From Agrococcus sp. ARC_14 (GTDB taxonomy: Bacteria; Actinomycetota; Actinomycetes; Actinomycetales; Microbacteriaceae): DNA of 64,000 bases. The translations under genes and the position numbers were made by a program. Below the pieces are notes generated by a model that did not search any database, was not told where the DNA came from, and saw nothing but the letters and a program-made list of their open reading frames with translations. The stretch is taken from NCBI RefSeq assembly GCF_022436485.1, contig NZ_JAKUDO010000002.1, positions 248,001-312,000 on the forward strand, in the 5' to 3' direction. This document shows, one piece after another, positions 1-64,000 of the stretch; within the stretch, counting starts at the first letter, position 1, and each line of letters starts with the position of its first letter.

Positions 1-2
1 CA

Positions 3-2210
3 GACCCCGGTGATCTCGAGGCGATGACGTACGAGTTCGCGGGCGGCTCGATGAACGGTGTCGAGATCTCGCTCGACGGCTCCGTCTTCTCGGCGACGGC
101 GGCCGTGGACACACCGCCTGGTTCCACCGGCTCCTTCCAGATCGTCGCGATCGACCCGCACGGCAACCGGGCGCCGGGCACCGTGCTCGTCGAGGTCGTG
201 CCGACGAACCGCCCGCTGGCCATCGCGCGCGACAACACGGGCGAGGCGACGCAGGGCGTCGCGTTCACGCAGGATGTCGTGCAGGACGACTTCAACCCCT
301 TCGAGCGCGACGGCCTGCCGCTGCGCATCGTGTCGGCAGAGCTGGTCGCCGGCCAGGGGGATGTCTCGAACAATGACCGCGAGGTGACCGTGACGCCCGG
401 CGGTGACTTCTCGGGCGTGCTCACCGTGCGCTACACGGTGCAGGACGCCACCGAGCTCACGCAGCGCCAGGTGACCGGCACGCTCACCCTCAACGTCAAG
501 GGCAGGCCCGATGCGCCGCCGAGGCCCAACGTCGACGCCGTCGCCGACTCGCAGGTGACGCTCACGTGGGCACCGCCCGCGTCGAACGGCGCGCCGATCA
601 CCGGCTATGTCGTGCGATCGGCCGACGGCTCGGTCTCGCAGGCGTGCGGCTCGACCACCTGCGTCATCGAGGGCCTCACCAACAACGTCACCTACACCTT
701 CCAGGTGCTGGCGCAGAACGAGGTCGGCGACTCCGACCCCTCGGCCGCTTCGCGCGAGGCGCGGCCCGACGTGCGGCCCGATCAGCCGGCGCCGCCGCAA
801 GTGGAGCGCGGTGACACCCAGCTCTCGCTGACGTGGGAGGAGCCCGTCAACAACGGCTCGCCCATCCAGCACTACATCGTCGAGATCTCGCCGCCCGCTC
901 CGAACGGCGCAGTGCAGCAGCAGGTGCAGGGCCTCAACTACACCTGGACGGGACTGACGAACGGCACGTCCTATTCCTTCCGCATCCAGGCCGTGAACCT
1001 CGCGCCCGAGCCGAGCGACTACTCCGCCTACTCGCGAGAGGTCATCCCCGCCGGTCCGCCCACGCAAGTGCAGGGCGTCGGTGCGACGCCGGATCGCTCG
1101 ATCCCTGGCGAGGTGCAGGTGCAGGTCACGTGGCAGGCGCCGAACCCCAACGGTGCGACGATCACGGGCTACACGGTGACGCCCTCGAACGGTGCCAGGG
1201 CTGCGACCGTGACCGGCACGACGGCAAACTTCACCTTCCCGGCAGAGGGCGAGAATGTCACCTTCACCGTCACTGCCACGAACGACGCCGGCACGAGCAC
1301 CGCATCCGCTCCGTCTGCGCCGGTGCGCACCTTCACGGCACCCGACGCTCCTCGCGCCGTCTCGGCGACAGACGGGAACACCGACTCGGCCGTCACCTGG
1401 ACGCCAGGCAGCACGAACGGCCTGCGAGCGAACGAGATCACCTTCGAGGTGCAGGGTGGTGGCGCCGGCACGCAGTCCTTCGGCCCCGGCGGCACCTACA
1501 CCGGCATGAACAACAACGGCGGCCCGTACACCTTCTCGGTGCGTGCGGTCGCGGTGATCGACGGCGTTGCGTATTCGTCCGGCTGGACGAACGCAGGCAA
1601 CCAGGTGCGACCGTTCGGCGCGATCGGCAACCCGAGCGCGAGCGTCGCGGGCACTGCGCAGCGGCAGATCACCTTCAGTTGGAGCTCTCCCGGCGCCAAC
1701 GGCCGTGCGCTCACGACCGAGATCAACGTCGACGGCGGCGGATGGCGCACCGTCGAAGCGAACGGCTCCCAGACGGTGAGCGGCGAGCCGGAGTCCTCCC
1801 ACTCGATCGAGGTGCGCGTGACCACGTCGGCCTTCCAGGCGGGCAACAACCCGCTCCCCGGCCACGGGACGCAACGCACGACCGCGAGTGCGCAGGGTCG
1901 GATCCCCGCGCTGCCCGAGCCGAGCCTGACCCTCAGCCGCGGTGGGAACGTGACGGCTCCCAACGGGCAGAACGGCACCAACTACGTGCTGGGCTGGACA
2001 GACCTGATCGCCGGGCAGCGGTATCAGTACGAGTGCTACTCCACCTCGAGCGGCCGGTTCCAAAGCGGAGGCTGGACTGCGCCGAGCACGAACGGCTCGA
2101 CGCCTCGAGACGTCTACACCTTCTGCATGTCGGGCTACGACGGTCAGGGTTGGATGGTGCTCTCGGCCAACGGCAAGAGCTGGGAGACCGGACGGGTGGA
2201 CTGGCCATGA
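3..2210 (+). CDS. Fibronectin type III repeat surface protein, 5' end missing
   Basis: The reading frame is open to the left edge, so this is the C-terminal 735 or so residues of a longer protein; the first ATG at 24 is probably internal. An Ig/cadherin-like stretch (about residues 40-165) is followed by around five FnIII-like repeats with typical TWxxPxxNGxxITxY cores and a C-terminal domain with two cysteines (YECYS and TFCMS). No membrane segment is seen in this part. Large Ig/FnIII proteins of this kind head MoxR-DUF58-transglutaminase-FHA-kinase-EssC clusters in Micrococcales; a cell-surface or envelope role is inferred. MoxR starts 31 bp downstream, so they probably share a transcript. 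Confidence 0.8.
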   Translation, partial: DPGDLEAMTYEFAGGSMNGVEISLDGSVFSATAAVDTPPGSTGSFQIVAIDPHGNRAPGTVLVEVVPTNRPLAIARDNTGEATQGVAFTQDVVQDDFNPFERDGLPLRIVSAELVAGQGDVSNNDREVTVTPGGDFSGVLTVRYTVQDATELTQRQVTGTLTLNVKGRPDAPPRPNVDAVADSQVTLTWAPPASNGAPITGYVVRSADGSVSQACGSTTCVIEGLTNNVTYTFQVLAQNEVGDSDPSAASREARPDVRPDQPAPPQVERGDTQLSLTWEEPVNNGSPIQHYIVEISPPAPNGAVQQQVQGLNYTWTGLTNGTSYSFRIQAVNLAPEPSDYSAYSREVIPAGPPTQVQGVGATPDRSIPGEVQVQVTWQAPNPNGATITGYTVTPSNGARAATVTGTTANFTFPAEGENVTFTVTATNDAGTSTASAPSAPVRTFTAPDAPRAVSATDGNTDSAVTWTPGSTNGLRANEITFEVQGGGAGTQSFGPGGTYTGMNNNGGPYTFSVRAVAVIDGVAYSSGWTNAGNQVRPFGAIGNPSASVAGTAQRQITFSWSSPGANGRALTTEINVDGGGWRTVEANGSQTVSGEPESSHSIEVRVTTSAFQAGNNPLPGHGTQRTTASAQGRIPALPEPSLTLSRGGNVTAPNGQNGTNYVLGWTDLIAGQRYQYECYSTSSGRFQSGGWTAPSTNGSTPRDVYTFCMSGYDGQGWMVLSANGKSWETGRVDWP

Positions 2211-2241
2211 TCAAGAGCTTGACCGAACGAGAGGGACGCCC

Positions 2242-3222
2242 ATGAGCGCATCGATGACCCGTGAGCAGGCGAACTGGTTCGCCGAGACGTTCACCCGACT
2301 CGTCGACAACGTCGGCACCGTCGTGCTCGGCAAGGAGGACGTCATCCGCCTCGCCTTCACGGCGATGCTCTCGGAGGGTCACCTGCTGCTCGAGGACGCG
2401 CCCGGCACCGGCAAGACGCAGCTGGCGAAGTCGATGGCCGCCACGGTGCAGGGAACGGACCACCGCATCCAGTTCACGCCCGACCTGCTGCCCTCGGACG
2501 TCACGGGTGTCACGGTCTACGACCAGAAGACGCAGACCTTCGAGTTCCACAAGGGCCCGATCTTCGCCTCGATCGTGCTCGCCGACGAGATCAACCGTGC
2601 GAGCCCGAAGACGCAGTCGGCGCTGCTCGAGGTGATGGAGGAGGGTCGCGTCACCGTCGACGGCACCCCCTACGAGGTCGGCCGCCCGTTCATGGTGATC
2701 GCGACGCAGAACCCCATCGAGCAGGCCGGCACGTACCGGCTGCCGGAGGCGCAGCTCGACCGCTTCCTGATGAAGACGTCCATCGGCTACCCGGGTCGCG
2801 AGCAGACTGTGCGGATCCTCGCGGGCGCCTCGATCCGCAACGCCTCCGCGGGCGTGCAGCCTGTCATCACGACCGGTGCGATCGCCGAGATGATCGACCT
2901 CGCCGCCACCGTGCACGTCGACGAGGCCGTGCTCGACTACGTCGCGCAGCTCTCGGAGCACACGCGCGAGTCGAAGGACACCCGCCTGGGCGTCTCGGTG
3001 CGCGGCGCCATGGCGCTCATGCGTGCCGTCAAGGTGTGGGCTGCGGCGAAGGGCCGCGCCTTCGTGCTGCCCGACGACGTCAAGCATCTGGCACAGTTCG
3101 TCTGGGCGCACCGCATCGTGATCGACCCGGAGGCCGAGTTCTCCGGCGTCACCGGCGACCGCATCATCGACCGCGCCATCGCCGACGTGGCAGCGCCGCA
3201 GGACCGGCAGAACGCTGCATGA
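2242..3222 (+). CDS. MoxR family AAA+ ATPase
   Basis: A 326-residue MoxR-type AAA+ ATPase. Walker A is APGTGKTQ (K58), Walker B is VLADEINRA (D115, E116), and the sensor 1 region reads ATQNPIEQAGTYRLPEAQLD. MoxR proteins act as chaperone-like ATPases that usually work with the VWA or DUF58 protein encoded next to them, and the next gene is a DUF58 protein overlapping by ATGA. A GAGAGGGAC Shine-Dalgarno lies upstream of the chosen ATG. Within this locus the pair plausibly assembles or remodels the type VII machinery or its surface partner; that role is inference. Confidence 0.93.
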   Translation: MSASMTREQANWFAETFTRLVDNVGTVVLGKEDVIRLAFTAMLSEGHLLLEDAPGTGKTQLAKSMAATVQGTDHRIQFTPDLLPSDVTGVTVYDQKTQTFEFHKGPIFASIVLADEINRASPKTQSALLEVMEEGRVTVDGTPYEVGRPFMVIATQNPIEQAGTYRLPEAQLDRFLMKTSIGYPGREQTVRILAGASIRNASAGVQPVITTGAIAEMIDLAATVHVDEAVLDYVAQLSEHTRESKDTRLGVSVRGAMALMRAVKVWAAAKGRAFVLPDDVKHLAQFVWAHRIVIDPEAEFSGVTGDRIIDRAIADVAAPQDRQNAA

Positions 3223-4601
3223 CGACGGCGCCCGAGCGGGCGACGTCTCTTCCCGCCCCTGACCCCGACACCGGCACCGGCTCGCCGGCGACGGCGACCA
3301 CCGCATCCGGAACCACCCGGCTGCGGCGCACGGTGCAGCGCGAGCGCACCCCGCTGCAGCGCGCCGTCGACCGGGTGGTCGGCGAGGAGTCGGTCGTCAA
3401 CGCCTGGACGAGGGCTGCCGTGCGGTGGCTGCGCCGGGTCGTCTGGCCGGCGGTCGAGCCGATCACGGGCTTCGGCTGGGCGGTGCTGATCGGCACGGTC
3501 GTCACCCTCGTCGCCGGGATCCTGCTGGGGTGGAAGGAGCTCATCGTCGTCGGGATCGTCGGCGTGCTGCTGCTCGCCGCAGCCATCGGCTTCATCATCG
3601 GCCGCAACCGCTACCGCATCGTGCTCGACCTCGCCTACACGCGCGTCGTCGTGGGGGAGCGCGCCCTCGGCCGCATCGAGATCCACGCGGCTGCGCAGAA
3701 GCCGCTGCTGCCCGCCACCATCGAGGTGCCGGTCGGCAAGGCGCTCGCCTCGTTCCACCTGCCGCGCATGAAGCCGGGCGACGTGCACGAGGATGTCTTC
3801 GCGATCCCCACGAGCCGCCGCACGATCCTGCAGGTCGGCCCCGTGCGCTCGGTACGCGGCGACCCCGTCGGCCTGCTCCGCCGACAGGTGAAGTGGACCG
3901 ACCCCGTCGAGCTCTTCGTGCATCCGAAGACGGTGCAGCTCGACGAGACCGCACCCGGCCTCATCCGCGACCTCGAGGGCATCACGACCCGCGACCTGAC
4001 CAACAGCGACATCGCCTTCCACGCGCTGCGCGACTACGTCGCCGGCGATGACCGCCGCTACATCCACTGGAAGTCGTCGGCGCGCACCGGCACGCTCATG
4101 GTGCGCCAGTTCGAGCAGACCCGCCGCAGCGTGCTCGCCCTCGGCCTGTCGACCTCGCCAGACGACTACGCCGACCCCGCCGAGTTCGAGACCGCGATCT
4201 CCATCCTCGGCTCGCTGGGCCTGCAGGCGGTGCGCGACGAGATGGATGTCGTGGTGCAGACCTCCAAGCAGACCCTGCCCGCCTCGACCGGCAAGCGCCT
4301 GCTCGACGCGCTCTCGGGCGTCGAGTGGTCGCCGCGACATGACCGCTTCCTCGACCTCGCCGCCACGATCGCGCAGCAGCACGGCGGCGCATCCGTGATC
4401 ATGCTCCACGCCGGCGCGAACGTCGAGCCCGCCCTGGTTCGCCGCGCACGCACGCTCCTGCCGGCGCAGGCGCGGGTGATCGTCTTCACCGTCGTGAAGG
4501 ACGCCAAGACCAGGCTGCAGCCGATCGGCGACACCGCGCTCGCCACCATCGGCAGCGTGAGCGATCTGCCGCGCGTGATGCGAGGGGTGGCGCTGCAGTG
4601 A
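3219..4601 (+). CDS. DUF58 domain membrane protein
   Basis: A 460-residue protein. After a low-complexity N-terminus of about 65 residues there are two adjacent membrane helices (GFGWAVLIGTVVTLVAGILL and the next hydrophobic stretch), then a cytosolic or peripheral domain ending in the DUF58 signature (DYVAGDDRRYIHWKSSAR followed by LMVRQFE). DUF58 proteins carry a VWA-like fold and pair with MoxR ATPases. The ATG at 3219 overlaps the moxR stop (ATGA), which decides the start over longer frames. The end overlaps the GTG of the transglutaminase-like gene. Confidence 0.9.
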   Translation: MTTAPERATSLPAPDPDTGTGSPATATTASGTTRLRRTVQRERTPLQRAVDRVVGEESVVNAWTRAAVRWLRRVVWPAVEPITGFGWAVLIGTVVTLVAGILLGWKELIVVGIVGVLLLAAAIGFIIGRNRYRIVLDLAYTRVVVGERALGRIEIHAAAQKPLLPATIEVPVGKALASFHLPRMKPGDVHEDVFAIPTSRRTILQVGPVRSVRGDPVGLLRRQVKWTDPVELFVHPKTVQLDETAPGLIRDLEGITTRDLTNSDIAFHALRDYVAGDDRRYIHWKSSARTGTLMVRQFEQTRRSVLALGLSTSPDDYADPAEFETAISILGSLGLQAVRDEMDVVVQTSKQTLPASTGKRLLDALSGVEWSPRHDRFLDLAATIAQQHGGASVIMLHAGANVEPALVRRARTLLPAQARVIVFTVVKDAKTRLQPIGDTALATIGSVSDLPRVMRGVALQ

Positions 4602-6904
4602 CCGACACGCCCATGCTGCCGCGCACGCAGAAGCAGGCGCTCATCGACTGCGCCGCGATCTTCGTCGTCGGCCTCGCAGCGACGCTCTCCTTCGGCCCGG
4701 TGTTCGGCGGCGTCGCCTACCTCTTCGCCGGCCTCGGCGGCACCCTGCTGGGCATCGCCGTGGGCGTGCTCACCTCGCTGCGCCCGCTGCGCGGCTGGCT
4801 CATGACGGCCGCGGGCATCGTGCTCGCGCTCGTGCTGTTCGGCCCGGCGCTGGCCGTGCCGCGCAAGACGATCGGCGGCATCATCCCCACGCTCGACGCG
4901 TGGCAGGAGCTGCTGCTGGGCGTCGTCTTCTCGTGGAAGGGCCTGCTCACGGCCGAACCGCCGGCGGAGGGCTTCCCGAGCCTGCTCGTCGTGCCGTTCC
5001 TGACGCTGCTGGTGTGCACGACGATCGCGACGGTGCTGGCGCTGCGCCTGCGCCGCGGGGCGCCGTTCGCGATGCTCCCCGGCGTCATCGCGCTGCTCGT
5101 CGGCATCAGCTTCGGCACCAAGATCGCCTTCTGGCCTGCGGCGCTGGGCATCCTGGTCGCCGGCGTGATCGTCGCATGGTGCGCCTGGCGCCGCGCGTCG
5201 TGGCGCACGGGGCTCAACGACGAGGTCGAGGTCACCAACGACACCCGCCACCGCAGTCGCGCCCGCAGGCAGCGCACCCGCGGCGCGGTCGGCATGATCG
5301 CGGCGGCGCTGCTGGTCGCAGGGCTCATCAGCATCCCCGTGCAGCCCGCCAGCCGCGCGGTGCTGCGGGACACCGTCGAGCCACCCATCGAGCTCGCCGA
5401 GTACCCGAGCCCGCTCGCCGGCTACCGCAACTGGCACAAGAACTTCGAGGACGCCACGCTGATGACCGTCAGCGGCATGCCGGACGACTCCCGCCTGCGC
5501 CTGGCGACCTTCGACTACTACGACGGCACCGTCTTCGCGGTCGCCGGTTCGCAGCAGTCCTCGGGCTCCGGGTCGTTCGCCCGCATCGGTGACGAGGTGC
5601 TCGTGCAGCAGTCCGGCACGCCCGCGACGGTGCGCGTCGATGTGCAGGACTACTCGGGCATCTGGGTGCCCGATGTCGGCTTCATCCAGTCGCTGCGCTT
5701 CGACGGCGCGCGCCAGGATGCGCTGCAGAGCTCGCTGCACTACAACGGCCAGACCGGCACCGCCATCACGCTGGAGGGCCTGGGCAGCGGCGATGCCTAC
5801 GAGCTCGAGGCGATCGTGCCGGCGCAGCCCGACCCGGAGGAGCTGGAGGGCGCGCGGGTGACCGACCTGCAGGTGCCGGATCCCGCTGTCGTGCCCGACC
5901 TGCTGCAGGCGTGGGTGGCCACGTGGGGCAACGAGGGCCAGAACCAGCTCGAGAACATCCAGAACATGCAGCGGCTGATGCAGAACGGCAGCTTCAGCCA
6001 TGGGCTCGAGGACGACACCATCCCCTCGCTCGCCGGCCACGGCGCATCCCGCATCCAGGCGATGTTCGAGCGCGACGTGCTGGTCGGTGACGACGAGCAG
6101 TACGCCACCGCCTTCGCGCTCGCGCTCAACCGCATCAACGTGCCGGCGCGCGTCGTGATGGGGCTCTACCCCGACGACGGCTTCACGGGTGACGGCGCCG
6201 CGGTCGAGCTCACCGGCGGCGACATGCACGCCTGGGTGGAGGTGCCGTTCGAGGGCTACGGATGGGTGCAGTTCGACCCGACGCCGCCGGAGGACAACGA
6301 CGACATCCAGCCCGAGCCGGAGCCGGAGCCCGATCCCAAGCCGCAGGTGCTGCAGCCCCCGCAGCCGCCGGAGGAGCCGGCCGACATGTCGCCGGACACC
6401 GTCGCGGACGAGGGCCAGGAGGACGACGAGGAGATCGAGGACACCTCCTGGGTCGTGTGGCTGTGGGTCGGCGGCTCCGTGCTGCTGCTCCTGCTGCTGC
6501 TGGCAGCGCCGTTCATCGTGGTCGGCGCGATCAAGGCTGCGAGGTGGCGAAGGCGCTACCGGTCGGAGCGCGAGAGCGACCGGCTCTCGGGCGGCTGGCA
6601 CGAGGTGGTCGATCACGCCGTCGATCTCGGCCTGCCCGTGCCCGCGGGCGTCACGCGGCGCGAGGTCGCCGGGGTGGTCGAGGATCGCTACCCTCGATCG
6701 AGAGCGACCGAGATCGGCGAGTTCGTCGATGAGGGAGTCTTCGGCCCTGGCGAGCCCGCCAGGGAGGATGTCGACGCGTTCTGGCTCGACGTCGAGCGGA
6801 GCGTGCAGGGCATGCGTGCAGAGGCGAAGCCGACGAAGCGCCTGCTCGGCAGGTTGTCGCTGCGATCGTTCGCACGGCGGAGGAAGGAGCGGAGGCGCCG
6901 ATGA
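4598..6904 (+). CDS. Transglutaminase-fold membrane protein, catalytic Cys replaced
   Basis: 768 residues, starting at a GTG that overlaps the previous stop. About six N-terminal membrane helices (residues 15-265) are followed by an outer-face transglutaminase-like domain, a Pro/Glu-rich linker, a C-terminal helix (about 618-646) and a basic cytosolic tail. The transglutaminase core keeps His544 (DMHAW) and Asp560 (FDPTPP), but the usual G-x-C-x-x-[FY]-A motif reads GDDEQYA with Asp499 where Cys belongs. No Cys occurs anywhere after the N-terminal helices. It is therefore probably a non-catalytic scaffold or binding protein. This architecture (DUF3488-like plus transglutaminase) is common beside MoxR-DUF58 pairs. 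Confidence 0.88.
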   Translation: MTDTPMLPRTQKQALIDCAAIFVVGLAATLSFGPVFGGVAYLFAGLGGTLLGIAVGVLTSLRPLRGWLMTAAGIVLALVLFGPALAVPRKTIGGIIPTLDAWQELLLGVVFSWKGLLTAEPPAEGFPSLLVVPFLTLLVCTTIATVLALRLRRGAPFAMLPGVIALLVGISFGTKIAFWPAALGILVAGVIVAWCAWRRASWRTGLNDEVEVTNDTRHRSRARRQRTRGAVGMIAAALLVAGLISIPVQPASRAVLRDTVEPPIELAEYPSPLAGYRNWHKNFEDATLMTVSGMPDDSRLRLATFDYYDGTVFAVAGSQQSSGSGSFARIGDEVLVQQSGTPATVRVDVQDYSGIWVPDVGFIQSLRFDGARQDALQSSLHYNGQTGTAITLEGLGSGDAYELEAIVPAQPDPEELEGARVTDLQVPDPAVVPDLLQAWVATWGNEGQNQLENIQNMQRLMQNGSFSHGLEDDTIPSLAGHGASRIQAMFERDVLVGDDEQYATAFALALNRINVPARVVMGLYPDDGFTGDGAAVELTGGDMHAWVEVPFEGYGWVQFDPTPPEDNDDIQPEPEPEPDPKPQVLQPPQPPEEPADMSPDTVADEGQEDDEEIEDTSWVVWLWVGGSVLLLLLLLAAPFIVVGAIKAARWRRRYRSERESDRLSGGWHEVVDHAVDLGLPVPAGVTRREVAGVVEDRYPRSRATEIGEFVDEGVFGPGEPAREDVDAFWLDVERSVQGMRAEAKPTKRLLGRLSLRSFARRRKERRRR

Positions 6905-8529
6905 TCTGGGAGATCGAGGAGAGCCGCACGGTCATCGAGGGGCTCGATGAGGACGGCAGGCCCGACCCCGCCTACGCGGCGGCGCTCGGGCTGCGACCCG
7001 CGCCGCTCGGCCGCAGGGCGGCAGCGTCGATCATCGAGTTCGGGATCTTCGCCTTCCTGCAGCTGCCCTACTGGATCCTCGCGGCACCGACGCTCCTGAA
7101 GGTCGCGACCGGCGCCATCACGCCCTCGGGGCTCCTCAGCCACCCGAACTTCGTCTGGATGGTCGTCGCCACAGCGGTCTCGTTCGTGCTGAGCCTCGCG
7201 TTCGTCGTCGTGCAGCTCGTGCTCCACGCGCGCAAGGGCGTGACGATCGGCAAGGCCTTCATGGGCATCCGCTCGGTGAACGTCAAGACGCTCTCGAAGC
7301 CCGGCTTCGGCAAGGCGGTGCTGCGTGCGCTGGTGATGTACCTGAGCTTCCTGGTGCCCGTCATCGGCCCGGTGCTGTTCTTCGTCTCGCCGCTGCTCGA
7401 TGGCGAGAAGCGCGGCCGAGGATGGCTCGACAAGGTCGGCGGCACCTGGTTCGTCGACATCAGAGCCGGTCTCGACCCGTACCACGAGAAGCGGATGCGC
7501 ATCGCGCGCAAGACGGTCAATGCCGAGCCCGAGGCGGCCAAGTCGGCGCTGCCGTCGCTCGCGACACCCGCAGATCGAGCAGGGCTGGCGTATCGGCCCG
7601 GCGCCCGCACGAGCTCCGGGGTCGTGGGAGCCGCCCGCCCCCAGCAGCCCGGCCAGCAGCAGGTGGGGCTCGCGAGCCAGCCGGCCGCAGAGCCTGCGCC
7701 CACGCACACCGTCCCCGGCATGCCCGCCGGTGGCGCGCGCCTGGGCGGCTACCGCCCCGGCGAGCTGAGCGGCCAGGTGCGATCGGACGCGCAGCCCACG
7801 CCCAGCGCGCCGAGCGCGCAGCCGCCTGCCTCCCCGATCAGCGGCATCGTCGACAGCGTGCCGGGTCGCGCGCATGGCTCCGTGCCGCAGCCTGCCGCCG
7901 AGCCCCGGCAGCAGTACCAGCCGCCGCATGCCGAGGCCCCGGCGGCGCCCATGAGCTGGGCGCAGCCGCCCGCAGCCGCTGCGGCCGTGCAGTCATCCGC
8001 ACCCGGAGCACCCGCGCCCGCACAGCCGCCTGCCGCACACCAGCAGGCGATGCCCGTGAGCCCGATCGACGACGAGACGGTCATCGAGCCCGACTTCGAC
8101 AGCGAGATCGACGACAGCACGGTGCGGCGAGTCGAGGTCGCCGCCGCGGACGACGACGATCTGGACGTCACGCGTGCCCGTCCTGGTGCCCGGCCGGCGA
8201 TCGCGACGCTCGCCTTCGACACCGGCGACCGCTTCGCCATCTCGGGCGCGGCGCTCGTCGGCCGCAACCCCGCTCCCGCTGCCGGTGAGGTGGTCGAGCA
8301 CCTGCTGCCGATCAGCGACGACACGCGCTCGATCTCCAAGACCCATCTGCTGATCACCGCGTCCCCGTTCGCTGCCGTCGACCGCGCGTCCACCAACGGC
8401 TCGAGCGTCGTGCGCGCCGGCGTCGAGCATCCGCTCGCGCCGGGAGCGCCTTTCGCGCTCGCCGTCGGCGACGTCGTGCGCTTCGGCGACCGCGCCATGA
8501 CCATCGAACCCGGGGGAACGGCATGGTGA
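6901..8529 (+). CDS. RDD membrane protein with C-terminal FHA domain
   Basis: 542 residues. Residues about 35-185 form an RDD domain (RRAAASIIEFG, helices, KGVTIGKAFMGIRSV, a further helix pair). A long Pro/Ala/Gln-rich disordered linker (about 220-400) follows, then a C-terminal FHA domain (about 435-540) with a phosphopeptide-recognition core (RSISKTHLLI, then STNGS). The linker holds SPISGIVDSVPG at 311-322, matched by a similar motif in the second FHA protein of the locus. FHA domains bind phosphothreonine, and a Ser/Thr kinase and phosphatase are encoded just downstream. The ATG overlaps the previous stop (ATGA). Confidence 0.9.
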   Translation: MIWEIEESRTVIEGLDEDGRPDPAYAAALGLRPAPLGRRAAASIIEFGIFAFLQLPYWILAAPTLLKVATGAITPSGLLSHPNFVWMVVATAVSFVLSLAFVVVQLVLHARKGVTIGKAFMGIRSVNVKTLSKPGFGKAVLRALVMYLSFLVPVIGPVLFFVSPLLDGEKRGRGWLDKVGGTWFVDIRAGLDPYHEKRMRIARKTVNAEPEAAKSALPSLATPADRAGLAYRPGARTSSGVVGAARPQQPGQQQVGLASQPAAEPAPTHTVPGMPAGGARLGGYRPGELSGQVRSDAQPTPSAPSAQPPASPISGIVDSVPGRAHGSVPQPAAEPRQQYQPPHAEAPAAPMSWAQPPAAAAAVQSSAPGAPAPAQPPAAHQQAMPVSPIDDETVIEPDFDSEIDDSTVRRVEVAAADDDDLDVTRARPGARPAIATLAFDTGDRFAISGAALVGRNPAPAAGEVVEHLLPISDDTRSISKTHLLITASPFAAVDRASTNGSSVVRAGVEHPLAPGAPFALAVGDVVRFGDRAMTIEPGGTAW

Positions 8530-9353
8530 ACGCCGTCGGCGAGTTCCGCTTCAGCCATCCATCCATCTCGCTGCGATGGGCGGGTGCGACCCATCCGGGC
8601 ATGCGCCGCACCGTCAACGAGGATTCCGTCTTCGCCTCCTTCCCGGTGTTCGTCGTCGCTGACGGCATGGGCGGGCACGCCTCCGGCGACGTCGCGAGCA
8701 CGCTCGCGGTCGAGGCCTTCCGCAGCCTCAAGGGCCGCACGCTCGCCGACGTCGAGTGCGTCGAGGATGCGGTGGAGCGCGCGTTCGCATCCATGCGCGA
8801 GCGGTCACAGGGCGAGCCGATCGGCGGCTCGACGCTCTCCGGCACGGTGCTGGTCGACGTCGATGGTGTCGCGCACTGGTTGATCCTCAACATCGGCGAC
8901 TCTCGCACCTACCTGTACGAGCAGGGCAGCCTGCAGCAGGTCACCGTCGACCACTCGGTCGTGCAGGAGATGGTCGAGACCGGTGCGCTGCGCCGCGCCG
9001 ACGCCCGACGCCACCCGCACCGCAACGTCATCACCCGCGCCCTCGGAGCCGGGGAGCGGCAGCCGGCCGACGTCTGGCTGCGCCCCGCCGAGCGGGGACA
9101 GCGGCTGCTGGTCTGCTCCGACGGGCTCTCCGGCGAGGTCGAGGATCACGAGATCGCCGAGATCCTCGGCGATGTCAGCTCTCCCGCAGCAGCCGCAGCG
9201 CTGCTCATGCGCCGCGCGCTCGACGCCGGCGCCCCCGACAACGTCTCCGTCGTCGTCGTCGACGTGGATGCGGTGGCCCTCTCCGAAGAGGACCTGTTCG
9301 ACACCCACGCGCAGCTGCTCGACGACACGATCCCCAGGGAGGTGCGTCCATGA
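8523..9353 (+). CDS. PP2C-family Ser/Thr protein phosphatase
   Basis: 276 residues with the PP2C motifs in order: [27 protein letters not shown] (metal-binding Asp), [18 protein letters not shown] and [13 protein letters not shown]. No membrane segment is visible, so it is a soluble phosphatase. It should reverse phosphorylation by the kinase at 10936-12429 and so set the state of the FHA proteins around it; the pairing is inferred from position. The start overlaps the previous gene by 7 bp, with GTG at 8526 as an alternative. Confidence 0.93.
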
Positions 9354-10939
9354 CCACACGGACCCACAGCGCACGAGTCGAATACGCGCCGGGCGAGGCC
9401 TGGTGCGTCGCTGCTGGACGCGTGGTGCTGGTCTGCGAGCGCGACCTCGCCGCCACGCGGGCGGTCGAGCTGCACGCGTCGATCGCGCTGATCGACACCG
9501 CCGAGGGGCTGCGCACCCTGCTCGAGTCGGAGCCCACTGCGCTCATCGGCCTCGTCGACCTCGATGGCGGCCGTGCGCTGCTGCGCCGCCACGGCGTGCC
9601 GGCGAGCGCGGGCGAGACAGCGCTGCCGGACCGCTACGGCGCCGACTGGTCGCTCGATGAGACCAGCGGCGAGCAGTCGGTCGCAGCAGGAGGACTCGGC
9701 TCGCTCGCGGATGGCACGCTGCCGCTCGAGGGCGGCGTCGTGCGCGTCTCGGCCGTCCGCGTCGCGCCGAGGCCGGCGGATGCCTCAGTCGACGAACCGG
9801 CGGACCGTCCCGTCGGAGGGTCGATCGGTGATCCGGCATCGGGCTTCGGCGCCTTCGGCCAGACGCTGCCACCCGCAGGGGCTGCGGAGGCTCGCGCTGT
9901 CGCGCCCGTCGCCGCGGTCGCGCCTGTCGCGGCGCCGGCGTCGCCCGAACCGGAGCCGCTGGCGGAGCCGGACCCGGAGCCGGCTCCAGTCATCGAGGTC
10001 GAGCCCACCCCCGAGCCGGTGCCGGAGCCAGTCGTCGAGGTCGAGCCGGAGCCCGAGCCGGAGCCGGTCATGGAGCCCGAGCCCAGCTCCACCCCCGAGC
10101 CCGCGGCGCCGACCGACACCGGCAACCCGATCGGCGGCCTGATCGACTCGGTGCCCGGCTTCATCAAGCCCGCCGTCGACCTCCACGGCATCGCGAGCGC
10201 GCCGGCCCCCGCGGCAGAGCCCGCGCTCGGATCCGCCCCGACCTCCGAGCACCCGCGTGCCGCGGCGCTGACGCCGGCAGCGCCCAACCCCGCCGCGCCC
10301 GCGTCCGCACCCGCCGCATCCGCCGCCCCGTCGGCACCGGTCGGCAATCCGTCCACGACGCCGGCCGGCGGCGACTTCGGCGACCACGACGGCATGACGG
10401 TCACAGCAGACCAGGCGCGAGCGCTGCTGGCCGAGCGCGAGCAGCAGCAGCAGCATCGCGAGCCCGCGCCCGCGACCGGGCCGCTCGTGCTCTCGACGAT
10501 CTGCCCCAACGGCCACGTCAACGCGCCCGGCACGCTGCAGTGCACGCAGTGCGGCTCGCGCATCGACGAGGGCTCCGCCGCGCAGCGTCGCCGCCCGGAG
10601 GTGGCCGTCGCCGTGCTGACCTCCGGTGAGCGCATCCCGCTCGGCAGGGGAGTGATCATCGGCCGTCGACCGCGCTCGCGTCGCGTCGAGGACGGCCGCG
10701 TGCCACGACTCGTCACGGTCGAGAGCCCCGGTGAGGACATCTCGCGCAGCCATCTCGAGCTGCGGGTCGAGGATTGGAACCTCGTCGCGATCGACCTCAG
10801 CTCGACGAACGGCACGCTGCTGCTGCGCGAGGGCGCTGCCCCGCAGCGACTGCGCCCCGAGGCCTCGACCATCCTGCAGCTCGGCGACCGCCTCGACCTG
10901 GGCGACGAAGTCGTGCTCACGATCGAGTCGGCACCGTGA
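9350..10939 (+). CDS. FHA domain protein with zinc ribbon
   Basis: 529 residues; ATG overlaps the phosphatase stop (ATGA). A globular N-terminal domain (about 1-140) leads to a long Pro/Glu/Val-rich low-complexity linker containing [12 protein letters not shown] at 259-270. A small zinc-ribbon-like element follows (C385-x3-H389 and C398-x2-C401), then a C-terminal FHA domain (about 425-525; [20 protein letters not shown]). The FHA domain should read phosphothreonine marks from the neighbouring kinase. The shared DSVPG motif in two FHA proteins of the same operon suggests a common docking partner, which is inference. Confidence 0.88.
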
Positions 10940-12429
10940 GCCCCAAGCGCGCCCCTTCTGCACCGCCGGAGCTGCCCGGCTATGACTACGTCTCGCTGCT
11001 GGGCTCAGGCGGCTTCGCCGACGTGTTCCTCTATCAGCAGCTGCTGCCCTCGCGGAAGGTCGCGGTCAAGGTGCTGCTGCCGGATGCGGTCAACCGGGAG
11101 CTGATCGAGAACTTCCGGCACGAGGCCAACGTGATGGCCCAGCTCTCGACGCACCCGTCGATCGTGACGATCTACGGCGCCGCCGTCGCGCCGGACGGCC
11201 GCCCCTTCCTGGCGATGGAGTACTGCCCGCGGCCCAACCTGGGCGTGCGCTACCGCCGCGACCGCTTCTCGGTGCCGGAGGTGCTCTCGCTCGGCGTGCA
11301 GATCGCGGGCGCTGTCGAGACCGCGCACCGCGCCAACATCCTGCACCGCGACATCAAGCCCGCCAACATCCTCGTCACCGCATACAACCGGCCGGCGCTG
11401 ACCGACTTCGGCATCGCGACGAGCGCCGGCGGCGCCGACGACACGAGCGGCATGTCGATCCCGTGGTCGCCACCAGAGGCGTTCCTGGAACCGCCCAGGT
11501 CGACCCCGGCATCCGACGTCTTCTCGCTCGCGGCGACGCTGTTCACGCTGCTCGCCGGCAGGACGCCGTTCGAGCTGCCGGGCGGCAGCAACACGAGCGT
11601 CGATCTCATCGACCGCATCCAGCGCGGCGACATCGCGCCGCTCGCCAGGCACGATGTGCCGCAGCGGCTCGAGGCGGTGCTGGCCTCCGCGATGGACCCG
11701 CAGCCCTCGCGCCGCCACCAGAGCGCGGTGGCATTCGGTCGCGCGCTGCAGCAGGTCGAGGCCGAGATGGCGCTGCCTGTCACGCCGCTCGACGTGCTCG
11801 ACGACTCGCTCGACGCCGAGGTGGTCGATGAAGAGGATGGCGGCGCGACCCGCATCCGCGGCATCGTCTCGATCGACCCGCACGCAGGCGAGGCACCGCA
11901 GTTCGCGCCGCCGGGTCAGCAGGGCGCGGTCTCGGATGCGACGATCCGCAGGACCCCGGTGGCTGCGGCCCCGCAGGGCGCAGCGCCCGTCGCGCAGGCG
12001 GAGCAGGCGCCGCCGCGATCGCGCCGGAAGACGGTGTTCGCGATCGTCGGCGGCGCCCTCGTGGCGCTCCTCGGCTTCGGCATCGTGTGGCTCGCGCTCT
12101 CGGCGGGCAACCGGTCGCAGCCGCAGGCCGATCCGAGCCAGACGGTGGCTCCGCCCCCTGCGGCGCAGCGACCGAGCGCCCCGATCAACGTCGAGGGCAC
12201 GGTCGTCGACGAGACGGTGCAGTTCACCTGGACCAACGCGCAGCCGCAGGAGGGCGACAGCTTCCAATACCGCTACGAGCGCAGCGACGCCGACCCCGTC
12301 ACGGCGCAGACCGCCACGCCCGAGGTGACCCTCGAGCGAGACTCCGATGGGGAGTCGTGCATCCTGGTGCGACTGGTCCGCGACGACGGCAGGTCGTCGA
12401 ACGACACTCGGGGGTGCGTCAATGGCTGA
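10936..12429 (+). CDS. Transmembrane Ser/Thr protein kinase
   Basis: 497 residues from a GTG overlapping the previous stop. The kinase domain (about 15-280) has a glycine loop GSGGFADV (23-30), Lys45 in [14 protein letters not shown] with Asp139, and DFG at 157-159, so it looks catalytically complete. A linker leads to one membrane helix ([20 protein letters not shown]) and an outer domain of about 100 residues with two Cys that resembles an FnIII fold. This is the PknB-like topology, but without PASTA repeats. Firmicute EssB has a kinase-like fold plus one helix, so this protein could fill a similar structural place; that is speculation. Confidence 0.93.
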
Positions 12430-13153
12430 GCAGGTTCCTGAGCTGAAGCTGGAGTTCGCCGGCGAGTGGATCACGCTCGACCCGACGAAGCCGTTCGTCA
12501 TCGGTCGCGAGGGAGACCTGACGGTCGACGACAACCAGTACCTCCACCGGCAGTTCCTCGAGCTGCGCAACCAGCTCGGGCTGTGGTGGCTGTCGAACCT
12601 CGGCACGCGCCTGTCGGCGACGATCTCGAGCGGCGGCGGCGCCGTGCAGTCGTGGCTCTCGCCCGGCGCGCGGCTGCCGATCGTGTTCTCCGAATGCTCG
12701 ATCGTCTTCACCGCCGGCCCCACCACGTACGAGATCGGCCTGCACTCCGACGACGCCTCGTTCGCCATGTCGACCGAGCACCGCCGCCGCTCCTCCGGCG
12801 AGACGACCGTCATGCCGGTGGGGCTGACGCAGCTGCAGAAGCTGCTGATCGTGGCGCTCGCCGAGCCGATGCTGCGCCGCGACGGGGTCGGTGTCAGCGA
12901 GCTGCCCTCGAGCGGCTCGGCCGCCGAACGGCTCGGCTGGACGATGAGCCGCTTCAACCGCAAGCTCGACAACGTCTGCGACAAGCTCGACCGGATGGGC
13001 GTGCAGGGCCTTCGGGGCGGGGTCGGCAAGCTCGCGAGCAACCGTCGTGCCAGGCTCGTGGAGTACGCGGTCTCGTCGCAGCTCGTGACGCGCAGCGATC
13101 TGGCGCTGTTGGACGATCCCGCGCTGCGCGACGCCGAAGACAGCCAGGACTGA
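12422..13153 (+). CDS. FHA-like protein with C-terminal winged-helix domain
   Basis: 243 residues; ATG overlaps the kinase gene by 8 bp. The N-terminal part (about 10-110) has an FHA-like core (FVIGREGDLTVDDNQYLHRQ) but lacks the usual S-x-x-H/N-G pattern in full, so phosphopeptide binding is uncertain. The C-terminal part (about 138-215; LTQLQKLLIVALAEPML, then WTMSRFNRKLDNVCDKLDRM) looks like a winged helix-turn-helix. Similar FHA-wHTH proteins occur in type VII loci of Micrococcales. It is the only obvious DNA-binding candidate in the locus, so it may read kinase signals and act on the four palindromic cargo promoters downstream (inference). Confidence 0.8.
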   Translation: MAEQVPELKLEFAGEWITLDPTKPFVIGREGDLTVDDNQYLHRQFLELRNQLGLWWLSNLGTRLSATISSGGGAVQSWLSPGARLPIVFSECSIVFTAGPTTYEIGLHSDDASFAMSTEHRRRSSGETTVMPVGLTQLQKLLIVALAEPMLRRDGVGVSELPSSGSAAERLGWTMSRFNRKLDNVCDKLDRMGVQGLRGGVGKLASNRRARLVEYAVSSQLVTRSDLALLDDPALRDAEDSQD

Positions 13154-13168
13154 GGGGCAGGAAGCCAG

Positions 13169-16100
13169 ATGAAGGTCAAGCTCACGCTCCACCGGCCGAC
13201 GGCCGAGGCGACGGATGTCGTCATCACCGCCGACTCCACCGCGACCGTCGACGACGTCGCGCGCCAGATCGCGCTCGCAGATCCCGATCGGTCGATCCCG
13301 TTCGTCGAGGGCGACACGCTCTCGCTCGCGGTCGCGCCACCCACCGAGCAGCAGCTGGTCGAGCTGCAGCCGGATGCGCTCATCACCGAGGCGCCGATCG
13401 GCTCGGGCTTCCACGCTCGGGTCGTGAACCTCGGGGCGGCCGGCGCCCGCAAGGGCGGGCCTGCCGGCTCTGCGGTCGAGGCCGTCGCCGTGCTGCGCGC
13501 GATCGGTGGCCCGCTCGCCGGGCAGGAGTTCCAGCTCGGCCGCGGCCATGCCTCGATCGGCCGCGACGCCGGCAACGACATCGTGCTGGCCGACCAGCTG
13601 GTCTCGAAGCGTCACGCGCGCATCGAGGTCGGCACGCACATCGAGGTCGTCGACCTCAACTCTGCGAACGGGGTGCTCGTCGACGGCGGACTCGTGTCGC
13701 GCCTGCGCGTCGTGCCCGGCACGGTCTTCACGATCGGTGACACCGAGCTGTCGGTCTCGTTCGCGGGCGCCTTCGACGCATCCGGACCCGACCCTGTGCT
13801 CGAGCGCGGCGGGGCGCTCATGTTCAATCGCTCGCCGCGCGTGGAGGCCCGCTACCCGGGCACCGACTTCGACGGGCCGCGCATCCCGAAGGAGATGATC
13901 GACCGGCTCTTCCCCTGGACGATGCTGATCGCGCCGATCATCCTCGCCGGCGCGATGTTCGCCATGACCGGTCGCGCGCGCTCCTTGCTGATCGCCTTCA
14001 TGACGCCGCTCATGCTGATGGGCAACTTCATCAACCAGAAGACCCAGAACGGCCAGAAGCGCAAGTTCGAGGTGCAGCTGTTCGAGAAGAAGTACGAGGA
14101 GCTCGAGGAGAAGCTCTACCGCGAGAAGCCCGACGAGGAGCGCATCCGCAACCTCGAGGTGCCGCCGGTCGCCGAGGTCTTCGAGCATGCCATGCGGCTC
14201 GGGCCGCTGCTCTGGACCCGCAGGCCGGAGCACTGGAACTTCCTGTCGATACGACTGGGCACCTGCCGTGCCGAGTCGCGCAACACCATCAAGGAGGAGG
14301 AGGGCCAGGAGGGCCTGCCCGAGTACCTCGAACGGGTCGACCGGCTGCGCGAGCGCTACAAGCACGTCGACGACGTGCCGATCGTCGAGTCGTTCTCCTC
14401 GGTCGGCTCGATCGGCATCGCAGGCCCGAAGTCGCTGACGGCGGATGCCCTGCGCGGCCTGGCCGTGCAGCTCTACGGCCTGCACGCGCCCAATGAGGTC
14501 GTGACGGTCGCGATCTGCGACGGCGAGTGGACCGACGAGCTCGAGTGGATGAAGTGGCTGCCCCACACCACGAGCGAGACGAGCCCCTTCAAGGAGATGC
14601 CGCTGGCCGACTCGGCGACCGCTGGCACCGTGCTGCTGAACGCGCTCGAGGAGCTCGTGCTGGGCCGCTCGAAGGCGACGGCACCGGAGCGCAAGACGCC
14701 CTTCGACGACGACTGGACGCCGATGCACTACGGCTCCGACGTCGAGCGCGCGGCGAAGGACACGGTGCAGTCGATCCAGACCTCCGTCGTGCTGATCGTC
14801 ACCAACGACGCGCCCGTCGACCGCCCGCGCCTCACGCAGATCCTGGAGCGGGGCGCGGCCGTGGGTGTCTACGGCGTCTTCGTCGCGCCGACGGTCGAGT
14901 CGCTGCCGGCCGTGTGCCGCAGCTTCGTCGACGTGACGACGGGCCTCGAGCACGCGCGCGTCGGCACGGTGCGCTCCGGCGACGACTACGAGGACGTGCG
15001 CGTCGAGGGCGTCTCGAACGAGTACATGCAGATGTTCGCGAAGCGGCTCGCGCCCGTCGTCGACGCGAGCATCGTCATCAACGACTCCTCCGACATCCCC
15101 GACAGCGTCATGTTCCTCTCGCTCGTCGGCTCGGAGATCGCCGATGAGCCCAACGCGGTCATCGACCGCTGGCGGCAGAACAACACGATCCTCGACCGCT
15201 CCGGCGGTGAGAAGCCGCGGCTGAAGAAGTCTGGCAACCTGCGCGCCATCATGGGCCAGGGCGCCACCGACGCCATGACGCTCGACCTGCGCACGCAGGG
15301 CCCGCACGCGCTCGTCGGCGGCACCACCGGCGCCGGCAAGTCGGAGTTCCTGCAGGCCTGGGTGCTCGGCATGGCGACGGCGCACAGCCCCGATCGCGTG
15401 ACGTTCCTGTTCGTCGACTACAAGGGCGGCTCCGCCTTCGCCGACTGCGTCGAGCTGCCGCACTGCGTCGGGCTCGTGACCGACCTGAGCCCGCACCTCG
15501 TGCGCCGCGCGCTGACGAGCCTGCGAGCAGAGCTGCACCACCGGGAGCACCTCTTCAACCGCAAGAAGGCGAAGGACCTGCTCGAGCTCGAGAAGCGTCA
15601 GGATCCCGAGACGCCGCCCGCGCTCGTGCTCGTGATCGACGAGTTCGCGGCGCTCGCGGGCGAGGTGCCCGAGTTCGTCGACGGCGTCGTCGACATCGCC
15701 CAGCGCGGTCGCTCGCTCGGCATCCACCTGATCATGGCGACGCAGCGCCCCGCGGGCGTCATCAAGGACAACCTGCGTGCCAACACCAACCTGCGCGTCG
15801 CGCTGCGCATGGCCGACGAGTCGGACTCGAAGGACGTCGTCGACGATCCCATCGCCGGCTCGTTCCCGCCATCGATCCCGGGGCGCGGCATCGCCAAGAC
15901 CGGCCCCGGTCGACTTGTCCCGTTCCAGTCGGCCTACGCGGGCGGCTGGACGACCGACGAGGTGAAGGTCGCCGACGTCAAGGTGGCGGAGCTGCGCTTC
16001 GGCTCGGTGCAGCGATGGGAGCCGGAGGCGGCACCGGAGTCCGACTCGCACGACGAGGATCTGGGCCCCAACGACCAGAAGCGCATCGTCAAGACGCTCA

Positions 16101-17788
16101 TCGACGCCACGAAGCGCGCAGACATCCCCGCACCGCGCCGGCCGTGGCTCGACGACCTGGAGACGACCGTCGACCTGCGCGACCTGCCGCTCGACGGCGA
16201 CGGCAAGATCGTGCTCGGCAAGGCCGACGTGCCGGAGCGGCAGCGGCAGGACGCGCTGTACTTCCACCCGGATCGCGACGGCTCGATGCTCGTCTACGGC
16301 ACCTCCGGCTCCGGCAAGTCGACGCTGCTGAAGACCATCGGCACGGCGGCGGGCATGCGCCCGGAGCTCAGCAGGGCAGAGGTCTACGGCCTCGACTTCG
16401 CCTCCGGTGCGCTCAAGTCGCTCGAGGTGCTGCCGCACGTCGGCTCGATCATCTCCGGCGACGACGCGGAGCGCGTCCAGCGGCTGCTGCGCTCGCTCGG
16501 CAGAGAGCTCGACCGACGTGGCAAGGCCTTCTCCGAGGCGAACGCGGCGAACCTCACGGAGTACCGCGAGCTCGTCGAGCCGAACGCGACGCGCATCTTC
16601 CTGCTGCTCGACAACTTCCCGCAGTTCAAGGCCGACTGGGAGGTGACGAGCGCCCGCTCGCCCTTCTACCAGGTGTTCATGCGCATCCTCGGCGAGGGCC
16701 GCCCGCTGGGCATCCACGCGATCGCGACGGCCGACCGCTCCGGCGCCGTGCCGACCGCCGTCTCGTCGAACATCTCGCGCCGCGTCGTGCTGCGCCTCTC
16801 TGACGAGTCGGGCTACATGCTCGTGGGCGCACCGAAGGACGTGCTGAACGACCAGTCCGCGCCCGGGCGCGCGGTGGTCGACGGCCTCGAGATGCAGGTG
16901 GCGGTGCTCGGTGGCACGCCGAACGTCGCGCAGCAGTCGAAGCTCATGGGGCAGCTCGCCGACTCGCTGCGCGAGCAGGGCGCGCGCGACGTCGAGGAGA
17001 TCGGGGCGCTGCCGACCGGCCTCACGCTCGAGCAGCTGCCGGATCGCGTCGACGACTTCCCCGTGCTCGGTGTCGCCGAGGACACCCTCGCCGCACGCGA
17101 CTTCGACCCGATCGGCACGTTCATCGTCGCCGGCCCGCCGGGAGCAGGCAAGACGAACGTGCTGAAGGCGCTCGTCATCGCGATGGAGCGCTTCGACCCG
17201 GAGGTCAAGCTCTTCCACTTCGCTGGCCGCCGCTCCGTGCTGCACGACTTCCGCCCGTGGGTGCGCAGCGTCACGAAGCCGGATGCCGCGAAGGAGCTGG
17301 CGACCGAGCTCACCGAGATCGTGGCCGACGAGACGATCCCCGGTCGCATCATGATCGTGATCGAGAACGTGCCGCAGTTCGCCGACTCCGACGCCGAGCG
17401 CGCGCTCAAGGCCCTCTTCCAGGCGATCAACCGCAGCGACCATCTGCTGGTCGGCGACGCCGACGTCACGCAGGTCACCGGCGGCTACGGCTTCATCGGC
17501 GACTTCAAGGCGGGCCGCAAGGGCATCATCCTCAAGCCCGACGCCTACGACGGCGACTCGGTCTTCAAGGTGCCCTTCCCCAAGGTCAAGCGCGCCGACT
17601 TCCCCGTCGGCCGCGGCATCTTCGTGCAGAACGGCCGTGCCGTCACGGTGCAGCTGCCGATCGTGCCCGAGAGCGCCGCCCGCCCGCCCGCACCCGTGCC
17701 GGAGCCGCAGCCGCAGGCATCCGACCCCGGCGAGCACGCGGCGGATGTGTCGACACAGGAGACCGCGTCGGCCCCGGCGCTAGAGTGA
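13169..17788 (+). CDS. EssC/EccC-like FtsK/SpoIIIE type VII secretion ATPase
   Basis: 1539 residues. In order: an N-terminal domain of about 90 residues that may be ubiquitin-like, as in YukD/EsaB; an FHA domain (about 108-190; IGRDAGNDIVLADQLVSKRH); two membrane helices (247-288); and three FtsK/SpoIIIE ATPase domains with Walker A lysines at 724 (GGTTGAGKS), 1050 (GTSGSGKS) and 1328 (GPPGAGKT). Walker B is complete only in the first (VLVIDEF, D824/E825); the second is LLLDNF and the third IVIEN, matching the degenerate D2/D3 of known EccC/EssC motors. This is the motor that drives WXG100 export across the membrane. FHA plus two helices plus three ATPases on one chain is the EssC, T7SSb-like arrangement. 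Confidence 0.95.
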   Translation: MKVKLTLHRPTAEATDVVITADSTATVDDVARQIALADPDRSIPFVEGDTLSLAVAPPTEQQLVELQPDALITEAPIGSGFHARVVNLGAAGARKGGPAGSAVEAVAVLRAIGGPLAGQEFQLGRGHASIGRDAGNDIVLADQLVSKRHARIEVGTHIEVVDLNSANGVLVDGGLVSRLRVVPGTVFTIGDTELSVSFAGAFDASGPDPVLERGGALMFNRSPRVEARYPGTDFDGPRIPKEMIDRLFPWTMLIAPIILAGAMFAMTGRARSLLIAFMTPLMLMGNFINQKTQNGQKRKFEVQLFEKKYEELEEKLYREKPDEERIRNLEVPPVAEVFEHAMRLGPLLWTRRPEHWNFLSIRLGTCRAESRNTIKEEEGQEGLPEYLERVDRLRERYKHVDDVPIVESFSSVGSIGIAGPKSLTADALRGLAVQLYGLHAPNEVVTVAICDGEWTDELEWMKWLPHTTSETSPFKEMPLADSATAGTVLLNALEELVLGRSKATAPERKTPFDDDWTPMHYGSDVERAAKDTVQSIQTSVVLIVTNDAPVDRPRLTQILERGAAVGVYGVFVAPTVESLPAVCRSFVDVTTGLEHARVGTVRSGDDYEDVRVEGVSNEYMQMFAKRLAPVVDASIVINDSSDIPDSVMFLSLVGSEIADEPNAVIDRWRQNNTILDRSGGEKPRLKKSGNLRAIMGQGATDAMTLDLRTQGPHALVGGTTGAGKSEFLQAWVLGMATAHSPDRVTFLFVDYKGGSAFADCVELPHCVGLVTDLSPHLVRRALTSLRAELHHREHLFNRKKAKDLLELEKRQDPETPPALVLVIDEFAALAGEVPEFVDGVVDIAQRGRSLGIHLIMATQRPAGVIKDNLRANTNLRVALRMADESDSKDVVDDPIAGSFPPSIPGRGIAKTGPGRLVPFQSAYAGGWTTDEVKVADVKVAELRFGSVQRWEPEAAPESDSHDEDLGPNDQKRIVKTLIDATKRADIPAPRRPWLDDLETTVDLRDLPLDGDGKIVLGKADVPERQRQDALYFHPDRDGSMLVYGTSGSGKSTLLKTIGTAAGMRPELSRAEVYGLDFASGALKSLEVLPHVGSIISGDDAERVQRLLRSLGRELDRRGKAFSEANAANLTEYRELVEPNATRIFLLLDNFPQFKADWEVTSARSPFYQVFMRILGEGRPLGIHAIATADRSGAVPTAVSSNISRRVVLRLSDESGYMLVGAPKDVLNDQSAPGRAVVDGLEMQVAVLGGTPNVAQQSKLMGQLADSLREQGARDVEEIGALPTGLTLEQLPDRVDDFPVLGVAEDTLAARDFDPIGTFIVAGPPGAGKTNVLKALVIAMERFDPEVKLFHFAGRRSVLHDFRPWVRSVTKPDAAKELATELTEIVADETIPGRIMIVIENVPQFADSDAERALKALFQAINRSDHLLVGDADVTQVTGGYGFIGDFKAGRKGIILKPDAYDGDSVFKVPFPKVKRADFPVGRGIFVQNGRAVTVQLPIVPESAARPPAPVPEPQPQASDPGEHAADVSTQETASAPALE

Positions 17789-17793
17789 GCGGC

Positions 17794-17839
17794 ATGGGCA
17801 CCTCTCCCCATCGCGTGTTCACCTGAGCGCCCGTACCTT
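17794..17839 (+). promoter_or_regulatory. Palindromic operator A and -10 box for first WXG100 gene
   Basis: The 18-bp box ATGGGCACCTCTCCCCAT (17794-17811) is followed after exactly 22 bp by TACCTT (17834-17839), a TANNNT -10 box. Outer arms ATGGG/CCCAT are inverted. The same box-to-TANNNT spacing recurs at 18927, 22057 and 22502. If transcription starts near 17846, the palindrome covers about -52 to -35, the place of an activator site next to RNA polymerase. A GAGGAGGAG ribosome binding site precedes the ATG at 17893. Confidence 0.75.
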
Positions 17840-17892
17840 GGTTCCCAGGTGGTCCGGTCGGGCCGCAGAACTCGATTCGAGGAGGAGACGCG

Positions 17893-18180
17893 ATGAGCGA
17901 CTTCGGAGCTTCTTATTCTGAGATGGAGTCCGTGGCGGGCAAGCTCGACACGGGCAAGGAGGACATCTCGGGTGTGCTCAAGGACCTGAAGAGCCAGGTC
18001 GACACGCTGCTGGGTGAGGACTTCAAGACGCAGCACGCGTCTGGCAAGTTCGGTGAGGGCTATGAGGAGCTCACGACTGGTCTTGACCAGGCGATCGAGG
18101 GCATCTCTGACATGGGTGAGGCGCTGCGCGGCATGATGCAGGCCATCCAGTCGCTCGACGAGCAGCTCGCCGGCAGCTGA
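17893..18180 (+). CDS. WXG100-family protein, copy 1
   Basis: 95 residues predicted to form a helix-turn-helix hairpin with no cysteines or signal peptide. The turn that normally carries W-x-G reads HASGKF, with Ala49-Ser50-Gly51 in place of Trp-x-Gly; the following pattern (GEGYEELTTGLDQAIEGIS) fits the WXG100 family. It is encoded directly after the EssC motor, so it is the likely secreted substrate. The protein is identical to that at 22159-22446. Early codons such as TCT TAT TCT are unusual next to the very GC-rich neighbours. A strong GGAGGAG site lies before the ATG. Confidence 0.88.
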   Translation: MSDFGASYSEMESVAGKLDTGKEDISGVLKDLKSQVDTLLGEDFKTQHASGKFGEGYEELTTGLDQAIEGISDMGEALRGMMQAIQSLDEQLAGS

Positions 18181-18197
18181 TACCGACAGCACTGCAA

Positions 18198-18228
18198 CAG
18201 GGGCTCGACCATGACGGTCGGGCCCCTG
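18198..18228 (+). terminator. Terminator after WXG100 copy 1
   Basis: Inverted repeat CAGGGGCTCGACC / GGTCGGGCCCCTG with loop ATGAC: a 13-bp stem including one G-T pair. No long T run follows, which is usual in high-GC actinobacteria. It isolates the WXG100 gene as a single-gene transcript and is preserved in copy 2. Confidence 0.85.
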
Positions 18229-18266
18229 TTCGTGTGCCGAGAGGCTCGGCATTCAGACGGCGCGGC

Positions 18267-18272
18267 TAGGGT
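18267..18272 (+). promoter_or_regulatory. -10 box of a leaderless promoter
   Basis: TAGGGT lies exactly 6 bp before the GTG at 18279, so the transcript should begin at the start codon. The same TANNNT-6 bp-start spacing occurs at seven other genes in this window. Confidence 0.7.
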
Positions 18273-18278
18273 CGTCGC

Positions 18279-18899
18279 GTGACTGACGCGAACCCTCCTG
18301 CTTCCCTGCGCGAAGAGCTCGGCGCGCCCGCCGATCCCGAGTTCGAGCTCGAGCTCCCGGAGGGCTGGGCGCGGCACGACGTCGCTGCCGAGACCGAGCA
18401 GCGCATGCTGCAGGCCGCGAAGCGGCGGCTGATGGAGGCGCACCGGCCCGACCTGTACGCCCAGCTCAAGGCGCAGCTCGAGGAATCGTTCGCAGCGATG
18501 CGCAAGCTGGAGGCCGTCGCGCACTTCGGCCCGGAGCCGGGTGCGCCCGACTGGGCCTTCCTGCCGGCGTCGCTCATCGCGACGATCCGCACGCCGCAGC
18601 CCGACGTGTCGCTGCAGCAGGAGATGGCGCAGCGCATCCGCGAGGGCGCGACCGCCCTCCACGACGACAAGCGCTTCATCCGCTACGAGCGCGAGACCGA
18701 TCGCATGATCGGCACCGACGCCGCCAAGCAGCGCACCGTCGTCTACCTCACGCCCATCCCCGGCTCCAAGCAGGCCAGGGCGCTGCAGCTGACGCTCGTG
18801 ATCACCAGGGGAGCGGAGTTCCCCGCCGACGATCCGGCGCTCGTCACCATGCTCCGCCTCTTCGACGCCTGCGTCGCCACGCTGCGCTGGGCGCGCTGA
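18279..18899 (+). CDS. LpqN/PsbP-like small protein, type VII locus
   Basis: 206 residues, leaderless GTG start. There is no signal peptide or membrane helix. It begins LPEGWARHDV at about residue 25 and has a helical middle. It ends with strands and a helix reading PGSKQARALQLTLV then MLRLFDACVATLRW. The pattern of an opening GW element and a closing strand-helix fits the Mog1/PsbP-like fold of LpqN-type proteins. The proteins at 20589 and 24935 show the same pattern, so I read all three as distant paralogues. Function is not known; a chaperone or adaptor for type VII cargo is a guess. Confidence 0.6.
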   Translation: MTDANPPASLREELGAPADPEFELELPEGWARHDVAAETEQRMLQAAKRRLMEAHRPDLYAQLKAQLEESFAAMRKLEAVAHFGPEPGAPDWAFLPASLIATIRTPQPDVSLQQEMAQRIREGATALHDDKRFIRYERETDRMIGTDAAKQRTVVYLTPIPGSKQARALQLTLVITRGAEFPADDPALVTMLRLFDACVATLRWAR

Positions 18900-18926
18900 G
18901 GCAGCCGACCCGGCCGACCCGAGGGC

Positions 18927-18972
18927 ATGGGCACTCCTCCCCATCGTGCGACGCGCATCCGTTCCCTAGGTT
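18927..18972 (+). promoter_or_regulatory. Palindromic operator B and -10 box
   Basis: ATGGGCACTCCTCCCCAT (18927-18944), then 22 bp, then TAGGTT (18967-18972). It drives the small WDD protein at 19015 and the effector behind it. The inner arms carry two mismatches, unlike boxes C and D. Confidence 0.75.
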
Positions 18973-19014
18973 GGGGTCAAGGCCCCGGCACCGACGGCAC
19001 GACGAGGAGACACG

Positions 19015-19308
19015 ATGGATGTCCTGATCAAGTTCGAGGATCTCGGCACGCTGAACGACTACCTGAAGTCGATCGTGACGGAGTTCGACAACGCCGAGGA
19101 CCGTGCCGACGTGCTCGAGGGCGCCATCGGCGACCCCTACGGCCGCAACGACCTGCGCGAGGCCGTCGAGGACTTCGAGGACCGCTGGGACGACAAGCGC
19201 GACGAGCTGCGCGATGGCATCAAGAAGGTGCAGGAGCACGTGCAGGGCGTGCTGGACGGGTTCACCGACTGGGACGTCGAGACCACGGCCAGCATGACGG
19301 AAGGCTGA
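19015..19308 (+). CDS. Small helical WDD protein (ESX-like), copy 1
   Basis: 97 acidic residues, all helical by composition and heptad-like. A central FEDRWDDKRDEL (Trp58) aligns with FADSWDDNRERF in the 91-residue protein at 22569, so the two are paralogues. Both precede a putative effector and follow a palindromic promoter. Size, single Trp at the middle and helical nature suggest an ESX-type partner that binds the effector's N-terminal region, in the manner of Lap/WXG helper proteins; this is inference. A CGAGGAGA site precedes the ATG. Confidence 0.7.
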   Translation: MDVLIKFEDLGTLNDYLKSIVTEFDNAEDRADVLEGAIGDPYGRNDLREAVEDFEDRWDDKRDELRDGIKKVQEHVQGVLDGFTDWDVETTASMTEG

Positions 19309-19318
19309 GGAGCAGACG

Positions 19319-20554
19319 ATGACGTGGATGAACCCTTCGCCCAAGGGGCGCACGATCGCGACCGTCGTCGGCGACCCTGATGCCATCAAGGCTCGCGGCA
19401 CCGAGATCGAGAACCTCGGCACGATGATGACCGACAGCGCCACGATCCTCAAGGGGCTGGCGGACGGCACCGACGGCCTCGAGGGCAAGGCGGCCGACAA
19501 GCTGCGCGAGGGCGTCGGCGACGTGCACGGCACGCTCAAGGAGGCCGGCCAGCTCTACACACCCACCGGTCCCGTCGTGTACGCCTACGGCGTCGCGCTC
19601 GCCGTCGACCAGCCGGCGATCGACGGGCATGTCACGAACTGCCAGACCCTCTGGGAGACCCTGCAGGCACTGCCGGGATCCGTCGAGCCGCGCGACACGG
19701 GCGGCTGGGGTGAGCCCGATGCCGGCAGCCCGGAAGCCGAGGAGCAGGCCGCCCAGGACCAGGCTGCGCGCGAGGCCTACGAGGCCTGGGAGGCCGAGGC
19801 GCGGGCCTTCGACGTCGACTACGACTCGTGGGAGGCCGCGTTCGACACGGCGGCGAGCGACGTCGGCGACGCGCTGGCCGGCAAGATCAAGGACTCCTTC
19901 TGGGACGACCTCGACGGCTTCGTCGCCGGTGCCCTCAAGGTGCTCGCGGTCGTCGGCCTCGTGCTGGCGGTCGTCGGCCTCATCATCGGCGGGCCGATCA
20001 TCGCTGCGCTCGCCGCGATCGTGGCCGTCGCGACGCTCGCGCTGACGATCTACCAGTACGCCAGAGGCGACGCCTCGAAGCTCGACCTCGCGCTGGCGAT
20101 CGTGGGCGTCATCCCCTTCGGCTCGCTCGGCAAGCTCGCGCAGGGCAAGTCGGGCGCGATCAGCTTCCTGGGCGACATCGCCGGCGGCGCGTTCAAGCCC
20201 TCGACGTACTCGGCCGCGATGAGCCAGATGCGCACGCTCTCGATGGCGTCGCGCTTCGCGGGCGGCGGCTTCCAGGGCTTCCGCGCGAGCGCCAGCACGT
20301 TCTGGCAGCTCAACAACAACGGCCTCGGCGGCTTCATGACGAAGCTGATGACGGGCAAGAGCCTCGACGACTTCGCCACCCTCGGCAACGTGATGGAGGA
20401 GGGCATCGACTGGACGTCGAGGCTCGCGGTGGGCTTCGACTTCGGCCATTCCTACATTGGCAACGCGATCAAGCTGACGACCTACGGCACGCAGGTCGCG
20501 GGCACCGAGGGGCTGACCGACAGGTTCCCGCCCCTCAAGTGGATGGGCTTCTAA
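19319..20554 (+). CDS. Putative type VII effector 1 with membrane segment
   Basis: 411 residues, 10 bp after the WDD gene. The N-terminal 120 residues (DPDAIKARGTEIENLGTMM and on) resemble the T7SS-secreted protein N-terminal domain seen in actinobacterial polymorphic toxins. An acidic helical linker leads to IKDSFWDD (DSFWDD at 192-197), then two or three hydrophobic helices (about 200-245) and a C-terminal region of 165 residues with no motif I recognise. The SFWDD element before the helices is shared with effector 2 (22841). No enzyme signature is seen; a pore-forming or membrane-active role is possible but unsupported. Confidence 0.72.
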   Translation: MTWMNPSPKGRTIATVVGDPDAIKARGTEIENLGTMMTDSATILKGLADGTDGLEGKAADKLREGVGDVHGTLKEAGQLYTPTGPVVYAYGVALAVDQPAIDGHVTNCQTLWETLQALPGSVEPRDTGGWGEPDAGSPEAEEQAAQDQAAREAYEAWEAEARAFDVDYDSWEAAFDTAASDVGDALAGKIKDSFWDDLDGFVAGALKVLAVVGLVLAVVGLIIGGPIIAALAAIVAVATLALTIYQYARGDASKLDLALAIVGVIPFGSLGKLAQGKSGAISFLGDIAGGAFKPSTYSAAMSQMRTLSMASRFAGGGFQGFRASASTFWQLNNNGLGGFMTKLMTGKSLDDFATLGNVMEEGIDWTSRLAVGFDFGHSYIGNAIKLTTYGTQVAGTEGLTDRFPPLKWMGF

Positions 20555-20576
20555 GGCTGCAGGCCGCCGTCGGCGA

Positions 20577-20582
20577 TAGGTT
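20577..20582 (+). promoter_or_regulatory. -10 box of a leaderless promoter
   Basis: TAGGTT lies exactly 6 bp before the ATG at 20589, the same leaderless layout as at 18267. Confidence 0.7.
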
Positions 20583-20588
20583 CGAGGC

Positions 20589-21221
20589 ATGCAGGAGACG
20601 ATCGGCTGGAGCGTGACCGCGAAGACCGAGGAGCCCGGCTGGCTCGAGATCCCGGTGCGCGAGGAGATCGACGCGGATGCGTGGGTCGCCGCACGCGCCG
20701 AGGAGCTGCGGCAGGACTGGGGCGAGCGCTGGCACCCAGAGCACGAGGTGCTCGTGCCGGCGGCGCTCGAGCACGGGCTCGCACGGCGGCGGCTCGACGA
20801 TGCGCTCTGCTTCCAGTACTGGCCGGTGCGGGAGCTGCGGGTGGCGATCGTGCACGTCGCCTTCGGCGCCATCGATGAGCCCATCGACTGGTCCACGGTC
20901 GACGGCGCACTCTCGCCGATCGAGCTGCCAGAGATCGGGCCCGGTGTGCAGCGCGTCTTCCGCGAGCAGCAGCTGGAGGAGCAGTCGGGCACGCCGGTCG
21001 AGCTCGTCGGCGTCGACATCATCTGCAGCGACGAGCTCGCCGTCGCGCACCTGCGGCTCGAGCCGACGCTGCCCGGATTCGTGGCCGACGTGGTCTCCAG
21101 CTTCCATGCGTTCGCAGGCTCCGTCTCGATCGAGGGACCGGCTGGGCCGTTCCGATCGAGCGAGCCGCCGGCGGAGGCGCTCGGCACGGACGCCGTCTGG
21201 CGCGAGGGCACCGGCGCATGA
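20589..21221 (+). CDS. LpqN/PsbP-like small protein 2
   Basis: 210 residues, leaderless ATG start, no signal peptide. It opens with EPGWLEIPV and has a central ARRRLDDALCF. It ends with AHLRLEPTLPGFVADVVSSFHAFAGSV, the same strand-then-helix pattern as the proteins at 18279 and 24935. Function is not recognised. It is cotranscribed with the membrane protein that follows (ATGA overlap) and sits just after effector 1, so it could be an adaptor or an immunity-related protein. Confidence 0.6.
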   Translation: MQETIGWSVTAKTEEPGWLEIPVREEIDADAWVAARAEELRQDWGERWHPEHEVLVPAALEHGLARRRLDDALCFQYWPVRELRVAIVHVAFGAIDEPIDWSTVDGALSPIELPEIGPGVQRVFREQQLEEQSGTPVELVGVDIICSDELAVAHLRLEPTLPGFVADVVSSFHAFAGSVSIEGPAGPFRSSEPPAEALGTDAVWREGTGA

Positions 21222-22021
21222 GCCTCAGCCACGACAGCGCGCTGGCCTGGGCCGAGCACCAGTCAGCGAGCGCCTCCCCGCGTCTCGGCATGCTCGAGGC
21301 CTACGCGCTGCAGCGGCATCCGGATGCGCTCGCGCTCGCCGGCCGGGACGGCGCGTCGCTGGCCGCACTCGTCGCGCCGCGCACGCCCGGCGCTGCGGCC
21401 CGCGACGTCGGCGGCTGGGCCGTCGGCCTCGCACTGGTCGCCGTGGTGCTGGCGCCCCTCATCGGCATGGCATCGCTGCTGGGCGACCCCGTCGGCATCT
21501 GGCGGATGCCGATCGCAGAGTCGGCGCCGATCGCGGGCGTCTGCTTCGCCATCGGCGCGCTCGTGCAGCTGGCGATCCTCGGCTTCTGGATCGCCCGCGG
21601 CCGCAGGCGCTCGCCGCTGTGGAGCTGGGTCTCGATCGCGACAGCGGTGCTCGGCGCCATCGCGCTGTGGTTCGGCGGTGGGCTCGCCCAGACCGCCGGC
21701 TACGCGCCCTGGTCGGGCTGGTCGGTGCCGATCATCGCCGCGATCATCATCGCCGTGCTCGCTGCCGCGCTGCAGCTGCTCCTCTCGCGCCCCGCATCGC
21801 CGGCGCCCGTCGTCGACGAGTCTGCCGCGCATCCGCCCGAGGACGCGGGGGCGCTGCGCGCCGCGATCGATGCGATCGCGCCTGCCGAGCGGCAGGCCGT
21901 GCTCGCCGACCGCGACGCGGCGCTCGCCGCGCTCGAGCAGCGAGGGCTGCTCGCGGCGGACGCTGCCGAGCGGGCGCGCGCGGCGCAGCTCGGCACGCTG
22001 CACGAGCTCGACCTGCGCTGA
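21218..22021 (+). CDS. Four-helix membrane protein, type VII locus
   Basis: 267 residues. The N-terminal 60 residues are soluble. Four membrane helices follow (about 67-88, 102-123, 137-155, 165-188), then a charged C-terminal tail ending AALEQRGLLAADAAERARAAQL. No family recognised. A multi-helix protein encoded one gene after a membrane-segment effector is a reasonable immunity candidate, but this has no direct support. The ATG overlaps the previous stop. Confidence 0.6.
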   Translation: MSLSHDSALAWAEHQSASASPRLGMLEAYALQRHPDALALAGRDGASLAALVAPRTPGAAARDVGGWAVGLALVAVVLAPLIGMASLLGDPVGIWRMPIAESAPIAGVCFAIGALVQLAILGFWIARGRRRSPLWSWVSIATAVLGAIALWFGGGLAQTAGYAPWSGWSVPIIAAIIIAVLAAALQLLLSRPASPAPVVDESAAHPPEDAGALRAAIDAIAPAERQAVLADRDAALAALEQRGLLAADAAERARAAQLGTLHELDLR

Positions 22022-22056
22022 CGCCGACGGCGCCGGCCGGCTCGACGGTCGGCTCG

Positions 22057-22102
22057 ATGGGGAGTCCTCCCCATTGAGCCGGACCCGGTCGCTTCGTACG
22101 GT
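22057..22102 (+). promoter_or_regulatory. Palindromic operator C and -10 box for second WXG100 gene
   Basis: ATGGGGAG-TC-CTCCCCAT (22057-22074) is a perfect 8-2-8 palindrome, followed after 22 bp by TACGGT (22097-22102). It is the cleanest of the four boxes with the one at 22502. The downstream leader of about 50 bases has only a weak ribosome binding site (AAGGGA). Confidence 0.8.
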
Positions 22103-22158
22103 GGTGGTCGGATGGTCCGGCTGGGCCATGCATCGGCAACGATGAAGGGATCGGACCA

Positions 22159-22446
22159 ATGAGCGACTTCGGAGCTTCTTATTCTGAGATGGAGTCTGTG
22201 GCGGGCAAGCTCGACACGGGCAAGGAGGACATCTCGGGTGTGCTCAAGGACCTGAAGAGCCAGGTCGACACGCTGCTGGGTGAGGACTTCAAGACGCAGC
22301 ACGCGTCTGGCAAGTTCGGTGAGGGCTATGAGGAGCTCACGACTGGTCTTGACCAGGCGATCGAGGGCATCTCTGACATGGGTGAGGCGCTGCGCGGCAT
22401 GATGCAGGCCATCCAGTCGCTCGACGAGCAGCTCGCCGGCAGCTGA
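22159..22446 (+). CDS. WXG100-family protein, copy 2
   Basis: 95 residues, identical in sequence to the protein at 17893-18180; the DNA differs at one silent position (TCT instead of TCC, codon 15). As in copy 1, the W-x-G turn reads A-S-G. It has its own palindromic promoter and terminator, so dosage may be raised or each copy may serve one cargo module. The upstream ribosome binding site is weaker than in copy 1. Confidence 0.88.
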   Translation: MSDFGASYSEMESVAGKLDTGKEDISGVLKDLKSQVDTLLGEDFKTQHASGKFGEGYEELTTGLDQAIEGISDMGEALRGMMQAIQSLDEQLAGS

Positions 22447-22463
22447 TACCGACAGCACTGCAG

Positions 22464-22494
22464 CAGGGGCTCGACCATGACGGTCGGGCCCCTG
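22464..22494 (+). terminator. Terminator after WXG100 copy 2
   Basis: Same 13-bp stem as at 18198-18228 (CAGGGGCTCGACC / GGTCGGGCCCCTG). It ends 8 bp before operator D. Confidence 0.85.
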
Positions 22495-22501
22495 TTCGCA
22501 T

Positions 22502-22547
22502 ATGGGCAGACCTGCCCATTCTGCGGCGGCGCGGTCGGTCATAGCGT
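22502..22547 (+). promoter_or_regulatory. Palindromic operator D and -10 box
   Basis: ATGGGCAG-AC-CTGCCCAT (22502-22519), a perfect 8-2-8 palindrome, 22 bp, then TAGCGT (22542-22547). It drives the module 2 operon 22569-25612. A GGGAGG ribosome binding site follows close to the ATG. Confidence 0.8.
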
Positions 22548-22568
22548 CGCAGCAGGCAGGGAGGCACG

Positions 22569-22844
22569 ATGTCCGACATCCGCATCACCTACGAGACGCT
22601 CGACGGAGCGGTCACGAACCTCGGCTTCGTCGCGACGCAGCTCTCCGCCTCCGACGACACGAGCGAGGCCGCTGCCGGAGCGGTCGGTCACGACGGCCTC
22701 GCCGGCCGCGTGCGCGAGTTCGCCGACAGCTGGGACGACAACCGGGAGCGGTTCCAGGAGGCCGCAGAGGATCTGGCTGACGCGGTCGCGGGCATCACGA
22801 TGGCATTCCGTGAGCTCGACGTGCGGCTGGCGGCAGATCGGTGA
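22569..22844 (+). CDS. Small helical WDD protein (ESX-like), copy 2
   Basis: 91 residues, helical, with FADSWDDNRERF (Trp55) matching the WDD protein at 19015. The N-terminus (MSDIRITYETLDGAVTNLGF) resembles ESX-type helical hairpins. It overlaps effector 2 by GTGA, so the two are made together. It is proposed as the secretion partner of effector 2, by position and by analogy with paired WXG100-like helpers of LXG toxins. Confidence 0.72.
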   Translation: MSDIRITYETLDGAVTNLGFVATQLSASDDTSEAAAGAVGHDGLAGRVREFADSWDDNRERFQEAAEDLADAVAGITMAFRELDVRLAADR

Positions 22845-24523
22845 GCCTCCCGCAGCTCTCTGGCGAGTGGCCCGTCGTCGAGGGCCACGGCGAGACGTAT
22901 CGCCGCACGGCCGCGGCGATCGAGCAGGCGATCGTGCACCTGCAGCAGATCCGCGACGAGGACTCCACGGTCGCGCGTGCGTTCGACCGAGTGCGCGATG
23001 CGGCGGGGGAGGTGTCGACGCAGCTCGACCGCGCGACCTCGCGCTACGAGGTCACCGGCACGGCGCTCGTCGACTACGCCGAGCAGCTGCGCATCGCGCA
23101 GGCGAGCGCAGACGAGGCGATCGAGCAGTGGGACGCCGCCGATGCACGGCTGCAGGAGGCCGTGACCGAGCGCGACCGCCTCGATGCCGCGGACGACGCA
23201 TCCGCCACCTCGCACGAGCTGCTGGTCGCCGAGCAGCAGGCCGTCGTCGACACGCAGGCCAGCGTCCGTGCCGAGGCGGAGGCCGCCTGGCGCGCCGCTG
23301 GCGAGCACAAGGAGCAGGCCGCGGCGTTCGCCGAGGCCCGCATTCGCGACGAGATCGACGACGCCGCGATCAACGACTCCTTCTGGGACGACGTCTGGGG
23401 CGCCGTCGGCGACTTCTTCGAAGCGATCGCCGATGCGCTCGTCGAGGTGCTCGCATGGCTCGCTGCCATCGTCGTCACTGCGATCGCGGTCGTCGTGATC
23501 GCCGCGCTCGCCCTCGCGCTGCTGGCGACCGGCCTCGTGGGGCTCATCATCGGCGGCCTCATGCTGCTCATGCTCGCCACCTGGGTGCTCACAGGTGGTG
23601 GCGAGGCGTTCATCGGCACGCTGGTCGAGACCGGCTCGCTCGAGGCGGCGCTGCTCGCGGGCACGATCGCCTGGCTGCGCGGCACGCTGCCGTGGCTCGC
23701 CGATTGGCTGATCGCCGGCGACGACGGCTCGCCCGTGCTGCTGTGGGATGCGGCGCTCACGCCCAAGCACGGCCAGGCCGGCACCTGGGGCGACTACCTC
23801 GCGCGGCTGCAGGCCGACAACCGCGCGGTCGACGCCCACACCGGCAGTCCCGACTCCGATCCCAAGCACTCGAGCATGATCGCCGTGACGGCAGTCACCG
23901 GTCCCGACGGTCAGACGGTCTACCGCATCAACGTGCCGAGCACCCAGCAATGGCTGCCGGGCACCGCATCGATCAACGACCTCCACTCCGACCTCGCGGC
24001 CAAGCTCGGCGACGGCCCGACGCAGCTCGAGCAGGCCGTGCGGCAGGCGTGCGTCGAGGCCGGGGTTCCGGATGGCGCGAGCGTGGTGCTCACGGGGTGG
24101 AGCCTCGGCGGCATCACCGCCGCCAACCTCGCAGCCGACCCCGACTTCGCCGCCACCTACGCCATCGACGCGGTCATCGTCGCGGGCGCGAGCATCGACG
24201 ACGCCGCGATCCCGACACACATCCCCGTCCTGTCGTTCGAGCACAGCGGAGGCACCGGTGCCGTGTTCGACCCCGTGCCGCACACCGAGGATCCGTCGAA
24301 GCCCTGTCACGCCGACGACCCCAACCGCACGACCGTGCGCGTCGAGCCGCCTGCGATCGCAGGCCCCGTGCCCCACCACGGCCTCGGCTACCAGCAGACG
24401 ATGCAGGAGCAGGGCGACAAGACCGGCTCGCTCGCTGGCACCTGGATGGCGTTGCACGACCTCGACCGCTACTTCGTCGGCGTCGAGCAGCAGCACGTCG
24501 CCGTCTTCGAGCGAGGCGACTGA
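22841..24523 (+). CDS. Putative type VII effector 2 with lipase/esterase-like domain
   Basis: 560 residues from a GTG. Residues 1-165 are helical, coiled-coil-rich and Ala/Glu/Arg-rich, like the N-terminus of LXG/WXG toxins. INDSFWDD (DSFWDD at 179-184) precedes a long hydrophobic region (about 195-260). The C-terminal domain looks like an alpha/beta hydrolase: GWSLGG at 419-424 makes Ser421 the likely nucleophile, with Asp477 (VFDPVPH) and His512/513 (PHHG) as triad candidates. Cutinase- and lipase-type domains are known type VII cargo. It could be an antibacterial or lipid-acting toxin, or a nutritional esterase. No recognisable immunity gene lies next to it. Confidence 0.75.
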   Translation: MSLPQLSGEWPVVEGHGETYRRTAAAIEQAIVHLQQIRDEDSTVARAFDRVRDAAGEVSTQLDRATSRYEVTGTALVDYAEQLRIAQASADEAIEQWDAADARLQEAVTERDRLDAADDASATSHELLVAEQQAVVDTQASVRAEAEAAWRAAGEHKEQAAAFAEARIRDEIDDAAINDSFWDDVWGAVGDFFEAIADALVEVLAWLAAIVVTAIAVVVIAALALALLATGLVGLIIGGLMLLMLATWVLTGGGEAFIGTLVETGSLEAALLAGTIAWLRGTLPWLADWLIAGDDGSPVLLWDAALTPKHGQAGTWGDYLARLQADNRAVDAHTGSPDSDPKHSSMIAVTAVTGPDGQTVYRINVPSTQQWLPGTASINDLHSDLAAKLGDGPTQLEQAVRQACVEAGVPDGASVVLTGWSLGGITAANLAADPDFAATYAIDAVIVAGASIDDAAIPTHIPVLSFEHSGGTGAVFDPVPHTEDPSKPCHADDPNRTTVRVEPPAIAGPVPHHGLGYQQTMQEQGDKTGSLAGTWMALHDLDRYFVGVEQQHVAVFERGD

Positions 24524-24524
24524 C

Positions 24525-24938
24525 ATGGCGGCGATCGGCAGGGATGCGGCGGTCGAGGCGGCCATCGCGGCGGTGGAGGGCGTCGTGCAGGTCGAGGCGG
24601 CGATCGCCGTCGCCGGTCTGCCTGGCGTGCGGGCTGCGCGCGTCCGGGTGCTGCTGGAGGACGACGGGTCGGGGCTCCGTGCAGCGGATGCGTCCGGCCC
24701 GGACAGGGCGGCGCGTGCGGATCCGTCCGGCGCGGTCGCGCTCGCGGTGCTCGCGGCGCTCCGGGCCGCGCACGGCGCAGCGATCACCGGCAGCATCGCG
24801 ATCGAGCGGCTCGTCGACGGCGTGCGGGCGACCGTGCCGCCGCGCGAGCCGATCGCGGCTGCAGGGCTGACGGGCGCGGTCGCGGCGGGCGGCGAGCTGC
24901 TCTTCAGCATGCGCACGCGCGTGGAGGCCGGGGCATGA
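24525..24938 (+). CDS. Hypothetical Ala-rich protein
   Basis: 137 residues, very rich in Ala, Val and Arg, with alternating short helices and strands (VRAARVRVLLED; ITGSIAIERLVDGVRATV). No signal peptide or membrane helix and no family recognised. It lies 1 bp after effector 2 and overlaps the next gene by ATGA, so it is part of the module 2 operon. The extreme composition makes the frame less certain than its neighbours, but the tight coupling on both sides supports it. Confidence 0.6.
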   Translation: MAAIGRDAAVEAAIAAVEGVVQVEAAIAVAGLPGVRAARVRVLLEDDGSGLRAADASGPDRAARADPSGAVALAVLAALRAAHGAAITGSIAIERLVDGVRATVPPREPIAAAGLTGAVAAGGELLFSMRTRVEAGA

Positions 24939-25612
24939 GGCTCGCGCTGGCGCTGCCGGGGCGCTGGTTCACCGTACCGATCGGCTCGCCCGATGCCAGG
25001 CAGCGCATCCGCGAGCTGGCGCAGGAGCTGCACGGCGGCGCCGACGACCGTGCCGGGATCCGCATCGCGCTGCGACGCCGCATCGAGGCTGCACTCGAGC
25101 GCGCCGAAGCGGGTCGGGCCGAGCAGCTGCACCTCGGCATCTCGCTCGAGGGCATCCCGACGGATGGGGTCGGGCACGGTGCCGACGTGCCCATGCCCGC
25201 CGTCGCATCCGTGTACCAGGGCGTGCCCGTCTCGACTGCGGAGAGCACGGCGCCGGATGCGGTGATGGCCGCGCTCGTGCCGCTCGTGCTGCGGGCGGCG
25301 CACGAGCCCTTCGGCGGCAGTGCGATCCCGGGCGATGACGACCGCGTCTTCCGGGCAGGGGCCTCGCGCATCCTGCGTCGCCCGAGCATCCGCGACCCGG
25401 GCGAGGAGGGCACGCTGCCCTCCCTCGCAGCGGACTACTGGCTGACGGTGCCGGGGGAGCGGCGCGCGGTGCTGCTGCACCTCGACGTGCCGCTGCTGGC
25501 GCCGACGGAGCTGCTGCTGGCGCTCTGCGACGGGATCGCGCTGGCGGCGCGCTTCGAGCCGACGGGCTCGCTCTCGGACGAGCTGCGGAACCACGTGCGG
25601 GCTCGCGCTTGA
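24935..25612 (+). CDS. LpqN/PsbP-like small protein 3
   Basis: 225 residues. It opens LALPGRWFTVPI and has a helical middle with RRRIEAALERAEAGR. It ends YWLTVPGERRAVLLHLDVPL then ELLLALCDGIALAARF. The end matches the PG-strand-helix ending of the protein at 18279 in arrangement. No signal peptide. It is the last gene of module 2. Its TGA overlaps the -35 box of the rpsL promoter. Confidence 0.62.
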   Translation: MRLALALPGRWFTVPIGSPDARQRIRELAQELHGGADDRAGIRIALRRRIEAALERAEAGRAEQLHLGISLEGIPTDGVGHGADVPMPAVASVYQGVPVSTAESTAPDAVMAALVPLVLRAAHEPFGGSAIPGDDDRVFRAGASRILRRPSIRDPGEEGTLPSLAADYWLTVPGERRAVLLHLDVPLLAPTELLLALCDGIALAARFEPTGSLSDELRNHVRARA

Positions 25613-25637
25613 CCGTCTTTCTCCACCCGAGTAACAT
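25609..25637 (+). promoter_or_regulatory. Promoter of the str operon
   Basis: TTGACC (25609-25614), 17 bp, TAACAT (25632-25637): a near-consensus housekeeping promoter, with the expected start near 25644 and a leader of about 200 bases before rpsL. Confidence 0.8.
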
Positions 25638-25643
25638 TGAGCG

Positions 25644-25846
25644 GGTGTGCGCATTCGCGTGCCCTGCGTCATGCGTGGGGATCGCGAGAGTGCACTCGGG
25701 ATCCGGGCCCAAGCCTGGGGCCCCCACGGCATACCCACCACTCCCGAAAGAGGCACGCGCGAGCGTGCGCGGTGGGTTCCCGATGGAGCCGGCATCGCCG
25801 GCACACCACATCGAAGAGCTGTCACCGTGCAGCAGGAAGAAGCAAC
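25644..25846 (+). other. Structured 5' leader of rpsL
   Basis: About 200 bases without a supported gene. It can fold: CCCACC (25734-25739) pairs with GGTGGG (25771-25776), enclosing GCACGC-GCGA-GCGTGC (25753-25768). It may be a ribosomal-protein or antitermination leader; no known class is recognised. Confidence 0.4.
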
Positions 25847-26221
25847 GTGCCCACAATCCAGCAGCTGGTCCGCAAGGGCCGGACGCCGAAGGTCTCCAAG
25901 ACCAAGGCGCCCGCCCTGAAGGCGAACCCCCAGCAGCGCGGCGTCTGCACCCGCGTCTACACCACCACGCCCAAGAAGCCGAACTCCGCGCTCCGCAAGG
26001 TCGCACGCGTCAAGCTCTCGAACGGCACCGAGGTCACGGCCTACATCCCCGGTGAGGGCCACAACCTCCAGGAGCACTCGATGGTGCTCGTCCGCGGCGG
26101 TCGTGTGAAGGACCTCCCCGGTGTGCGCTACAAGATCGTGCGTGGCGCGCTCGACACCCAGGCCGTGAAGAACCGCAAGCAGGCTCGCAGCCGCTACGGC
26201 GCGAAGATGGAGAAGAAGTAA
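25847..26221 (+). CDS. rpsL: 30S ribosomal protein S12
   Basis: 124 residues, normal length for S12, starting at GTG 25847 behind AGGAAG. It begins [11 protein letters not shown] and contains [17 protein letters not shown] and the decoding-centre loop around residues 88-92 (VKDLPGVRY), which is where streptomycin resistance changes fall in other bacteria. Lys43 lies in the PKKPNS loop, the common streptomycin-sensitive residue. It forms the decoding centre of the 30S subunit and opens the rpsL-rpsG-fusA operon. Confidence 0.98.
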
Positions 26222-26691
26222 TGCCTCGCAAGGGACCCGCACCCAAGCGCCCGGTGGTTGCTGACCCCGTCTACGGCGCACCGATCGTCTCGCAGCTCGT
26301 CAACAAGATCCTCCTTGACGGCAAGAAGGGCCTCGCTGAGCGCATCGTCTACGGCGCGCTCGCCGGCGTCGGCACCAAGTCCGACCAGGACGCTGTTGCC
26401 GTGCTCAAGAAGGGCCTCGACAACATCCGCCCGACCCTCGAGGTCAAGTCGCGCCGCGTCGGTGGCTCGACCTACCAGGTGCCCGTCGAGGTCAAGCCGC
26501 ACCGCGCGAACACGCTCGCGCTGCGCTGGCTCGTCTCCTACGCCAAGGCGCGTCGCGAGAAGACCATGACCGAGCGCCTCATGAACGAGATCCTCGACGC
26601 CTCCAACGGCCTCGGCGCCGCTGTGAAGCGCCGTGAGGACACGCACAAGATGGCCGAGTCGAACAAGGCCTTCGCGCACTACCGCTGGTGA
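26221..26691 (+). CDS. rpsG: 30S ribosomal protein S7
   Basis: 156 residues, standard length. It starts [10 protein letters not shown] and contains the conserved [16 protein letters not shown] and [16 protein letters not shown] segments. S7 binds the 3' major domain of 16S rRNA and nucleates head assembly of the 30S subunit. Its ATG overlaps the rpsL stop by one base (TAATG), so the two are translationally coupled. Confidence 0.98.
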
Positions 26692-26698
26692 TCGGCAG

Positions 26699-26732
26699 GC
26701 GGGGGTCTCGGCCGACGCGTCGTGACCCCCGC
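26699..26732 (+). other. Hairpin between rpsG and fusA
   Basis: GCGGGGGTC pairs with GACCCCCGC over a 16-base loop (9-bp stem). It may be an attenuator or processing site inside the str operon. No T run follows. Confidence 0.5.
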
Positions 26733-26779
26733 CCCCACCATCCTCAACTTTCAGCCCCATCCCCTATCGGAGGAACCCT

Positions 26780-28894
26780 GTGGCACAGGACGCACTCACC
26801 GACCTGAACAAGGTCCGCAACATCGGCATCATGGCGCACATCGATGCTGGCAAGACCACCACGACCGAGCGCATCCTGTTCTACACGGGCGTCAACCACA
26901 AGATCGGCGAGACCCACGACGGCGCCTCGACGACGGACTGGATGGAGCAGGAGCAGGAGCGTGGCATCACGATCACGTCTGCTGCCGTGACCTGCTTCTG
27001 GGACAACAACCAGATCAACATCATCGACACCCCCGGCCACGTCGACTTCACGGTCGAGGTCGAGCGCTCGCTGCGCGTGCTCGATGGCGCGGTCGCCGTC
27101 TTCGACGGCAAGGAGGGCGTCGAGCCCCAGTCCGAGACCGTCTGGCGTCAGGCCGACAAGTACGACGTGCCCCGCATCTGCTTCGTCAACAAGATGGACA
27201 AGATGGGTGCCGACTTCTACTACACGGTCGACACGATCGTGAGCCGCCTCGGCGCTCGTCCGCTCGTCATCCAGCTGCCCATCGGCTTCGAGTCGGGCTT
27301 CGAGGGCATCGTCGACCTGGTCGAGATGAACGCGAAGACCTGGCGTGGAGACTCCAAGGGTGACGTCAAGATGGGCGCTGAGTACGCCATCGAGGAGATC
27401 CCCGAGGACCTCAAGGAGAAGGCTGCCGAGTACCGCGCAGCATTGCTCGAGACGGTCGCCGAGACCGACGACGCGCTGATGGAGAAGTACTTCGAGGGCG
27501 CGGAGCTCACGGTCGCAGAGATCAAGGCCGCGATCCGCAAGCTCACCGTCGCCTCCGAGATCTACCCCGTGCTCTGCGGCTCCGCGTTCAAGAACCGCGG
27601 TGTGCAGCCGATGCTCGACGCGGTCGTGGACTACCTGCCGACGCCGCTCGACGTGCCCGCCATCCCCGGCCACGACGTGCGCGATGAAGAGAAGATCATC
27701 GAGCGCCACGCAGACCGCGACGAGCCGTTCGCGGCGCTCGCGTTCAAGGTTGCGGTGCACCCCTTCTTCGGCCGCCTCACCTACGTGCGCGTCTACTCGG
27801 GCCACGTCGACTCGGGTGCCGCGGTGGCGAACTCCACCAAGGGCAAGAAGGAGCGCATCGGGAAGATCTTCCAGATGCACGCCAACAAGGAGATCCCGGT
27901 CGACTCGATGTCGGCGGGCCACATCTACGCGGTGATCGGCCTCAAGGACACGACCACCGGCGACACGCTGAGCGACCCGGCCAACCAGGTCGTCCTCGAG
28001 TCGATGACGTTCCCGGAGCCGGTGATCGAGGTCGCCATCGAGCCCAAGACGAAGGCTGACCAGGAGAAGCTCGGCACGGCCATCCAGAAGCTGGCCGAGG
28101 AGGACCCGACCTTCCGCACCGAGAACAACCCCGAGACCGGTCAGACGGTCATCAAGGGCATGGGCGAGCTCCACCTCGACATCCTGGTCGACCGCATGAA
28201 GCGCGAGTTCCACGTCGAGGCGAACGTCGGCAAGCCCCAGGTCGCGTACCGCGAGACCATCAAGGGCACCATCGAGAAGTACGACTACACCCACAAGAAG
28301 CAGACCGGTGGCTCCGGTCAGTTCGCCAAGGTGCAGATCAAGCTCGAGCCGATGGAGGTCACGTCCGAGAGCACCTACGAGTTCGTGAACGCGACGAGCG
28401 GTGGCCGCGTGCCCCGCGAGTACATCCCCTCGGTCGATGCCGGCATGCAGGATGCGATGCAGGTCGGCGTGCTCGCCGGCTTCCCGACGGTCGGCGTCAA
28501 GGCGACGCTGCTCGACGGCGCTGCGCACGACGTCGACTCCTCGGAGATGGCGTTCAAGATCGCCGGCTCGATGGCCTACAAGGAGGCGGCCCGCAAGGCG
28601 CAGCCGATCCTGCTCGAGCCGCTCATGGCGGTCGAGGTGCGCACGCCCGAGGAGTACATGGGCGAGGTCATCGGCGATCTGAACTCGCGACGCGGGCAGA
28701 TCCAGTCGATGGAGGACGCGCAGGGCGTGAAGGTCATCAAGGCCAACGTGCCGCTGTCGGAGATGTTCGGCTACGTCGGAGACCTGCGGTCGAAGACGTC
28801 CGGCCGTGCCGTCTACTCGATGGAGTTCTCGAGCTACGCCGAGGTGCCGAAGGCCGTCTCGGACGAGATCGTCCAGAAGAGCAAGGGCGAGTGA
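26780..28894 (+). CDS. fusA: Elongation factor G
   Basis: 704 residues. The GTPase motifs are [15 protein letters not shown] (G1), RGITITSAA (G2), DTPGHVDF (G3) and NKMDKMGAD (G4). The domain IV motif ([15 protein letters not shown]) and the C-terminal [20 protein letters not shown] are complete. EF-G drives ribosomal translocation and, with RRF, ribosome recycling. It starts at GTG 26780 behind a strong ATCGGAGGAA site and is third in the str operon. Confidence 0.98.
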
Positions 28895-28897
28895 CGC

Positions 28898-28927
28898 TGT
28901 CGGGGCGCCCGCGAGGGCGCCCCGACA
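28898..28927 (+). terminator. Terminator after fusA
   Basis: TGTCGGGGCGCCC-GCGA-GGGCGCCCCGACA, a perfect 13-bp stem with a four-base loop, 3 bp after the fusA stop. Confidence 0.9.
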
Positions 28928-28952
28928 CCCACCGTCCACGGCTCGGTTTTTC

Positions 28953-28981
28953 TTGAATCCGTAGCCGAAGTACGATAGATC
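28953..28981 (+). promoter_or_regulatory. Probable tuf promoter
   Basis: TTGAAT (28953-28958) with TAGATC 17 bp downstream (28976-28981), or TACGAT (28971-28976) with a weak T-rich -35. The exact boxes are ambiguous, but a promoter is expected because a strong terminator separates tuf from fusA. Confidence 0.5.
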
Positions 28982-29048
28982 AACACCACCCCGAAGGACC
29001 GTCGCGGATGCGGCGGTGCACACATGAGAACAGTCCTAGGAGGACACA

Positions 29049-30242
<1,194 letters not shown>

Positions 30243-30257
30243 TCATCTGACTGCACA

Positions 30258-30291
30258 CGAAGGGGGTCCGGCATCAGCCGGGCCCCCTTCG
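30258..30291 (+). terminator. Terminator after tuf
   Basis: CGAAGGGGGTCCGGC-ATCA-GCCGGGCCCCCTTCG: a stem of about 15 bp with one G-T pair and a four-base loop, followed by TCG. It can be extended outward by GTGCA-type pairing. Confidence 0.9.
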
Positions 30292-30341
30292 TCGTGCACG
30301 GCAGGAGCGGAACCGCGGTGCGGGGGCGGGGTGCGTCCAAC

Positions 30342-30347
30342 TAGCCT
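30342..30347 (+). promoter_or_regulatory. -10 box of a leaderless promoter
   Basis: TAGCCT, 6 bp before the ATG at 30354. Confidence 0.7.
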
Positions 30348-30353
30348 GAGCGC

Positions 30354-30770
30354 ATGGCAGAGCCGAAGACCAAGCCGACCGACGCATCCGTCGACGCCTT
30401 CCTCGATGCGGCGGTGCCCGCGCGCAGGGTGCAGGAAGGGCAGCGCCTCGTGCAGCTCATGCGTGAGGAGACCGGCGAGGAGCCGGTGATGTGGGGCCCG
30501 TCGATCGTGGGGTTCGGCAGCTATCACTACGTCTCGCCCTCGAAGACCTCGCGCACCGAGGGCGACTGGCCGAAGGTCGGTTTCTCGCCGCGCAAGGGCG
30601 CGCTCTCGCTCTACGGGCTCAAGGATCTGCCGGAGGGCGCCGCGCTGCTGCCCGACCTCGGCACCTACACCGAGGGCGCGGGATGCGTCTACGTGCAGCG
30701 GCTGGAGCAGGTCGACGAGGCCGTGCTGCGCCAGCTGGTGCGCATCGCCGCCGCGCGCGAGGACGACTGA
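30354..30770 (+). CDS. DUF1801 domain protein
   Basis: 138 residues, soluble, leaderless ATG start. It begins with an AFLDAAVPARRVQEGQRLVQ helix. The centre (PVMWGPSIVGFGSYHY, then GFSPRKGALSLYG) and the ending YVQRLEQVDEAVLRQLV are typical of the DUF1801/YdhG-like family. The family has an SRPBCC-unrelated alpha/beta fold and no settled biochemical role. It is a single-gene unit just after tuf; the next gene has its own leaderless promoter. Confidence 0.85.
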   Translation: MAEPKTKPTDASVDAFLDAAVPARRVQEGQRLVQLMREETGEEPVMWGPSIVGFGSYHYVSPSKTSRTEGDWPKVGFSPRKGALSLYGLKDLPEGAALLPDLGTYTEGAGCVYVQRLEQVDEAVLRQLVRIAAAREDD

Positions 30771-30781
30771 CGCCACTGCCG

Positions 30782-30787
30782 TAGCCT
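30782..30787 (+). promoter_or_regulatory. -10 box of a leaderless promoter
   Basis: TAGCCT, 6 bp before the GTG at 30794. Confidence 0.7.
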
Positions 30788-30793
30788 GGGGGC

Positions 30794-31363
30794 GTGGTGG
30801 AGATCATCGACTTCGAGACCCAGCCGACGACGATCGACGGCCTCACGCTCATCCGCATGAAGCAGGTGCGCGAAGATCGCGGCACGGTGCGCGAGTTCTT
30901 CCGTGCATCGGCGTTCGAGGCGGCCGGTCTGGCGATGCCCGCGTTCCCGCAGGTCAACGTCACCGAGACGCGGCCGGGCGCCCTCCGCGGCATGCACGGC
31001 GAGTCGATGACGAAGCTCATCGCGATCGCGCACGGCACCGCGTGGGGCGCGTGGGTGGATGCGCGGCCCGAGTCGCCGACGCGCGGCGCGGTCTTCCAGG
31101 CGGCGCTCGAGCCCGGCGTGCAGATCCTCGTGCCTGAGGGCGTCTGCAACGGCTTCCAGTCGACGGGCGACACCCCGACGCAGTACGTCTACTGCTTCAC
31201 CCAGGAGTGGGCTCCCGGCATGACGGGCACCGCGATCACGCCGCTCGACCCTGCGCTCGGCATCGACTGGCCGCTGCCCGTCGACGAGGCAGATCGCAGC
31301 CGCATCAGCGAGAAGGATCTCGCCGCCCCGACGCTCGCCGAGGTGCTGGCAGCGCATGCCTGA
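30794..31363 (+). CDS. dTDP-4-dehydrorhamnose 3,5-epimerase-like cupin
   Basis: 189 residues, leaderless GTG start. The RmlC-type cupin pattern is visible: REDRGTVREFFRASAF, NVTETRPGALRGMHGE (with the RG-x-H catalytic His), WVDARPESPTRGAVFQ and LVPEGVCNGFQ. In the last motif the usual HGF reads NGF, so one active-site His is lost and the substrate may differ from rhamnose synthesis intermediates. No rmlA, B or D genes are near, which also argues against a plain rhamnose pathway role. It overlaps the next gene by 8 bp. Confidence 0.82.
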   Translation: MVEIIDFETQPTTIDGLTLIRMKQVREDRGTVREFFRASAFEAAGLAMPAFPQVNVTETRPGALRGMHGESMTKLIAIAHGTAWGAWVDARPESPTRGAVFQAALEPGVQILVPEGVCNGFQSTGDTPTQYVYCFTQEWAPGMTGTAITPLDPALGIDWPLPVDEADRSRISEKDLAAPTLAEVLAAHA

Positions 31364-31580
31364 CGCCGCGCTCGTCGGTGCCGTCCTGCTGCTGGTCGGC
31401 GCGGCGTTCAGCCTGCTCGTCTGGCCGGCGTTCCTGCGACGGGTGGCGAACGACGAGCGCGCGAGGGATGCGCACGGCAAGCCGACGCGGTTCCTCACGG
31501 TGCACGTCACGCTCGTGGCGATCGCGATGGTGATCGCGGTCGCGCAGGCCGCGGCGGGCATCTGGCTGCTCGTCGCCTGA
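31356..31580 (+). CDS. SCO4848-like small membrane protein
   Basis: 74 residues with two membrane helices (ALVGAVLLLVGAAFSLLVWP and VHVTLVAIAMVIAVAQAAAG) joined by a basic loop, RRVANDERARDAHGKPTRFL. The layout of WPxFLRR, then PTxFLxVH, fits the SCO4848 family of actinobacterial membrane proteins, whose function is unknown. It overlaps the epimerase-like gene by 8 bp and is likely co-expressed with it. Confidence 0.7.
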   Translation: MPDAALVGAVLLLVGAAFSLLVWPAFLRRVANDERARDAHGKPTRFLTVHVTLVAIAMVIAVAQAAAGIWLLVA

Positions 31581-31677
31581 CACTCGCTCCCGAAGGGGCC
31601 TGGCGCTCTCCCGCGCCATGGGCTTGGCTGGCAGGAGCGGATGGCGAGCGCCGTCCGCCGATGTGAGGAGGGGCGAG

Positions 31678-32016
31678 ATGACTGGATCCGATGACATCGC
31701 CGACGCGGGCATGCAGGCATTCGACGATGACCACGAGCAGGTGCGTTCCCCGGGTGAGCGACCCGGGTCGCGCACGACCGAGGAAGCCGCGGCCGATGCT
31801 GCCTTCGCTGACGACAGCGTCGCGCCCGGGACGCAGTCGCCGACGAACGAGCCGATCGGGTCCGACATCGGCGGGCCGGACGCGTTCGGTGCCGGGCCCT
31901 CCGACACCGACCTCGACGGCGGCAACTGGGCCGACGCGGACGACGCCGGCGCGAGCGACACCGGCATCGAGCCGGCTCCCGGCCGCGACGGTCCGCTCGA
32001 CGGCGACGACGACTGA
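31678..32016 (+). CDS. Small acidic disordered protein 1
   Basis: 112 residues, strongly acidic (Asp/Glu-rich, with few hydrophobics), with no helix-forming core or signal peptide. Start chosen at ATG 31678 behind GAGGAGGGGCGAG rather than upstream. The reading frame is supported mainly by the ribosome binding site and the absence of any better frame. Two other acidic low-complexity genes (34446, 34853) share a very similar GGAGG-T/C-GAG-ATG start region. Function unknown. Confidence 0.55.
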   Translation: MTGSDDIADAGMQAFDDDHEQVRSPGERPGSRTTEEAAADAAFADDSVAPGTQSPTNEPIGSDIGGPDAFGAGPSDTDLDGGNWADADDAGASDTGIEPAPGRDGPLDGDDD

Positions 32017-32083
32017 CGGGCGCATGCGCGGTGAGCCGCGGCACCATTCGCTGGGCTGAGCGGCGCACCCGACCGCTGCACCG

Positions 32084-32995
32084 CTACGAGAGCGCTGTCG
32101 CCCGGCGGGCAGCGGTGTCGACGAACGCGCGCAGCAGCTCCTGCACCGCAGGGTCACGGTCGTCTGCGACCATCGCTCCGATCTCGCGCCGTGCCAACGG
32201 ATGTCGCACCGGGATCTCGCGGGCCCCGTCGTCGATGAAGGCGGGGCTCGGCGGCAGCACCGCGACGCCCAGGCCGGCGGCCGCCATGCCGCGGGCAGCG
32301 CGGTAGTCGCCGACGACCAGGGTGGGCTCGGGCACCGTGCCCTCCGCGGCGAAGAGCAGCTCGACGGCGTCGTGCACGCCGAAGCCCGGCGCCAGCATGA
32401 TCTGCGGCCACGCGCGCAGCGCATCCACCGTCACCTCTCGCATCGCCGCAACCGGGTGGCTGGCGGCGACCACGGCGACGAGCGGCTCGGCATAGAGCAT
32501 CGTCACGCTGCCGTGCCCGGCGGGCGGGCTCGCGACCAGGGCGATGTCGGCCGTGCCGTCGAGGATCGCGTCGATGCAGCGGGCGCGCGCTCCGTGCTGC
32601 AGCCGGAACGAGACCGTCGGCCAGCGCGAGCGGAACCGGCGGATGGCTTCGGGCACGAAGCTCTCGCCCAGCATCGTCTGGAACGCCAGCCCCAGCTCCG
32701 CGGCGTCGATCGAGCGCGCCCGCGAGGCAGTGGCGAGCGCGTCGCCGATCGCCTGCAGCGCCGTCTCGCCGGCGTCGGCGAGGCCCGCGCCCGCGGGTGT
32801 CAGCGCGACACCACGCCCCTCCCGGTGCACGATCGGTGCACCGACGATGCTCGCGATCCGCTGCAGCGCGCGGGTCGCCGTGGGCTGGGGGATGCCGAGC
32901 TCGTCGGCAGCACCGGTGACGCTGCCGGTGCGCCGCAGCGCGACGAGCACCGGCAGATCGCGGAGCAGGCGCGGGTCGCGCGGATCGGAAAGCAT
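32084..32995 (-). CDS. LysR-family transcriptional regulator
   Basis: 303 residues. The N-terminal winged helix-turn-helix (LVALRRTGSVTGAADELGIPQPTATRALQRI) is followed by a ligand-binding domain with the usual periplasmic-binding-protein fold. The start at 32995 is set by a leaderless promoter: TACGCT exactly 6 bp upstream on this strand. An upstream ATG at 33049 would lie beyond that -10 box. It is divergent from the MFS gene, its likely target. Confidence 0.93.
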   Translation of the reverse strand: MLSDPRDPRLLRDLPVLVALRRTGSVTGAADELGIPQPTATRALQRIASIVGAPIVHREGRGVALTPAGAGLADAGETALQAIGDALATASRARSIDAAELGLAFQTMLGESFVPEAIRRFRSRWPTVSFRLQHGARARCIDAILDGTADIALVASPPAGHGSVTMLYAEPLVAVVAASHPVAAMREVTVDALRAWPQIMLAPGFGVHDAVELLFAAEGTVPEPTLVVGDYRAARGMAAAGLGVAVLPPSPAFIDDGAREIPVRHPLARREIGAMVADDRDPAVQELLRAFVDTAARRATALS

Positions 32996-33001
32996 GTGCA
33001 C

Positions 33002-33059
33002 AGCGTATGCGAGAGGGAACAGAGCGCATTTGTCATGCGCTGCATGCACGATCTACCGT
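33002..33059. promoter_or_regulatory. Divergent leaderless promoters and palindromes between lysR and MFS gene
   Basis: Minus strand -10 TACGCT (33007-33002) serves the LysR gene. Plus strand TTGTCA (33030-33035), 18 bp, TACCGT (33054-33059) serves the MFS gene. Two overlapping inverted repeats lie between: GCGCAT-N5-ATGCGC (33024-33040) and CATGC-GCT-GCATG (33034-33046). They are natural LysR site candidates overlapping the -35 and spacer of the MFS promoter. Confidence 0.65.
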
Positions 33060-33065
33060 CGGAGC

Positions 33066-34331
33066 GTGAGCGAGTCCGGCATCGACGTCCGCACCGCCGC
33101 GACGCCTGCGGTCATCACGCAGCGACGGCTCACGCTCGCACTGCTCGCCGCGGGGCTCGCGACCTTCAGCCAGCTCTATGCCATCCAGGGCGCGCTGCCG
33201 CAGCTGGCGCGCGAGCTGGGCGCGAGCCCGTCGGAGGCCGCGCTCACCATCTCGCTCGCGACCGGCGGTCTCGCCGCATCCGTCATCCCGTGGGCGTTCG
33301 CAGCCGATCGGATCGGCAAGATCCCCGCCATGCGGATCGCCGCGATCGGCTCGATCGTGCTGGCGCTCGCGGTCGTCGTCGCGCCGACCGTCGAGGTGCT
33401 GCTGGTCGCGCGCTTCCTCGGCGGCGCGGTGCTCGGTGCAGTGCCGGCGCTCAGCATCGCGGTCGCCTACGAGCGCATGGGCGGCCGCGCTGCCGCGGCG
33501 GTCGCGGCCGCCTACATCGCCGGCACCTCTGTCGGTGGCGCCGCCGGGCGGCTGGTGGTGGGACCCATCGCGCCGCTGCTCGGATGGCGCTGGGCGCTGC
33601 TGGTCGTCGCGGTGCTCGGTGCGGTCTCGGTGGCTGTCTTCCTGGTCGCGACGCGCGGCCGCGGCACGGTGCCTCCCGTGCCAGACGCGGGCAGCCGGCG
33701 GCGGCGGCTTGTCGCTGCCCTGCGCAGCCCCGGTCTGTGGCCGCTCTACGCGCAGGCCCTGCTGCTGGTGGCCGTGCAGGTCGGCGTCTACAACTACCTC
33801 GCCTTCCGCCTCGAGGCAGCGCCCTACGGCCTCGCCCCAGCGGTCGCCTCGCTCATCTTCGTCGCGTACGCGGCCGGCACCGTGGCCTCGCGCTGCTCGA
33901 GCTGGTTCGTGGCGCGCATCGGCGCGCGCTGGACCATGGTGGCCGGGCACGGTGCGCTGCTGGTGGGCCTCGTCATGCTCGCGCTGCAGCCGCTGCCGCT
34001 CGTGATCGCCGGGCTGGTGGTGGCGACGACGGGCTTCTTCGTCGCGCACGCCACAGCCGCCTCGCAGGTCGGCGCCCGTTCCGCGCCCGGTGTGCGCAGC
34101 CAGTCGGGTGCGCTCTACAACATCGGCTTCTACGTCGGCTCGGCGGTCGGGGGATGGGCCCTCGGGCTGCCGTTCGAGGCCGGCGGGTGGGCGCCATTCA
34201 CGGTCGCGGCGCTGGGGCTCGTGATCGCGTCGCTCGTGCTCGCGCTCGCGGCGCGCGGCGAACCACGCGGGGCAGCGGATGCGGATGTCGATCCGGATGC
34301 GGTGGGTGAGCCGATCGTCGCTCCGGGCTGA
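33066..34331 (+). CDS. MFS transporter, YnfM-like
   Basis: 421 residues with 12 predicted membrane helices. The start region (FSQLYAIQGALPQLARELGA, then LATGGLAASVIPWAFAADRIGK) carries the MFS motif A region and resembles YnfM-type exporters. GTG at 33066 is 6 bp after its -10 box, which decides the start. YnfM-type transporters often lie divergent from a LysR regulator, as here. The substrate is unknown; efflux of small molecules is likely. Confidence 0.9.
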   Translation: MSESGIDVRTAATPAVITQRRLTLALLAAGLATFSQLYAIQGALPQLARELGASPSEAALTISLATGGLAASVIPWAFAADRIGKIPAMRIAAIGSIVLALAVVVAPTVEVLLVARFLGGAVLGAVPALSIAVAYERMGGRAAAAVAAAYIAGTSVGGAAGRLVVGPIAPLLGWRWALLVVAVLGAVSVAVFLVATRGRGTVPPVPDAGSRRRRLVAALRSPGLWPLYAQALLLVAVQVGVYNYLAFRLEAAPYGLAPAVASLIFVAYAAGTVASRCSSWFVARIGARWTMVAGHGALLVGLVMLALQPLPLVIAGLVVATTGFFVAHATAASQVGARSAPGVRSQSGALYNIGFYVGSAVGGWALGLPFEAGGWAPFTVAALGLVIASLVLALAARGEPRGAADADVDPDAVGEPIVAPG

Positions 34332-34334
34332 CGT

Positions 34335-34351
34335 GGCCGTCCCAGACGGCC
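34335..34351 (+). terminator. Hairpin after MFS gene
   Basis: GGCCGTC-CCA-GACGGCC, a 7-bp perfect stem 3 bp after the MFS stop. Confidence 0.6.
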
Positions 34352-34445
34352 GCTCCAGCGGTCGGGGGTAGCGGGCCACGCACGGTTCCGGTTGGGTGAC
34401 TCGTGCGCGGACGCACCGGCGTCGGCGACGACATGGAGGTGTGAG

Positions 34446-34730
34446 ATGGCTGGATTCGAACACGTTCCCGGCGCAGGCGAGCCCGACGAGCCGCAGGAGC
34501 CCCAGGTGCCGAGCGAGCCGACGGCGCCGGATGAGCCGACGGTGCCGGACGAGCCGCCGGTGCCGAGCGAGCCGGGTGAGCCGACGGAGCAGCCCCCGGG
34601 GTACCCCGGGTTCGACCCGACCGCGCCGGGCGCGCCCGAGCTGCCCGGTGCTCCGGAGGCACCGGGGGCTCCGCTGCCGCCGGAGACCCCGCGGTTCCCG
34701 CTGCAGGATGGCGGCGGCGCTCCGCGATAG
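34446..34730 (+). CDS. Small Pro/Glu-rich protein 2
   Basis: 94 residues made largely of Pro-Glu-Pro repeats (for example EPTAPDEPTVPDEPPVPSEP), fully disordered by composition. No signal peptide. Start at ATG 34446 behind GGAGGTGTGAG. The frame could be a chance open stretch of GC-rich DNA, but the ribosome binding site and the shared start region with 34853 support it. Function unknown. Confidence 0.5.
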   Translation: MAGFEHVPGAGEPDEPQEPQVPSEPTAPDEPTVPDEPPVPSEPGEPTEQPPGYPGFDPTAPGAPELPGAPEAPGAPLPPETPRFPLQDGGGAPR

Positions 34731-34852
34731 CAGGAGCAGCGGCAGCCGCAGCCAGCCGCGGAGGCCGGCACCTCGCCCATTGCCGTCGGCGCCCGCACGT
34801 GGTGTGCTGGGCGCAGGCGGCGCACCGCCGCCGAGCGGTTCGGAGGTGCGAG

Positions 34853-35119
34853 ATGGTGAGCCACGCGATGCCCGAGGGCGACCGTGATGACGACCGGCGT
34901 GACGACGACGGTCCCGATGTCGAGCTGCCCGACGACCGGGCGAGCTTCGGCGACGACGCGACGGGCAGGTCCTACGACGAGCTGGCCGATCGCGCGCAGG
35001 CCGTGATCGACAGGACGCACGAGATGGAGAAGCCAGAGCTCGAGCCCGACGACGCGTCGGTCGCGGCGCAGGCCGCGTCCGCGCATCCCGGCCCTGATGC
35101 CGACGAGCGGCCCGTCTGA
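34853..35119 (+). CDS. Small acidic protein 3
   Basis: 88 residues, Asp/Glu/Arg-rich, with one possible helix (SYDELADRAQAVIDRTHEME). Start at ATG 34853 behind GGAGGTGCGAG, almost the same start region as 34446. No family recognised. The 122 bp between 34730 and 34853 holds no other gene I can support. Together with 31678 it forms a set of three acidic genes flanking the LysR/MFS pair. Confidence 0.5.
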   Translation: MVSHAMPEGDRDDDRRDDDGPDVELPDDRASFGDDATGRSYDELADRAQAVIDRTHEMEKPELEPDDASVAAQAASAHPGPDADERPV

Positions 35120-35151
35120 GCGCCGATGCGCTGGGCGTTCAGCGGCTCCCG

Positions 35152-35913
35152 TCAGCCGCCTCCGAGCCGTCGCGTGAGCTCGGCGGCAGCCGCCGCGCAC
35201 AGCGCGCCCAGCGCATCTCGATCGGTCTCGCCGACCGCCGTCTGCCGGAACGTCAGGCCGACTGCGGCCGCGGGGTAGCCGGCGGCATCCCTCGCCGCCG
35301 CGGCGACCGAGCCGTAGGTCGCATCCACCTCGCCGTCCTCGCGCGCCCAGCCGCGTCGCCGCACCCCGGCCAGCAGCGTCGTGAGCGCGGTGCGCGTCGC
35401 TGGCCGCTCACCGGCCAGGTCGCGGTCGTGGGGGATCAGCGCGCGCACCTGGTCGTCGCCGAGCGCGGCGAGCATCGCGCGCCCGGTCGCCGTGCGCACT
35501 GCCGGCAGCCGCACCCCGACGCGCGAGACGGTCGCGGGGGAGCGGCGTCCCTCGCCGCGACCGGCATACGCGACATCGCTGCCCGCCAGCACGGCCAGGT
35601 GGCTCGTGGCGGGCACGGCCGCCGTGCGCACGAGCCGGTCGAGGATCGGCTGCGCGAGCCGCTCGAGCCGCGTGGCGGCGGCGACCCGCGAGCCGATCTG
35701 CTGCACGCGGGCGCTCGGTCCCCAGGCGCCGAGCTCCGGATAGTGCACCAGGAACCCCTCGTCGCGCATCACCTGCAGCAGCTGGTAGGCGCTCGAGCGT
35801 GGCAGGTCGAGCGCGCGCGCGATGGTCGAGGCGCGCACCGGCCCCGCCTGCTCGGCCAGCAGCGACAGCACCCGCAGCGCGCTGCGCGCCGCCGGCATCC
35901 TGGGCACCACCAC
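35152..35913 (-). CDS. IclR-family transcriptional regulator of hut genes
   Basis: 253 residues from the GTG at 35913, placed 6 bp after GGAGG; GTG 35910/35907 and ATG 35898 are alternatives. The IclR winged helix is clear (SALRVLSLLAEQAGPVRASTIARALDLPRSSAYQLLQVM, cut here by motif), followed by an IclR effector domain (LAVLAGSDVAYAGRGEG; ATGRAMLAALGDDQVRALI). It is divergent from hutH with a perfect palindrome between them, so histidine- or urocanate-responsive control of hutHUI is likely (inference). Confidence 0.88.
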   Translation of the reverse strand: MVVPRMPAARSALRVLSLLAEQAGPVRASTIARALDLPRSSAYQLLQVMRDEGFLVHYPELGAWGPSARVQQIGSRVAAATRLERLAQPILDRLVRTAAVPATSHLAVLAGSDVAYAGRGEGRRSPATVSRVGVRLPAVRTATGRAMLAALGDDQVRALIPHDRDLAGERPATRTALTTLLAGVRRRGWAREDGEVDATYGSVAAAARDAAGYPAAAVGLTFRQTAVGETDRDALGALCAAAAAELTRRLGGG

Positions 35914-35954
35914 CGTGCACCTCCGGCGTCCGTGCGCGGTCGCGACGACCACGC

Positions 35955-35972
35955 TGTCTGAGATCTCAGACA
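35955..35972. promoter_or_regulatory. Perfect 18-bp palindrome between iclR and hutH
   Basis: TGTCTGAGA-TCTCAGACA is fully self-complementary and lies 41 bp before the regulator start and 53 bp before hutH. It is the probable operator of the IclR-type regulator, able to control both directions. A weak -10-like TATGGC follows at 35978 toward hutH. Confidence 0.7.
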
Positions 35973-36025
35973 CCACTATGGCGCAGACGGATGCGTCGAC
36001 ACGGCCAGAGCGGTGGAATGGGGCC

Positions 36026-37660
36026 ATGCCAGTGATCATCGGAGACGCCCCGCTCACCCGACACGACGTCGTGCAGGTCGCCCGCTTCGACGCACCCGTC
36101 GAGCTCAGCCCCGGAGCGCTCGCGCGCATCGACGAGGCACGCGCCGTGATCGACGGCCTCGCCGCCGACCCCAAGCCGCACTACGGCATCTCCACGGGCT
36201 TCGGCGCCCTCGCCAACACGGCGATCGCGCCCGAGGACCGCACGCGCCTGCAGCAGTCGCTCATCCGCTCGCACGCCGCCTCCAGCGGCGAGGCGGTCGA
36301 GCGTGAGGTCGTGCGCGGCCTCATGCTGCTGCGGCTGCAGACCCTCGCGACCGGCCGCACGGGCATCCGCCGCGCGACCGCAGAGCTCTACGCATCCATG
36401 CTCAACGCCGGCATCACGCCGGTGATCGGCGAGTACGGCTCGCTCGGTTGCTCCGGCGACCTCGCGCCGCTCTCGCACGTGGCGCTCGCCGCCATGGGCG
36501 AGGGCACCGTCCGGGTGGAGCGCCCAGGCGCGAAGCCCGGCACGGTCGAGTCGGTGACGATGGATGCGTCGACGGCGCTCACGGAGGCGGGTCTCGCGCC
36601 CGTGGTGCTGGCCGAGAAGGAGGGGCTCGCGCTCGTCAACGGCACCGACGGCATGCTCGCGATGCTGTGCCTGGCGCTCGCGGATCTCGACAAGCTGCTC
36701 GACACCGCCGACCTCACCGCCGCCATGAGCGTCGAGGGGCTGCTCGGCAGCGACGCGCCATTCGCCGCAGAGCTCATGGCGCTGCGCCCGCACCCCGGCC
36801 AGATCGCCAGCGCCGCGAACATCGCCGCGCTGCTCGCCGACAGTCCCATCGTCGCGAGCCACAAGGGGCCGGAGGACACCCGCGTGCAGGACGCCTACTC
36901 GCTGCGCTGCGCCCCGCAGGTGCACGGCACCGCGCGCGACACCGCCGCGCACGCGGCTCGGGTGGCAGAGATCGAGCTGGCGAGCGCCATCGACAACCCG
37001 GTCGTGCTGCCAGACGGCCGCGTGGTCTCGAACGGCAACTTCCACGGCGCCCCGATCGCGGCCGTGCTCGACTTCCTCGCCATCGTGATCGCCGATGTCG
37101 CGTCGATGAGCGAGCGCCGCAGCGACCGCTTCCTCGACCCGGCGCGCTCCTACGGCCTGCCGCCGTTCCTCGCCGGAGACCCCGGCGTCGACTCGGGCCT
37201 CATGATCGCCCAGTACACGCAGGCGGGCATCGTCTCGGAGCTCAAGCGCCTGGCGAGCCCCGCATCCGTCGACTCCATCCCGTCGAGCGCCATGCAGGAG
37301 GATCACGTCTCGATGGGCTGGGGCGCTGCGCGCAAGCTGCGGCGCTCTGTCGACGGGCTCGGCCGCGTGCTCGCGATCGAGCTGATGACCGCCGCACGCG
37401 GCATCGAGCTGCGCGACGAGCCCGCCGGGCCCCGCACCGGACGCGTCGTCGAGGCGCTCCGCGAGCGCGTGCCGGGCATCGGCCCCGACCGCTTCCTCGC
37501 CCGCGACATCGAGGCATCCGTCACGTTCACGGTCGGCGGCGGCGCGCTGTTCGCCGCCGAGCTGCTCGACCACGCCGAGGCATGGGTGCCCCGGCGGAAT
37601 TACCGGTACACCGCTGAGACCGTGATGTTCTCGGCCCCGAACCCCCGAGGAGACCACTGA
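36026..37660 (+). CDS. hutH: Histidine ammonia-lyase
   Basis: 544 residues. It converts histidine to urocanate and ammonia. The MIO prosthetic group should form from Cys142-Ser143-Gly144 in [14 protein letters not shown]; the CSG variant is known in actinobacterial enzymes, in place of [16 protein letters not shown] near residue 53 and the conserved [14 protein letters not shown] loop are present. ATG 36026 is chosen because it opens [15 protein letters not shown], the normal N-terminus. First gene of hutH-hutU-hutI, coupled by TGATG to hutU. Confidence 0.97.
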
Positions 37661-39336
37661 TGGAAGGCGCCCGCACCGTCCGCGCACCCCGCGGCACGCA
37701 GCTGACCGCGAAGGGCTGGCAGCAGGAGGCCGCCCTGCGCATGCTCATGAACAACCTCGATCCCGAGGTCGCAGAGCATCCCGACGAGCTCGTCGTCTAC
37801 GGCGGCACCGGCAAGGCCGCCCGCGACTGGCGCTCCTTCGACGCCATCGTGCGCGAGCTGACGCAGCTCGAGGATGACGAGACGCTGCTCGTGCAGTCGG
37901 GCAGGCCCGTCGGCGTCATGCGCACGAGCCCGTGGGCGCCGCGCGTGCTGATCGCCAACTCCAACCTGGTCGGCGACTGGGCGACGTGGCCCGAGTTCCG
38001 CCGCCTCGAGGCCGAAGGCCTCACGATGTACGGCCAGATGACGGCCGGCAGCTGGATCTACATCGGCACCCAGGGCATCCTGCAGGGCACCTTCGAGACC
38101 TTCGCAGCCGTCGCGGCGGCGCTCGGCCGCGAGAGCCTGACCGGCACCATCACGCTCACGGCCGGCCTCGGCGGCATGGGCGGCGCGCAGCCGCTGGCCG
38201 TCACCATGAACGACGGCGTCGCCATCTGCATCGAGGTCGACCGCTCGCGCATCCAGCGCCGCATCGAGCACCGCTACCTCGACGTCGAGGCGACGGATGT
38301 GACGGATGCGCTGGCGCGCGCCGTCGAGGCGAGGGACGCCGGGCGCGGCCTGAGCATCGGCCTGCACGCGAACGCCGCCGACGTGGTGCCGCAGCTGCTC
38401 GCGATGGGCGCACCGATCGACATCGTCACCGACCAGACCAGCGCCCACGATCCGCTCGCCTACCTGCCGAGCGGCGTCGCATTCGACGACTGGCACGCAG
38501 AGCGAGAGCGCGACCCGGAGGGCTTCACCGACCGCGCGCGGGCGTCGATGGCCGCCCACGTCGAGGCGATGGTCGGCTTCCAGTCGGCCGGCGCCGAGGT
38601 CTTCGACTACGGCAACTCGATCCGTGCCGAGGCGAAGCTCGGCGGCTTCGAGGACGCCTTCGCGTTCCCCGGCTTCGTGCCCGCATACATCCGCCCGCTC
38701 TTCTGCGAGGGCAAGGGCCCGTTCCGCTGGGCGGCGCTCTCTGGCGACCCGGAGGACATCCGCCGCACCGACGAGGCGATCCTCGAGCTCTTCCCCGACA
38801 ACGCGCACCTGCACCGCTGGATCCGCATGGCACAGGAGCGCGTCGCCTTCCAGGGGCTGCCTGCCCGCATCTGCTGGCTGGGTGCCGGCGAGCGCCACCT
38901 CGCGGGCCTCAGGTTCAACGAGATGGTGGCCGACGGCACGCTCTCTGCGCCCATCGTGATCGGCCGTGACCACCTCGACAGCGGATCCGTCGCGAGCCCG
39001 TACCGCGAGACCGAGGCCATGAAGGACGGCTCCGACGCGATCGCCGACTGGCCGCTGCTCAACGCGCTCGTCAACACCGCATCCGGTGCCAGCTGGGTCT
39101 CGATCCACCACGGCGGCGGCGTCGGCATCGGCCGCTCCATCCACGCGGGCCAGGTGACGGTCGCCGACGGCACGCCGCTCGCCGCCGAGAAGCTCGCGCG
39201 GGTGCTCTCGAACGACCCCGAGATGGGCGTCATCCGCCACGTCGACGCCGGCTACGACGAGGCGATCGACTTCGCGGATGCCAACGACGTACCCATCCCC
39301 ATGCGGCGCGACCAGGCAGCGACGCGGGAGGCCTGA
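37660..39336 (+). CDS. hutU: Urocanate hydratase
   Basis: 558 residues, full length. It hydrates urocanate to imidazolonepropionate with tightly bound NAD+. Visible signatures are [12 protein letters not shown], the NAD-binding [31 protein letters not shown], and the C-terminal [18 protein letters not shown]. Second in the hut operon; its start overlaps the hutH stop and its stop overlaps the hutI start, each by one base, so the three enzymes are made in step. Confidence 0.97.
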
Positions 39337-40580
39337 TGCCCGAGCAGCCGCGCTCGACGCTCATCACCGGCATCGGCGAGCTCACCACGAACGACGAGGG
39401 CCTCGGTCGGATGCGCGATGCCGCCCTGGTGGTGGAGGGCGACGCGATCACCTGGGTCGGCCGGGCATCCGACGCCCCGGCCGCCGATGCGCGCATCGAC
39501 GTCGAGGGCCGCGCCGTGCTGCCGGGGTGGGTCGACAGCCACACCCATCTCGTGTTCGCGGGCGACCGCACTGCGGAGTTCGAGGCGCGCATGGCGGGGC
39601 AGGCCTATGCGGCCGGCGGCATCGGCGTGACCGTCGCGGCCACCCGTGCAGCGAGCGACGAGGCGCTCACCGCCAACCTCGACCGGCTGGCCGACGAGAT
39701 GCTGCGCGGCGGCACGACCGCGTTCGAGACGAAGACCGGCTACGGGCTCACGGTCGCCGACGAGCTGCGCAGCGCCCGCATCGCCGCGACCCGCGCCGAC
39801 GCTGTCACCTTCCTCGGCGCCCACCTGGTGCCGGAGGGCGAGGATGCGGATGCCTACGTCGACCTCGTGACCGGCGCGATGCTCGACGCGGTCGCGCCGC
39901 ACGTCGACGCGGTCGATGTCTTCTGCGAGCGCGGCGCCTTCGACGAGGCCCAGTCGCGCCGCGTGCTCGAGGCGGCACGGGCGGCCGGCCTGGCGCTGCG
40001 CGTGCACGGCAACCAGCTGGGCCCCGGGCCCGGCGTGCGACTCGCGGTCGAGCTGGGCGCCGCGAGCGTCGACCACGTCGCCTTCCTCGACGACGACGAG
40101 GTGCGGATGCTCGCCGACACCTGGCAGGGCGGGTCGGGCGCGGCAGGCGGTCGCGGCACCGTCGCCACGGTGCTGCCCGCATGCGACCTCTCCACCCGCA
40201 TGCCGCTCGCGCCCGCCAGGCGGCTGCTCGACGCCGGCGCGGTGGTGGCGATCGCCACCAACTGCAACCCCGGCACGAGCTACACGACCTCGATGGCGTT
40301 CTGCGTGGCGACCGCGGTGCTGCAGATGGGCCTCACGCTCGAGGAGGCGGTGCGCGCTGCGACGCTGGGCGGCGCGATCGCGCTGGGCCGCGACGAGGCC
40401 GGCACCGCCGGGGCAGGCGCCGCCCAGGCCGGCACCGCCCGCCTGCCGCTGGGCCGCATCCGCCCCGGGTCCCGCGCCGACCTGCAGGTGCTCGAGGCGC
40501 CCTCCATCACGCACCTCGCCTACCGCCCCGGCGTGCCGCTCGTGCACGCCGTGTGGCGCGCGGGGGAGAGGCTGGTCTGA
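39336..40580 (+). CDS. hutI: Imidazolonepropionase
   Basis: 414 residues of the amidohydrolase fold. It opens imidazolonepropionate to formimidoylglutamate. Metal ligands are seen in [12 protein letters not shown] and in the later VHGNQ and VDHVAFL elements; [12 protein letters not shown] supplies the conserved Asn/Ser region. There is a short Ala/Gly-rich insertion near the C-terminus ([16 protein letters not shown]). Last gene of hutHUI. The next step, HutG, is encoded 3.2 kb away on the other strand. Confidence 0.95.
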
Positions 40581-40623
40581 AGCCCAGGATCGCGCCGCCG
40601 ATGCGACGCACAGTGTCCCCCAC

Positions 40624-40629
40624 TAGCCT
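40624..40629 (+). promoter_or_regulatory. -10 box of a leaderless promoter for the type III PKS cassette
   Basis: TAGCCT lies 6 bp before the ATG at 40636, so the polyketide cassette has its own promoter separate from hut. Confidence 0.7.
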
Positions 40630-40635
40630 CTCGCC

Positions 40636-41781
40636 ATGACGGTGATGATGCGGGGCCTGAGCACGGCAGTGCCGACGACGGAGCTGGTGCAGTCCGATGT
40701 GGAGGAGGTCTTCGCTTCGCAGCCGGGGCTCACGAGGCTCGCGCAGCGCATCGTCAGCACCTCGTTCGGCGTCTCAGGCATCGAGCGCCGCTACACGGTG
40801 ATCGACGAGCTGACCCTCGAGGGGCCGGCCGCCGAGGAGCCCGAGTTCTTCGATCGCACGTCTGGCCGGCTGCTCGACCCTGGCACGCGGCTGCGCAACG
40901 ACCGCTACGAGACACACGCGAGCCGCCTCTACGTCGAGGCCGGTCGCGCCGCGCTCGACGCGGTCGACGGGATCACGGCCGCTGATGTGACGCACGTGAT
41001 CACCGTCTCGTGCACCGGCTTCTACGCGCCTGGACCAGACTTCGTCCTCGCGCGCGACCTCGGGCTGCGGGCGGGCGTGCAGCGCTACCACCTCGGTTTC
41101 ATGGGCTGCTACGCCTCGGTGCCCGCGCTGCGCCTGGCGCGGCAGCTGTGCGAGGCCGACGCCGAAGCCGTCGTGCTCGTGGTGAGCGTCGAACTCTGCA
41201 CCTTGCACCTGCGCACCTCGAACGACCCCGACACGATCGTCGCGACCTCGTTGTTCGGCGACGGCGCCGGGGCTGCGCTGGTCAGCGCGCGGCCGCTGGA
41301 CGAGGGCGAGCGCGCGTTCCAGCTCGATGCCTTCGCCACCCGCACGACCCCGCAGGGCGAGGGAGCCATGGCGTGGCGCATCGGCGACCACGGCTTCGAA
41401 ATGGTGCTCTCGAACGCCGTGCCCTCGCTCATCGGCGAGCACGTGACCGGCGCGATCGCGCCGCTGCTGGAGTCTGAACCCGCGCTCGGCGCAGCGCTGG
41501 ACGAGGAGCGCGCCGGCGAGGCGATCGAGCACTGGGCGATCCATCCGGGCGGGCGCAGCATCCTCGACAAGGTCGAGTCGACGCTGCGGCTGACCGAGGC
41601 GCAGCTCGTGCCCGCCCGCGAGACGCTGCGCGACTACGGCAACATGTCGAGCGCCACCGTGCTGTTCGTGCTCGAGCGCATCCTGCGCGACCCGGCGGCG
41701 GTCGACGGCGACCGGGTGGTGGCGATGGCCTTCGGGCCGGGGCTCACGGTCGAGTCGGCGCTGCTCACCGTCCGCGGCTGA
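40636..41781 (+). CDS. Type III polyketide synthase
   Basis: 381 residues of the chalcone/stilbene synthase fold. The catalytic triad is complete: Cys158 in GFMGCYAS, His303 in HWAIHPGGRS and Asn336 in YGNMSSATV. SCTGFYAPGPDF and SLFGDGAGAAL are also conserved. Bacterial members with methyltransferase and FAD monooxygenase partners make alkylresorcinol, alkylpyrone or naphthoquinone-type products from malonyl-CoA; the exact starter cannot be told. Leaderless ATG start, first of a three-gene cassette. Confidence 0.93.
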   Translation: MTVMMRGLSTAVPTTELVQSDVEEVFASQPGLTRLAQRIVSTSFGVSGIERRYTVIDELTLEGPAAEEPEFFDRTSGRLLDPGTRLRNDRYETHASRLYVEAGRAALDAVDGITAADVTHVITVSCTGFYAPGPDFVLARDLGLRAGVQRYHLGFMGCYASVPALRLARQLCEADAEAVVLVVSVELCTLHLRTSNDPDTIVATSLFGDGAGAALVSARPLDEGERAFQLDAFATRTTPQGEGAMAWRIGDHGFEMVLSNAVPSLIGEHVTGAIAPLLESEPALGAALDEERAGEAIEHWAIHPGGRSILDKVESTLRLTEAQLVPARETLRDYGNMSSATVLFVLERILRDPAAVDGDRVVAMAFGPGLTVESALLTVRG

Positions 41782-41788
41782 GGCCGGC

Positions 41789-42505
41789 GTGCTGCTGGGT
41801 GGGCTCCTCGCGCGCGACCCCGAGGCGCACGAGACCATGGACGATCCGGACTGCGACCCGGTCATGCTGGCGCGCACGTTCGCGCGCTTCGCGCTCGTCA
41901 ACGCGCTCGTCTCGTCACCCGGCGCGCTCTACCGCCACTGGATCCGCCCCCGTCTGCGGGCGGGCGAGGCGGTGCGGATGCTCGACGTGGGCACGGGCGG
42001 CGGCGACCTGCCGCGCCGGCTGCTCCGCTGGGCGTCGCGTGACGGCGGCGCACTGACGGCGGTCGCGATCGACCCGGACCCGCGGGCGATCGCGGCGGCG
42101 CTCGACGGGCCGTCGATGCCCGGCCTCGACCTCCGCCAGACCACCACGCGCGCGCTCGCCGTGTCGGGCGAGCGCTTCGACGTCGTGGTCTCCAACCACG
42201 TGCTGCACCACCTCTCGCCGCACGAGCTCGGCGCGATCCTGGCCGACTCCGAGCGGCTCGCAGCGCCCGGAGGCGTCGTGGTGCACGGCGACATCGCCCG
42301 CTCGCCGCTCGCGTATGCCGCCTTCGCGGCCGCCACGCTGCCCTTCGAGTCGACGCTGCTGCGCGACACCTTCATCCGCGCAGACGGCCTCGCCTCGATC
42401 CGCCGCAGTCACACGAGGGCTGAGCTCGCGCGGGCAGCGCCGCCCGGCTGGCGGGTGCAGCGCGGCTTCCCCGCGCGACTCGAGCTGGTGCGGGGCGCTC
42501 CATGA
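41789..42505 (+). CDS. Class I SAM-dependent methyltransferase
   Basis: 238 residues from GTG 41789, 7 bp after the PKS stop; an ATG further in (MDDPDCDPVM) is an alternative. The SAM-binding motif I is VRMLDVGTGGGDLPRRLL, followed by an acidic turn (AVAIDPDPRA) and FDVVVSNHVLHHLSP. It fits UbiE/Coq5-like C- or O-methyltransferases that act on polyketide phenols. Overlap with the next gene (ATGA) ties it to the cassette. Confidence 0.9.
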   Translation: MLLGGLLARDPEAHETMDDPDCDPVMLARTFARFALVNALVSSPGALYRHWIRPRLRAGEAVRMLDVGTGGGDLPRRLLRWASRDGGALTAVAIDPDPRAIAAALDGPSMPGLDLRQTTTRALAVSGERFDVVVSNHVLHHLSPHELGAILADSERLAAPGGVVVHGDIARSPLAYAAFAAATLPFESTLLRDTFIRADGLASIRRSHTRAELARAAPPGWRVQRGFPARLELVRGAP

Positions 42506-43719
42506 CCTGGCGGCCCGGGTCCGCTCGGCCCGGGATCGAGCAGCACGACGTCGCGATCGTCGGCGCCGGCGCCGTGGGGCTGCTGCTGGCCTGCCTGCTC
42601 TCGCAGCGGGGCATCGATGTCGTCGTGCTCGAGCGCCGCAGCGAGCCCGGATCCGCGTCACGCGCGTTCGGCATCCATCCGCCCGGCCTCGCGGCCCTCG
42701 ATGCCGCCGGCGTCGGCGAGACGGTGCGGGCCGAGGCGCTGGAGATCCGCTCCGGCGCAGCGCTCAGCGGCGGCCGTCGCATCGCGACGCTCGACCTGTC
42801 GGAGCGACCCGTCCACGCGCTGCCGCAGCACCGCACCGAGATGATCCTGCGCGAGCGGCTCGCGGCGCTGGCTCCTGCGGCGCTGCGCACGGGTGCCGAG
42901 GTCATCGGCCTGTGGCAGGACGCGGACGGCGTCGAGCTGACGCTCACGGGCGGCGGATGCGTCGGCGCGCGCTGGGCGGTCGGCGCCGACGGGGTGCGCA
43001 GTCGCGTGCGGCAGCTGCTGGGCATCGAGCTGCGGCAGCGACGCGGGGTCGCCGGCTATGCGATGGCCGACGTGGACGACGCGGATGCGGGCGCGGCCGC
43101 GCTGCTGCACCTCGAGCCGGGCGGCATCGTGGAGTCGTTCCCGCTGCCCGCGGGCCGGCGGCGCTGGGTCGTGCGGCTCGCCCAGCCGCAGGCGTCCGTC
43201 ACGGCCGAGCAGCTCCAGCGCATCCTCGACGAGCGGCTCCGCGGGCCCAGCGGCAGCATGCGCAGCGCAGCCGTGCCCAGCGCCGAACTGCCCCACGCAG
43301 CCCCGCCCGGCGGCACCGTCCCGAGCGGCACCGTGCCCAGCGGCACCGTGCCGAGCGCCTTCCTCGCCCGGCAGCGGCTCGCCGCGCGCTTCGCGAGCGG
43401 CCGGGTCGCGCTCGCGGGCGACGCGGCGCATGAGCTCAGCCCCATCGGCGGGCAGGGCATGAGCCTCGGCTGGCTCGACGCGCTCGCGCTCGAGCGAGCG
43501 ATCGCCGGTGCGCAGCCCGGTGCTGCGCCGTTCGCGACCTACGCGCGGGTGCGGCGGGCGGCCGCGGCGCGCGCCATGCGTCGAGCCGCCTGGAACATGG
43601 CGATGGGAGCACCCGCGAGCGAGTCGGTGCTCGCCGGGCGGTTGGCGCTCGTGCGCGCGCTCGCGCTGCCGCCCGCGCGCGCTGCGCTGGTGGCGGCGTT
43701 CACGATGCGCGGTCTCTGA
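42502..43719 (+). CDS. FAD-dependent aromatic-ring monooxygenase
   Basis: 405 residues. The FAD-binding GxGxxG motif is VAIVGAGAVGLLLACLLSQR. A DG-type motif occurs in VGADGVRSRVRQLLG, and the second FAD motif is ALAGDAAHELSPIGGQGMSL. This is the PHBH/UbiH-like hydroxylase family and would hydroxylate the type III PKS phenol product. Residues 271-285 are three exact Gly-Thr-Val-Pro-Ser units encoded by 15-bp tandem repeats, absent from the usual fold. Third gene of the cassette. Confidence 0.92.
   Translation: MTWRPGSARPGIEQHDVAIVGAGAVGLLLACLLSQRGIDVVVLERRSEPGSASRAFGIHPPGLAALDAAGVGETVRAEALEIRSGAALSGGRRIATLDLSERPVHALPQHRTEMILRERLAALAPAALRTGAEVIGLWQDADGVELTLTGGGCVGARWAVGADGVRSRVRQLLGIELRQRRGVAGYAMADVDDADAGAAALLHLEPGGIVESFPLPAGRRRWVVRLAQPQASVTAEQLQRILDERLRGPSGSMRSAAVPSAELPHAAPPGGTVPSGTVPSGTVPSAFLARQRLAARFASGRVALAGDAAHELSPIGGQGMSLGWLDALALERAIAGAQPGAAPFATYARVRRAAAARAMRRAAWNMAMGAPASESVLAGRLALVRALALPPARAALVAAFTMRGL
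43312..43356 (+). repeat. Three tandem 15-bp units inside the monooxygenase gene
   Basis: GGCACCGTSCCSAGC three times in frame, giving Gly-Thr-Val-Pro-Ser three times. Unit number may vary between strains by slippage without breaking the frame. Confidence 0.9.
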
Positions 43720-43780
43720 GCGGCAGTGCCTGCGCGCTGCGCTGGCGGTGCCGTGCGCGATGCGCGGTCGGCGCCGCCCC

Positions 43781-44716
43781 TCAGACCGCGCGCAGCCGCG
43801 GGACGGGGCGCTCGCGACCCGCGAGCGCGGCGAGCGCCTCGAGCACGCCCAGCGCGACGAGCCGCACCGTGCGACCATCGGCCGTGTCGGCGGTGGCGTC
43901 GACCTCGGTGAAGTCGATCGAGCGCACGCGGTCGTCGGCCACGAGCGCGCGGATCAGCGAGCGCAGCTGCCAGGCGCTGATGCCGCCGGGCACCGATGCG
44001 GGGCAGCCGGGCGCGACGGAGCGGTCGCACACGTCGACGTCGACGTCGACGTGCACGGGCCCGCCTGCGGCGCCGGCGACCTGCAGCGCCTGGGCGGCGA
44101 TCTCCTGCACGCCCTGCAGCTCGAGGTCGCCGCGCGAGAGCACCCGGATCCCGGCTGCCTCGGCGCGCTCGGCGTAGTGTCGCGAGTTCGCGAACTCCTG
44201 GATGCCGATCTGCGCCACGCGCGTGCCGGCGAGCCCGGCATCGAGCAGTCGCTGCACGGGGGAGCCGTTCGAGCGCCCGTCGCGCAGGTCGTGGTGGGCG
44301 TCGATCGTGATGAGACCGGCGGTCGCGATGCGCTCGCCCCAGCTGCCGAGCGCCGCGGGCACGGTCGCGGCGTTGTCGCCGCCGAGCACGATCGCGAGCC
44401 GCGCACGGCCAGCCGCGCGCGCGACGAGTGCGGTGGCGCCCTCCTCGTCGGCGTCCGGGTCGGATGCGTCACCGGCGTCGGCGATGCGGAGTGCCGCGAG
44501 CGGAGTGCTCCCCGAGGCATGTGGCGAATACCGGCGCAGCGCCTCGCGCACGGCACGGGGCGTGGCGTGCGCCTGCGTGGGGCTCAGCGAGGTCGTGTGC
44601 GTGCCGATGCCGACGAGCACGGCGTCGAGCTCGTCGCCGGCCTCGTCGAGCGGTGACCAGTCGCCGGCCCGCGGCCAGCTGGGGTCGTTGGGAAGCTGGG
44701 AGGTCGACGGAGCCAT
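43781..44716 (-). CDS. hutG: Formimidoylglutamase
   Basis: 311 residues of the ureohydrolase (arginase/agmatinase) fold. Mn-binding motifs are LGGDNAAT, TIDAHHDLRDG and VHVDVDVDVCD; SNGSPVQRLL after the second motif is typical of HutG. It hydrolyses formimidoylglutamate to glutamate and formamide, completing the pathway started by hutHUI. The start at 44716 is supported by TAGCGT 6 bp upstream on this strand (leaderless). Agmatinase is the main alternative. It is convergent with the PKS cassette. Confidence 0.88.
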   Translation of the reverse strand: MAPSTSQLPNDPSWPRAGDWSPLDEAGDELDAVLVGIGTHTTSLSPTQAHATPRAVREALRRYSPHASGSTPLAALRIADAGDASDPDADEEGATALVARAAGRARLAIVLGGDNAATVPAALGSWGERIATAGLITIDAHHDLRDGRSNGSPVQRLLDAGLAGTRVAQIGIQEFANSRHYAERAEAAGIRVLSRGDLELQGVQEIAAQALQVAGAAGGPVHVDVDVDVCDRSVAPGCPASVPGGISAWQLRSLIRALVADDRVRSIDFTEVDATADTADGRTVRLVALGVLEALAALAGRERPVPRLRAV

Positions 44717-44722
44717 GCCGCG

Positions 44723-44728
44723 ACGCTA
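44723..44728 (-). promoter_or_regulatory. -10 box of a leaderless promoter for hutG
   Basis: On the minus strand TAGCGT, six bases, then the ATG at 44716. Confidence 0.7.
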
Positions 44729-44854
44729 GCAAGCCCGCGCGTCTGCCCATGCCGTCGACCCAGGCGGGGAATCTGCTGCTGGTGCTTCTCAGGAGCGTGT
44801 GGTTTCGTGTCGGCGAAGGCCGCGAGAAGCGCGGCTCTGACCGGAGGACTGCAC

Positions 44855-45061
44855 ATGGGCTTCGAAGATCTCGTCAACAAGGGCAAGGAAGCGCTGAACA
44901 GCGAGCAGGGCGAGCAGATCAGCGACCAGGCCATCCAGGGCGGCGGCGACGCGTTCGACAAGGTGACCGGTGGCAAGTTCGCCGAGCACACCGACGGCGT
45001 GCAGCAGCAGGCCGATGGCTTCGTCGGCCAGCAGGACCAGCAGGACCAGCAGCAGCAGTAG
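44855..45061 (+). CDS. MT0933-like small protein
   Basis: 68 residues: MGFEDLVNKGKEALNSEQGE, a DQAIQGGGDAFDKVTGGKFAEHTDGVQQQADGF-type amphipathic helix, and a Gln/Asp-rich tail. This resembles the MT0933/Rv0909 family labelled as putative antitoxins, although no toxin gene adjoins it. It has a good GGAGGA ribosome binding site and its own terminator. It is more likely a general small cytosolic protein of the CsbD-like sort than a working antitoxin; this is uncertain. Confidence 0.68.
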   Translation: MGFEDLVNKGKEALNSEQGEQISDQAIQGGGDAFDKVTGGKFAEHTDGVQQQADGFVGQQDQQDQQQQ

Positions 45062-45072
45062 TCGCTGCAGGC

Positions 45073-45102
45073 GAGGGGCGGGGACGAGCGTCCTCGCCCC
45101 TC
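45073..45102 (+). terminator. Terminator after the MT0933-like gene
   Basis: GAGGGGCGGGGAC-GAGC-GTCCTCGCCCCTC region: a 13-bp stem with one G-T pair and a 4-base loop. Confidence 0.8.
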
Positions 45103-45423
45103 TCGCTTGCCCGGACTCCCGCGAGGCGACGCGGAAGTCCGCGCGACACGCCCGGGTTGCATGAACCTCTGCATCCGTGCGAGAATCGTCAGGTTGCAAA
45201 CGCGACGGATTCTCGTCGCTCACTGCTCTGGCTGTGCACAGGTCGAACACGAACCTGGGCCGCGAGCAGCCCCCCAACAAGAACTTCGCCGAAGCAGAGC
45301 GTGGCATGTCCATGCTCGGCTGCGGTGCGCGCCCCTCGTGGGCATTGACAGAAGAACAGCGGTGCACTCGAGGGTGCGTTGCGAGCAGCCTGAACGGCTG
45401 CGTCGACAGGAAGAGAGTCAGCC
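45103..45423 (+). promoter_or_regulatory. Upstream region and leader of the S10 operon
   Basis: About 320 bp without a supported gene. A possible promoter is TTGCAT (45157-45162), 18 bp, GAGAAT (45181-45186). An inverted repeat CGAGAATC/GATTCTCG (45180-45187 and 45208-45215) lies at the expected start. A consensus TTGACA at 45345 has no -10 box at the right distance. A GCAGCC-TGAAC-GGCTGC hairpin (45385-45401) precedes the rpsJ ribosome binding site and may serve ribosomal-protein feedback. Confidence 0.4.
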
Positions 45424-45732
45424 ATGGCGGGACAGAAGATCCGCATCCGACTGAAGTCGTACGACCACGAGGTCATCGACTCCTCGGCGCGCAAGATCGT
45501 CGACACCGTGACCCGTGCGGGCGCGACGGTGGTGGGCCCTGTGCCGCTGCCGACCGAGAAGAACGTGGTCGTGGTGATCCGTTCACCTCACAAGTACAAG
45601 GACAGCCGCGAGCACTTCGAGAAGCGCACGCACAAGCGACTCATCGACATCATCGACCCGACGCCGAAGGCAGTCGACTCGCTCATGCGCCTCGACCTGC
45701 CCGCTGACGTCAACATCGAGATCAAGCTTTAA
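45424..45732 (+). CDS. rpsJ: 30S ribosomal protein S10
   Basis: 102 residues, standard length. It begins [19 protein letters not shown] and ends [12 protein letters not shown], as expected. S10 sits in the 30S head and also acts with NusB in antitermination. It is the first gene of the S10 operon; rplC follows after 8 bp. In many bacteria it directly follows tuf, but here 15 kb of other genes lie between. Confidence 0.98.
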
Positions 45733-45740
45733 GGAACGCA

Positions 45741-46391
45741 ATGTCGAAGATCACGACGACTCGCGGCCTGCTCGGCACGAAGCTCGGGATGACCCAGGTC
45801 TGGGATGAGCAGAACAAGCTCGTCCCCGTCACGGTGCTCGAGATCACGCCGAATGTGGTCACGCAGATCCGCACGCCCGAGAAGGATGGCTACGCAGCCA
45901 TCCAGATCGCCGCCGGCCAGATCGACCCGCGCAAGGTGAACCAGCCTGCTGCCGGTCATTTCGAGGCCGCTGGCGTCACGCCGCGCCGCCACCTCACCGA
46001 GGTCCGCACCGACAACGCCGGAGCCTACGAGCTCGGCCAGGAGCTGGCCGTCGACCTGTTCGCCGCCGGCCAGAAGGTCGACGTCGTTGGCACGTCGAAG
46101 GGCAAGGGCTTCGCCGGTGTCATGAAGCGCCACAACTTCGCTGGCGTCTCGGCATCGCACGGTGCCCACCGCAACCACCGCAAGCCCGGCTCGATCGGTG
46201 CTTCGTCCACGCCCAGCCGCGTGTTCCGCGGCAAGCGCATGCCCGGCCGCATGGGCGGCGAGCGCGTCTCGGTGATGAACCTCACGGTCCACTCCATCGA
46301 CGTCGTGCAGGGCCTCATGCTCGTCAAGGGCGCCGTCCCCGGTGCCCGTGGTCGTCTCGTGTACGTCCGCAACGCTGTGAAGGGAGCCTGA
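45741..46391 (+). CDS. rplC: 50S ribosomal protein L3
   Basis: 216 residues. It starts with the [14 protein letters not shown] signature and has the internal loop [20 protein letters not shown] that reaches the peptidyl transferase centre. An early assembly protein for the 50S subunit. Spaced 2 bp from rplD. Confidence 0.98.
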
Positions 46392-46393
46392 GC

Positions 46394-47374
46394 ATGACTG
46401 CACAGGTCGCCATCGTCGACGCCAAGGGCAAGCAGGCAGGCTCTGTCGAGCTGCCCGCGAGCATCTTCGACGTCCAGACGAACGTTCCGCTGATCCACCA
46501 GGTCGTCGTCGCGCAGCTCGCTGCCGCACGCCAGGGCACGCACTCGACCAAGGGTCGCGGCGAGGTCTCCGGCTCCGGCGCCAAGCCGCACAAGCAGAAG
46601 GGCACCGGCCGCGCCCGTCAGGGCTCGATCCGCATGCCGCAGCACCGCGGCGGTGGCATCGTGCACGGCCCGACGCCGCGCGACTACTCGCAGCGCACCC
46701 CCAAGAAGATGATTGCCGCAGCACTGCTCGGCTCGCTCTCGGACCGCGCTCGCGGTGGCCACCTGCACGTCATCGAGGCCTTCCCGGCTGACGCTCCCAG
46801 CACCCGCATCGCCGTCGACACCTTCGCGGTGCTCGGCGTCGTCAAGAACGTGCTGCTGGTGCTCGACCGCTCGGAGGAGACCGCGGCGCTCTCGGTGCGC
46901 AACCTCCCAGAGGTCCACGTGCTCCAGTGGGACCAGCTCAACGCCTACGACGTGCTCCGGAGCGACGACATCGTCTTCACGAAGCCCGCCTACGAGGCGT
47001 TCGTCGCCGCGAAGACGGGTGCGAAGGTCGAGGTCGCAGAAGCGGCACCCGTCGCTGCGCCCGTCAAGGCTGAGAAGCCCGCCAAGGCCGAGAAGCCCGC
47101 AAAGGCCAAGGCCGAGGTCGTCGATGAGGCTCCGGCTGCTGCCGCTGCCGACTTCGGAACCGACTCGGCCGCTCCGCTCGAGGACGGCTCGGCTCCCGAG
47201 GGCTTCGAGATCAAGGGCAACGCCAACTCGATGAAGTTCCACCGTCCTGACGGTCGCTGGTACGAGCAGACTGAGGCCGAGGTGTGGTTCCGCACCGCCG
47301 AGGCCGCTGAGGCCGCCGGCTTCGTCGAGGCCGGCAAGGCCTCGAAGGCCGACAAGGCAGAGAAGGACAACTGA
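46394..47374 (+). CDS. rplD: 50S ribosomal protein L4 with C-terminal extra domain
   Basis: 326 residues, about 110 more than normal. Residues 1-210 are ordinary L4 ([37 protein letters not shown] in the exit-tunnel loop). An Ala/Lys/Pro linker (about 212-265) leads to a small domain at about 270-315 ([20 protein letters not shown], then [18 protein letters not shown]). A similar domain (called sunset in some annotations) is found at the ends of several actinobacterial ribosomal proteins. Its role is unknown; a surface-exposed addition to the 50S subunit is likely. Overlaps rplW by one base. Confidence 0.96.
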
Positions 47375-47673
47375 TGAGCGGCTACAACAAGGACCCTCGC
47401 GACATCATCATCCGACCGATCGTGTCGGAGAAGAGCTACGCGCTCATCGACATGGGCAGCTACACCTTCGAGGTCGACCCCCGCGCCTCGAAGACCGAGA
47501 TCAAGCTCGCCATCGAGAAGATCTTCAACGTCAAGGTGGAGCGCGTCAACACCCTCAATCGCGTCGGCAAGTCGCGCCGCACCCGCTTCGGCACTGGCAA
47601 GCGCAAGGACACCAAGCGCGCCATCGTGAAGCTGAAGTCCGGTTCGATCGACATCTTCACGACTGTCGGCTGA
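47374..47673 (+). CDS. rplW: 50S ribosomal protein L23
   Basis: 99 residues. It starts [20 protein letters not shown] and has [28 protein letters not shown] core strands and helix. L23 lies at the exit tunnel and docks trigger factor, SRP and SecYEG. Its ATG overlaps the rplD stop by one base. Confidence 0.98.
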
Positions 47674-47692
47674 GGACTGAAGGAACGAGAAC

Positions 47693-48532
47693 ATGGCTAT
47701 CCGCAAGTACAAGCCGACGACCCCGGGTCGTCGAGGCTCCTCCGTCGCAGACTTCGCTGAGATCACCCGATCGACGCCCGAGAAGTCGCTGCTGCGCCCG
47801 CTGCCGAAGACCGGTGGCCGCAACAACACCGGACGCATCACCACGCGTCACATCGGTGGCGGTCACAAGCGCCAGTACCGCGTCATCGACTTCCGTCGCA
47901 ATGACAAGGACGGCGTGAACGCTCGCGTCGCGCACATCGAGTACGACCCCAACCGCACGGCGCGCATCGCGCTGCTCCACTTCGTGGACGGCACGAAGCG
48001 CTACATCCTGGCGCCGAACAAGCTCAAGCAGGGCGACGTCGTGGAGTCGGGCGCTGGCGCCGACATCAAGCCGGGCAACAACCTGCCGCTGCGCAACATC
48101 CCCACCGGAACGGTGATCCACAACGTGGAGCTCCGCCCCGCGGGTGGTGCCAAGATGGCTCGCTCTGCTGGTGCATCGGTGCGGCTCGTCGCCAAGGACG
48201 GCCCCTACGCGCAGCTCCGCCTGCCGTCGGGCGAGATCCGCAACGTCGACGCACGCTGCCGCGCCACGATCGGCGAGGTCGGCAACGCCGAGCAGTCGAA
48301 CATCAACTGGGGCAAGGCTGGCCGCAAGCGCTGGCTGGGCGTCCGCCCGACTGTCCGTGGTGTCGCGATGAACCCGGTCGACCACCCGCACGGTGGCGGC
48401 GAGGGCAAGACGAGCGGTGGTCGCCACCCCGTCAGCCCGTGGGGTCAGTCTGAGGGCCGCACCCGCCGGCCGAACAAGCCGAGCGACAAGCTCATCGTCC
48501 GCCGCCGTTCGACCGGCAAGAAGAAGCGCTAG
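47693..48532 (+). CDS. rplB: 50S ribosomal protein L2
   Basis: 279 residues. It contains the conserved [20 protein letters not shown] and, at the C-terminus, [18 protein letters not shown] with the His important for peptidyl transferase function. L2 binds domain IV of 23S rRNA and helps subunit joining. 19 bp after rplW with an AGGAACG site. Confidence 0.98.
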
Positions 48533-48544
48533 TAGGAGAGTCCG

Positions 48545-48826
48545 ATGCCCCGCAGCCTCAAGAAGGGTCCGTTCGTCGACGACCACCTCCTCACCAAGGT
48601 GGTTCGCCAGAACGAGGCCAGCAGCAAGAACGTCATCAAGACGTGGTCGCGCCGTTCGATGATCGTGCCGGCCATGCTCGGTCACACGATCGCCGTCCAC
48701 GACGGTCGCAAGCACATCCCGGTCTTCGTCACGGAGACGATGGTCGGTCACAAGCTGGGCGAGTTCGCGCCCACCCGCACCTTCCGTGGCCACGTGAAGG
48801 ACGACAAGAAGGGCCGTCGCCGCTAA
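48545..48826 (+). CDS. rpsS: 30S ribosomal protein S19
   Basis: 93 residues. It begins [19 protein letters not shown] and ends with [12 protein letters not shown]; the [16 protein letters not shown] segment is typical. It contacts the 30S head and the A-site finger. 12 bp after rplB. Confidence 0.98.
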
Positions 48827-48853
48827 GCGCGGTGACGGAAGAAGGAGAAGGCA

Positions 48854-49222
48854 ATGGTTGAGTCGATCGCTCGCGTTCGTCACATCCGCGTGACCCCTCA
48901 GAAGGCCCGCCGTGTCGTCGACATGATTCGCGGGAAGCAGGCTGAGGAAGCCCTCGCGATCCTGAAGTTCGCCCCGCAGGGCGCCTCGGAGCCGGTGTTC
49001 AAGCTCGTCGCCTCGGCGGTGGCCAACGCCCGAGTCAAGGCTGACGCTGCGAACGAGTTCCTCGACGAGCAGGACCTGTACGTGGCCCGCGCGTTCGTCG
49101 ATGAGGGCACCACGCTCAAGCGATTCCGCCCGCGTGCACAGGGTCGCGCATTCCGCATCAACAAGCGGACGAGCCACATCACCGTCGTGCTCGCGACGCC
49201 GACCACGGAGGACGAGAAGTAA
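48854..49222 (+). CDS. rplV: 50S ribosomal protein L22
   Basis: 122 residues. The [22 protein letters not shown] region and the tunnel-lining hairpin with [22 protein letters not shown] (read in part) mark L22. Changes in this loop give macrolide resistance elsewhere; the sequence here looks ordinary. Its stop overlaps the rpsC start by one base. Confidence 0.98.
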
Positions 49223-49965
49223 TGGGACAGAAGGTCAACCCGTACGGCTTCCGCCTCGGCATCACCACCGACCACGTGTCGCGCTGGTTCGCCGAGTCGA
49301 CGAAGCCTGGCCAGCGCTACGCCGACTACGTGGCCGAGGACATCCGCATCCGCAAGATGCTGATCACGAGCCTCGACCGCGCCGGCGTCGCCCGCATCGA
49401 GATCGAGCGCACCAAGGACCGCGTCCGCGTCGACATCCACACCGCCCGCCCGGGCATCGTGATCGGTCGCCGTGGTGCAGAGGCTGAGCGCATCCGCGCC
49501 GACCTCGAGAAGCTCACCGGCAAGCAGATCCAGCTGAACATCCTCGAGGTGAAGAACCCCGAGGGCTCCGCGCAGCTGGTCGCACAGGGCATCGCTGAGC
49601 AGCTGAGCGCCCGCGTGGCGTTCCGCCGCGCGATGCGCAAGGGCCTGCAGTCGGCGCAGCGCGCCGGCGCCAAGGGCGTCAAGATCAAGGTGTCGGGTCG
49701 CCTCGGCGGCGCCGAGATGAGCCGCAGCGAGCAGTACCGTGAGGGCCGCGTTCCCTTGCACACGCTCCGCTCGAACATCGACTACGGCTTCTACGAGGCC
49801 CGCACCACCTTCGGCCGCATCGGCGTGAAGGTCTGGATCTACAACGGTGAGCTCACCAACCGCGAGCTCGCTCGCGAGCAGGCGAACCAGAAGCCGCCGC
49901 AGCGTGAGCGTCGTGGACCCCGTCGTGACGCAGCTCCGGCTGCAGCAGGAGCAGAGGCGAAGTAA
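49222..49965 (+). CDS. rpsC: 30S ribosomal protein S3
   Basis: 247 residues. It has the KH domain ([21 protein letters not shown]) and the C-terminal S3 domain ([17 protein letters not shown]), then an Arg/Ala/Glu tail of about 30 residues usual in actinobacteria. S3 lines the mRNA entry tunnel. One-base overlap with rplP. Confidence 0.98.
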
Positions 49966-50384
49966 TGCTTATTCCCCGTCGAGTCAAGCACCGCAAGCAG
50001 CACCACCCGAAGCGCCGTGGCCAGGCCACTGGCGGCACGGCGGTGTCCTTCGGTGACTACGGCATCCAGGCCCTCACGCCTGCGTATGTCACGAACCGTC
50101 AGATCGAGGCTGCACGTATCGCCATGACGCGCCACATCAAGCGCGGTGGCAAGGTGTGGATCAACATCTACCCCGACCGTCCTCTCACGAAGAAGCCCGC
50201 TGAGACCCGCATGGGTTCCGGCAAGGGCTCGCCCGAGTGGTGGGTCGCCAACGTCAAGCCGGGTCGCGTCCTGTTCGAGGTCGCCGGCGTCGAAGAGGAG
50301 CTCGCACGCGAAGCGATGACGCGAGCCATTCACAAGCTGCCGCTCAAGGCACGCATCATCAAGCGCGAGGAGGCTGACGCATAA
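49965..50384 (+). CDS. rplP: 50S ribosomal protein L16
   Basis: 139 residues. It begins [19 protein letters not shown] and contains [20 protein letters not shown] and [19 protein letters not shown], the standard L16 signature near the A-site tRNA elbow. One-base overlap with rpmC. Confidence 0.98.
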
Positions 50385-50683
50385 TGGCGATCGGTTCCAA
50401 GGAGCTCCTGCCCGCTGAGCTCGCAACGCTGGACGACGAACGACTCGTCGTCGAGCTGAAGCGAGCCAAGGAAGAGCTGTTCAACCTGCGTTTCCAGTCG
50501 GCCACCGGCCAGCTGGATTCGCATGGCCGCCTGCGCGCCGTCAAGCGTGACATCGCGCGGCTCTACACCGTGATCCGCGAGCGCGAGCTCGGCATCAGCG
50601 CCTCTCCGGCGCCTGTCGAGACGGCTGCGGACAAGAAGAAGTCGAAGAAGGCCGACCCGGCCGAGAAGGCTGAGGACAACTGA
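50384..50683 (+). CDS. rpmC: 50S ribosomal protein L29, extended
   Basis: 99 residues; the usual L29 core of about 70 ([20 protein letters not shown], then [16 protein letters not shown]) is followed by a tail of about 25 residues rich in Lys, Ala and Asp. L29 sits near the tunnel exit. The tail is a lineage feature and is not predicted to disturb the core. One-base overlap with rpsQ. Confidence 0.97.
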
Positions 50684-50967
50684 TGGCTACTGAGCAGCCC
50701 AAGGACGAGACCGTCCAGCGCGGCTACCGCAAGTCGCGCATCGGCTACGTCACCTCCGACAAGATGGAGAAGACCGTCGTCGTCGAGGTCGAGGACCGCG
50801 TGAAGCACCCGCTCTACGGCAAGGTGCTCCGCAAGACCTCGAAGGTGAAGGCCCACGATGAGCAGAACGCAGCCGGCATCGGCGACCGCGTCCTGATCGC
50901 AGAGACCCGTCCGACGAGCGCCACCAAGCGGTGGCGCGTCGTGGAGATCCTCGAGAAGGCCAAGTAG
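50683..50967 (+). CDS. rpsQ: 30S ribosomal protein S17
   Basis: 94 residues with a short N-terminal extension before [40 protein letters not shown] and the ending [12 protein letters not shown] identify S17, a primary 16S rRNA-binding protein. 26 bp before rplN. Confidence 0.98.
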
Positions 50968-50993
50968 GCCTCGGCCTCGAAGGAGATCAAGAC

Positions 50994-51362
50994 ATGATCC
51001 AGCAGGAATCCCGCCTCAAGGTCGCCGACAACACCGGCGCCAAGGAGCTCCTGACCATCCGCGTGCTCGGTGGCTCCGGCCGCCGCTACGCGGGCCTCGG
51101 TGACACCATCGTGGCAACGGTCAAGGACGCCATCCCCGGCGGCAACGTCAAGAAGGGCGATGTGGTCAAGGCCGTCATCGTCCGCACCGTCAAGTCGACG
51201 CGTCGCGTCGACGGCTCGTACATCAAGTTCGACGAGAACGCAGCGGTCATCCTGAAGACGGACGGAGACCCCCGCGGCACCCGCATCTTCGGTCCGGTCG
51301 GTCGCGAGCTCCGCGACAAGCGCTTCATGAAGATCGTCTCGCTCGCACCGGAGGTGATCTGA
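50994..51362 (+). CDS. rplN: 50S ribosomal protein L14
   Basis: 122 residues, the standard length. It starts [19 protein letters not shown] at ATG 50994 behind AAGGAGATC; a longer upstream frame is ignored because this is the conserved N-terminus. L14 forms inter-subunit bridges and is the RsfS silencing-factor site. First gene of the classic spc group. Confidence 0.98.
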
Positions 51363-51365
51363 CCC

Positions 51366-51737
51366 ATGGCCAGAATCAAGAAGGGCGACCTTGTCCAGGT
51401 CATCGCAGGCGCGCGCGAGTCGCGCGGCGGCGACCGCGGCAAGACCGGTCGCGTCATCGAGGTCCTCCTCGAGCAGGACAGGGTGATCGTCGAAGGCGTG
51501 AACCTCGTCACCAAGCACATCAAGGTCGGCCAGACCAACCGCGGCACCCGTACGGGTGGCATCGAGACCCACGAGGCCCCGATCCACGTGTCGAACGTCG
51601 CGCTCGTCGACCCCGAGTCGAAGAAGCCCACACGCGTCCGCGCCGAGGTGAAGAACGTCGAAAAGAACGGCGTCACCATCCCTCAGAAGGTCCGCGTCGC
51701 GACGAAGTCGGGCAAGGAGATCAAGAGCAATGACTGA
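51366..51737 (+). CDS. rplX: 50S ribosomal protein L24
   Basis: 123 residues. The KOW motif is [20 protein letters not shown], followed by [21 protein letters not shown]24 starts 50S assembly and lies by the tunnel exit. 3 bp after rplN; its end overlaps rplE by 8 bp. Confidence 0.98.
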
Positions 51738-52290
51738 CACTGCAGTGCGACTGCCGAGGCTGAAGCAGCAGTACCGCGAGACGATCGTGAAGCAGCTCCA
51801 GGAGGAGTTCGGCTTCACCAACGTCATGCAGGTGCCTGGCCTCACCAAGATCGTCGTCAACACGGGCGTCGGCGAGGCCGCGCGCGACTCGAAGGTGATC
51901 GATGGGGCCATTCGTGACCTCACGCAGATCACCGGACAGAAGCCGAAGGTCACCGCCGCCAGGAAGTCGATCGCCCAGTTCAAGCTGCGCGACGGCATGC
52001 CGATCGGCGCGCACGTCACGCTGCGCGGCGACCGCATGTGGGAGTTCCTCGACCGTCTGCTGACGCTCGCCCTCCCGCGCATCCGCGACTTCCGCGGCCT
52101 GAGCCCGAAGCAGTTCGACGGCAACGGCAACTACACGTTCGGCCTCTCGGAGCAGTCTGTGTTCCACGAGATCGACCAGGACAAGATCGACCGCGTCCGC
52201 GGCTTCGACATCACCGTCGTCACGACGGCGAACAATGACGAAGAGGGTCGCGCGCTGCTCAAGGCGCTCGGCTTCCCCTTCCAGTCCTGA
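51730..52290 (+). CDS. rplE: 50S ribosomal protein L5
   Basis: 186 residues. Contains [40 protein letters not shown] and the [18 protein letters not shown] ending block. It binds 5S rRNA in the central protuberance. rpsN, which often follows rplE, is absent here; an 85-bp gap with a hairpin lies before rpsH. Confidence 0.98.
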
Positions 52291-52294
52291 CCCC

Positions 52295-52317
52295 CATCGG
52301 CGCCGCCGGCGCCGATG
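52295..52317 (+). other. Perfect hairpin between rplE and rpsH
   Basis: CATCGGCGCC-GCC-GGCGCCGATG: 10-bp perfect stem and 3-base loop, 4 bp after the rplE stop, in the place where rpsN normally lies. Possibly an internal terminator, processing site or regulatory target for S8. Confidence 0.7.
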
Positions 52318-52375
52318 CTGAATTCAAGGTCGCCGTCCGTGGAACGGGCGGCGAAACCAGAACGGAGAAACACCC

Positions 52376-52774
52376 ATGACGATGACCGATCCGGTCGCCG
52401 ACATGCTGACGCGTCTGCGCAACGCCAACACGGCGATGCACGACGAGGTCACGCTGCCGTCGTCGAACCTGAAGGCGAACATCGCTGAGATCCTCGAGCG
52501 CGAGGGCTTCATCACTGGCTGGAAGGTCGAGGACGCTCGCGTCGGCAAGAAGCTGACGCTGAGCCTCAAGTACGGTCCGAACCGCGAGCGCGCGCTCGTC
52601 GGACTCAAGCGGGTCTCGAAGCCCGGTCTGCGCGTCTACGCGCGATCGGCTGAGATCCCCCAGGTGCATGGCGGCCTCGGAGTCGCCATCCTGTCCACGA
52701 GCTCTGGACTCCTCACTGACCGTGAGGCCGAGAAGAAGGGCGTCGGCGGGGAAGTCCTCGCCTACGTGTGGTGA
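52376..52774 (+). CDS. rpsH: 30S ribosomal protein S8
   Basis: 132 residues. It begins [20 protein letters not shown] and ends with [19 protein letters not shown], the S8 signature. S8 binds helix 21 of 16S rRNA and in other bacteria represses its own operon at the rplE start region. Preceded by an ACGGAGAAA site. 6 bp before rplF. Confidence 0.98.
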
Positions 52775-52780
52775 TCTGAC

Positions 52781-53317
52781 ATGTCACGAATCGGACGTCT
52801 CCCCATCGACATCCCCTCGGGTGTCGAGATCTCGGTGAACGACGACGTCGTCACCGTCAAGGGCCCCAAGGGCGAGCTCACGACCCGCATCGCACAGCCG
52901 ATCGAGGTCGAGATCGCCGACGGTCAGGTGCAGGTCACCCGGCCGGACGACGAGCGCGAGTCGCGTTCGCTGCACGGCCTCACCCGCACGCTGATCGCCA
53001 ACGACATCGTCGGCGTCACGGACGGCTACTCGAAGTCTCTCGAGGTCGTCGGCACCGGCTACCGCGTGCAGGCGAAGGGCACGGGCCTGGAGTTCGCGCT
53101 CGGCTACTCGCACCCGATCAACATCGAGCCGCCCGCCGGCATCACGTTCGCGGTCGAGGGCAACACCAAGGTCACCGTCACCGGCATCTCGAAGCAGGCC
53201 GTCGGCGAAGTGGCTGCGAATCTCCGCAAGCTGCGCAAGCCCGAGCCCTACAAGGGCAAGGGTGTGCGCTACGCAGGCGAGCAGGTCCGCCGCAAGGCTG
53301 GAAAGGCTGGTAAGTGA
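52781..53317 (+). CDS. rplF: 50S ribosomal protein L6
   Basis: 178 residues with the two L6 repeats. [16 protein letters not shown] opens the protein and [19 protein letters not shown] closes it. It binds near the sarcin-ricin loop. Stop overlaps the rplR ATG by one base. Confidence 0.98.
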
Positions 53318-53688
53318 TGGGCATCGGTACCCGAGGCAAGACCAAGTCGGCTGCCCGCGGTCGTCGTCACGCACGTCTCCGCAAGAAGATCGTCGGCACC
53401 GGTTCGGTGCCGCGCATGGTCGTCACCCGTTCGGCACGCCACATGTTCGTGCAGGTCGTCGACGACTCGCAGGGCATCACCGTCGCGTCGGCGTCGACCA
53501 TGGAGGCTGACCTCCGCGGGCTCGACGGCGACAAGACGGCCAAGGCCAAGCGCGTCGGCGAGCTCGTGGCAGAGCGTGCCAAGGCCGCAGGCGTCGAGTC
53601 GGTCGTGTTCGACCGCGGCGGCAACCGCTACGCCGGTCGCGTCGCAGCGATCGCCGATGGCGCACGAGAGGCAGGGCTGGGACTGTGA
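53317..53688 (+). CDS. rplR: 50S ribosomal protein L18
   Basis: 123 residues from ATG 53317 (a GTG one codon earlier is possible). It has [37 protein letters not shown] and the ending [21 protein letters not shown]18 binds 5S rRNA with L5. Its end overlaps rpsE by 4 bp. Confidence 0.98.
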
Positions 53689-54410
53689 GCGAAGAGAACA
53701 AGGACACGCAGGTGACGGACACCACGCAGCAGGCTGCAGCCGGTGCTCCCGCGGCCGAGGCCGGCCAGTCGGCCGACCACCGCGACGAGCCCCGCGAGCA
53801 GCGTCGCGGCAGCCGCGACCGCGGCACGCGCAACGAGCGCGGTCGTCGTGACGACAGCAAGGAGAATCAGTTCCTTGAGCGCGTCGTGACGATCAACCGC
53901 GTCTCGAAGGTCGTCAAGGGCGGTCGTCGCTTCAGCTTCACGGCTCTCGTGGTCGTGGGCGACGGCGACGGCATGGTCGGTGTCGGCTACGGCAAGGCCC
54001 GTGAGGTCCCGACGGCGATCTCGAAGGGCGTCGAGGAGGCGAAGAAGAACTTCTTCCGCGTTCCCCGTATCGCCAAGACGATCCCGCACCCGGTGCAGGG
54101 CGAGGCCGCAGCTGGCGTCGTGCTCCTGCGTCCCGCTGCCGCCGGTACCGGTGTCATCGCGGGCGGCCCCGTGCGCGCCGTCCTCGAGTGCGCCGGCATC
54201 CACGACGTGCTGAGCAAGTCGCTCGGCTCGTCGAACTCCATCAACATCGTCCACGCGACGGTGGCGGCGCTGCGCATGCTCGAAGAGCCGCGCGCAGTGG
54301 CTGCCCGCCGTGGTCTCGACGTGGACCGTGTCGTGCCGGAGCGCCTGCTCCGTGCTGAGGCGGAGCACACCAAGCACGAGGCCGAGATCGCGAAGGCGGT
54401 GTCCAAGTGA
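53685..54410 (+). CDS. rpsE: 30S ribosomal protein S5
   Basis: 241 residues, starting at GTG. An N-terminal extension of about 60 residues rich in Gln, Ala, Arg and Glu precedes the standard core ([40 protein letters not shown]). S5 helps decoding accuracy and mRNA entry. The extension is typical of actinobacteria. Overlaps rpmD by 4 bp. Confidence 0.98.
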
Positions 54411-54595
54411 GCAAGCTGAAGATCACGCAGACGAAGTCCCAGATCAGCGAGAAGCAGTACCAGCGCGACACGCTGCGCTCGCTCGGTCTCAAGCGCATCG
54501 GCCAGTCGGTCGAGCGTGAGGACAACCAGCAGAACCGTGGCTACGTCAACACGGTTCGGCACCTCGTCAAGGTCGAGGAGATCGAGAATGACTGA
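54407..54595 (+). CDS. rpmD: 50S ribosomal protein L30
   Basis: 62 residues from [23 protein letters not shown], then [15 protein letters not shown] and [14 protein letters not shown] small ferredoxin-like protein on the 50S surface, here with a slightly long N-terminal strand. Overlaps rplO by 8 bp. Confidence 0.97.
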
Positions 54596-55052
54596 CAAGA
54601 ACAAGTCGGCCGAGCTGCCGTCGCTCAAGGTCCACCACCTCCGGCCCGCGCCGGGCGCCAAGAAGGCCCGCACGCGCGTCGGTCGTGGTGAGGCATCGAA
54701 GGGCAAGACGGCCGGTCGAGGCACGAAGGGCACGAAGGCCCGCTACTCCGTGCGCCCCGGGTTCGAGGGTGGCCAACTCACGAGCGTCATGCGCGCTCCC
54801 AAGCTGCGCGGCTTCAAGAACCCGTTCCGCAAGGAGTACCAGGTCGTCAACGTCGGGCAGCTCGCTGAGCTGTTCCCGAACGGTGGCGAGGTCACGATCG
54901 CGGATCTGGTCGCCAAGGGCGCCGTCCGCAAGAACGAGCTCGTCAAGGTGCTCGCCGGTGGCGAGCTCACGGTCGCTCTCACGATCGCAGTCGACAAGGT
55001 GTCGGCCGCGGCGGAGCAGAAGATCGTGGCAGCTGGCGGTTCGGTCAAGTAA
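54588..55052 (+). CDS. rplO: 50S ribosomal protein L15
   Basis: 154 residues from ATG 54588, the start of the conserved [20 protein letters not shown] region. [20 protein letters not shown] and [19 protein letters not shown] identify L15, a late assembly protein. A terminator-like hairpin follows before secY. Confidence 0.97.
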
Positions 55053-55061
55053 GTAGGCTGA

Positions 55062-55087
55062 GGGGCGGTCCGTTCGCGGACCGCCCC
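55062..55087 (+). terminator. Hairpin between rplO and secY
   Basis: GGGGCGGTCCG-TTCG-CGGACCGCCCC: an 11-bp perfect stem with a stable TTCG loop. No T run, so it may attenuate the transcript before secY rather than stop it. Confidence 0.75.
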
Positions 55088-55113
55088 GATCGCCATTCTC
55101 TGGAAGGCTGCAC

Positions 55114-56448
<1,335 letters not shown>

Positions 56449-57030
56449 ATGTCGAACCTCCTCATCGTGGGCCCGCCCGGTGCGGGCAAGGGAACCCAGG
56501 CCGTCCGGATCGCTGAGGCGCTCGGCGTTCCCGCCGTCTCGACGGGCGACATCTTCCGTCAGAACATCAAGGAGCAGACCGCGCTCGGTCAGCGCGTCTC
56601 GGCGATGCTCGACGCGGGCGAGTACGTGCCCGACTCGCTCACCAACGAGCTCATCGACGACCGCCTCTCGCAGACCGACGCTGAGCAGGGCTACCTGCTC
56701 GACGGCTACCCGCGGACGGCGGGCCAGGTCGAGTTCCTCGACGGCGTGAACCTGCACCGTGGCGAGCAGCTCGACGCCGTCATCCGGCTGGTCGCCGACA
56801 CGGACGAGGTCGTCCGGCGCCTGCTGATGCGTGCGCAGGAGCAGGGCCGCAGCGACGACACCGAAGAGGTCATCCGGCACCGGCTCGACGTCTACGAGCG
56901 CGAGACGGCGCCGCTCATCGCGATCTTCGCCGAGCGGGGCCTGGTGGTCGAGGTCGACGGCATCGGCGCCGTCGACGAGGTGACGGAGCGCATCCTCGCC
57001 GGCCTCGCCGAGCGGGGCATCTCCGCCTGA
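56449..57030 (+). CDS. adk: Adenylate kinase
   Basis: 193 residues, the short-lid form without zinc cysteines. P-loop [10 protein letters not shown] at residues 8-17, [16 protein letters not shown] and [19 protein letters not shown] are seen. It interconverts 2 ADP with ATP and AMP. Starts right after secY and overlaps map by one base. Confidence 0.98.
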
Positions 57031-57860
57031 TGCGGGGGCGCGGCACCTACAAGTCCCGGCGCGAGCTCGCAGCGATGCGCGAGCCGGGCCGCATCACCGC
57101 CCTCGCACTGGCGGCGGTCGAGCAGGCGATCGAGGTCGGCGTCACGCCGCTCGAGCTCGATCGGCTGGCCGAGCGCGTGATTCGCGAGCACGGCGCCGTG
57201 CCCAACTTCCAGCTCGAGCCCGGCTACCAGCACACGCTCTGCGTCAGCCTCAACGACGTGGTCGTGCACGGCATCCCCGGCGATCGGCCGATCGCGCCAG
57301 GCGATCTGGTCACCGTCGACTGCGGCGCGACGATCGGCGGCTTCCACGGCGACGCCGCCATCACGGTCGTCGTGCCGGGCGGCGACCCACAGCTGCACGC
57401 TGCCAGGCAGCGCCTCAGCGACGTCACGAGGGGCGCGCTGTGGGATGGCATCGCAGCGCTGGCCTCCGCGAAGCAGCTCGGCGAGGTCGGCGCGGCGGTC
57501 GAGGACCACGTGGAGGCCAACAGCGACTACGGCATCAGCGACGACTACATCGGCCACGGAATCGGCAGGGCCATGCACGAGGAGCCGCCGGTCTTCAACT
57601 ACCGCACCCGCGTCGTCGGGCCTGCCGTGAAGCCCGGGCTGTGCGTCGCGATCGAGCCGATCATCCACGCTGGCGGCACCGAGTCGACCACGGATGACGA
57701 CGGCTGGACGGTGCGCAGCGCCGACGGCAGCGACGCCTGCCAGTGGGAGCACTCGGTGGCTGTGCACGCCGGCGGCATCTGGGTGCTCACCGCGCTCGAC
57801 GGAGGCGCCGCCGAGCTCGCGCCCTACGGGATCGTGCCCGCACCCATCGCCGAGCGCTGA
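57030..57860 (+). CDS. map: Methionine aminopeptidase, type I
   Basis: 276 residues. Metal ligands are in TVDCGATIGGFHGDAAITV (two Asp), YIGHGIGRAMHEEP (His), the CVAIEP region (Glu) and QWEHSVAVH (Glu). It removes the initiator Met during translation. Normal neighbours secY and adk precede it, but infA, rpmJ and rpsM do not follow; an accessory region starts 1 bp after its stop. Confidence 0.97.
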   Translation: MRGRGTYKSRRELAAMREPGRITALALAAVEQAIEVGVTPLELDRLAERVIREHGAVPNFQLEPGYQHTLCVSLNDVVVHGIPGDRPIAPGDLVTVDCGATIGGFHGDAAITVVVPGGDPQLHAARQRLSDVTRGALWDGIAALASAKQLGEVGAAVEDHVEANSDYGISDDYIGHGIGRAMHEEPPVFNYRTRVVGPAVKPGLCVAIEPIIHAGGTESTTDDDGWTVRSADGSDACQWEHSVAVHAGGIWVLTALDGGAAELAPYGIVPAPIAER

Positions 57861-57861
57861 G

Positions 57862-58290
57862 CTACGCGGCTCGGAGCAGCGCCGGTCGCGGGCGGAGCGC
57901 GAGGTAGCTGCGCACGATGTCGACCGTCACGCCCAGCTCCTCGGCGAGCTCGGTCTCGTCCCTGGCCCACGCCACCGCAGCCTTCAGGGCGGCGGGATCG
58001 ATGAGGAGCAGCGCAGCGAAGCGCTCAGCCGCCCGTTCCGCGGCCGCCGAGTCGCCGGTGTCCATCCGCAGCGCGTGGCCGAGCTCGTGCGCGAGCACGG
58101 AGCGCTGCTCGACCGGGGTGAGCCCGGGCAGCAGCAGGATGCGGGCTGCGGTGTGGTCGTAGGCCCCGAGCCAGCCGCTCGGCAGTGGCGCGCTGCGCAC
58201 GTCGACGCGAAGCTGGCTGCAGAGCGCGACGAGCTCACTCAGCGTGGGGCTCGTCCCTTCGAGGGATGCCGCGCCGTGCCGCAAGTCCAT
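57862..58290 (-). CDS. ImmA/IrrE-family metallopeptidase
   Basis: 142 residues from the start at 58290, chosen for a GGAAG site nearby; upstream Met codons at 58320 or 58398 would overlap the XRE gene more. The zinc motif HELGH is at 68-72 (VLAHELGHALRMD), and the downstream helices fit ImmA/IrrE. Such proteases cut a partner XRE repressor in response to a signal (ImmA-ImmR, IrrE-DdrO). Here the partner is the overlapping XRE gene upstream, so induced derepression of nearby genes is plausible. Confidence 0.85.
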   Translation of the reverse strand: MDLRHGAASLEGTSPTLSELVALCSQLRVDVRSAPLPSGWLGAYDHTAARILLLPGLTPVEQRSVLAHELGHALRMDTGDSAAAERAAERFAALLLIDPAALKAAVAWARDETELAEELGVTVDIVRSYLALRPRPALLRAA

Positions 58291-58708
58291 CGATCGTCTG
58301 CTTCCGCTGCTCGTGCTCATGGAGTGCGGTGACCGTAGCCGAGCCCTCTGACACGGCGCCCGCGCGCACATGCGCAGCCAGCGTCGCGATCGCGGCATCT
58401 GCGGCGAGGTGCCGACGGTCGTCGGGAACGCTGGAGAGCAGCTCAGACATCACGGCGATCCAGAGCTCGACCTCTGGATCGCGCCGCTGCGCGTCGGTGG
58501 CGAGGCCGAGTGCGGCGAACAGTCGCCGCAGCACGTCCTCCTGCGGTGCACCCGCGCCGCGCTCGATGTTGCTCACCGTGGTGCGGTCGACCTCCGCGAG
58601 CTGCGCGAGCGCCAACTGGCTGAGGCCGCGGCGCAGTCGCGCCGGTCGCACGAGCGCTGCGTAGTGCGCCCGCTCTGACGCGCTCGCGCCGCGAAGGTGG
58701 ATCGACAT
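58235..58708 (-). CDS. XRE-family transcriptional regulator
   Basis: 157 residues from ATG 58708. An N-terminal Cro/C1-type HTH (RRGLSQLALAQLAEVDRTTV, then IERGAGAPQEDVL) is followed by a helical region of about 90 residues. It overlaps the ImmA/IrrE-like gene by 56 bp, the usual regulator-protease arrangement. Probable targets are the small XRE gene and the bacteriocin operon facing it. Direct repeats in the intergenic region (58775, 58786) are candidate operators. Confidence 0.88.
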   Translation of the reverse strand: MSIHLRGASASERAHYAALVRPARLRRGLSQLALAQLAEVDRTTVSNIERGAGAPQEDVLRRLFAALGLATDAQRRDPEVELWIAVMSELLSSVPDDRRHLAADAAIATLAAHVRAGAVSEGSATVTALHEHEQRKQTIDGLAARRGIPRRDEPHAE

Positions 58709-58774
58709 CCGTGGCCTCGTCTCTCTGCTGCCTCTGCACCAGATTATCCGCACGCGCGCGGAGCAGCGTCACGG

Positions 58775-58848
58775 TTCTTCGACACTTCTTCGACAAATGC
58801 CGCAGTCTCCTGGCGTGTCTGTGGAGAACATCTTGCACGGACGTCGAA
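58775..58848. promoter_or_regulatory. Candidate operator repeats upstream of the bacteriocin region
   Basis: TTCTTCGACA occurs at 58775-58784 and 58786-58795, one helical turn apart. GTCGAA at 58843-58848 is the inverted core. They sit between the divergent XRE genes, a natural place for repressor binding. Confidence 0.5.
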
Positions 58849-58868
58849 AACATGGCATGGTTTGCGAC

Positions 58869-59072
58869 ATGACTGCAGAATCTCGCTTCGGGGCGTCGCT
58901 CGCCGTGCTGCGTGAGGAGGCGGGCATCACTCCGGAGCAGCTTGCCGACCTCGCCGGCACGCCGCTCGCCACCGTGATCGGCATCGAGCGTGGGGAGATC
59001 GAGCCGCCGGTGACGCTGGTCGAGCGTCTGACCGCTGCGCTCGCCCTCCGGCTGCGAGGAGGCCAGGCATGA
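58869..59072 (+). CDS. Small XRE-type regulator
   Basis: 67 residues from ATG 58869 (ATG 58857 is possible). Almost the whole protein is one HTH: FGASLAVLREEAGITPEQLA, then LAGTPLATVIGIERGEIEPP. It is truncated relative to typical XRE regulators and lacks a second domain. It lies 76 bp before the bacteriocin gene and may be its immediate regulator. Divergent from the XRE/ImmA pair. Confidence 0.8.
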   Translation: MTAESRFGASLAVLREEAGITPEQLADLAGTPLATVIGIERGEIEPPVTLVERLTAALALRLRGGQA

Positions 59073-59148
59073 CGCCTGGAGCGAGCCCACAGTCTCGTGC
59101 CGAACGGCATGAGCGCCCGATGCACGGGTGAGACAGAGGAGGAACAAC

Positions 59149-59427
59149 ATGCACATCGAAACCCGAAGGGGGCGCGCCGCGATCTGGAGCGCCTCCGCCG
59201 CCGTCAGCGTCGTCGGCCTCGCCATCGCGGGGCTGTCGCTCGCGTGGCTCGTCGGGAGCTTCGGCATCTCGACGGCGGCCGCCACGCAGATCGTGACGGC
59301 GATCGAGATCGGCGGGGCCGCGATCGCGATCATCTCAGCGATCCTCAGCGCAGGCGTGGTCGGCATCGTCGTCTCGACCGTCGTCTGGTACCTGAAGCGC
59401 AAGCTGCGCAAGCTGGCGATCGCCTGA
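59149..59427 (+). CDS. Circular bacteriocin precursor (circularin A/uberolysin-like)
   Basis: 92 residues behind a strong GAGGAGGAAC site. A basic, hydrophobic leader of about 33 residues ends ...LSLAW, followed by a core of about 59 residues. The core starts LVGSFGISTAAATQIVTAIE and ends in the cationic WYLKRKLRKLAIA. The TAAATxIVxxI element near the core start matches circularin A, and the rest (hydrophobic helices with Gly/Ala/Ile, then a Lys/Arg patch, no Cys) fits the class of head-to-tail circular, membrane-permeabilising bacteriocins. The gene order behind it also fits. The leader-core boundary is inferred. Confidence 0.85.
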   Translation: MHIETRRGRAAIWSASAAVSVVGLAIAGLSLAWLVGSFGISTAAATQIVTAIEIGGAAIAIISAILSAGVVGIVVSTVVWYLKRKLRKLAIA

Positions 59428-59428
59428 C

Positions 59429-60019
59429 ATGCGCGCAGCCGACGTCGACGCTCCGCAGGCACGCCTGTGGCCGGCCGCGACGGCGTCGGCTGTGCTCGCC
59501 CTGGCGGGGTTCGCGCTGGTCATCGCGACGAGCGCCGGCTCTGCGGGTGGGCTGGCAGCCGCGAACGTCGCGGCCATCGCGAACGGCGACATCGACGAGA
59601 GCGTGCTCGCGGGTGATCGCGATGCGGTCGCCATCGCCGTGCGCAACCTCGGCGCGATCGCGATCCTTGCCGGCGGTGCCGCCACATGCGGCCTGTTGAC
59701 CGTGCTGGCGGTCGCCATCGTCGGGATCGGCGTCGGATGGGGCGGGGCGGCGGCGGTGGCAGCGCTCGGTGCCGCGGAGACCGTCTCACGCATCGCGCCG
59801 TACATCGTGTTCGAGCTCACCGGCGTCGCGCTCGCAGCGGTCGCGGGCCTGCTGCCTGCGGTGCACGCCCTGCTGGCCGCGATGCGTCGTCGACCCTCAC
59901 CGTTCCGGGCGTACACGGATGCGCTCGGAACCAGTCTCGCGCTCGGCGGCATCGCCGCGGCGCTCATCGTCGTCGCGGCTCTCGTCGAGGCGATCGTCAT
60001 CGGTGCGCACGCGACGTGA
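59429..60019 (+). CDS. SpoIIM/DUF95-like membrane protein of the bacteriocin locus
   Basis: 196 residues, 1 bp after the precursor gene. Four or five membrane helices. Residues about 70-145 (VRNLGAIAILAGGAATCG, later APYIVFELTGVALAAVAGL) match the SpoIIM/DUF95 pattern, with Asn and Gly in the first helix and a P-x-x-x-x-E segment, although the usual PHG reads PYI. DUF95 proteins are a regular part of circular bacteriocin loci (such as CirB or AS-48C) and are thought to help maturation or export. Confidence 0.78.
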   Translation: MRAADVDAPQARLWPAATASAVLALAGFALVIATSAGSAGGLAAANVAAIANGDIDESVLAGDRDAVAIAVRNLGAIAILAGGAATCGLLTVLAVAIVGIGVGWGGAAAVAALGAAETVSRIAPYIVFELTGVALAAVAGLLPAVHALLAAMRRRPSPFRAYTDALGTSLALGGIAAALIVVAALVEAIVIGAHAT

Positions 60020-60039
60020 CACCGAGGGAGGAGAAGGCA

Positions 60040-60582
60040 ATGACCGACACGGTGCAGAGGGCCGAGCGCACGGAGCGCAGGGCTCGGACGACATCCATCG
60101 GAACCTGGCTGCTGGTGGTGGTCGTGGCGATCGCGCTGCTGGTGATCCGGCTGCCGCAGTTCATCGCAGTCGCGGAGGGTTCCCTGGCAGACGCGACCGC
60201 GACGCTCGGGGACGAAGCGCTCTCGGATGCGGCGATCGTGATCGGATCTGCCACAGCCATCGCGCTGCACGCGATCGGCATCCTGCTGGTGGCGGCCGCA
60301 GCCACGGTGCTCGAGCGCTTCTTCGGCCCTCGCGCGCTGGGCGCGAGGCTGCGCGTGGGCGTCGGAGGCGCGGCACTCGCGATCCTCATGCTCGGGCAGC
60401 AGGCGATCGCGACCGTCTCCGGTGTCGCTGCGGTCGAGCGGGGGTGGCCGATGTGGCTCGCCGGCGCGATCGTCGCGCTCTCCACACCATTGCTGTTCCC
60501 CGCAGCCCGTGCCGGCCTGCGGCCGTATGCTCGGGCGCTGCTCGTGACCGGCGTGATCGGAGGCTTGCTGTGCATCGGATGA
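60040..60582 (+). CDS. Membrane protein, bacteriocin locus 1
   Basis: 180 residues behind GGGAGGAGAAGG. A charged N-terminus of about 25 residues leads to four or five membrane helices (SIGTWLLVVVVAIALLVIRL and on). A possible structural relative of the small multi-helix proteins in circular bacteriocin operons, but no family recognised. Could contribute to maturation, export or immunity. Overlaps the next gene by ATGA. Confidence 0.65.
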   Translation: MTDTVQRAERTERRARTTSIGTWLLVVVVAIALLVIRLPQFIAVAEGSLADATATLGDEALSDAAIVIGSATAIALHAIGILLVAAAATVLERFFGPRALGARLRVGVGGAALAILMLGQQAIATVSGVAAVERGWPMWLAGAIVALSTPLLFPAARAGLRPYARALLVTGVIGGLLCIG

Positions 60583-60980
60583 GCGGGTCGTTCCGGTTGC
60601 CCGTCGTCGGCGTCAGCGTCGCACTGGCGCCCGCTGGCGTGCGTCTGCTGGCGGCGATGACGCTGCTCGCTGGCGCGGGCACCATCGCGGGCATCGCGCA
60701 GGGGCCGGTGCTGGCGGCGCGCGAGCCGTTCGTGACACCGATCGTGCTGGCGCTGGGCGTGCTGACCGTGCTGGCCACCGTGCTGCCGCTGCTCGACGGC
60801 GGCTACCGGCCGCTGCTCGTGGGCATCCCTGTGCTCGCACTCAGCCTCGTCGCGGCCGTCTCCCTGGCGCTCGGAGCAGCCTGGCCGACGCCGCTGCTCG
60901 CCTCGCTGCTCATCGTGCTCGGCGGCTGCACGATCGTGTACCACCTGCTCGGCCGCGGCCTCTCCGATCAGGGGGAATGA
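60579..60980 (+). CDS. Membrane protein, bacteriocin locus 2
   Basis: 133 residues with four membrane helices and almost no loops (VGVSVALAPAGVRLLAAMTL and on). Start at ATG 60579, overlapping the previous stop; GTG 60570 is possible. Small, very hydrophobic proteins of this size often give self-immunity in circular bacteriocin loci; that role is a guess. Overlaps the next gene by ATGA. Confidence 0.65.
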   Translation: MSGSFRLPVVGVSVALAPAGVRLLAAMTLLAGAGTIAGIAQGPVLAAREPFVTPIVLALGVLTVLATVLPLLDGGYRPLLVGIPVLALSLVAAVSLALGAAWPTPLLASLLIVLGGCTIVYHLLGRGLSDQGE

Positions 60981-62095
60981 TGCATCTGGCCGCCAGACGG
61001 CATTCGTCGGCCGACGGCGGGCTCCGAGGGGTCGCTGCGGCGCTCATCGAGGTCACGATGCCGAACGGCGTCGACACCGCGACGCTCCGACGCCTCCGTG
61101 GGCCGCTGTGGGTCGCGATGGGCGCGAGCGCGCTCGCTGCAGTGCTGGCGGTGCTCGCAGTGATCGACGTCGCACGACTCCTCGTCGGATCCGGTGCCGT
61201 CGCGCTCGTGCTCGCCATCGCCGTGCTCCTGCTTCCGGCGTCGAAGCTGGTGCTCGGCGTGCCCAGCGGCCCCGCCGCAGCGATCGCCCATGCCGCACCG
61301 CTGCTGCGAGCGATCGACCTCGGCCCCGCGCTCGAGCGGGCGGGCAGGATCGCGGCGCTGATCGCGCCGATCGGGCCGATCGCGGTGCTCGGGCTCGCCG
61401 GCGCCGCCGTGCTGATCGCCCGGGGCTCGAGCATGCACGGCCTCGTGGTCGCGGCGGCGACGGCAGCGGGCGCCGCCGCCGGCTGGCTCGCCGCCATCAG
61501 GGCCGCGCGCTCGCTCCGAGCCCAAGAGCAACGCCCCGCTCCGCTGTGGCGAGTGCTCATGCAGGCCGCGCTGCTCACCGGCGTCGCGCTGGTCGTGGCC
61601 GCTGGGGCGCCCCTGGCCCCTGCCGGGATGCACGCTGCGGTCGGCAGCGCCGCACTCGCCGCCGCGGTGGCAGGCGCCGTGCACGTCGCGGGGGAGATCC
61701 TGGGGCTGGATGCTCGAGGGCCGCTGCGACTCGCGCGATCGCTCCTCGACTGCGGTGCGGCACCGTGGCGCTTCGTCGCGCTCGTCCTCGGCGGTGCCCT
61801 GGGATGCGCAGCAGCGCTCGGGATGGCCGCAGCCACAGCGGTCGGGGCGCTCAGCGGCTCGTCCGCCCTCGCAGCGCTCGGCGGGCTCAGCGTCGTCTCC
61901 GTCACGGTGAGCGCGGTCGCCGTGCTCGTGGCGCGGCCGACGGCGTCGGACATCGTTCCCCGCGTGCTGCTGTTCGCGGTCGCGCTCGTGCCTGCTGGGC
62001 TCGCGCTCGCTGCAGGATCCTGGATCTCGCTCGGTGCGGCCGCGGCGCTGGCATGCATCGTGCTGCTCGGGCTCCTGGTGAGCAGGCTGTCGTGA
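60977..62095 (+). CDS. Polytopic membrane protein, bacteriocin locus
   Basis: 372 residues. A soluble N-terminus of about 40 residues is followed by about ten membrane helices in pairs, with a mid-protein basic loop (IRAARSLRAQEQRPAP). No conserved motif recognised. Its position before two ABC ATPases and coupling by GTGA to the first make it the likely membrane part of the first transporter, in the manner of a permease. Ala/Val/Leu-rich as expected in this GC range. Confidence 0.68.
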   Translation: MMHLAARRHSSADGGLRGVAAALIEVTMPNGVDTATLRRLRGPLWVAMGASALAAVLAVLAVIDVARLLVGSGAVALVLAIAVLLLPASKLVLGVPSGPAAAIAHAAPLLRAIDLGPALERAGRIAALIAPIGPIAVLGLAGAAVLIARGSSMHGLVVAAATAAGAAAGWLAAIRAARSLRAQEQRPAPLWRVLMQAALLTGVALVVAAGAPLAPAGMHAAVGSAALAAAVAGAVHVAGEILGLDARGPLRLARSLLDCGAAPWRFVALVLGGALGCAAALGMAAATAVGALSGSSALAALGGLSVVSVTVSAVAVLVARPTASDIVPRVLLFAVALVPAGLALAAGSWISLGAAAALACIVLLGLLVSRLS

Positions 62096-62706
62096 TCGGC
62101 ATCCGTGTCGCGGAGGTGCGAGGGCTGCGGCGCGGCGTGCGCGAGCTGCCGGTGCCCGAGCTCGATGTCGAGGGCCCGGGGATCATCCTGGTGCGCGGGC
62201 CGAACGGCGCGGGCAAGAGCACGTTCGTCGAGCTGCTCGCCGGGGGCGTGCGGCCCCGCGAGGGGGATGTCAGGATGTGCGGGCTGCCTGCAGCCTCGAC
62301 GGCCGCGCGAGTCATGCGGCGGGTGAGCCGGGCCGACATCGCGCTCCTGCCGAGGCTCACGATCCGGCGTCACGCGACGCTCTTCGCACGCGCGGCCGCC
62401 GTCGATCTGCGCACCGCGCTCGACGCGCTCGCCGACGAGGGGCTGGCCCATCTCATCGATGCGTGCACGGCCGAGCTCTCGACGGGGGAGGCGCGACGCG
62501 CGTGGGTGCGCCTCACGACGCTGGGGGCAGCGCCGGTGCTGCTGCTCGACGAGCCGTTCCTGGGAATGGACGTCGATGCCGAGACCGCGCTCCGGGAGCG
62601 ACTCGAGGCGTGGGCGCAGGAGCGACTGGTGGTGCTGGTCGACCACGGCGAGCGGCGGCTCGGCGCAGTGGTGCAGGAGTTGCACCTGGGAGCGGCGGTC
62701 GCATGA
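62092..62706 (+). CDS. ABC transporter ATP-binding protein 1, bacteriocin locus
   Basis: 204 residues from GTG overlapping the previous stop. Walker A GPNGAGKS; the signature loop is ELSTGEARRAWV, where the usual LSGGQ reads LSTGE; Walker B VLLLDEPFLGMD; and the switch His in LVDHGERR. A compact ATPase likely coupled to the polytopic membrane protein before it. Typical role in such loci: export of the circular peptide or self-protection. Confidence 0.88.
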   Translation: MIGIRVAEVRGLRRGVRELPVPELDVEGPGIILVRGPNGAGKSTFVELLAGGVRPREGDVRMCGLPAASTAARVMRRVSRADIALLPRLTIRRHATLFARAAAVDLRTALDALADEGLAHLIDACTAELSTGEARRAWVRLTTLGAAPVLLLDEPFLGMDVDAETALRERLEAWAQERLVVLVDHGERRLGAVVQELHLGAAVA

Positions 62707-63614
62707 TGGCGGGTGTGCGGCGGCGCGCGACGGCAGCGGCGATCGACGTGCAGGATCTGCGGATCCGCTTCGGCGGCCGCACCGTGCTCGACGGCGTGTC
62801 CTTCGGAGCCCCCGCGGGCTCGGTGACCGGCTTCGTCGGTGTCAACGGAGCAGGCAAGACGACGACGCTCCGGCGACTGCTCGCGCTCGAGCACGGAGAG
62901 GGCGATGCGCTCATCGGTGGCGCCGACTATCGCGATCTCGAAGACCCGCTGCGCTCCATAGGCTTCTGCCCCGATGCCCTCGGTGCGCCAGCGGGCAGCA
63001 CCGCGCGCGAGCACCTCCGTGCGATCGCGACGCGAGCGGGCGTCGACGCTGTCGAGCGCACGCTCCGCGAGGTCGGGCTCGCAGACGTGACCCAGCGCAT
63101 CCGCACGTACTCACTCGGCATGCGGCGACGGCTCGCGATCGCCGGGGCGCTCGTCGCGTCACCGCCCGTGCTCGTGATGGACGAGCCGTTCGACGGGCTG
63201 GATCCCGAGGGGAGGCGCTGGCTGGGGGAGCGGCTGCGCGCGCACGCGGACGCCGGTGGCGTCGTGCTGCTCTCGGCTCATGCGCTCGACGAGATCGAGC
63301 CGCTGCTCGACCGCCTGGTGTGCCTGCATGCCGGCAGGGTGCGATTCGAGGGCGCCGCAGAGCGCTTCCTGCAGGCGCACGCCGCGCCCGTGACGATCGT
63401 GCGCTCGCTCGATCAGCAGCGCCTGGCTGTCGCGCTCCGCAGCGCCGGTGCGACCGTCGCCGGCCGTGCTGCCGGGGCGGTCGCAGTCCGCGGCCTCGCG
63501 GCGGCGCAGATCGCCGAGGTTGCGGCTGCTGCGCAGGTGCTCGTCACCGAGCTGTCGCCGAGACGGGTCTCGCTGAGCCAGGCGTTCGCAACCATGACCT
63601 CGGAGGCAGGGTGA
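62703..63614 (+). CDS. ABC transporter ATP-binding protein 2, bacteriocin locus
   Basis: 303 residues from ATG 62703 (ATGA overlap). Walker A VNGAGKTT, signature TYSLGMRRRLAIAGAL, Walker B VLVMDEPFDGLDPEG, switch His in LLSAHALDEIE. The C-terminal 75 residues form an extra domain, as in drug- and bacteriocin-immunity (BcrA-like) ATPases. It overlaps the permease that follows and should energise it; a self-resistance pump is the likely role. Confidence 0.92.
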   Translation: MMAGVRRRATAAAIDVQDLRIRFGGRTVLDGVSFGAPAGSVTGFVGVNGAGKTTTLRRLLALEHGEGDALIGGADYRDLEDPLRSIGFCPDALGAPAGSTAREHLRAIATRAGVDAVERTLREVGLADVTQRIRTYSLGMRRRLAIAGALVASPPVLVMDEPFDGLDPEGRRWLGERLRAHADAGGVVLLSAHALDEIEPLLDRLVCLHAGRVRFEGAAERFLQAHAAPVTIVRSLDQQRLAVALRSAGATVAGRAAGAVAVRGLAAAQIAEVAAAAQVLVTELSPRRVSLSQAFATMTSEAG

Positions 63615-64000
63615 GATCCCGATCCCGCGCAGGCGTCGCGGCTGAGCTGCGGCAGCTGTCGACCGATCGGCGCCTGCGCTGGATCCTGGCGCTCGCGGTC
63701 GGCTGCTCGGCGATCGGCGGGCTGGTGCACGCCGCGATCGCGGCGCAGCTGCCCGGCATCGATGCCATCGAGCTGCAGACGGCCGTCGTCTCCCGGGGCG
63801 CCGCGACGCAGCTGGCGGTCGTGTTGCTGATGAGCGTCGCGGTCGCGGGTCGCTACCGCGACGGATCCTGGCTGCAGCTCGCGCTCGCCGAGCCACGGCC
63901 GTCGCGCAGGCTGCTCACCGCTGCAGCCCCGGCACTGTCGGCCAGCGTGCTGCTGGCGCTGGTCTCGGCGGCGTCCGCGACGGCGGCTGCTGCGCTCGTG
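63611..64000 (+). CDS. ABC-2-type permease, 3' end missing
   Basis: Starts at GTG 63611, overlapping the previous stop. The 130 codons present begin RSRSRAGVAAELRQLSTDRR and contain at least three hydrophobic helices (RWILALAVGCSAIGGLVHAA, later LAVVLLMSVAVAG). The AVAGRYRDGSWLQLALAEPR segment is typical of BcrB/NatB-like ABC-2 permeases. It is cut by the right edge of the window, so neither its end nor the end of the operon can be seen. Confidence 0.82.
   Translation, partial: MRSRSRAGVAAELRQLSTDRRLRWILALAVGCSAIGGLVHAAIAAQLPGIDAIELQTAVVSRGAATQLAVVLLMSVAVAGRYRDGSWLQLALAEPRPSRRLLTAAAPALSASVLLALVSAASATAAAALV

Follow-up and report, generated by a model that had tools for sequence, protein, structure and literature searches.

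Circular bacteriocins, a family described mostly from Firmicutes, are antimicrobials of great stability. Does an operon of the actinobacterium Agrococcus sp. ARC_14 encode such a peptide, joined head to tail, and, if so, between which residues would the ring be closed? The window, i.e. the whole stretch of 64,000 nt that was analysed (contig NZ_JAKUDO010000002.1, forward strand), provides the numbering for all coordinates. The locus very probably represents a cassette for a head-to-tail circular bacteriocin, predicted to belong to the uberolysin-like family (Pfam Bacteriocin_IId). The features of the locus are as follows:

57030..57860, + strand, map (methionine aminopeptidase), left border, outside the cassette (PF00557, 132.6 bits)
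57862..58398, - strand, ImmA/IrrE-type metallopeptidase open reading frame (PF06114 Peptidase_M78, 48.2 bits, cut-off 22)
58235..58753, - strand, XRE-type HTH regulator, divergent from the operon (PF13560, 44 bits, cut-off 27)
58869..59072, + strand, small XRE-type HTH regulator, 67 aa, closely preceding the precursor gene (PF13560, 41.6 bits, cut-off 27)
59149..59427, + strand, precursor peptide, 92 aa (92 codons; ATG at 59149, stop at 59425-59427; PF09221 and TIGR03651 scores given below)
59429..60019, + strand, SpoIIM/DUF95 membrane protein, 196 aa, five hydrophobic segments (PF01944, 31.3 bits, cut-off 26.9)
60040..60582, + strand, membrane protein, 180 aa, four hydrophobic segments
60579..60980, + strand, membrane protein, 133 aa, four hydrophobic segments
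60977..62095, + strand, membrane protein, 372 aa, ten hydrophobic segments
62092..62706, + strand, ABC transporter ATPase 1, 204 aa (PF00005, 58.4 bits, cut-off 25)
62703..63614, + strand, ABC transporter ATPase 2, 303 aa (PF00005, 77.1 bits, cut-off 25)
63611..64000 in the window (true end 64378), + strand, permease-like membrane protein, 255 aa, six hydrophobic segments

The precursor gene is preceded by a Shine-Dalgarno sequence (AGGAGG at 59137-59142) with a spacer of 6 bases. The SpoIIM gene starts 1 base past the precursor stop and the 180-aa gene 20 bases past the SpoIIM gene; each of the next five genes (133-aa, 372-aa, ATPase 1, ATPase 2 and permease) overlaps the preceding one by 4 bases. 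The first-pass annotation, which had a SpoIIM/DUF95 protein, three membrane proteins, two ABC ATPases and a permease following the precursor without gaps, was thus correct in content and close to literal in spacing. The permease gene is cut by the window edge, and its last 378 bases lie beyond it. With regard to the ImmA/IrrE reading frame, the PF06114 match covers residues 61-162 and the annotated start is provisional. No Rfam model matched at gathering scores over 7.2 kb of the locus, and the promoter and terminator scan returned one promoter-like site (minus strand, L002 1772-1743) and no terminator-like site, none being assignable to the operon.

The precursor is strongly hydrophobic, with three hydrophobic segments. 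Its length, the absence of Cys, the sequence LVGSFGISTAAATQIVTAIE at the described start of the core and the cationic C-terminal patch (WYLKRKLRK) can all be read directly, as first annotated. The HMM check proposed at that stage gave a divided answer: the precursor scores 30.8 bits against PF09221 (Bacteriocin_IId, uberolysin-like), above the curated cut-off of 23.6, whereas its 28.0 bits (E 2e-6) against NCBIfam TIGR03651, the circularin A/uberolysin subfamily, are 2.7 bits under the cut-off of 30.7. Up to E 10, the precursor has three Pfam matches, with no holin family among them, and PF09221 has no match in 14 control genomes. The protein search with the precursor gave 40 proteins at E ≤ 1, the query included. 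All published circular clusters contain a precursor together with DUF95 and ATP-binding genes (PMC8534725); here, a DUF95/SpoIIM gene (PF01944) lies beside the precursor gene and two PF00005 proteins are encoded in the cluster. SpoIIM is regarded as typical of circular bacteriocins or as class-defining (PMC8659200, PMC13289728). Since PF09221 and PF01944 pass their curated cut-offs in adjacent genes, the control genomes are empty, and the gene order is kept in eight Agrococcus genomes, membership of the family is favoured over chance. The family match, the SpoIIM partner, the ABC genes and the operon structure all support the proposal of a circular-bacteriocin locus.

Of the 21 Agrococcus genomes examined, eight carry the 6.6-kb cassette, comprising the operon and the divergent XRE/ImmA pair, between map and the HPr gene; in the remaining 13, the map-HPr site lacks the cassette and measures 74-177 bp. 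Nine of the 11 cassette genes are matched in all eight carriers, in one order and at one site, including the SpoIIM, 180-aa, divergent XRE and ImmA/IrrE genes, as well as the small XRE gene, which is matched in G303 over 46 residues only. The 133-aa gene is matched in seven cassettes, the window's included (the missing match being that of G303), and the 372-aa gene in four (the window's, G119, G314 and G305), with no match in the cassettes of G303, G265, G306 and G309. A profile of Agrococcus-type precursors recovers, in other genera, relatives that had escaped Pfam, and SpoIIM-like and ABC genes are again found near the precursor relatives in G056, G259, G683 and G654. One phylum-level match (G850) was rejected, being partial (profile positions 2-43 of 67), within a 642-residue open frame and under the cut-off. 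Scanning genome contigs with the precursor sequence alone yielded 586 pattern matches, none of which was confirmed.

Profile A2, made of Agrococcus-type precursors only (29 of the 48 collected proteins), gave three matches at E ≤ 10 among 177,635 PDB sequences, namely NKR-5-3B (0.0016) and two AS-48 sequences (0.038 and 0.044); the window's precursor, as a single-sequence query of the PDB, found no circular bacteriocin. Profile A4, which comprises A2 and five NKR-like rows, matches NKR-5-3B with an E of 3.3e-16, placing profile positions 34-92 on its residues 1-63, and carnocyclin A weakly (E 2.4). The profile-profile comparison of the Agrococcus-type and NKR-like groups gave a probability of 39.5%. 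The saposin-like bundle of four or five helices that characterises family I did not appear in the fold models: AlphaFold2 predicted a single helix (2-91, pTM 0.37) for the full precursor with 29 alignment rows, and two helices (2-8 and 12-61, pTM 0.44) for the core with 31 rows. A PDB fold search with the core model gave no match at E ≤ 10. As only the window's own protein was folded, with no known family member as control, these long helices were not taken as a refutation.

In the precursor alignment, about 30 poorly conserved N-terminal residues are followed by a conserved block. The presumed leader extends to residue 30-33 or so, leaving a core of 59-62 residues, the 59-mer beginning at L34 (base 59248). 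This core exhibits five K/R and one D/E (+4), a GRAVY of 1.34-1.38 and a linear pI of 10.45, and thus agrees with family I in its size (58-70 residues; PMC7562740), its positive charge and its hydrophobicity. From its sequence, the ring is presumed to run from L34 or W33, or less likely L31, to A92, with computed monoisotopic masses of 5901.50 Da (L34-A92), 6087.58 Da (W33-A92) and 6271.70 Da (L31-A92), each corresponding to the linear form minus 18.01 Da. The 33/59 split of the first-pass annotation is retained as one of these three readings, but W33, which is more conserved than residues 29-32 and 34-35, may belong to the ring. The L31 start (62 residues) would be analogous to the IYW start of gassericin A, and is less likely than the other two because 7 of 12 representatives have L at position 31, whereas 10 of the 12 have W at position 33.

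The aromatic C-terminal residue that is usual in family I is absent. The window's precursor ends in Ala, as do 11 of the 12 representatives, the other ending in Arg; among the eight carriers, three precursors (G265, G306 and G309) end in Arg. Hydrophobicity of the last residue has been considered a requirement (PMC8659200). A C-terminal aromatic is, however, not strictly defining for family I, since carnocyclin A and garvicin ML are named exceptions (PMC7562740). The core ends in Ala, and the residue preceding the presumed cleavage site is a near-invariant Trp; the start of the ring may therefore be Trp33 (60 residues) and not Leu34 (59). It is conceivable, if rather doubtful, that rings of this actinobacterial clade close one residue earlier than related ones, through an Ala-Trp bond, giving a 60-residue ring whose joint would still read ...A-W-L...; the aromatic residue ending the core elsewhere (W64 in NKR-5-3B) would then, just as tentatively, be encoded here at the N-terminal side as W33. 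If this is true, the ligation point shifted by a single residue with no change in the ring sequence, and the enzyme's recognition of the helix around the joint would be separable from its cutting position.

Substitution rates were compared in seven of the eight carriers, G303 being omitted. The core is under strong constraint in close pairs (3.0 non-synonymous and 13.0 synonymous differences between G000 and G119), and its dN/dS ratio exceeds that of the leader in 14 of 17 distant pairs. As these results are mixed, they were not used to argue for conservation restricted to the core.

With regard to the known systems, the NKR-5-3B/amylocyclicin group (family I) shares the GIS-x-AA start, the glycine-rich turns and the cationic tail. 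In contrast, the terminal W64 of NKR-5-3B has no counterpart after A92, and the near-invariant W of Agrococcus precedes the presumed core. Uberolysin and circularin A have in common with the Agrococcus locus the PF09221 match, the SpoIIM partner and an ATPase, whereas the subthreshold TIGR03651 score, the three unnamed membrane proteins and the second ATPase set Agrococcus apart. Garvicin ML (compared by description) and carnocyclin A also exhibit a non-aromatic C-terminus and an aromatic residue beside the ligation site (PMC7562740), but both have short leaders. Gassericin A and plantacyclin B21AG (family II, compared by description) end in Ala (PMC7562740), and the plantacyclin leader has 33 residues (PMC7452424), like the Agrococcus leader in the 33/59 reading. 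Family II peptides have a pI below 7 (PMC7452424), unlike the Agrococcus core with its linear pI of 10.45, although this is a soft criterion because plantacyclin B21AG is itself cationic (PMC7562740).

An actinobacterial member with this gene set was first thought to be possibly new, which holds only in part. The kind is not new, because NCBI names Agrococcus proteins with 70-91% BLAST identity to the window's precursor "uberolysin/carnocyclin family circular bacteriocin", and because Arthrobacter sp. APC 3897 is reported to have an AS-48-like cluster (PMC10456417); a survey also lists two actinobacterial precursors among 6,928 (PMC8534725). A Rubrobacter naiadicus protein of the same NCBI name has W as its last residue and clusters with the NKR-like sequences. 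According to PMC10456417, the Arthrobacter cluster contains precursor, DUF95 and ATP-binding genes, its precursor (compared by description) is 71.3% identical to enterocin AS-48, and the strain is anti-listerial in vitro, its AS-48-like peptide being predicted and not isolated. Among the matches listed from open-licence PMC papers, this is the nearest case, and none of them describes a circular bacteriocin isolated from an actinobacterium. What is newly found is the presence or absence of the Agrococcus cassette at one site, the relatives that Pfam missed, and the Trp beside the presumed joint.

A C-terminus in Ala or Arg instead of an aromatic residue would suit a linear membrane-active peptide, leader-cleaved or unprocessed, that the SpoIIM/ABC set exports with no ring being formed. 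Circularin A with Ala, Val, Ile, Lys, Arg or Asp as its last residue is reported to yield no mature peptide (PMC10028692), and the AlphaFold2 models without a bundle point the same way. However, garvicin ML, a family I ring, and all family II rings compared end in Ala (PMC7562740), and the SpoIIM partner, typical of or defining for the circular class (PMC8659200, PMC13289728), also argues against a linear product, which we regard as improbable.

The hydrophobicity of the precursor and its three hydrophobic segments would be compatible with a holin-like or signalling membrane peptide that has no killing role, but the PF09221 match, the absence of holin families from the three Pfam matches up to E 10, and the SpoIIM and ABC genes accompanying the precursor in all eight carriers make this very improbable. 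Leaderless bacteriocins such as aureocin A53, which are active as translated, resemble one another in being small, globular and helical, and such peptides were predicted in Agrococcus sp. SL85 (PMC11580447). Nevertheless, the poorly conserved N-terminal stretch preceding the conserved block leaves such a peptide scarcely credible here.

For the circular bacteriocin, which is the preferred reading, no gene in the cassette is recognisable as an immunity protein, a leader protease or a ligase, and we know of no enzymes for leader removal and ring closure of circular bacteriocins. The SpoIIM/DUF95 protein is presumed to be part of an export/maturation complex. The 180-aa and 133-aa proteins are candidate immunity or maturation factors, and the 372-aa protein is possibly the membrane half for ATPase 1; none of the three matches a family over cut-off in Pfam or NCBIfam. 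The designation "permease" rests on position and hydrophobicity, because a Pfam search up to E 1 returned nothing for this protein. The ImmA/IrrE protein is probably the partner of the divergent XRE protein; a role as leader protease is unlikely because the 18 kb surrounding each precursor gene in G056, G259, G683 and G654 contained no ImmA or XRE relative at E ≤ 0.1.

In the mechanism that we propose, the XRE/ImmA switch and the small XRE protein would control the operon, and the hydrophobic leader would be cut off by an as yet unnamed protease. SpoIIM, an ATPase and the unnamed membrane proteins would form a complex at the membrane that links the new N-terminus to Ala92, and the product would be a cationic ring of about 6 kDa. 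Exported via the ABC machinery, the peptide would permeabilise the membranes of Gram-positive competitors, while the producer would be protected by the second ATPase and the permease together with some of the small membrane proteins.

As some species carry the cassette and near relatives have the same site empty, the genus offers matched strains. In addition, a clade with Trp across the presumed joint would provide a direct test of what sets the cleavage and ligation points.

The locus in the window is a system of a known kind, and what stands out is the unusual joint region of its peptide. As anticipated in the first-pass annotation, the 92-residue precursor matches the circular bacteriocin model PF09221 of Pfam (30.8 bits, cut-off 23.6). 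The SpoIIM protein matches PF01944 (31.3 bits, cut-off 26.9). For the narrower NCBIfam subfamily TIGR03651, the precursor scores 28.0 bits, below the cut-off of 30.7. A search of 5.8 billion proteins returned 40 relatives at E ≤ 1, including the precursor itself; NCBI labels seven of the 40 as 'uberolysin/carnocyclin family circular bacteriocin'. The organisms stated for these relatives are Agrococcus, except for one unclassified Actinomycetota MAG, and the closest relative with an organism name is from Agrococcus sp. ProA11 (91%), which places the host in this genus or right next to it. When the precursor alone was used as query against the PDB, the four matched proteins were all unrelated. 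The profile of 29 Agrococcus-type precursors (A2) matched three PDB sequences at E ≤ 10, every one a circular bacteriocin: NKR-5-3B (E-value of 0.0016) and two AS-48 sequences (0.038 and 0.044). With five NKR-like rows added to the profile, the E-values are 3.3e-16 for NKR-5-3B, 0.0018 and 0.0068 for AS-48, and 2.4 for carnocyclin A, with two unrelated proteins interspersed among these matches. The profile-profile comparison of A2 with the NKR-like group is weak (39.5% probability, E-value of 0.00031).

A predicted helical bundle had been set beforehand as the fold check, with any other fold counting as a refutation, and AlphaFold2 gave long helices instead: one single helix for the full precursor (pTM 0.37, alignment of 29 rows) and two helices, 2-8 and 12-61, for the core (pTM 0.44, 31 rows). 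Since these models have low pTM and shallow alignments, and the chain was folded as linear, with no known member alongside, they do not amount to a refutation. A Foldseek search of the PDB with the core model yielded no match at E ≤ 10. As other predicted circular bacteriocins have multi-helical AlphaFold2 models in a 2026 survey (PMC13289728), the non-bundle result is a real point against the circular bacteriocin reading.

The genes of the cassette, and map as its left border, are the following.
Upstream, divergent from the operon: XRE gene and ImmA/IrrE-type peptidase gene, with map beyond them
Upstream of the precursor, same strand as the precursor: small XRE regulator
59149-59427: precursor gene, 92 codons, with AGGAGG six bases 5' of the ATG
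After the precursor, in this order: SpoIIM (196 aa), membrane proteins of 180, 133 and 372 aa, ABC ATPases of 204 and 303 aa, permease-like protein (255 aa)

The succession from precursor to permease-like gene is the one claimed in the first-pass annotation. The first two junctions 3' of the precursor are gaps of 1 and 20 bases and the other five are 4-base overlaps, so translation of the operon genes is very probably coupled. The permease-like gene extends 378 bases beyond the window end, and the cassette thus covers 57862-64000 plus these bases, 6.6 kb between map and the HPr gene, after which come the mannitol-PTS genes. The surroundings are a ribosomal-protein neighbourhood, with infA and rpsM further on. 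The names of the neighbours (HPr, mtlA, mtlF, mtlD, infA, rpsM, adk, secY and a methyltransferase-like gene) are presumed from the sequences.

The content, order, coupling and conservation of the cassette are established, and gene position suggests possible roles. The first ATPase, SpoIIM and the 372-aa protein would act in maturation and export, the second ATPase, the permease and the small membrane proteins in immunity, and the XRE/ImmA pair in control of the operon. The leader protease and the ligase of circular bacteriocins are not known in the literature. SpoIIM probably serves export, since leucocyclicin Q lacking its DUF95 protein is closed yet retained in the cell (PMC7132975 and PMC6131525).

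As described in PMC7562740, family I cores have Leu, Val or Met first and an aromatic residue last, except carnocyclin A and garvicin ML, in which an aromatic adjoins the ligation site instead; family II cores have a C-terminal Ala. The presumed core of the window starts at L34 or W33 (less likely L31) and ends at A92. Unlike most family I cores, it ends in Ala rather than an aromatic residue, and it shares this Ala with family II. The residue preceding the LVGSFG-like start is W in 47/47 precursors (P0001-P0047), and at the C-terminus 41 of them have A, four R, one K and one P. We also compared 12 representatives of less than 75% identity, taken from 48 sequences with P0040, P0043, P0045, P0048 and six NKR-like precursors left out. 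Ten of them have W at position 33, one has Y (genome G683) and one V (genome G654); positions 29-32 and 34-35 are more variable, and G28 is as conserved as position 33. At position 92, 11 have A and one has R. The six NKR-like precursors all end in W, and the residues before the Leu of their core are D, D, E, N, Y and N. In the HMM alignment, residues 1-63 of NKR-5-3B pair with positions 34-92, leaving its W64 unpaired. Circularin A requires an aromatic last residue, and Ala there blocks the mature peptide; AS-48 W70A still forms the ring, alongside a linear form (PMC10028692). The near-invariant W33, the missing C-terminal aromatic, the unpaired W64 and the circularin A requirement prompt the idea of a shifted joint, with W33 belonging to the ring. 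Nevertheless, we consider this unlikely: Trp is not tolerated at positions 1 and 2 of circularin A in the same study, the G654 precursor lacks an aromatic at both places, and three of the eight carriers of the cassette have a C-terminal Arg. As an aromatic at position -2 is frequent in short leaders, W33 may instead be a leader feature.

Among 24 Agrococcus genomes, PF09221 detected the precursor in five, and reading the site near map revealed three further carriers, on whose precursors (67-69% identity) PF09221 was silent at E ≤ 0.001. In all eight carriers, map and HPr flank the cassette, and their matches are 6,599-6,685 bp apart, versus 74-177 bp in the 13 genomes without it (21 genomes counted, the incomplete G307, G312 and G315 being left out). 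Nine of the 11 genes are matched in every carrier, the 133-aa gene in seven and the 372-aa gene in four (the window's counted), with nearly constant cassette length. Carriers are dispersed on a tree built from eight proteins of the neighbourhood, G303 having the cassette and its close sister G304 lacking it. Cassette and host protein identities correlate over 28 non-independent carrier pairs (Spearman 0.77). An ancient cassette with losses, or recombination in the flanks exchanging it, would both fit this scattered presence. The presumed core W33-A92 of G303 (locus L008, 10114-10293) is identical to that of the window (59245-59424) at 54/60 residues, with a dS of 0.28, despite 44% identity for six other cassette proteins pooled. 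This hints at a peptide gene swapped between cassettes, or at constraint. Contig C3 of genome G314, listed with 8% contamination, contains the cassette region twice (L010 and L011), about 47 kb apart, inverted and with equal match statistics, which reflects either a large duplication in inverted orientation or an error of assembly. At the empty site of G310 (L067), mtlA, mtlF and mtlD are unmatched, unlike at the other empty sites read, where matches to all three follow HPr.

The first-pass annotation held that an actinobacterial member may be new. The actinobacterial host is less novel than that, as an AS-48-like circular cluster has been predicted in the anti-listerial actinobacterium Arthrobacter sp. 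APC 3897 (PMC10456417). Head-to-tail clusters are reported from Firmicutes and Chloroflexi (PMC4289311), and a leaderless bacteriocin, a different class, is predicted in Agrococcus sp. SL85 (PMC11580447). Among the matches listed from open-licence PMC papers, none is a study of a circular bacteriocin from Agrococcus.

In wider searches, PF09221 matched 2/299 genomes of the family, 3/396 of the order (one below cut-off) and 5/396 of a phylum sample (four above cut-off). The phylum matches include Rubrobacter-type ones (G705, G779 and G801), and the G779 protein reads the same as P0050 from Rubrobacter naiadicus. A2 matched at least 5/299 and at least 4/396 genomes, with at most 17 and 13 candidates scored per genome; G265, G056, G259 and G654 are new relative to PF09221. 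Related precursors from other actinobacterial genera are found at L080, L081, L072 and L082, the genomes concerned being G056, G259, G683 and G654. PF09221 left those of G056, G259 and G654 unreported and scored that of G683 below cut-off. Around each precursor, the 18 kb read contains ABC ATPase matches together with a SpoIIM-like gene, the latter above the Pfam cut-off in G056 and detected by tblastn only in the others (32-39% identity). An earlier survey lists two actinobacterial precursors among 6,928 (PMC8534725). As A2 adds precursors in genomes that PF09221 did not report, this rarity may partly be an effect of the search models, and, judging from sequence, an Agrococcus-type profile would widen the family.
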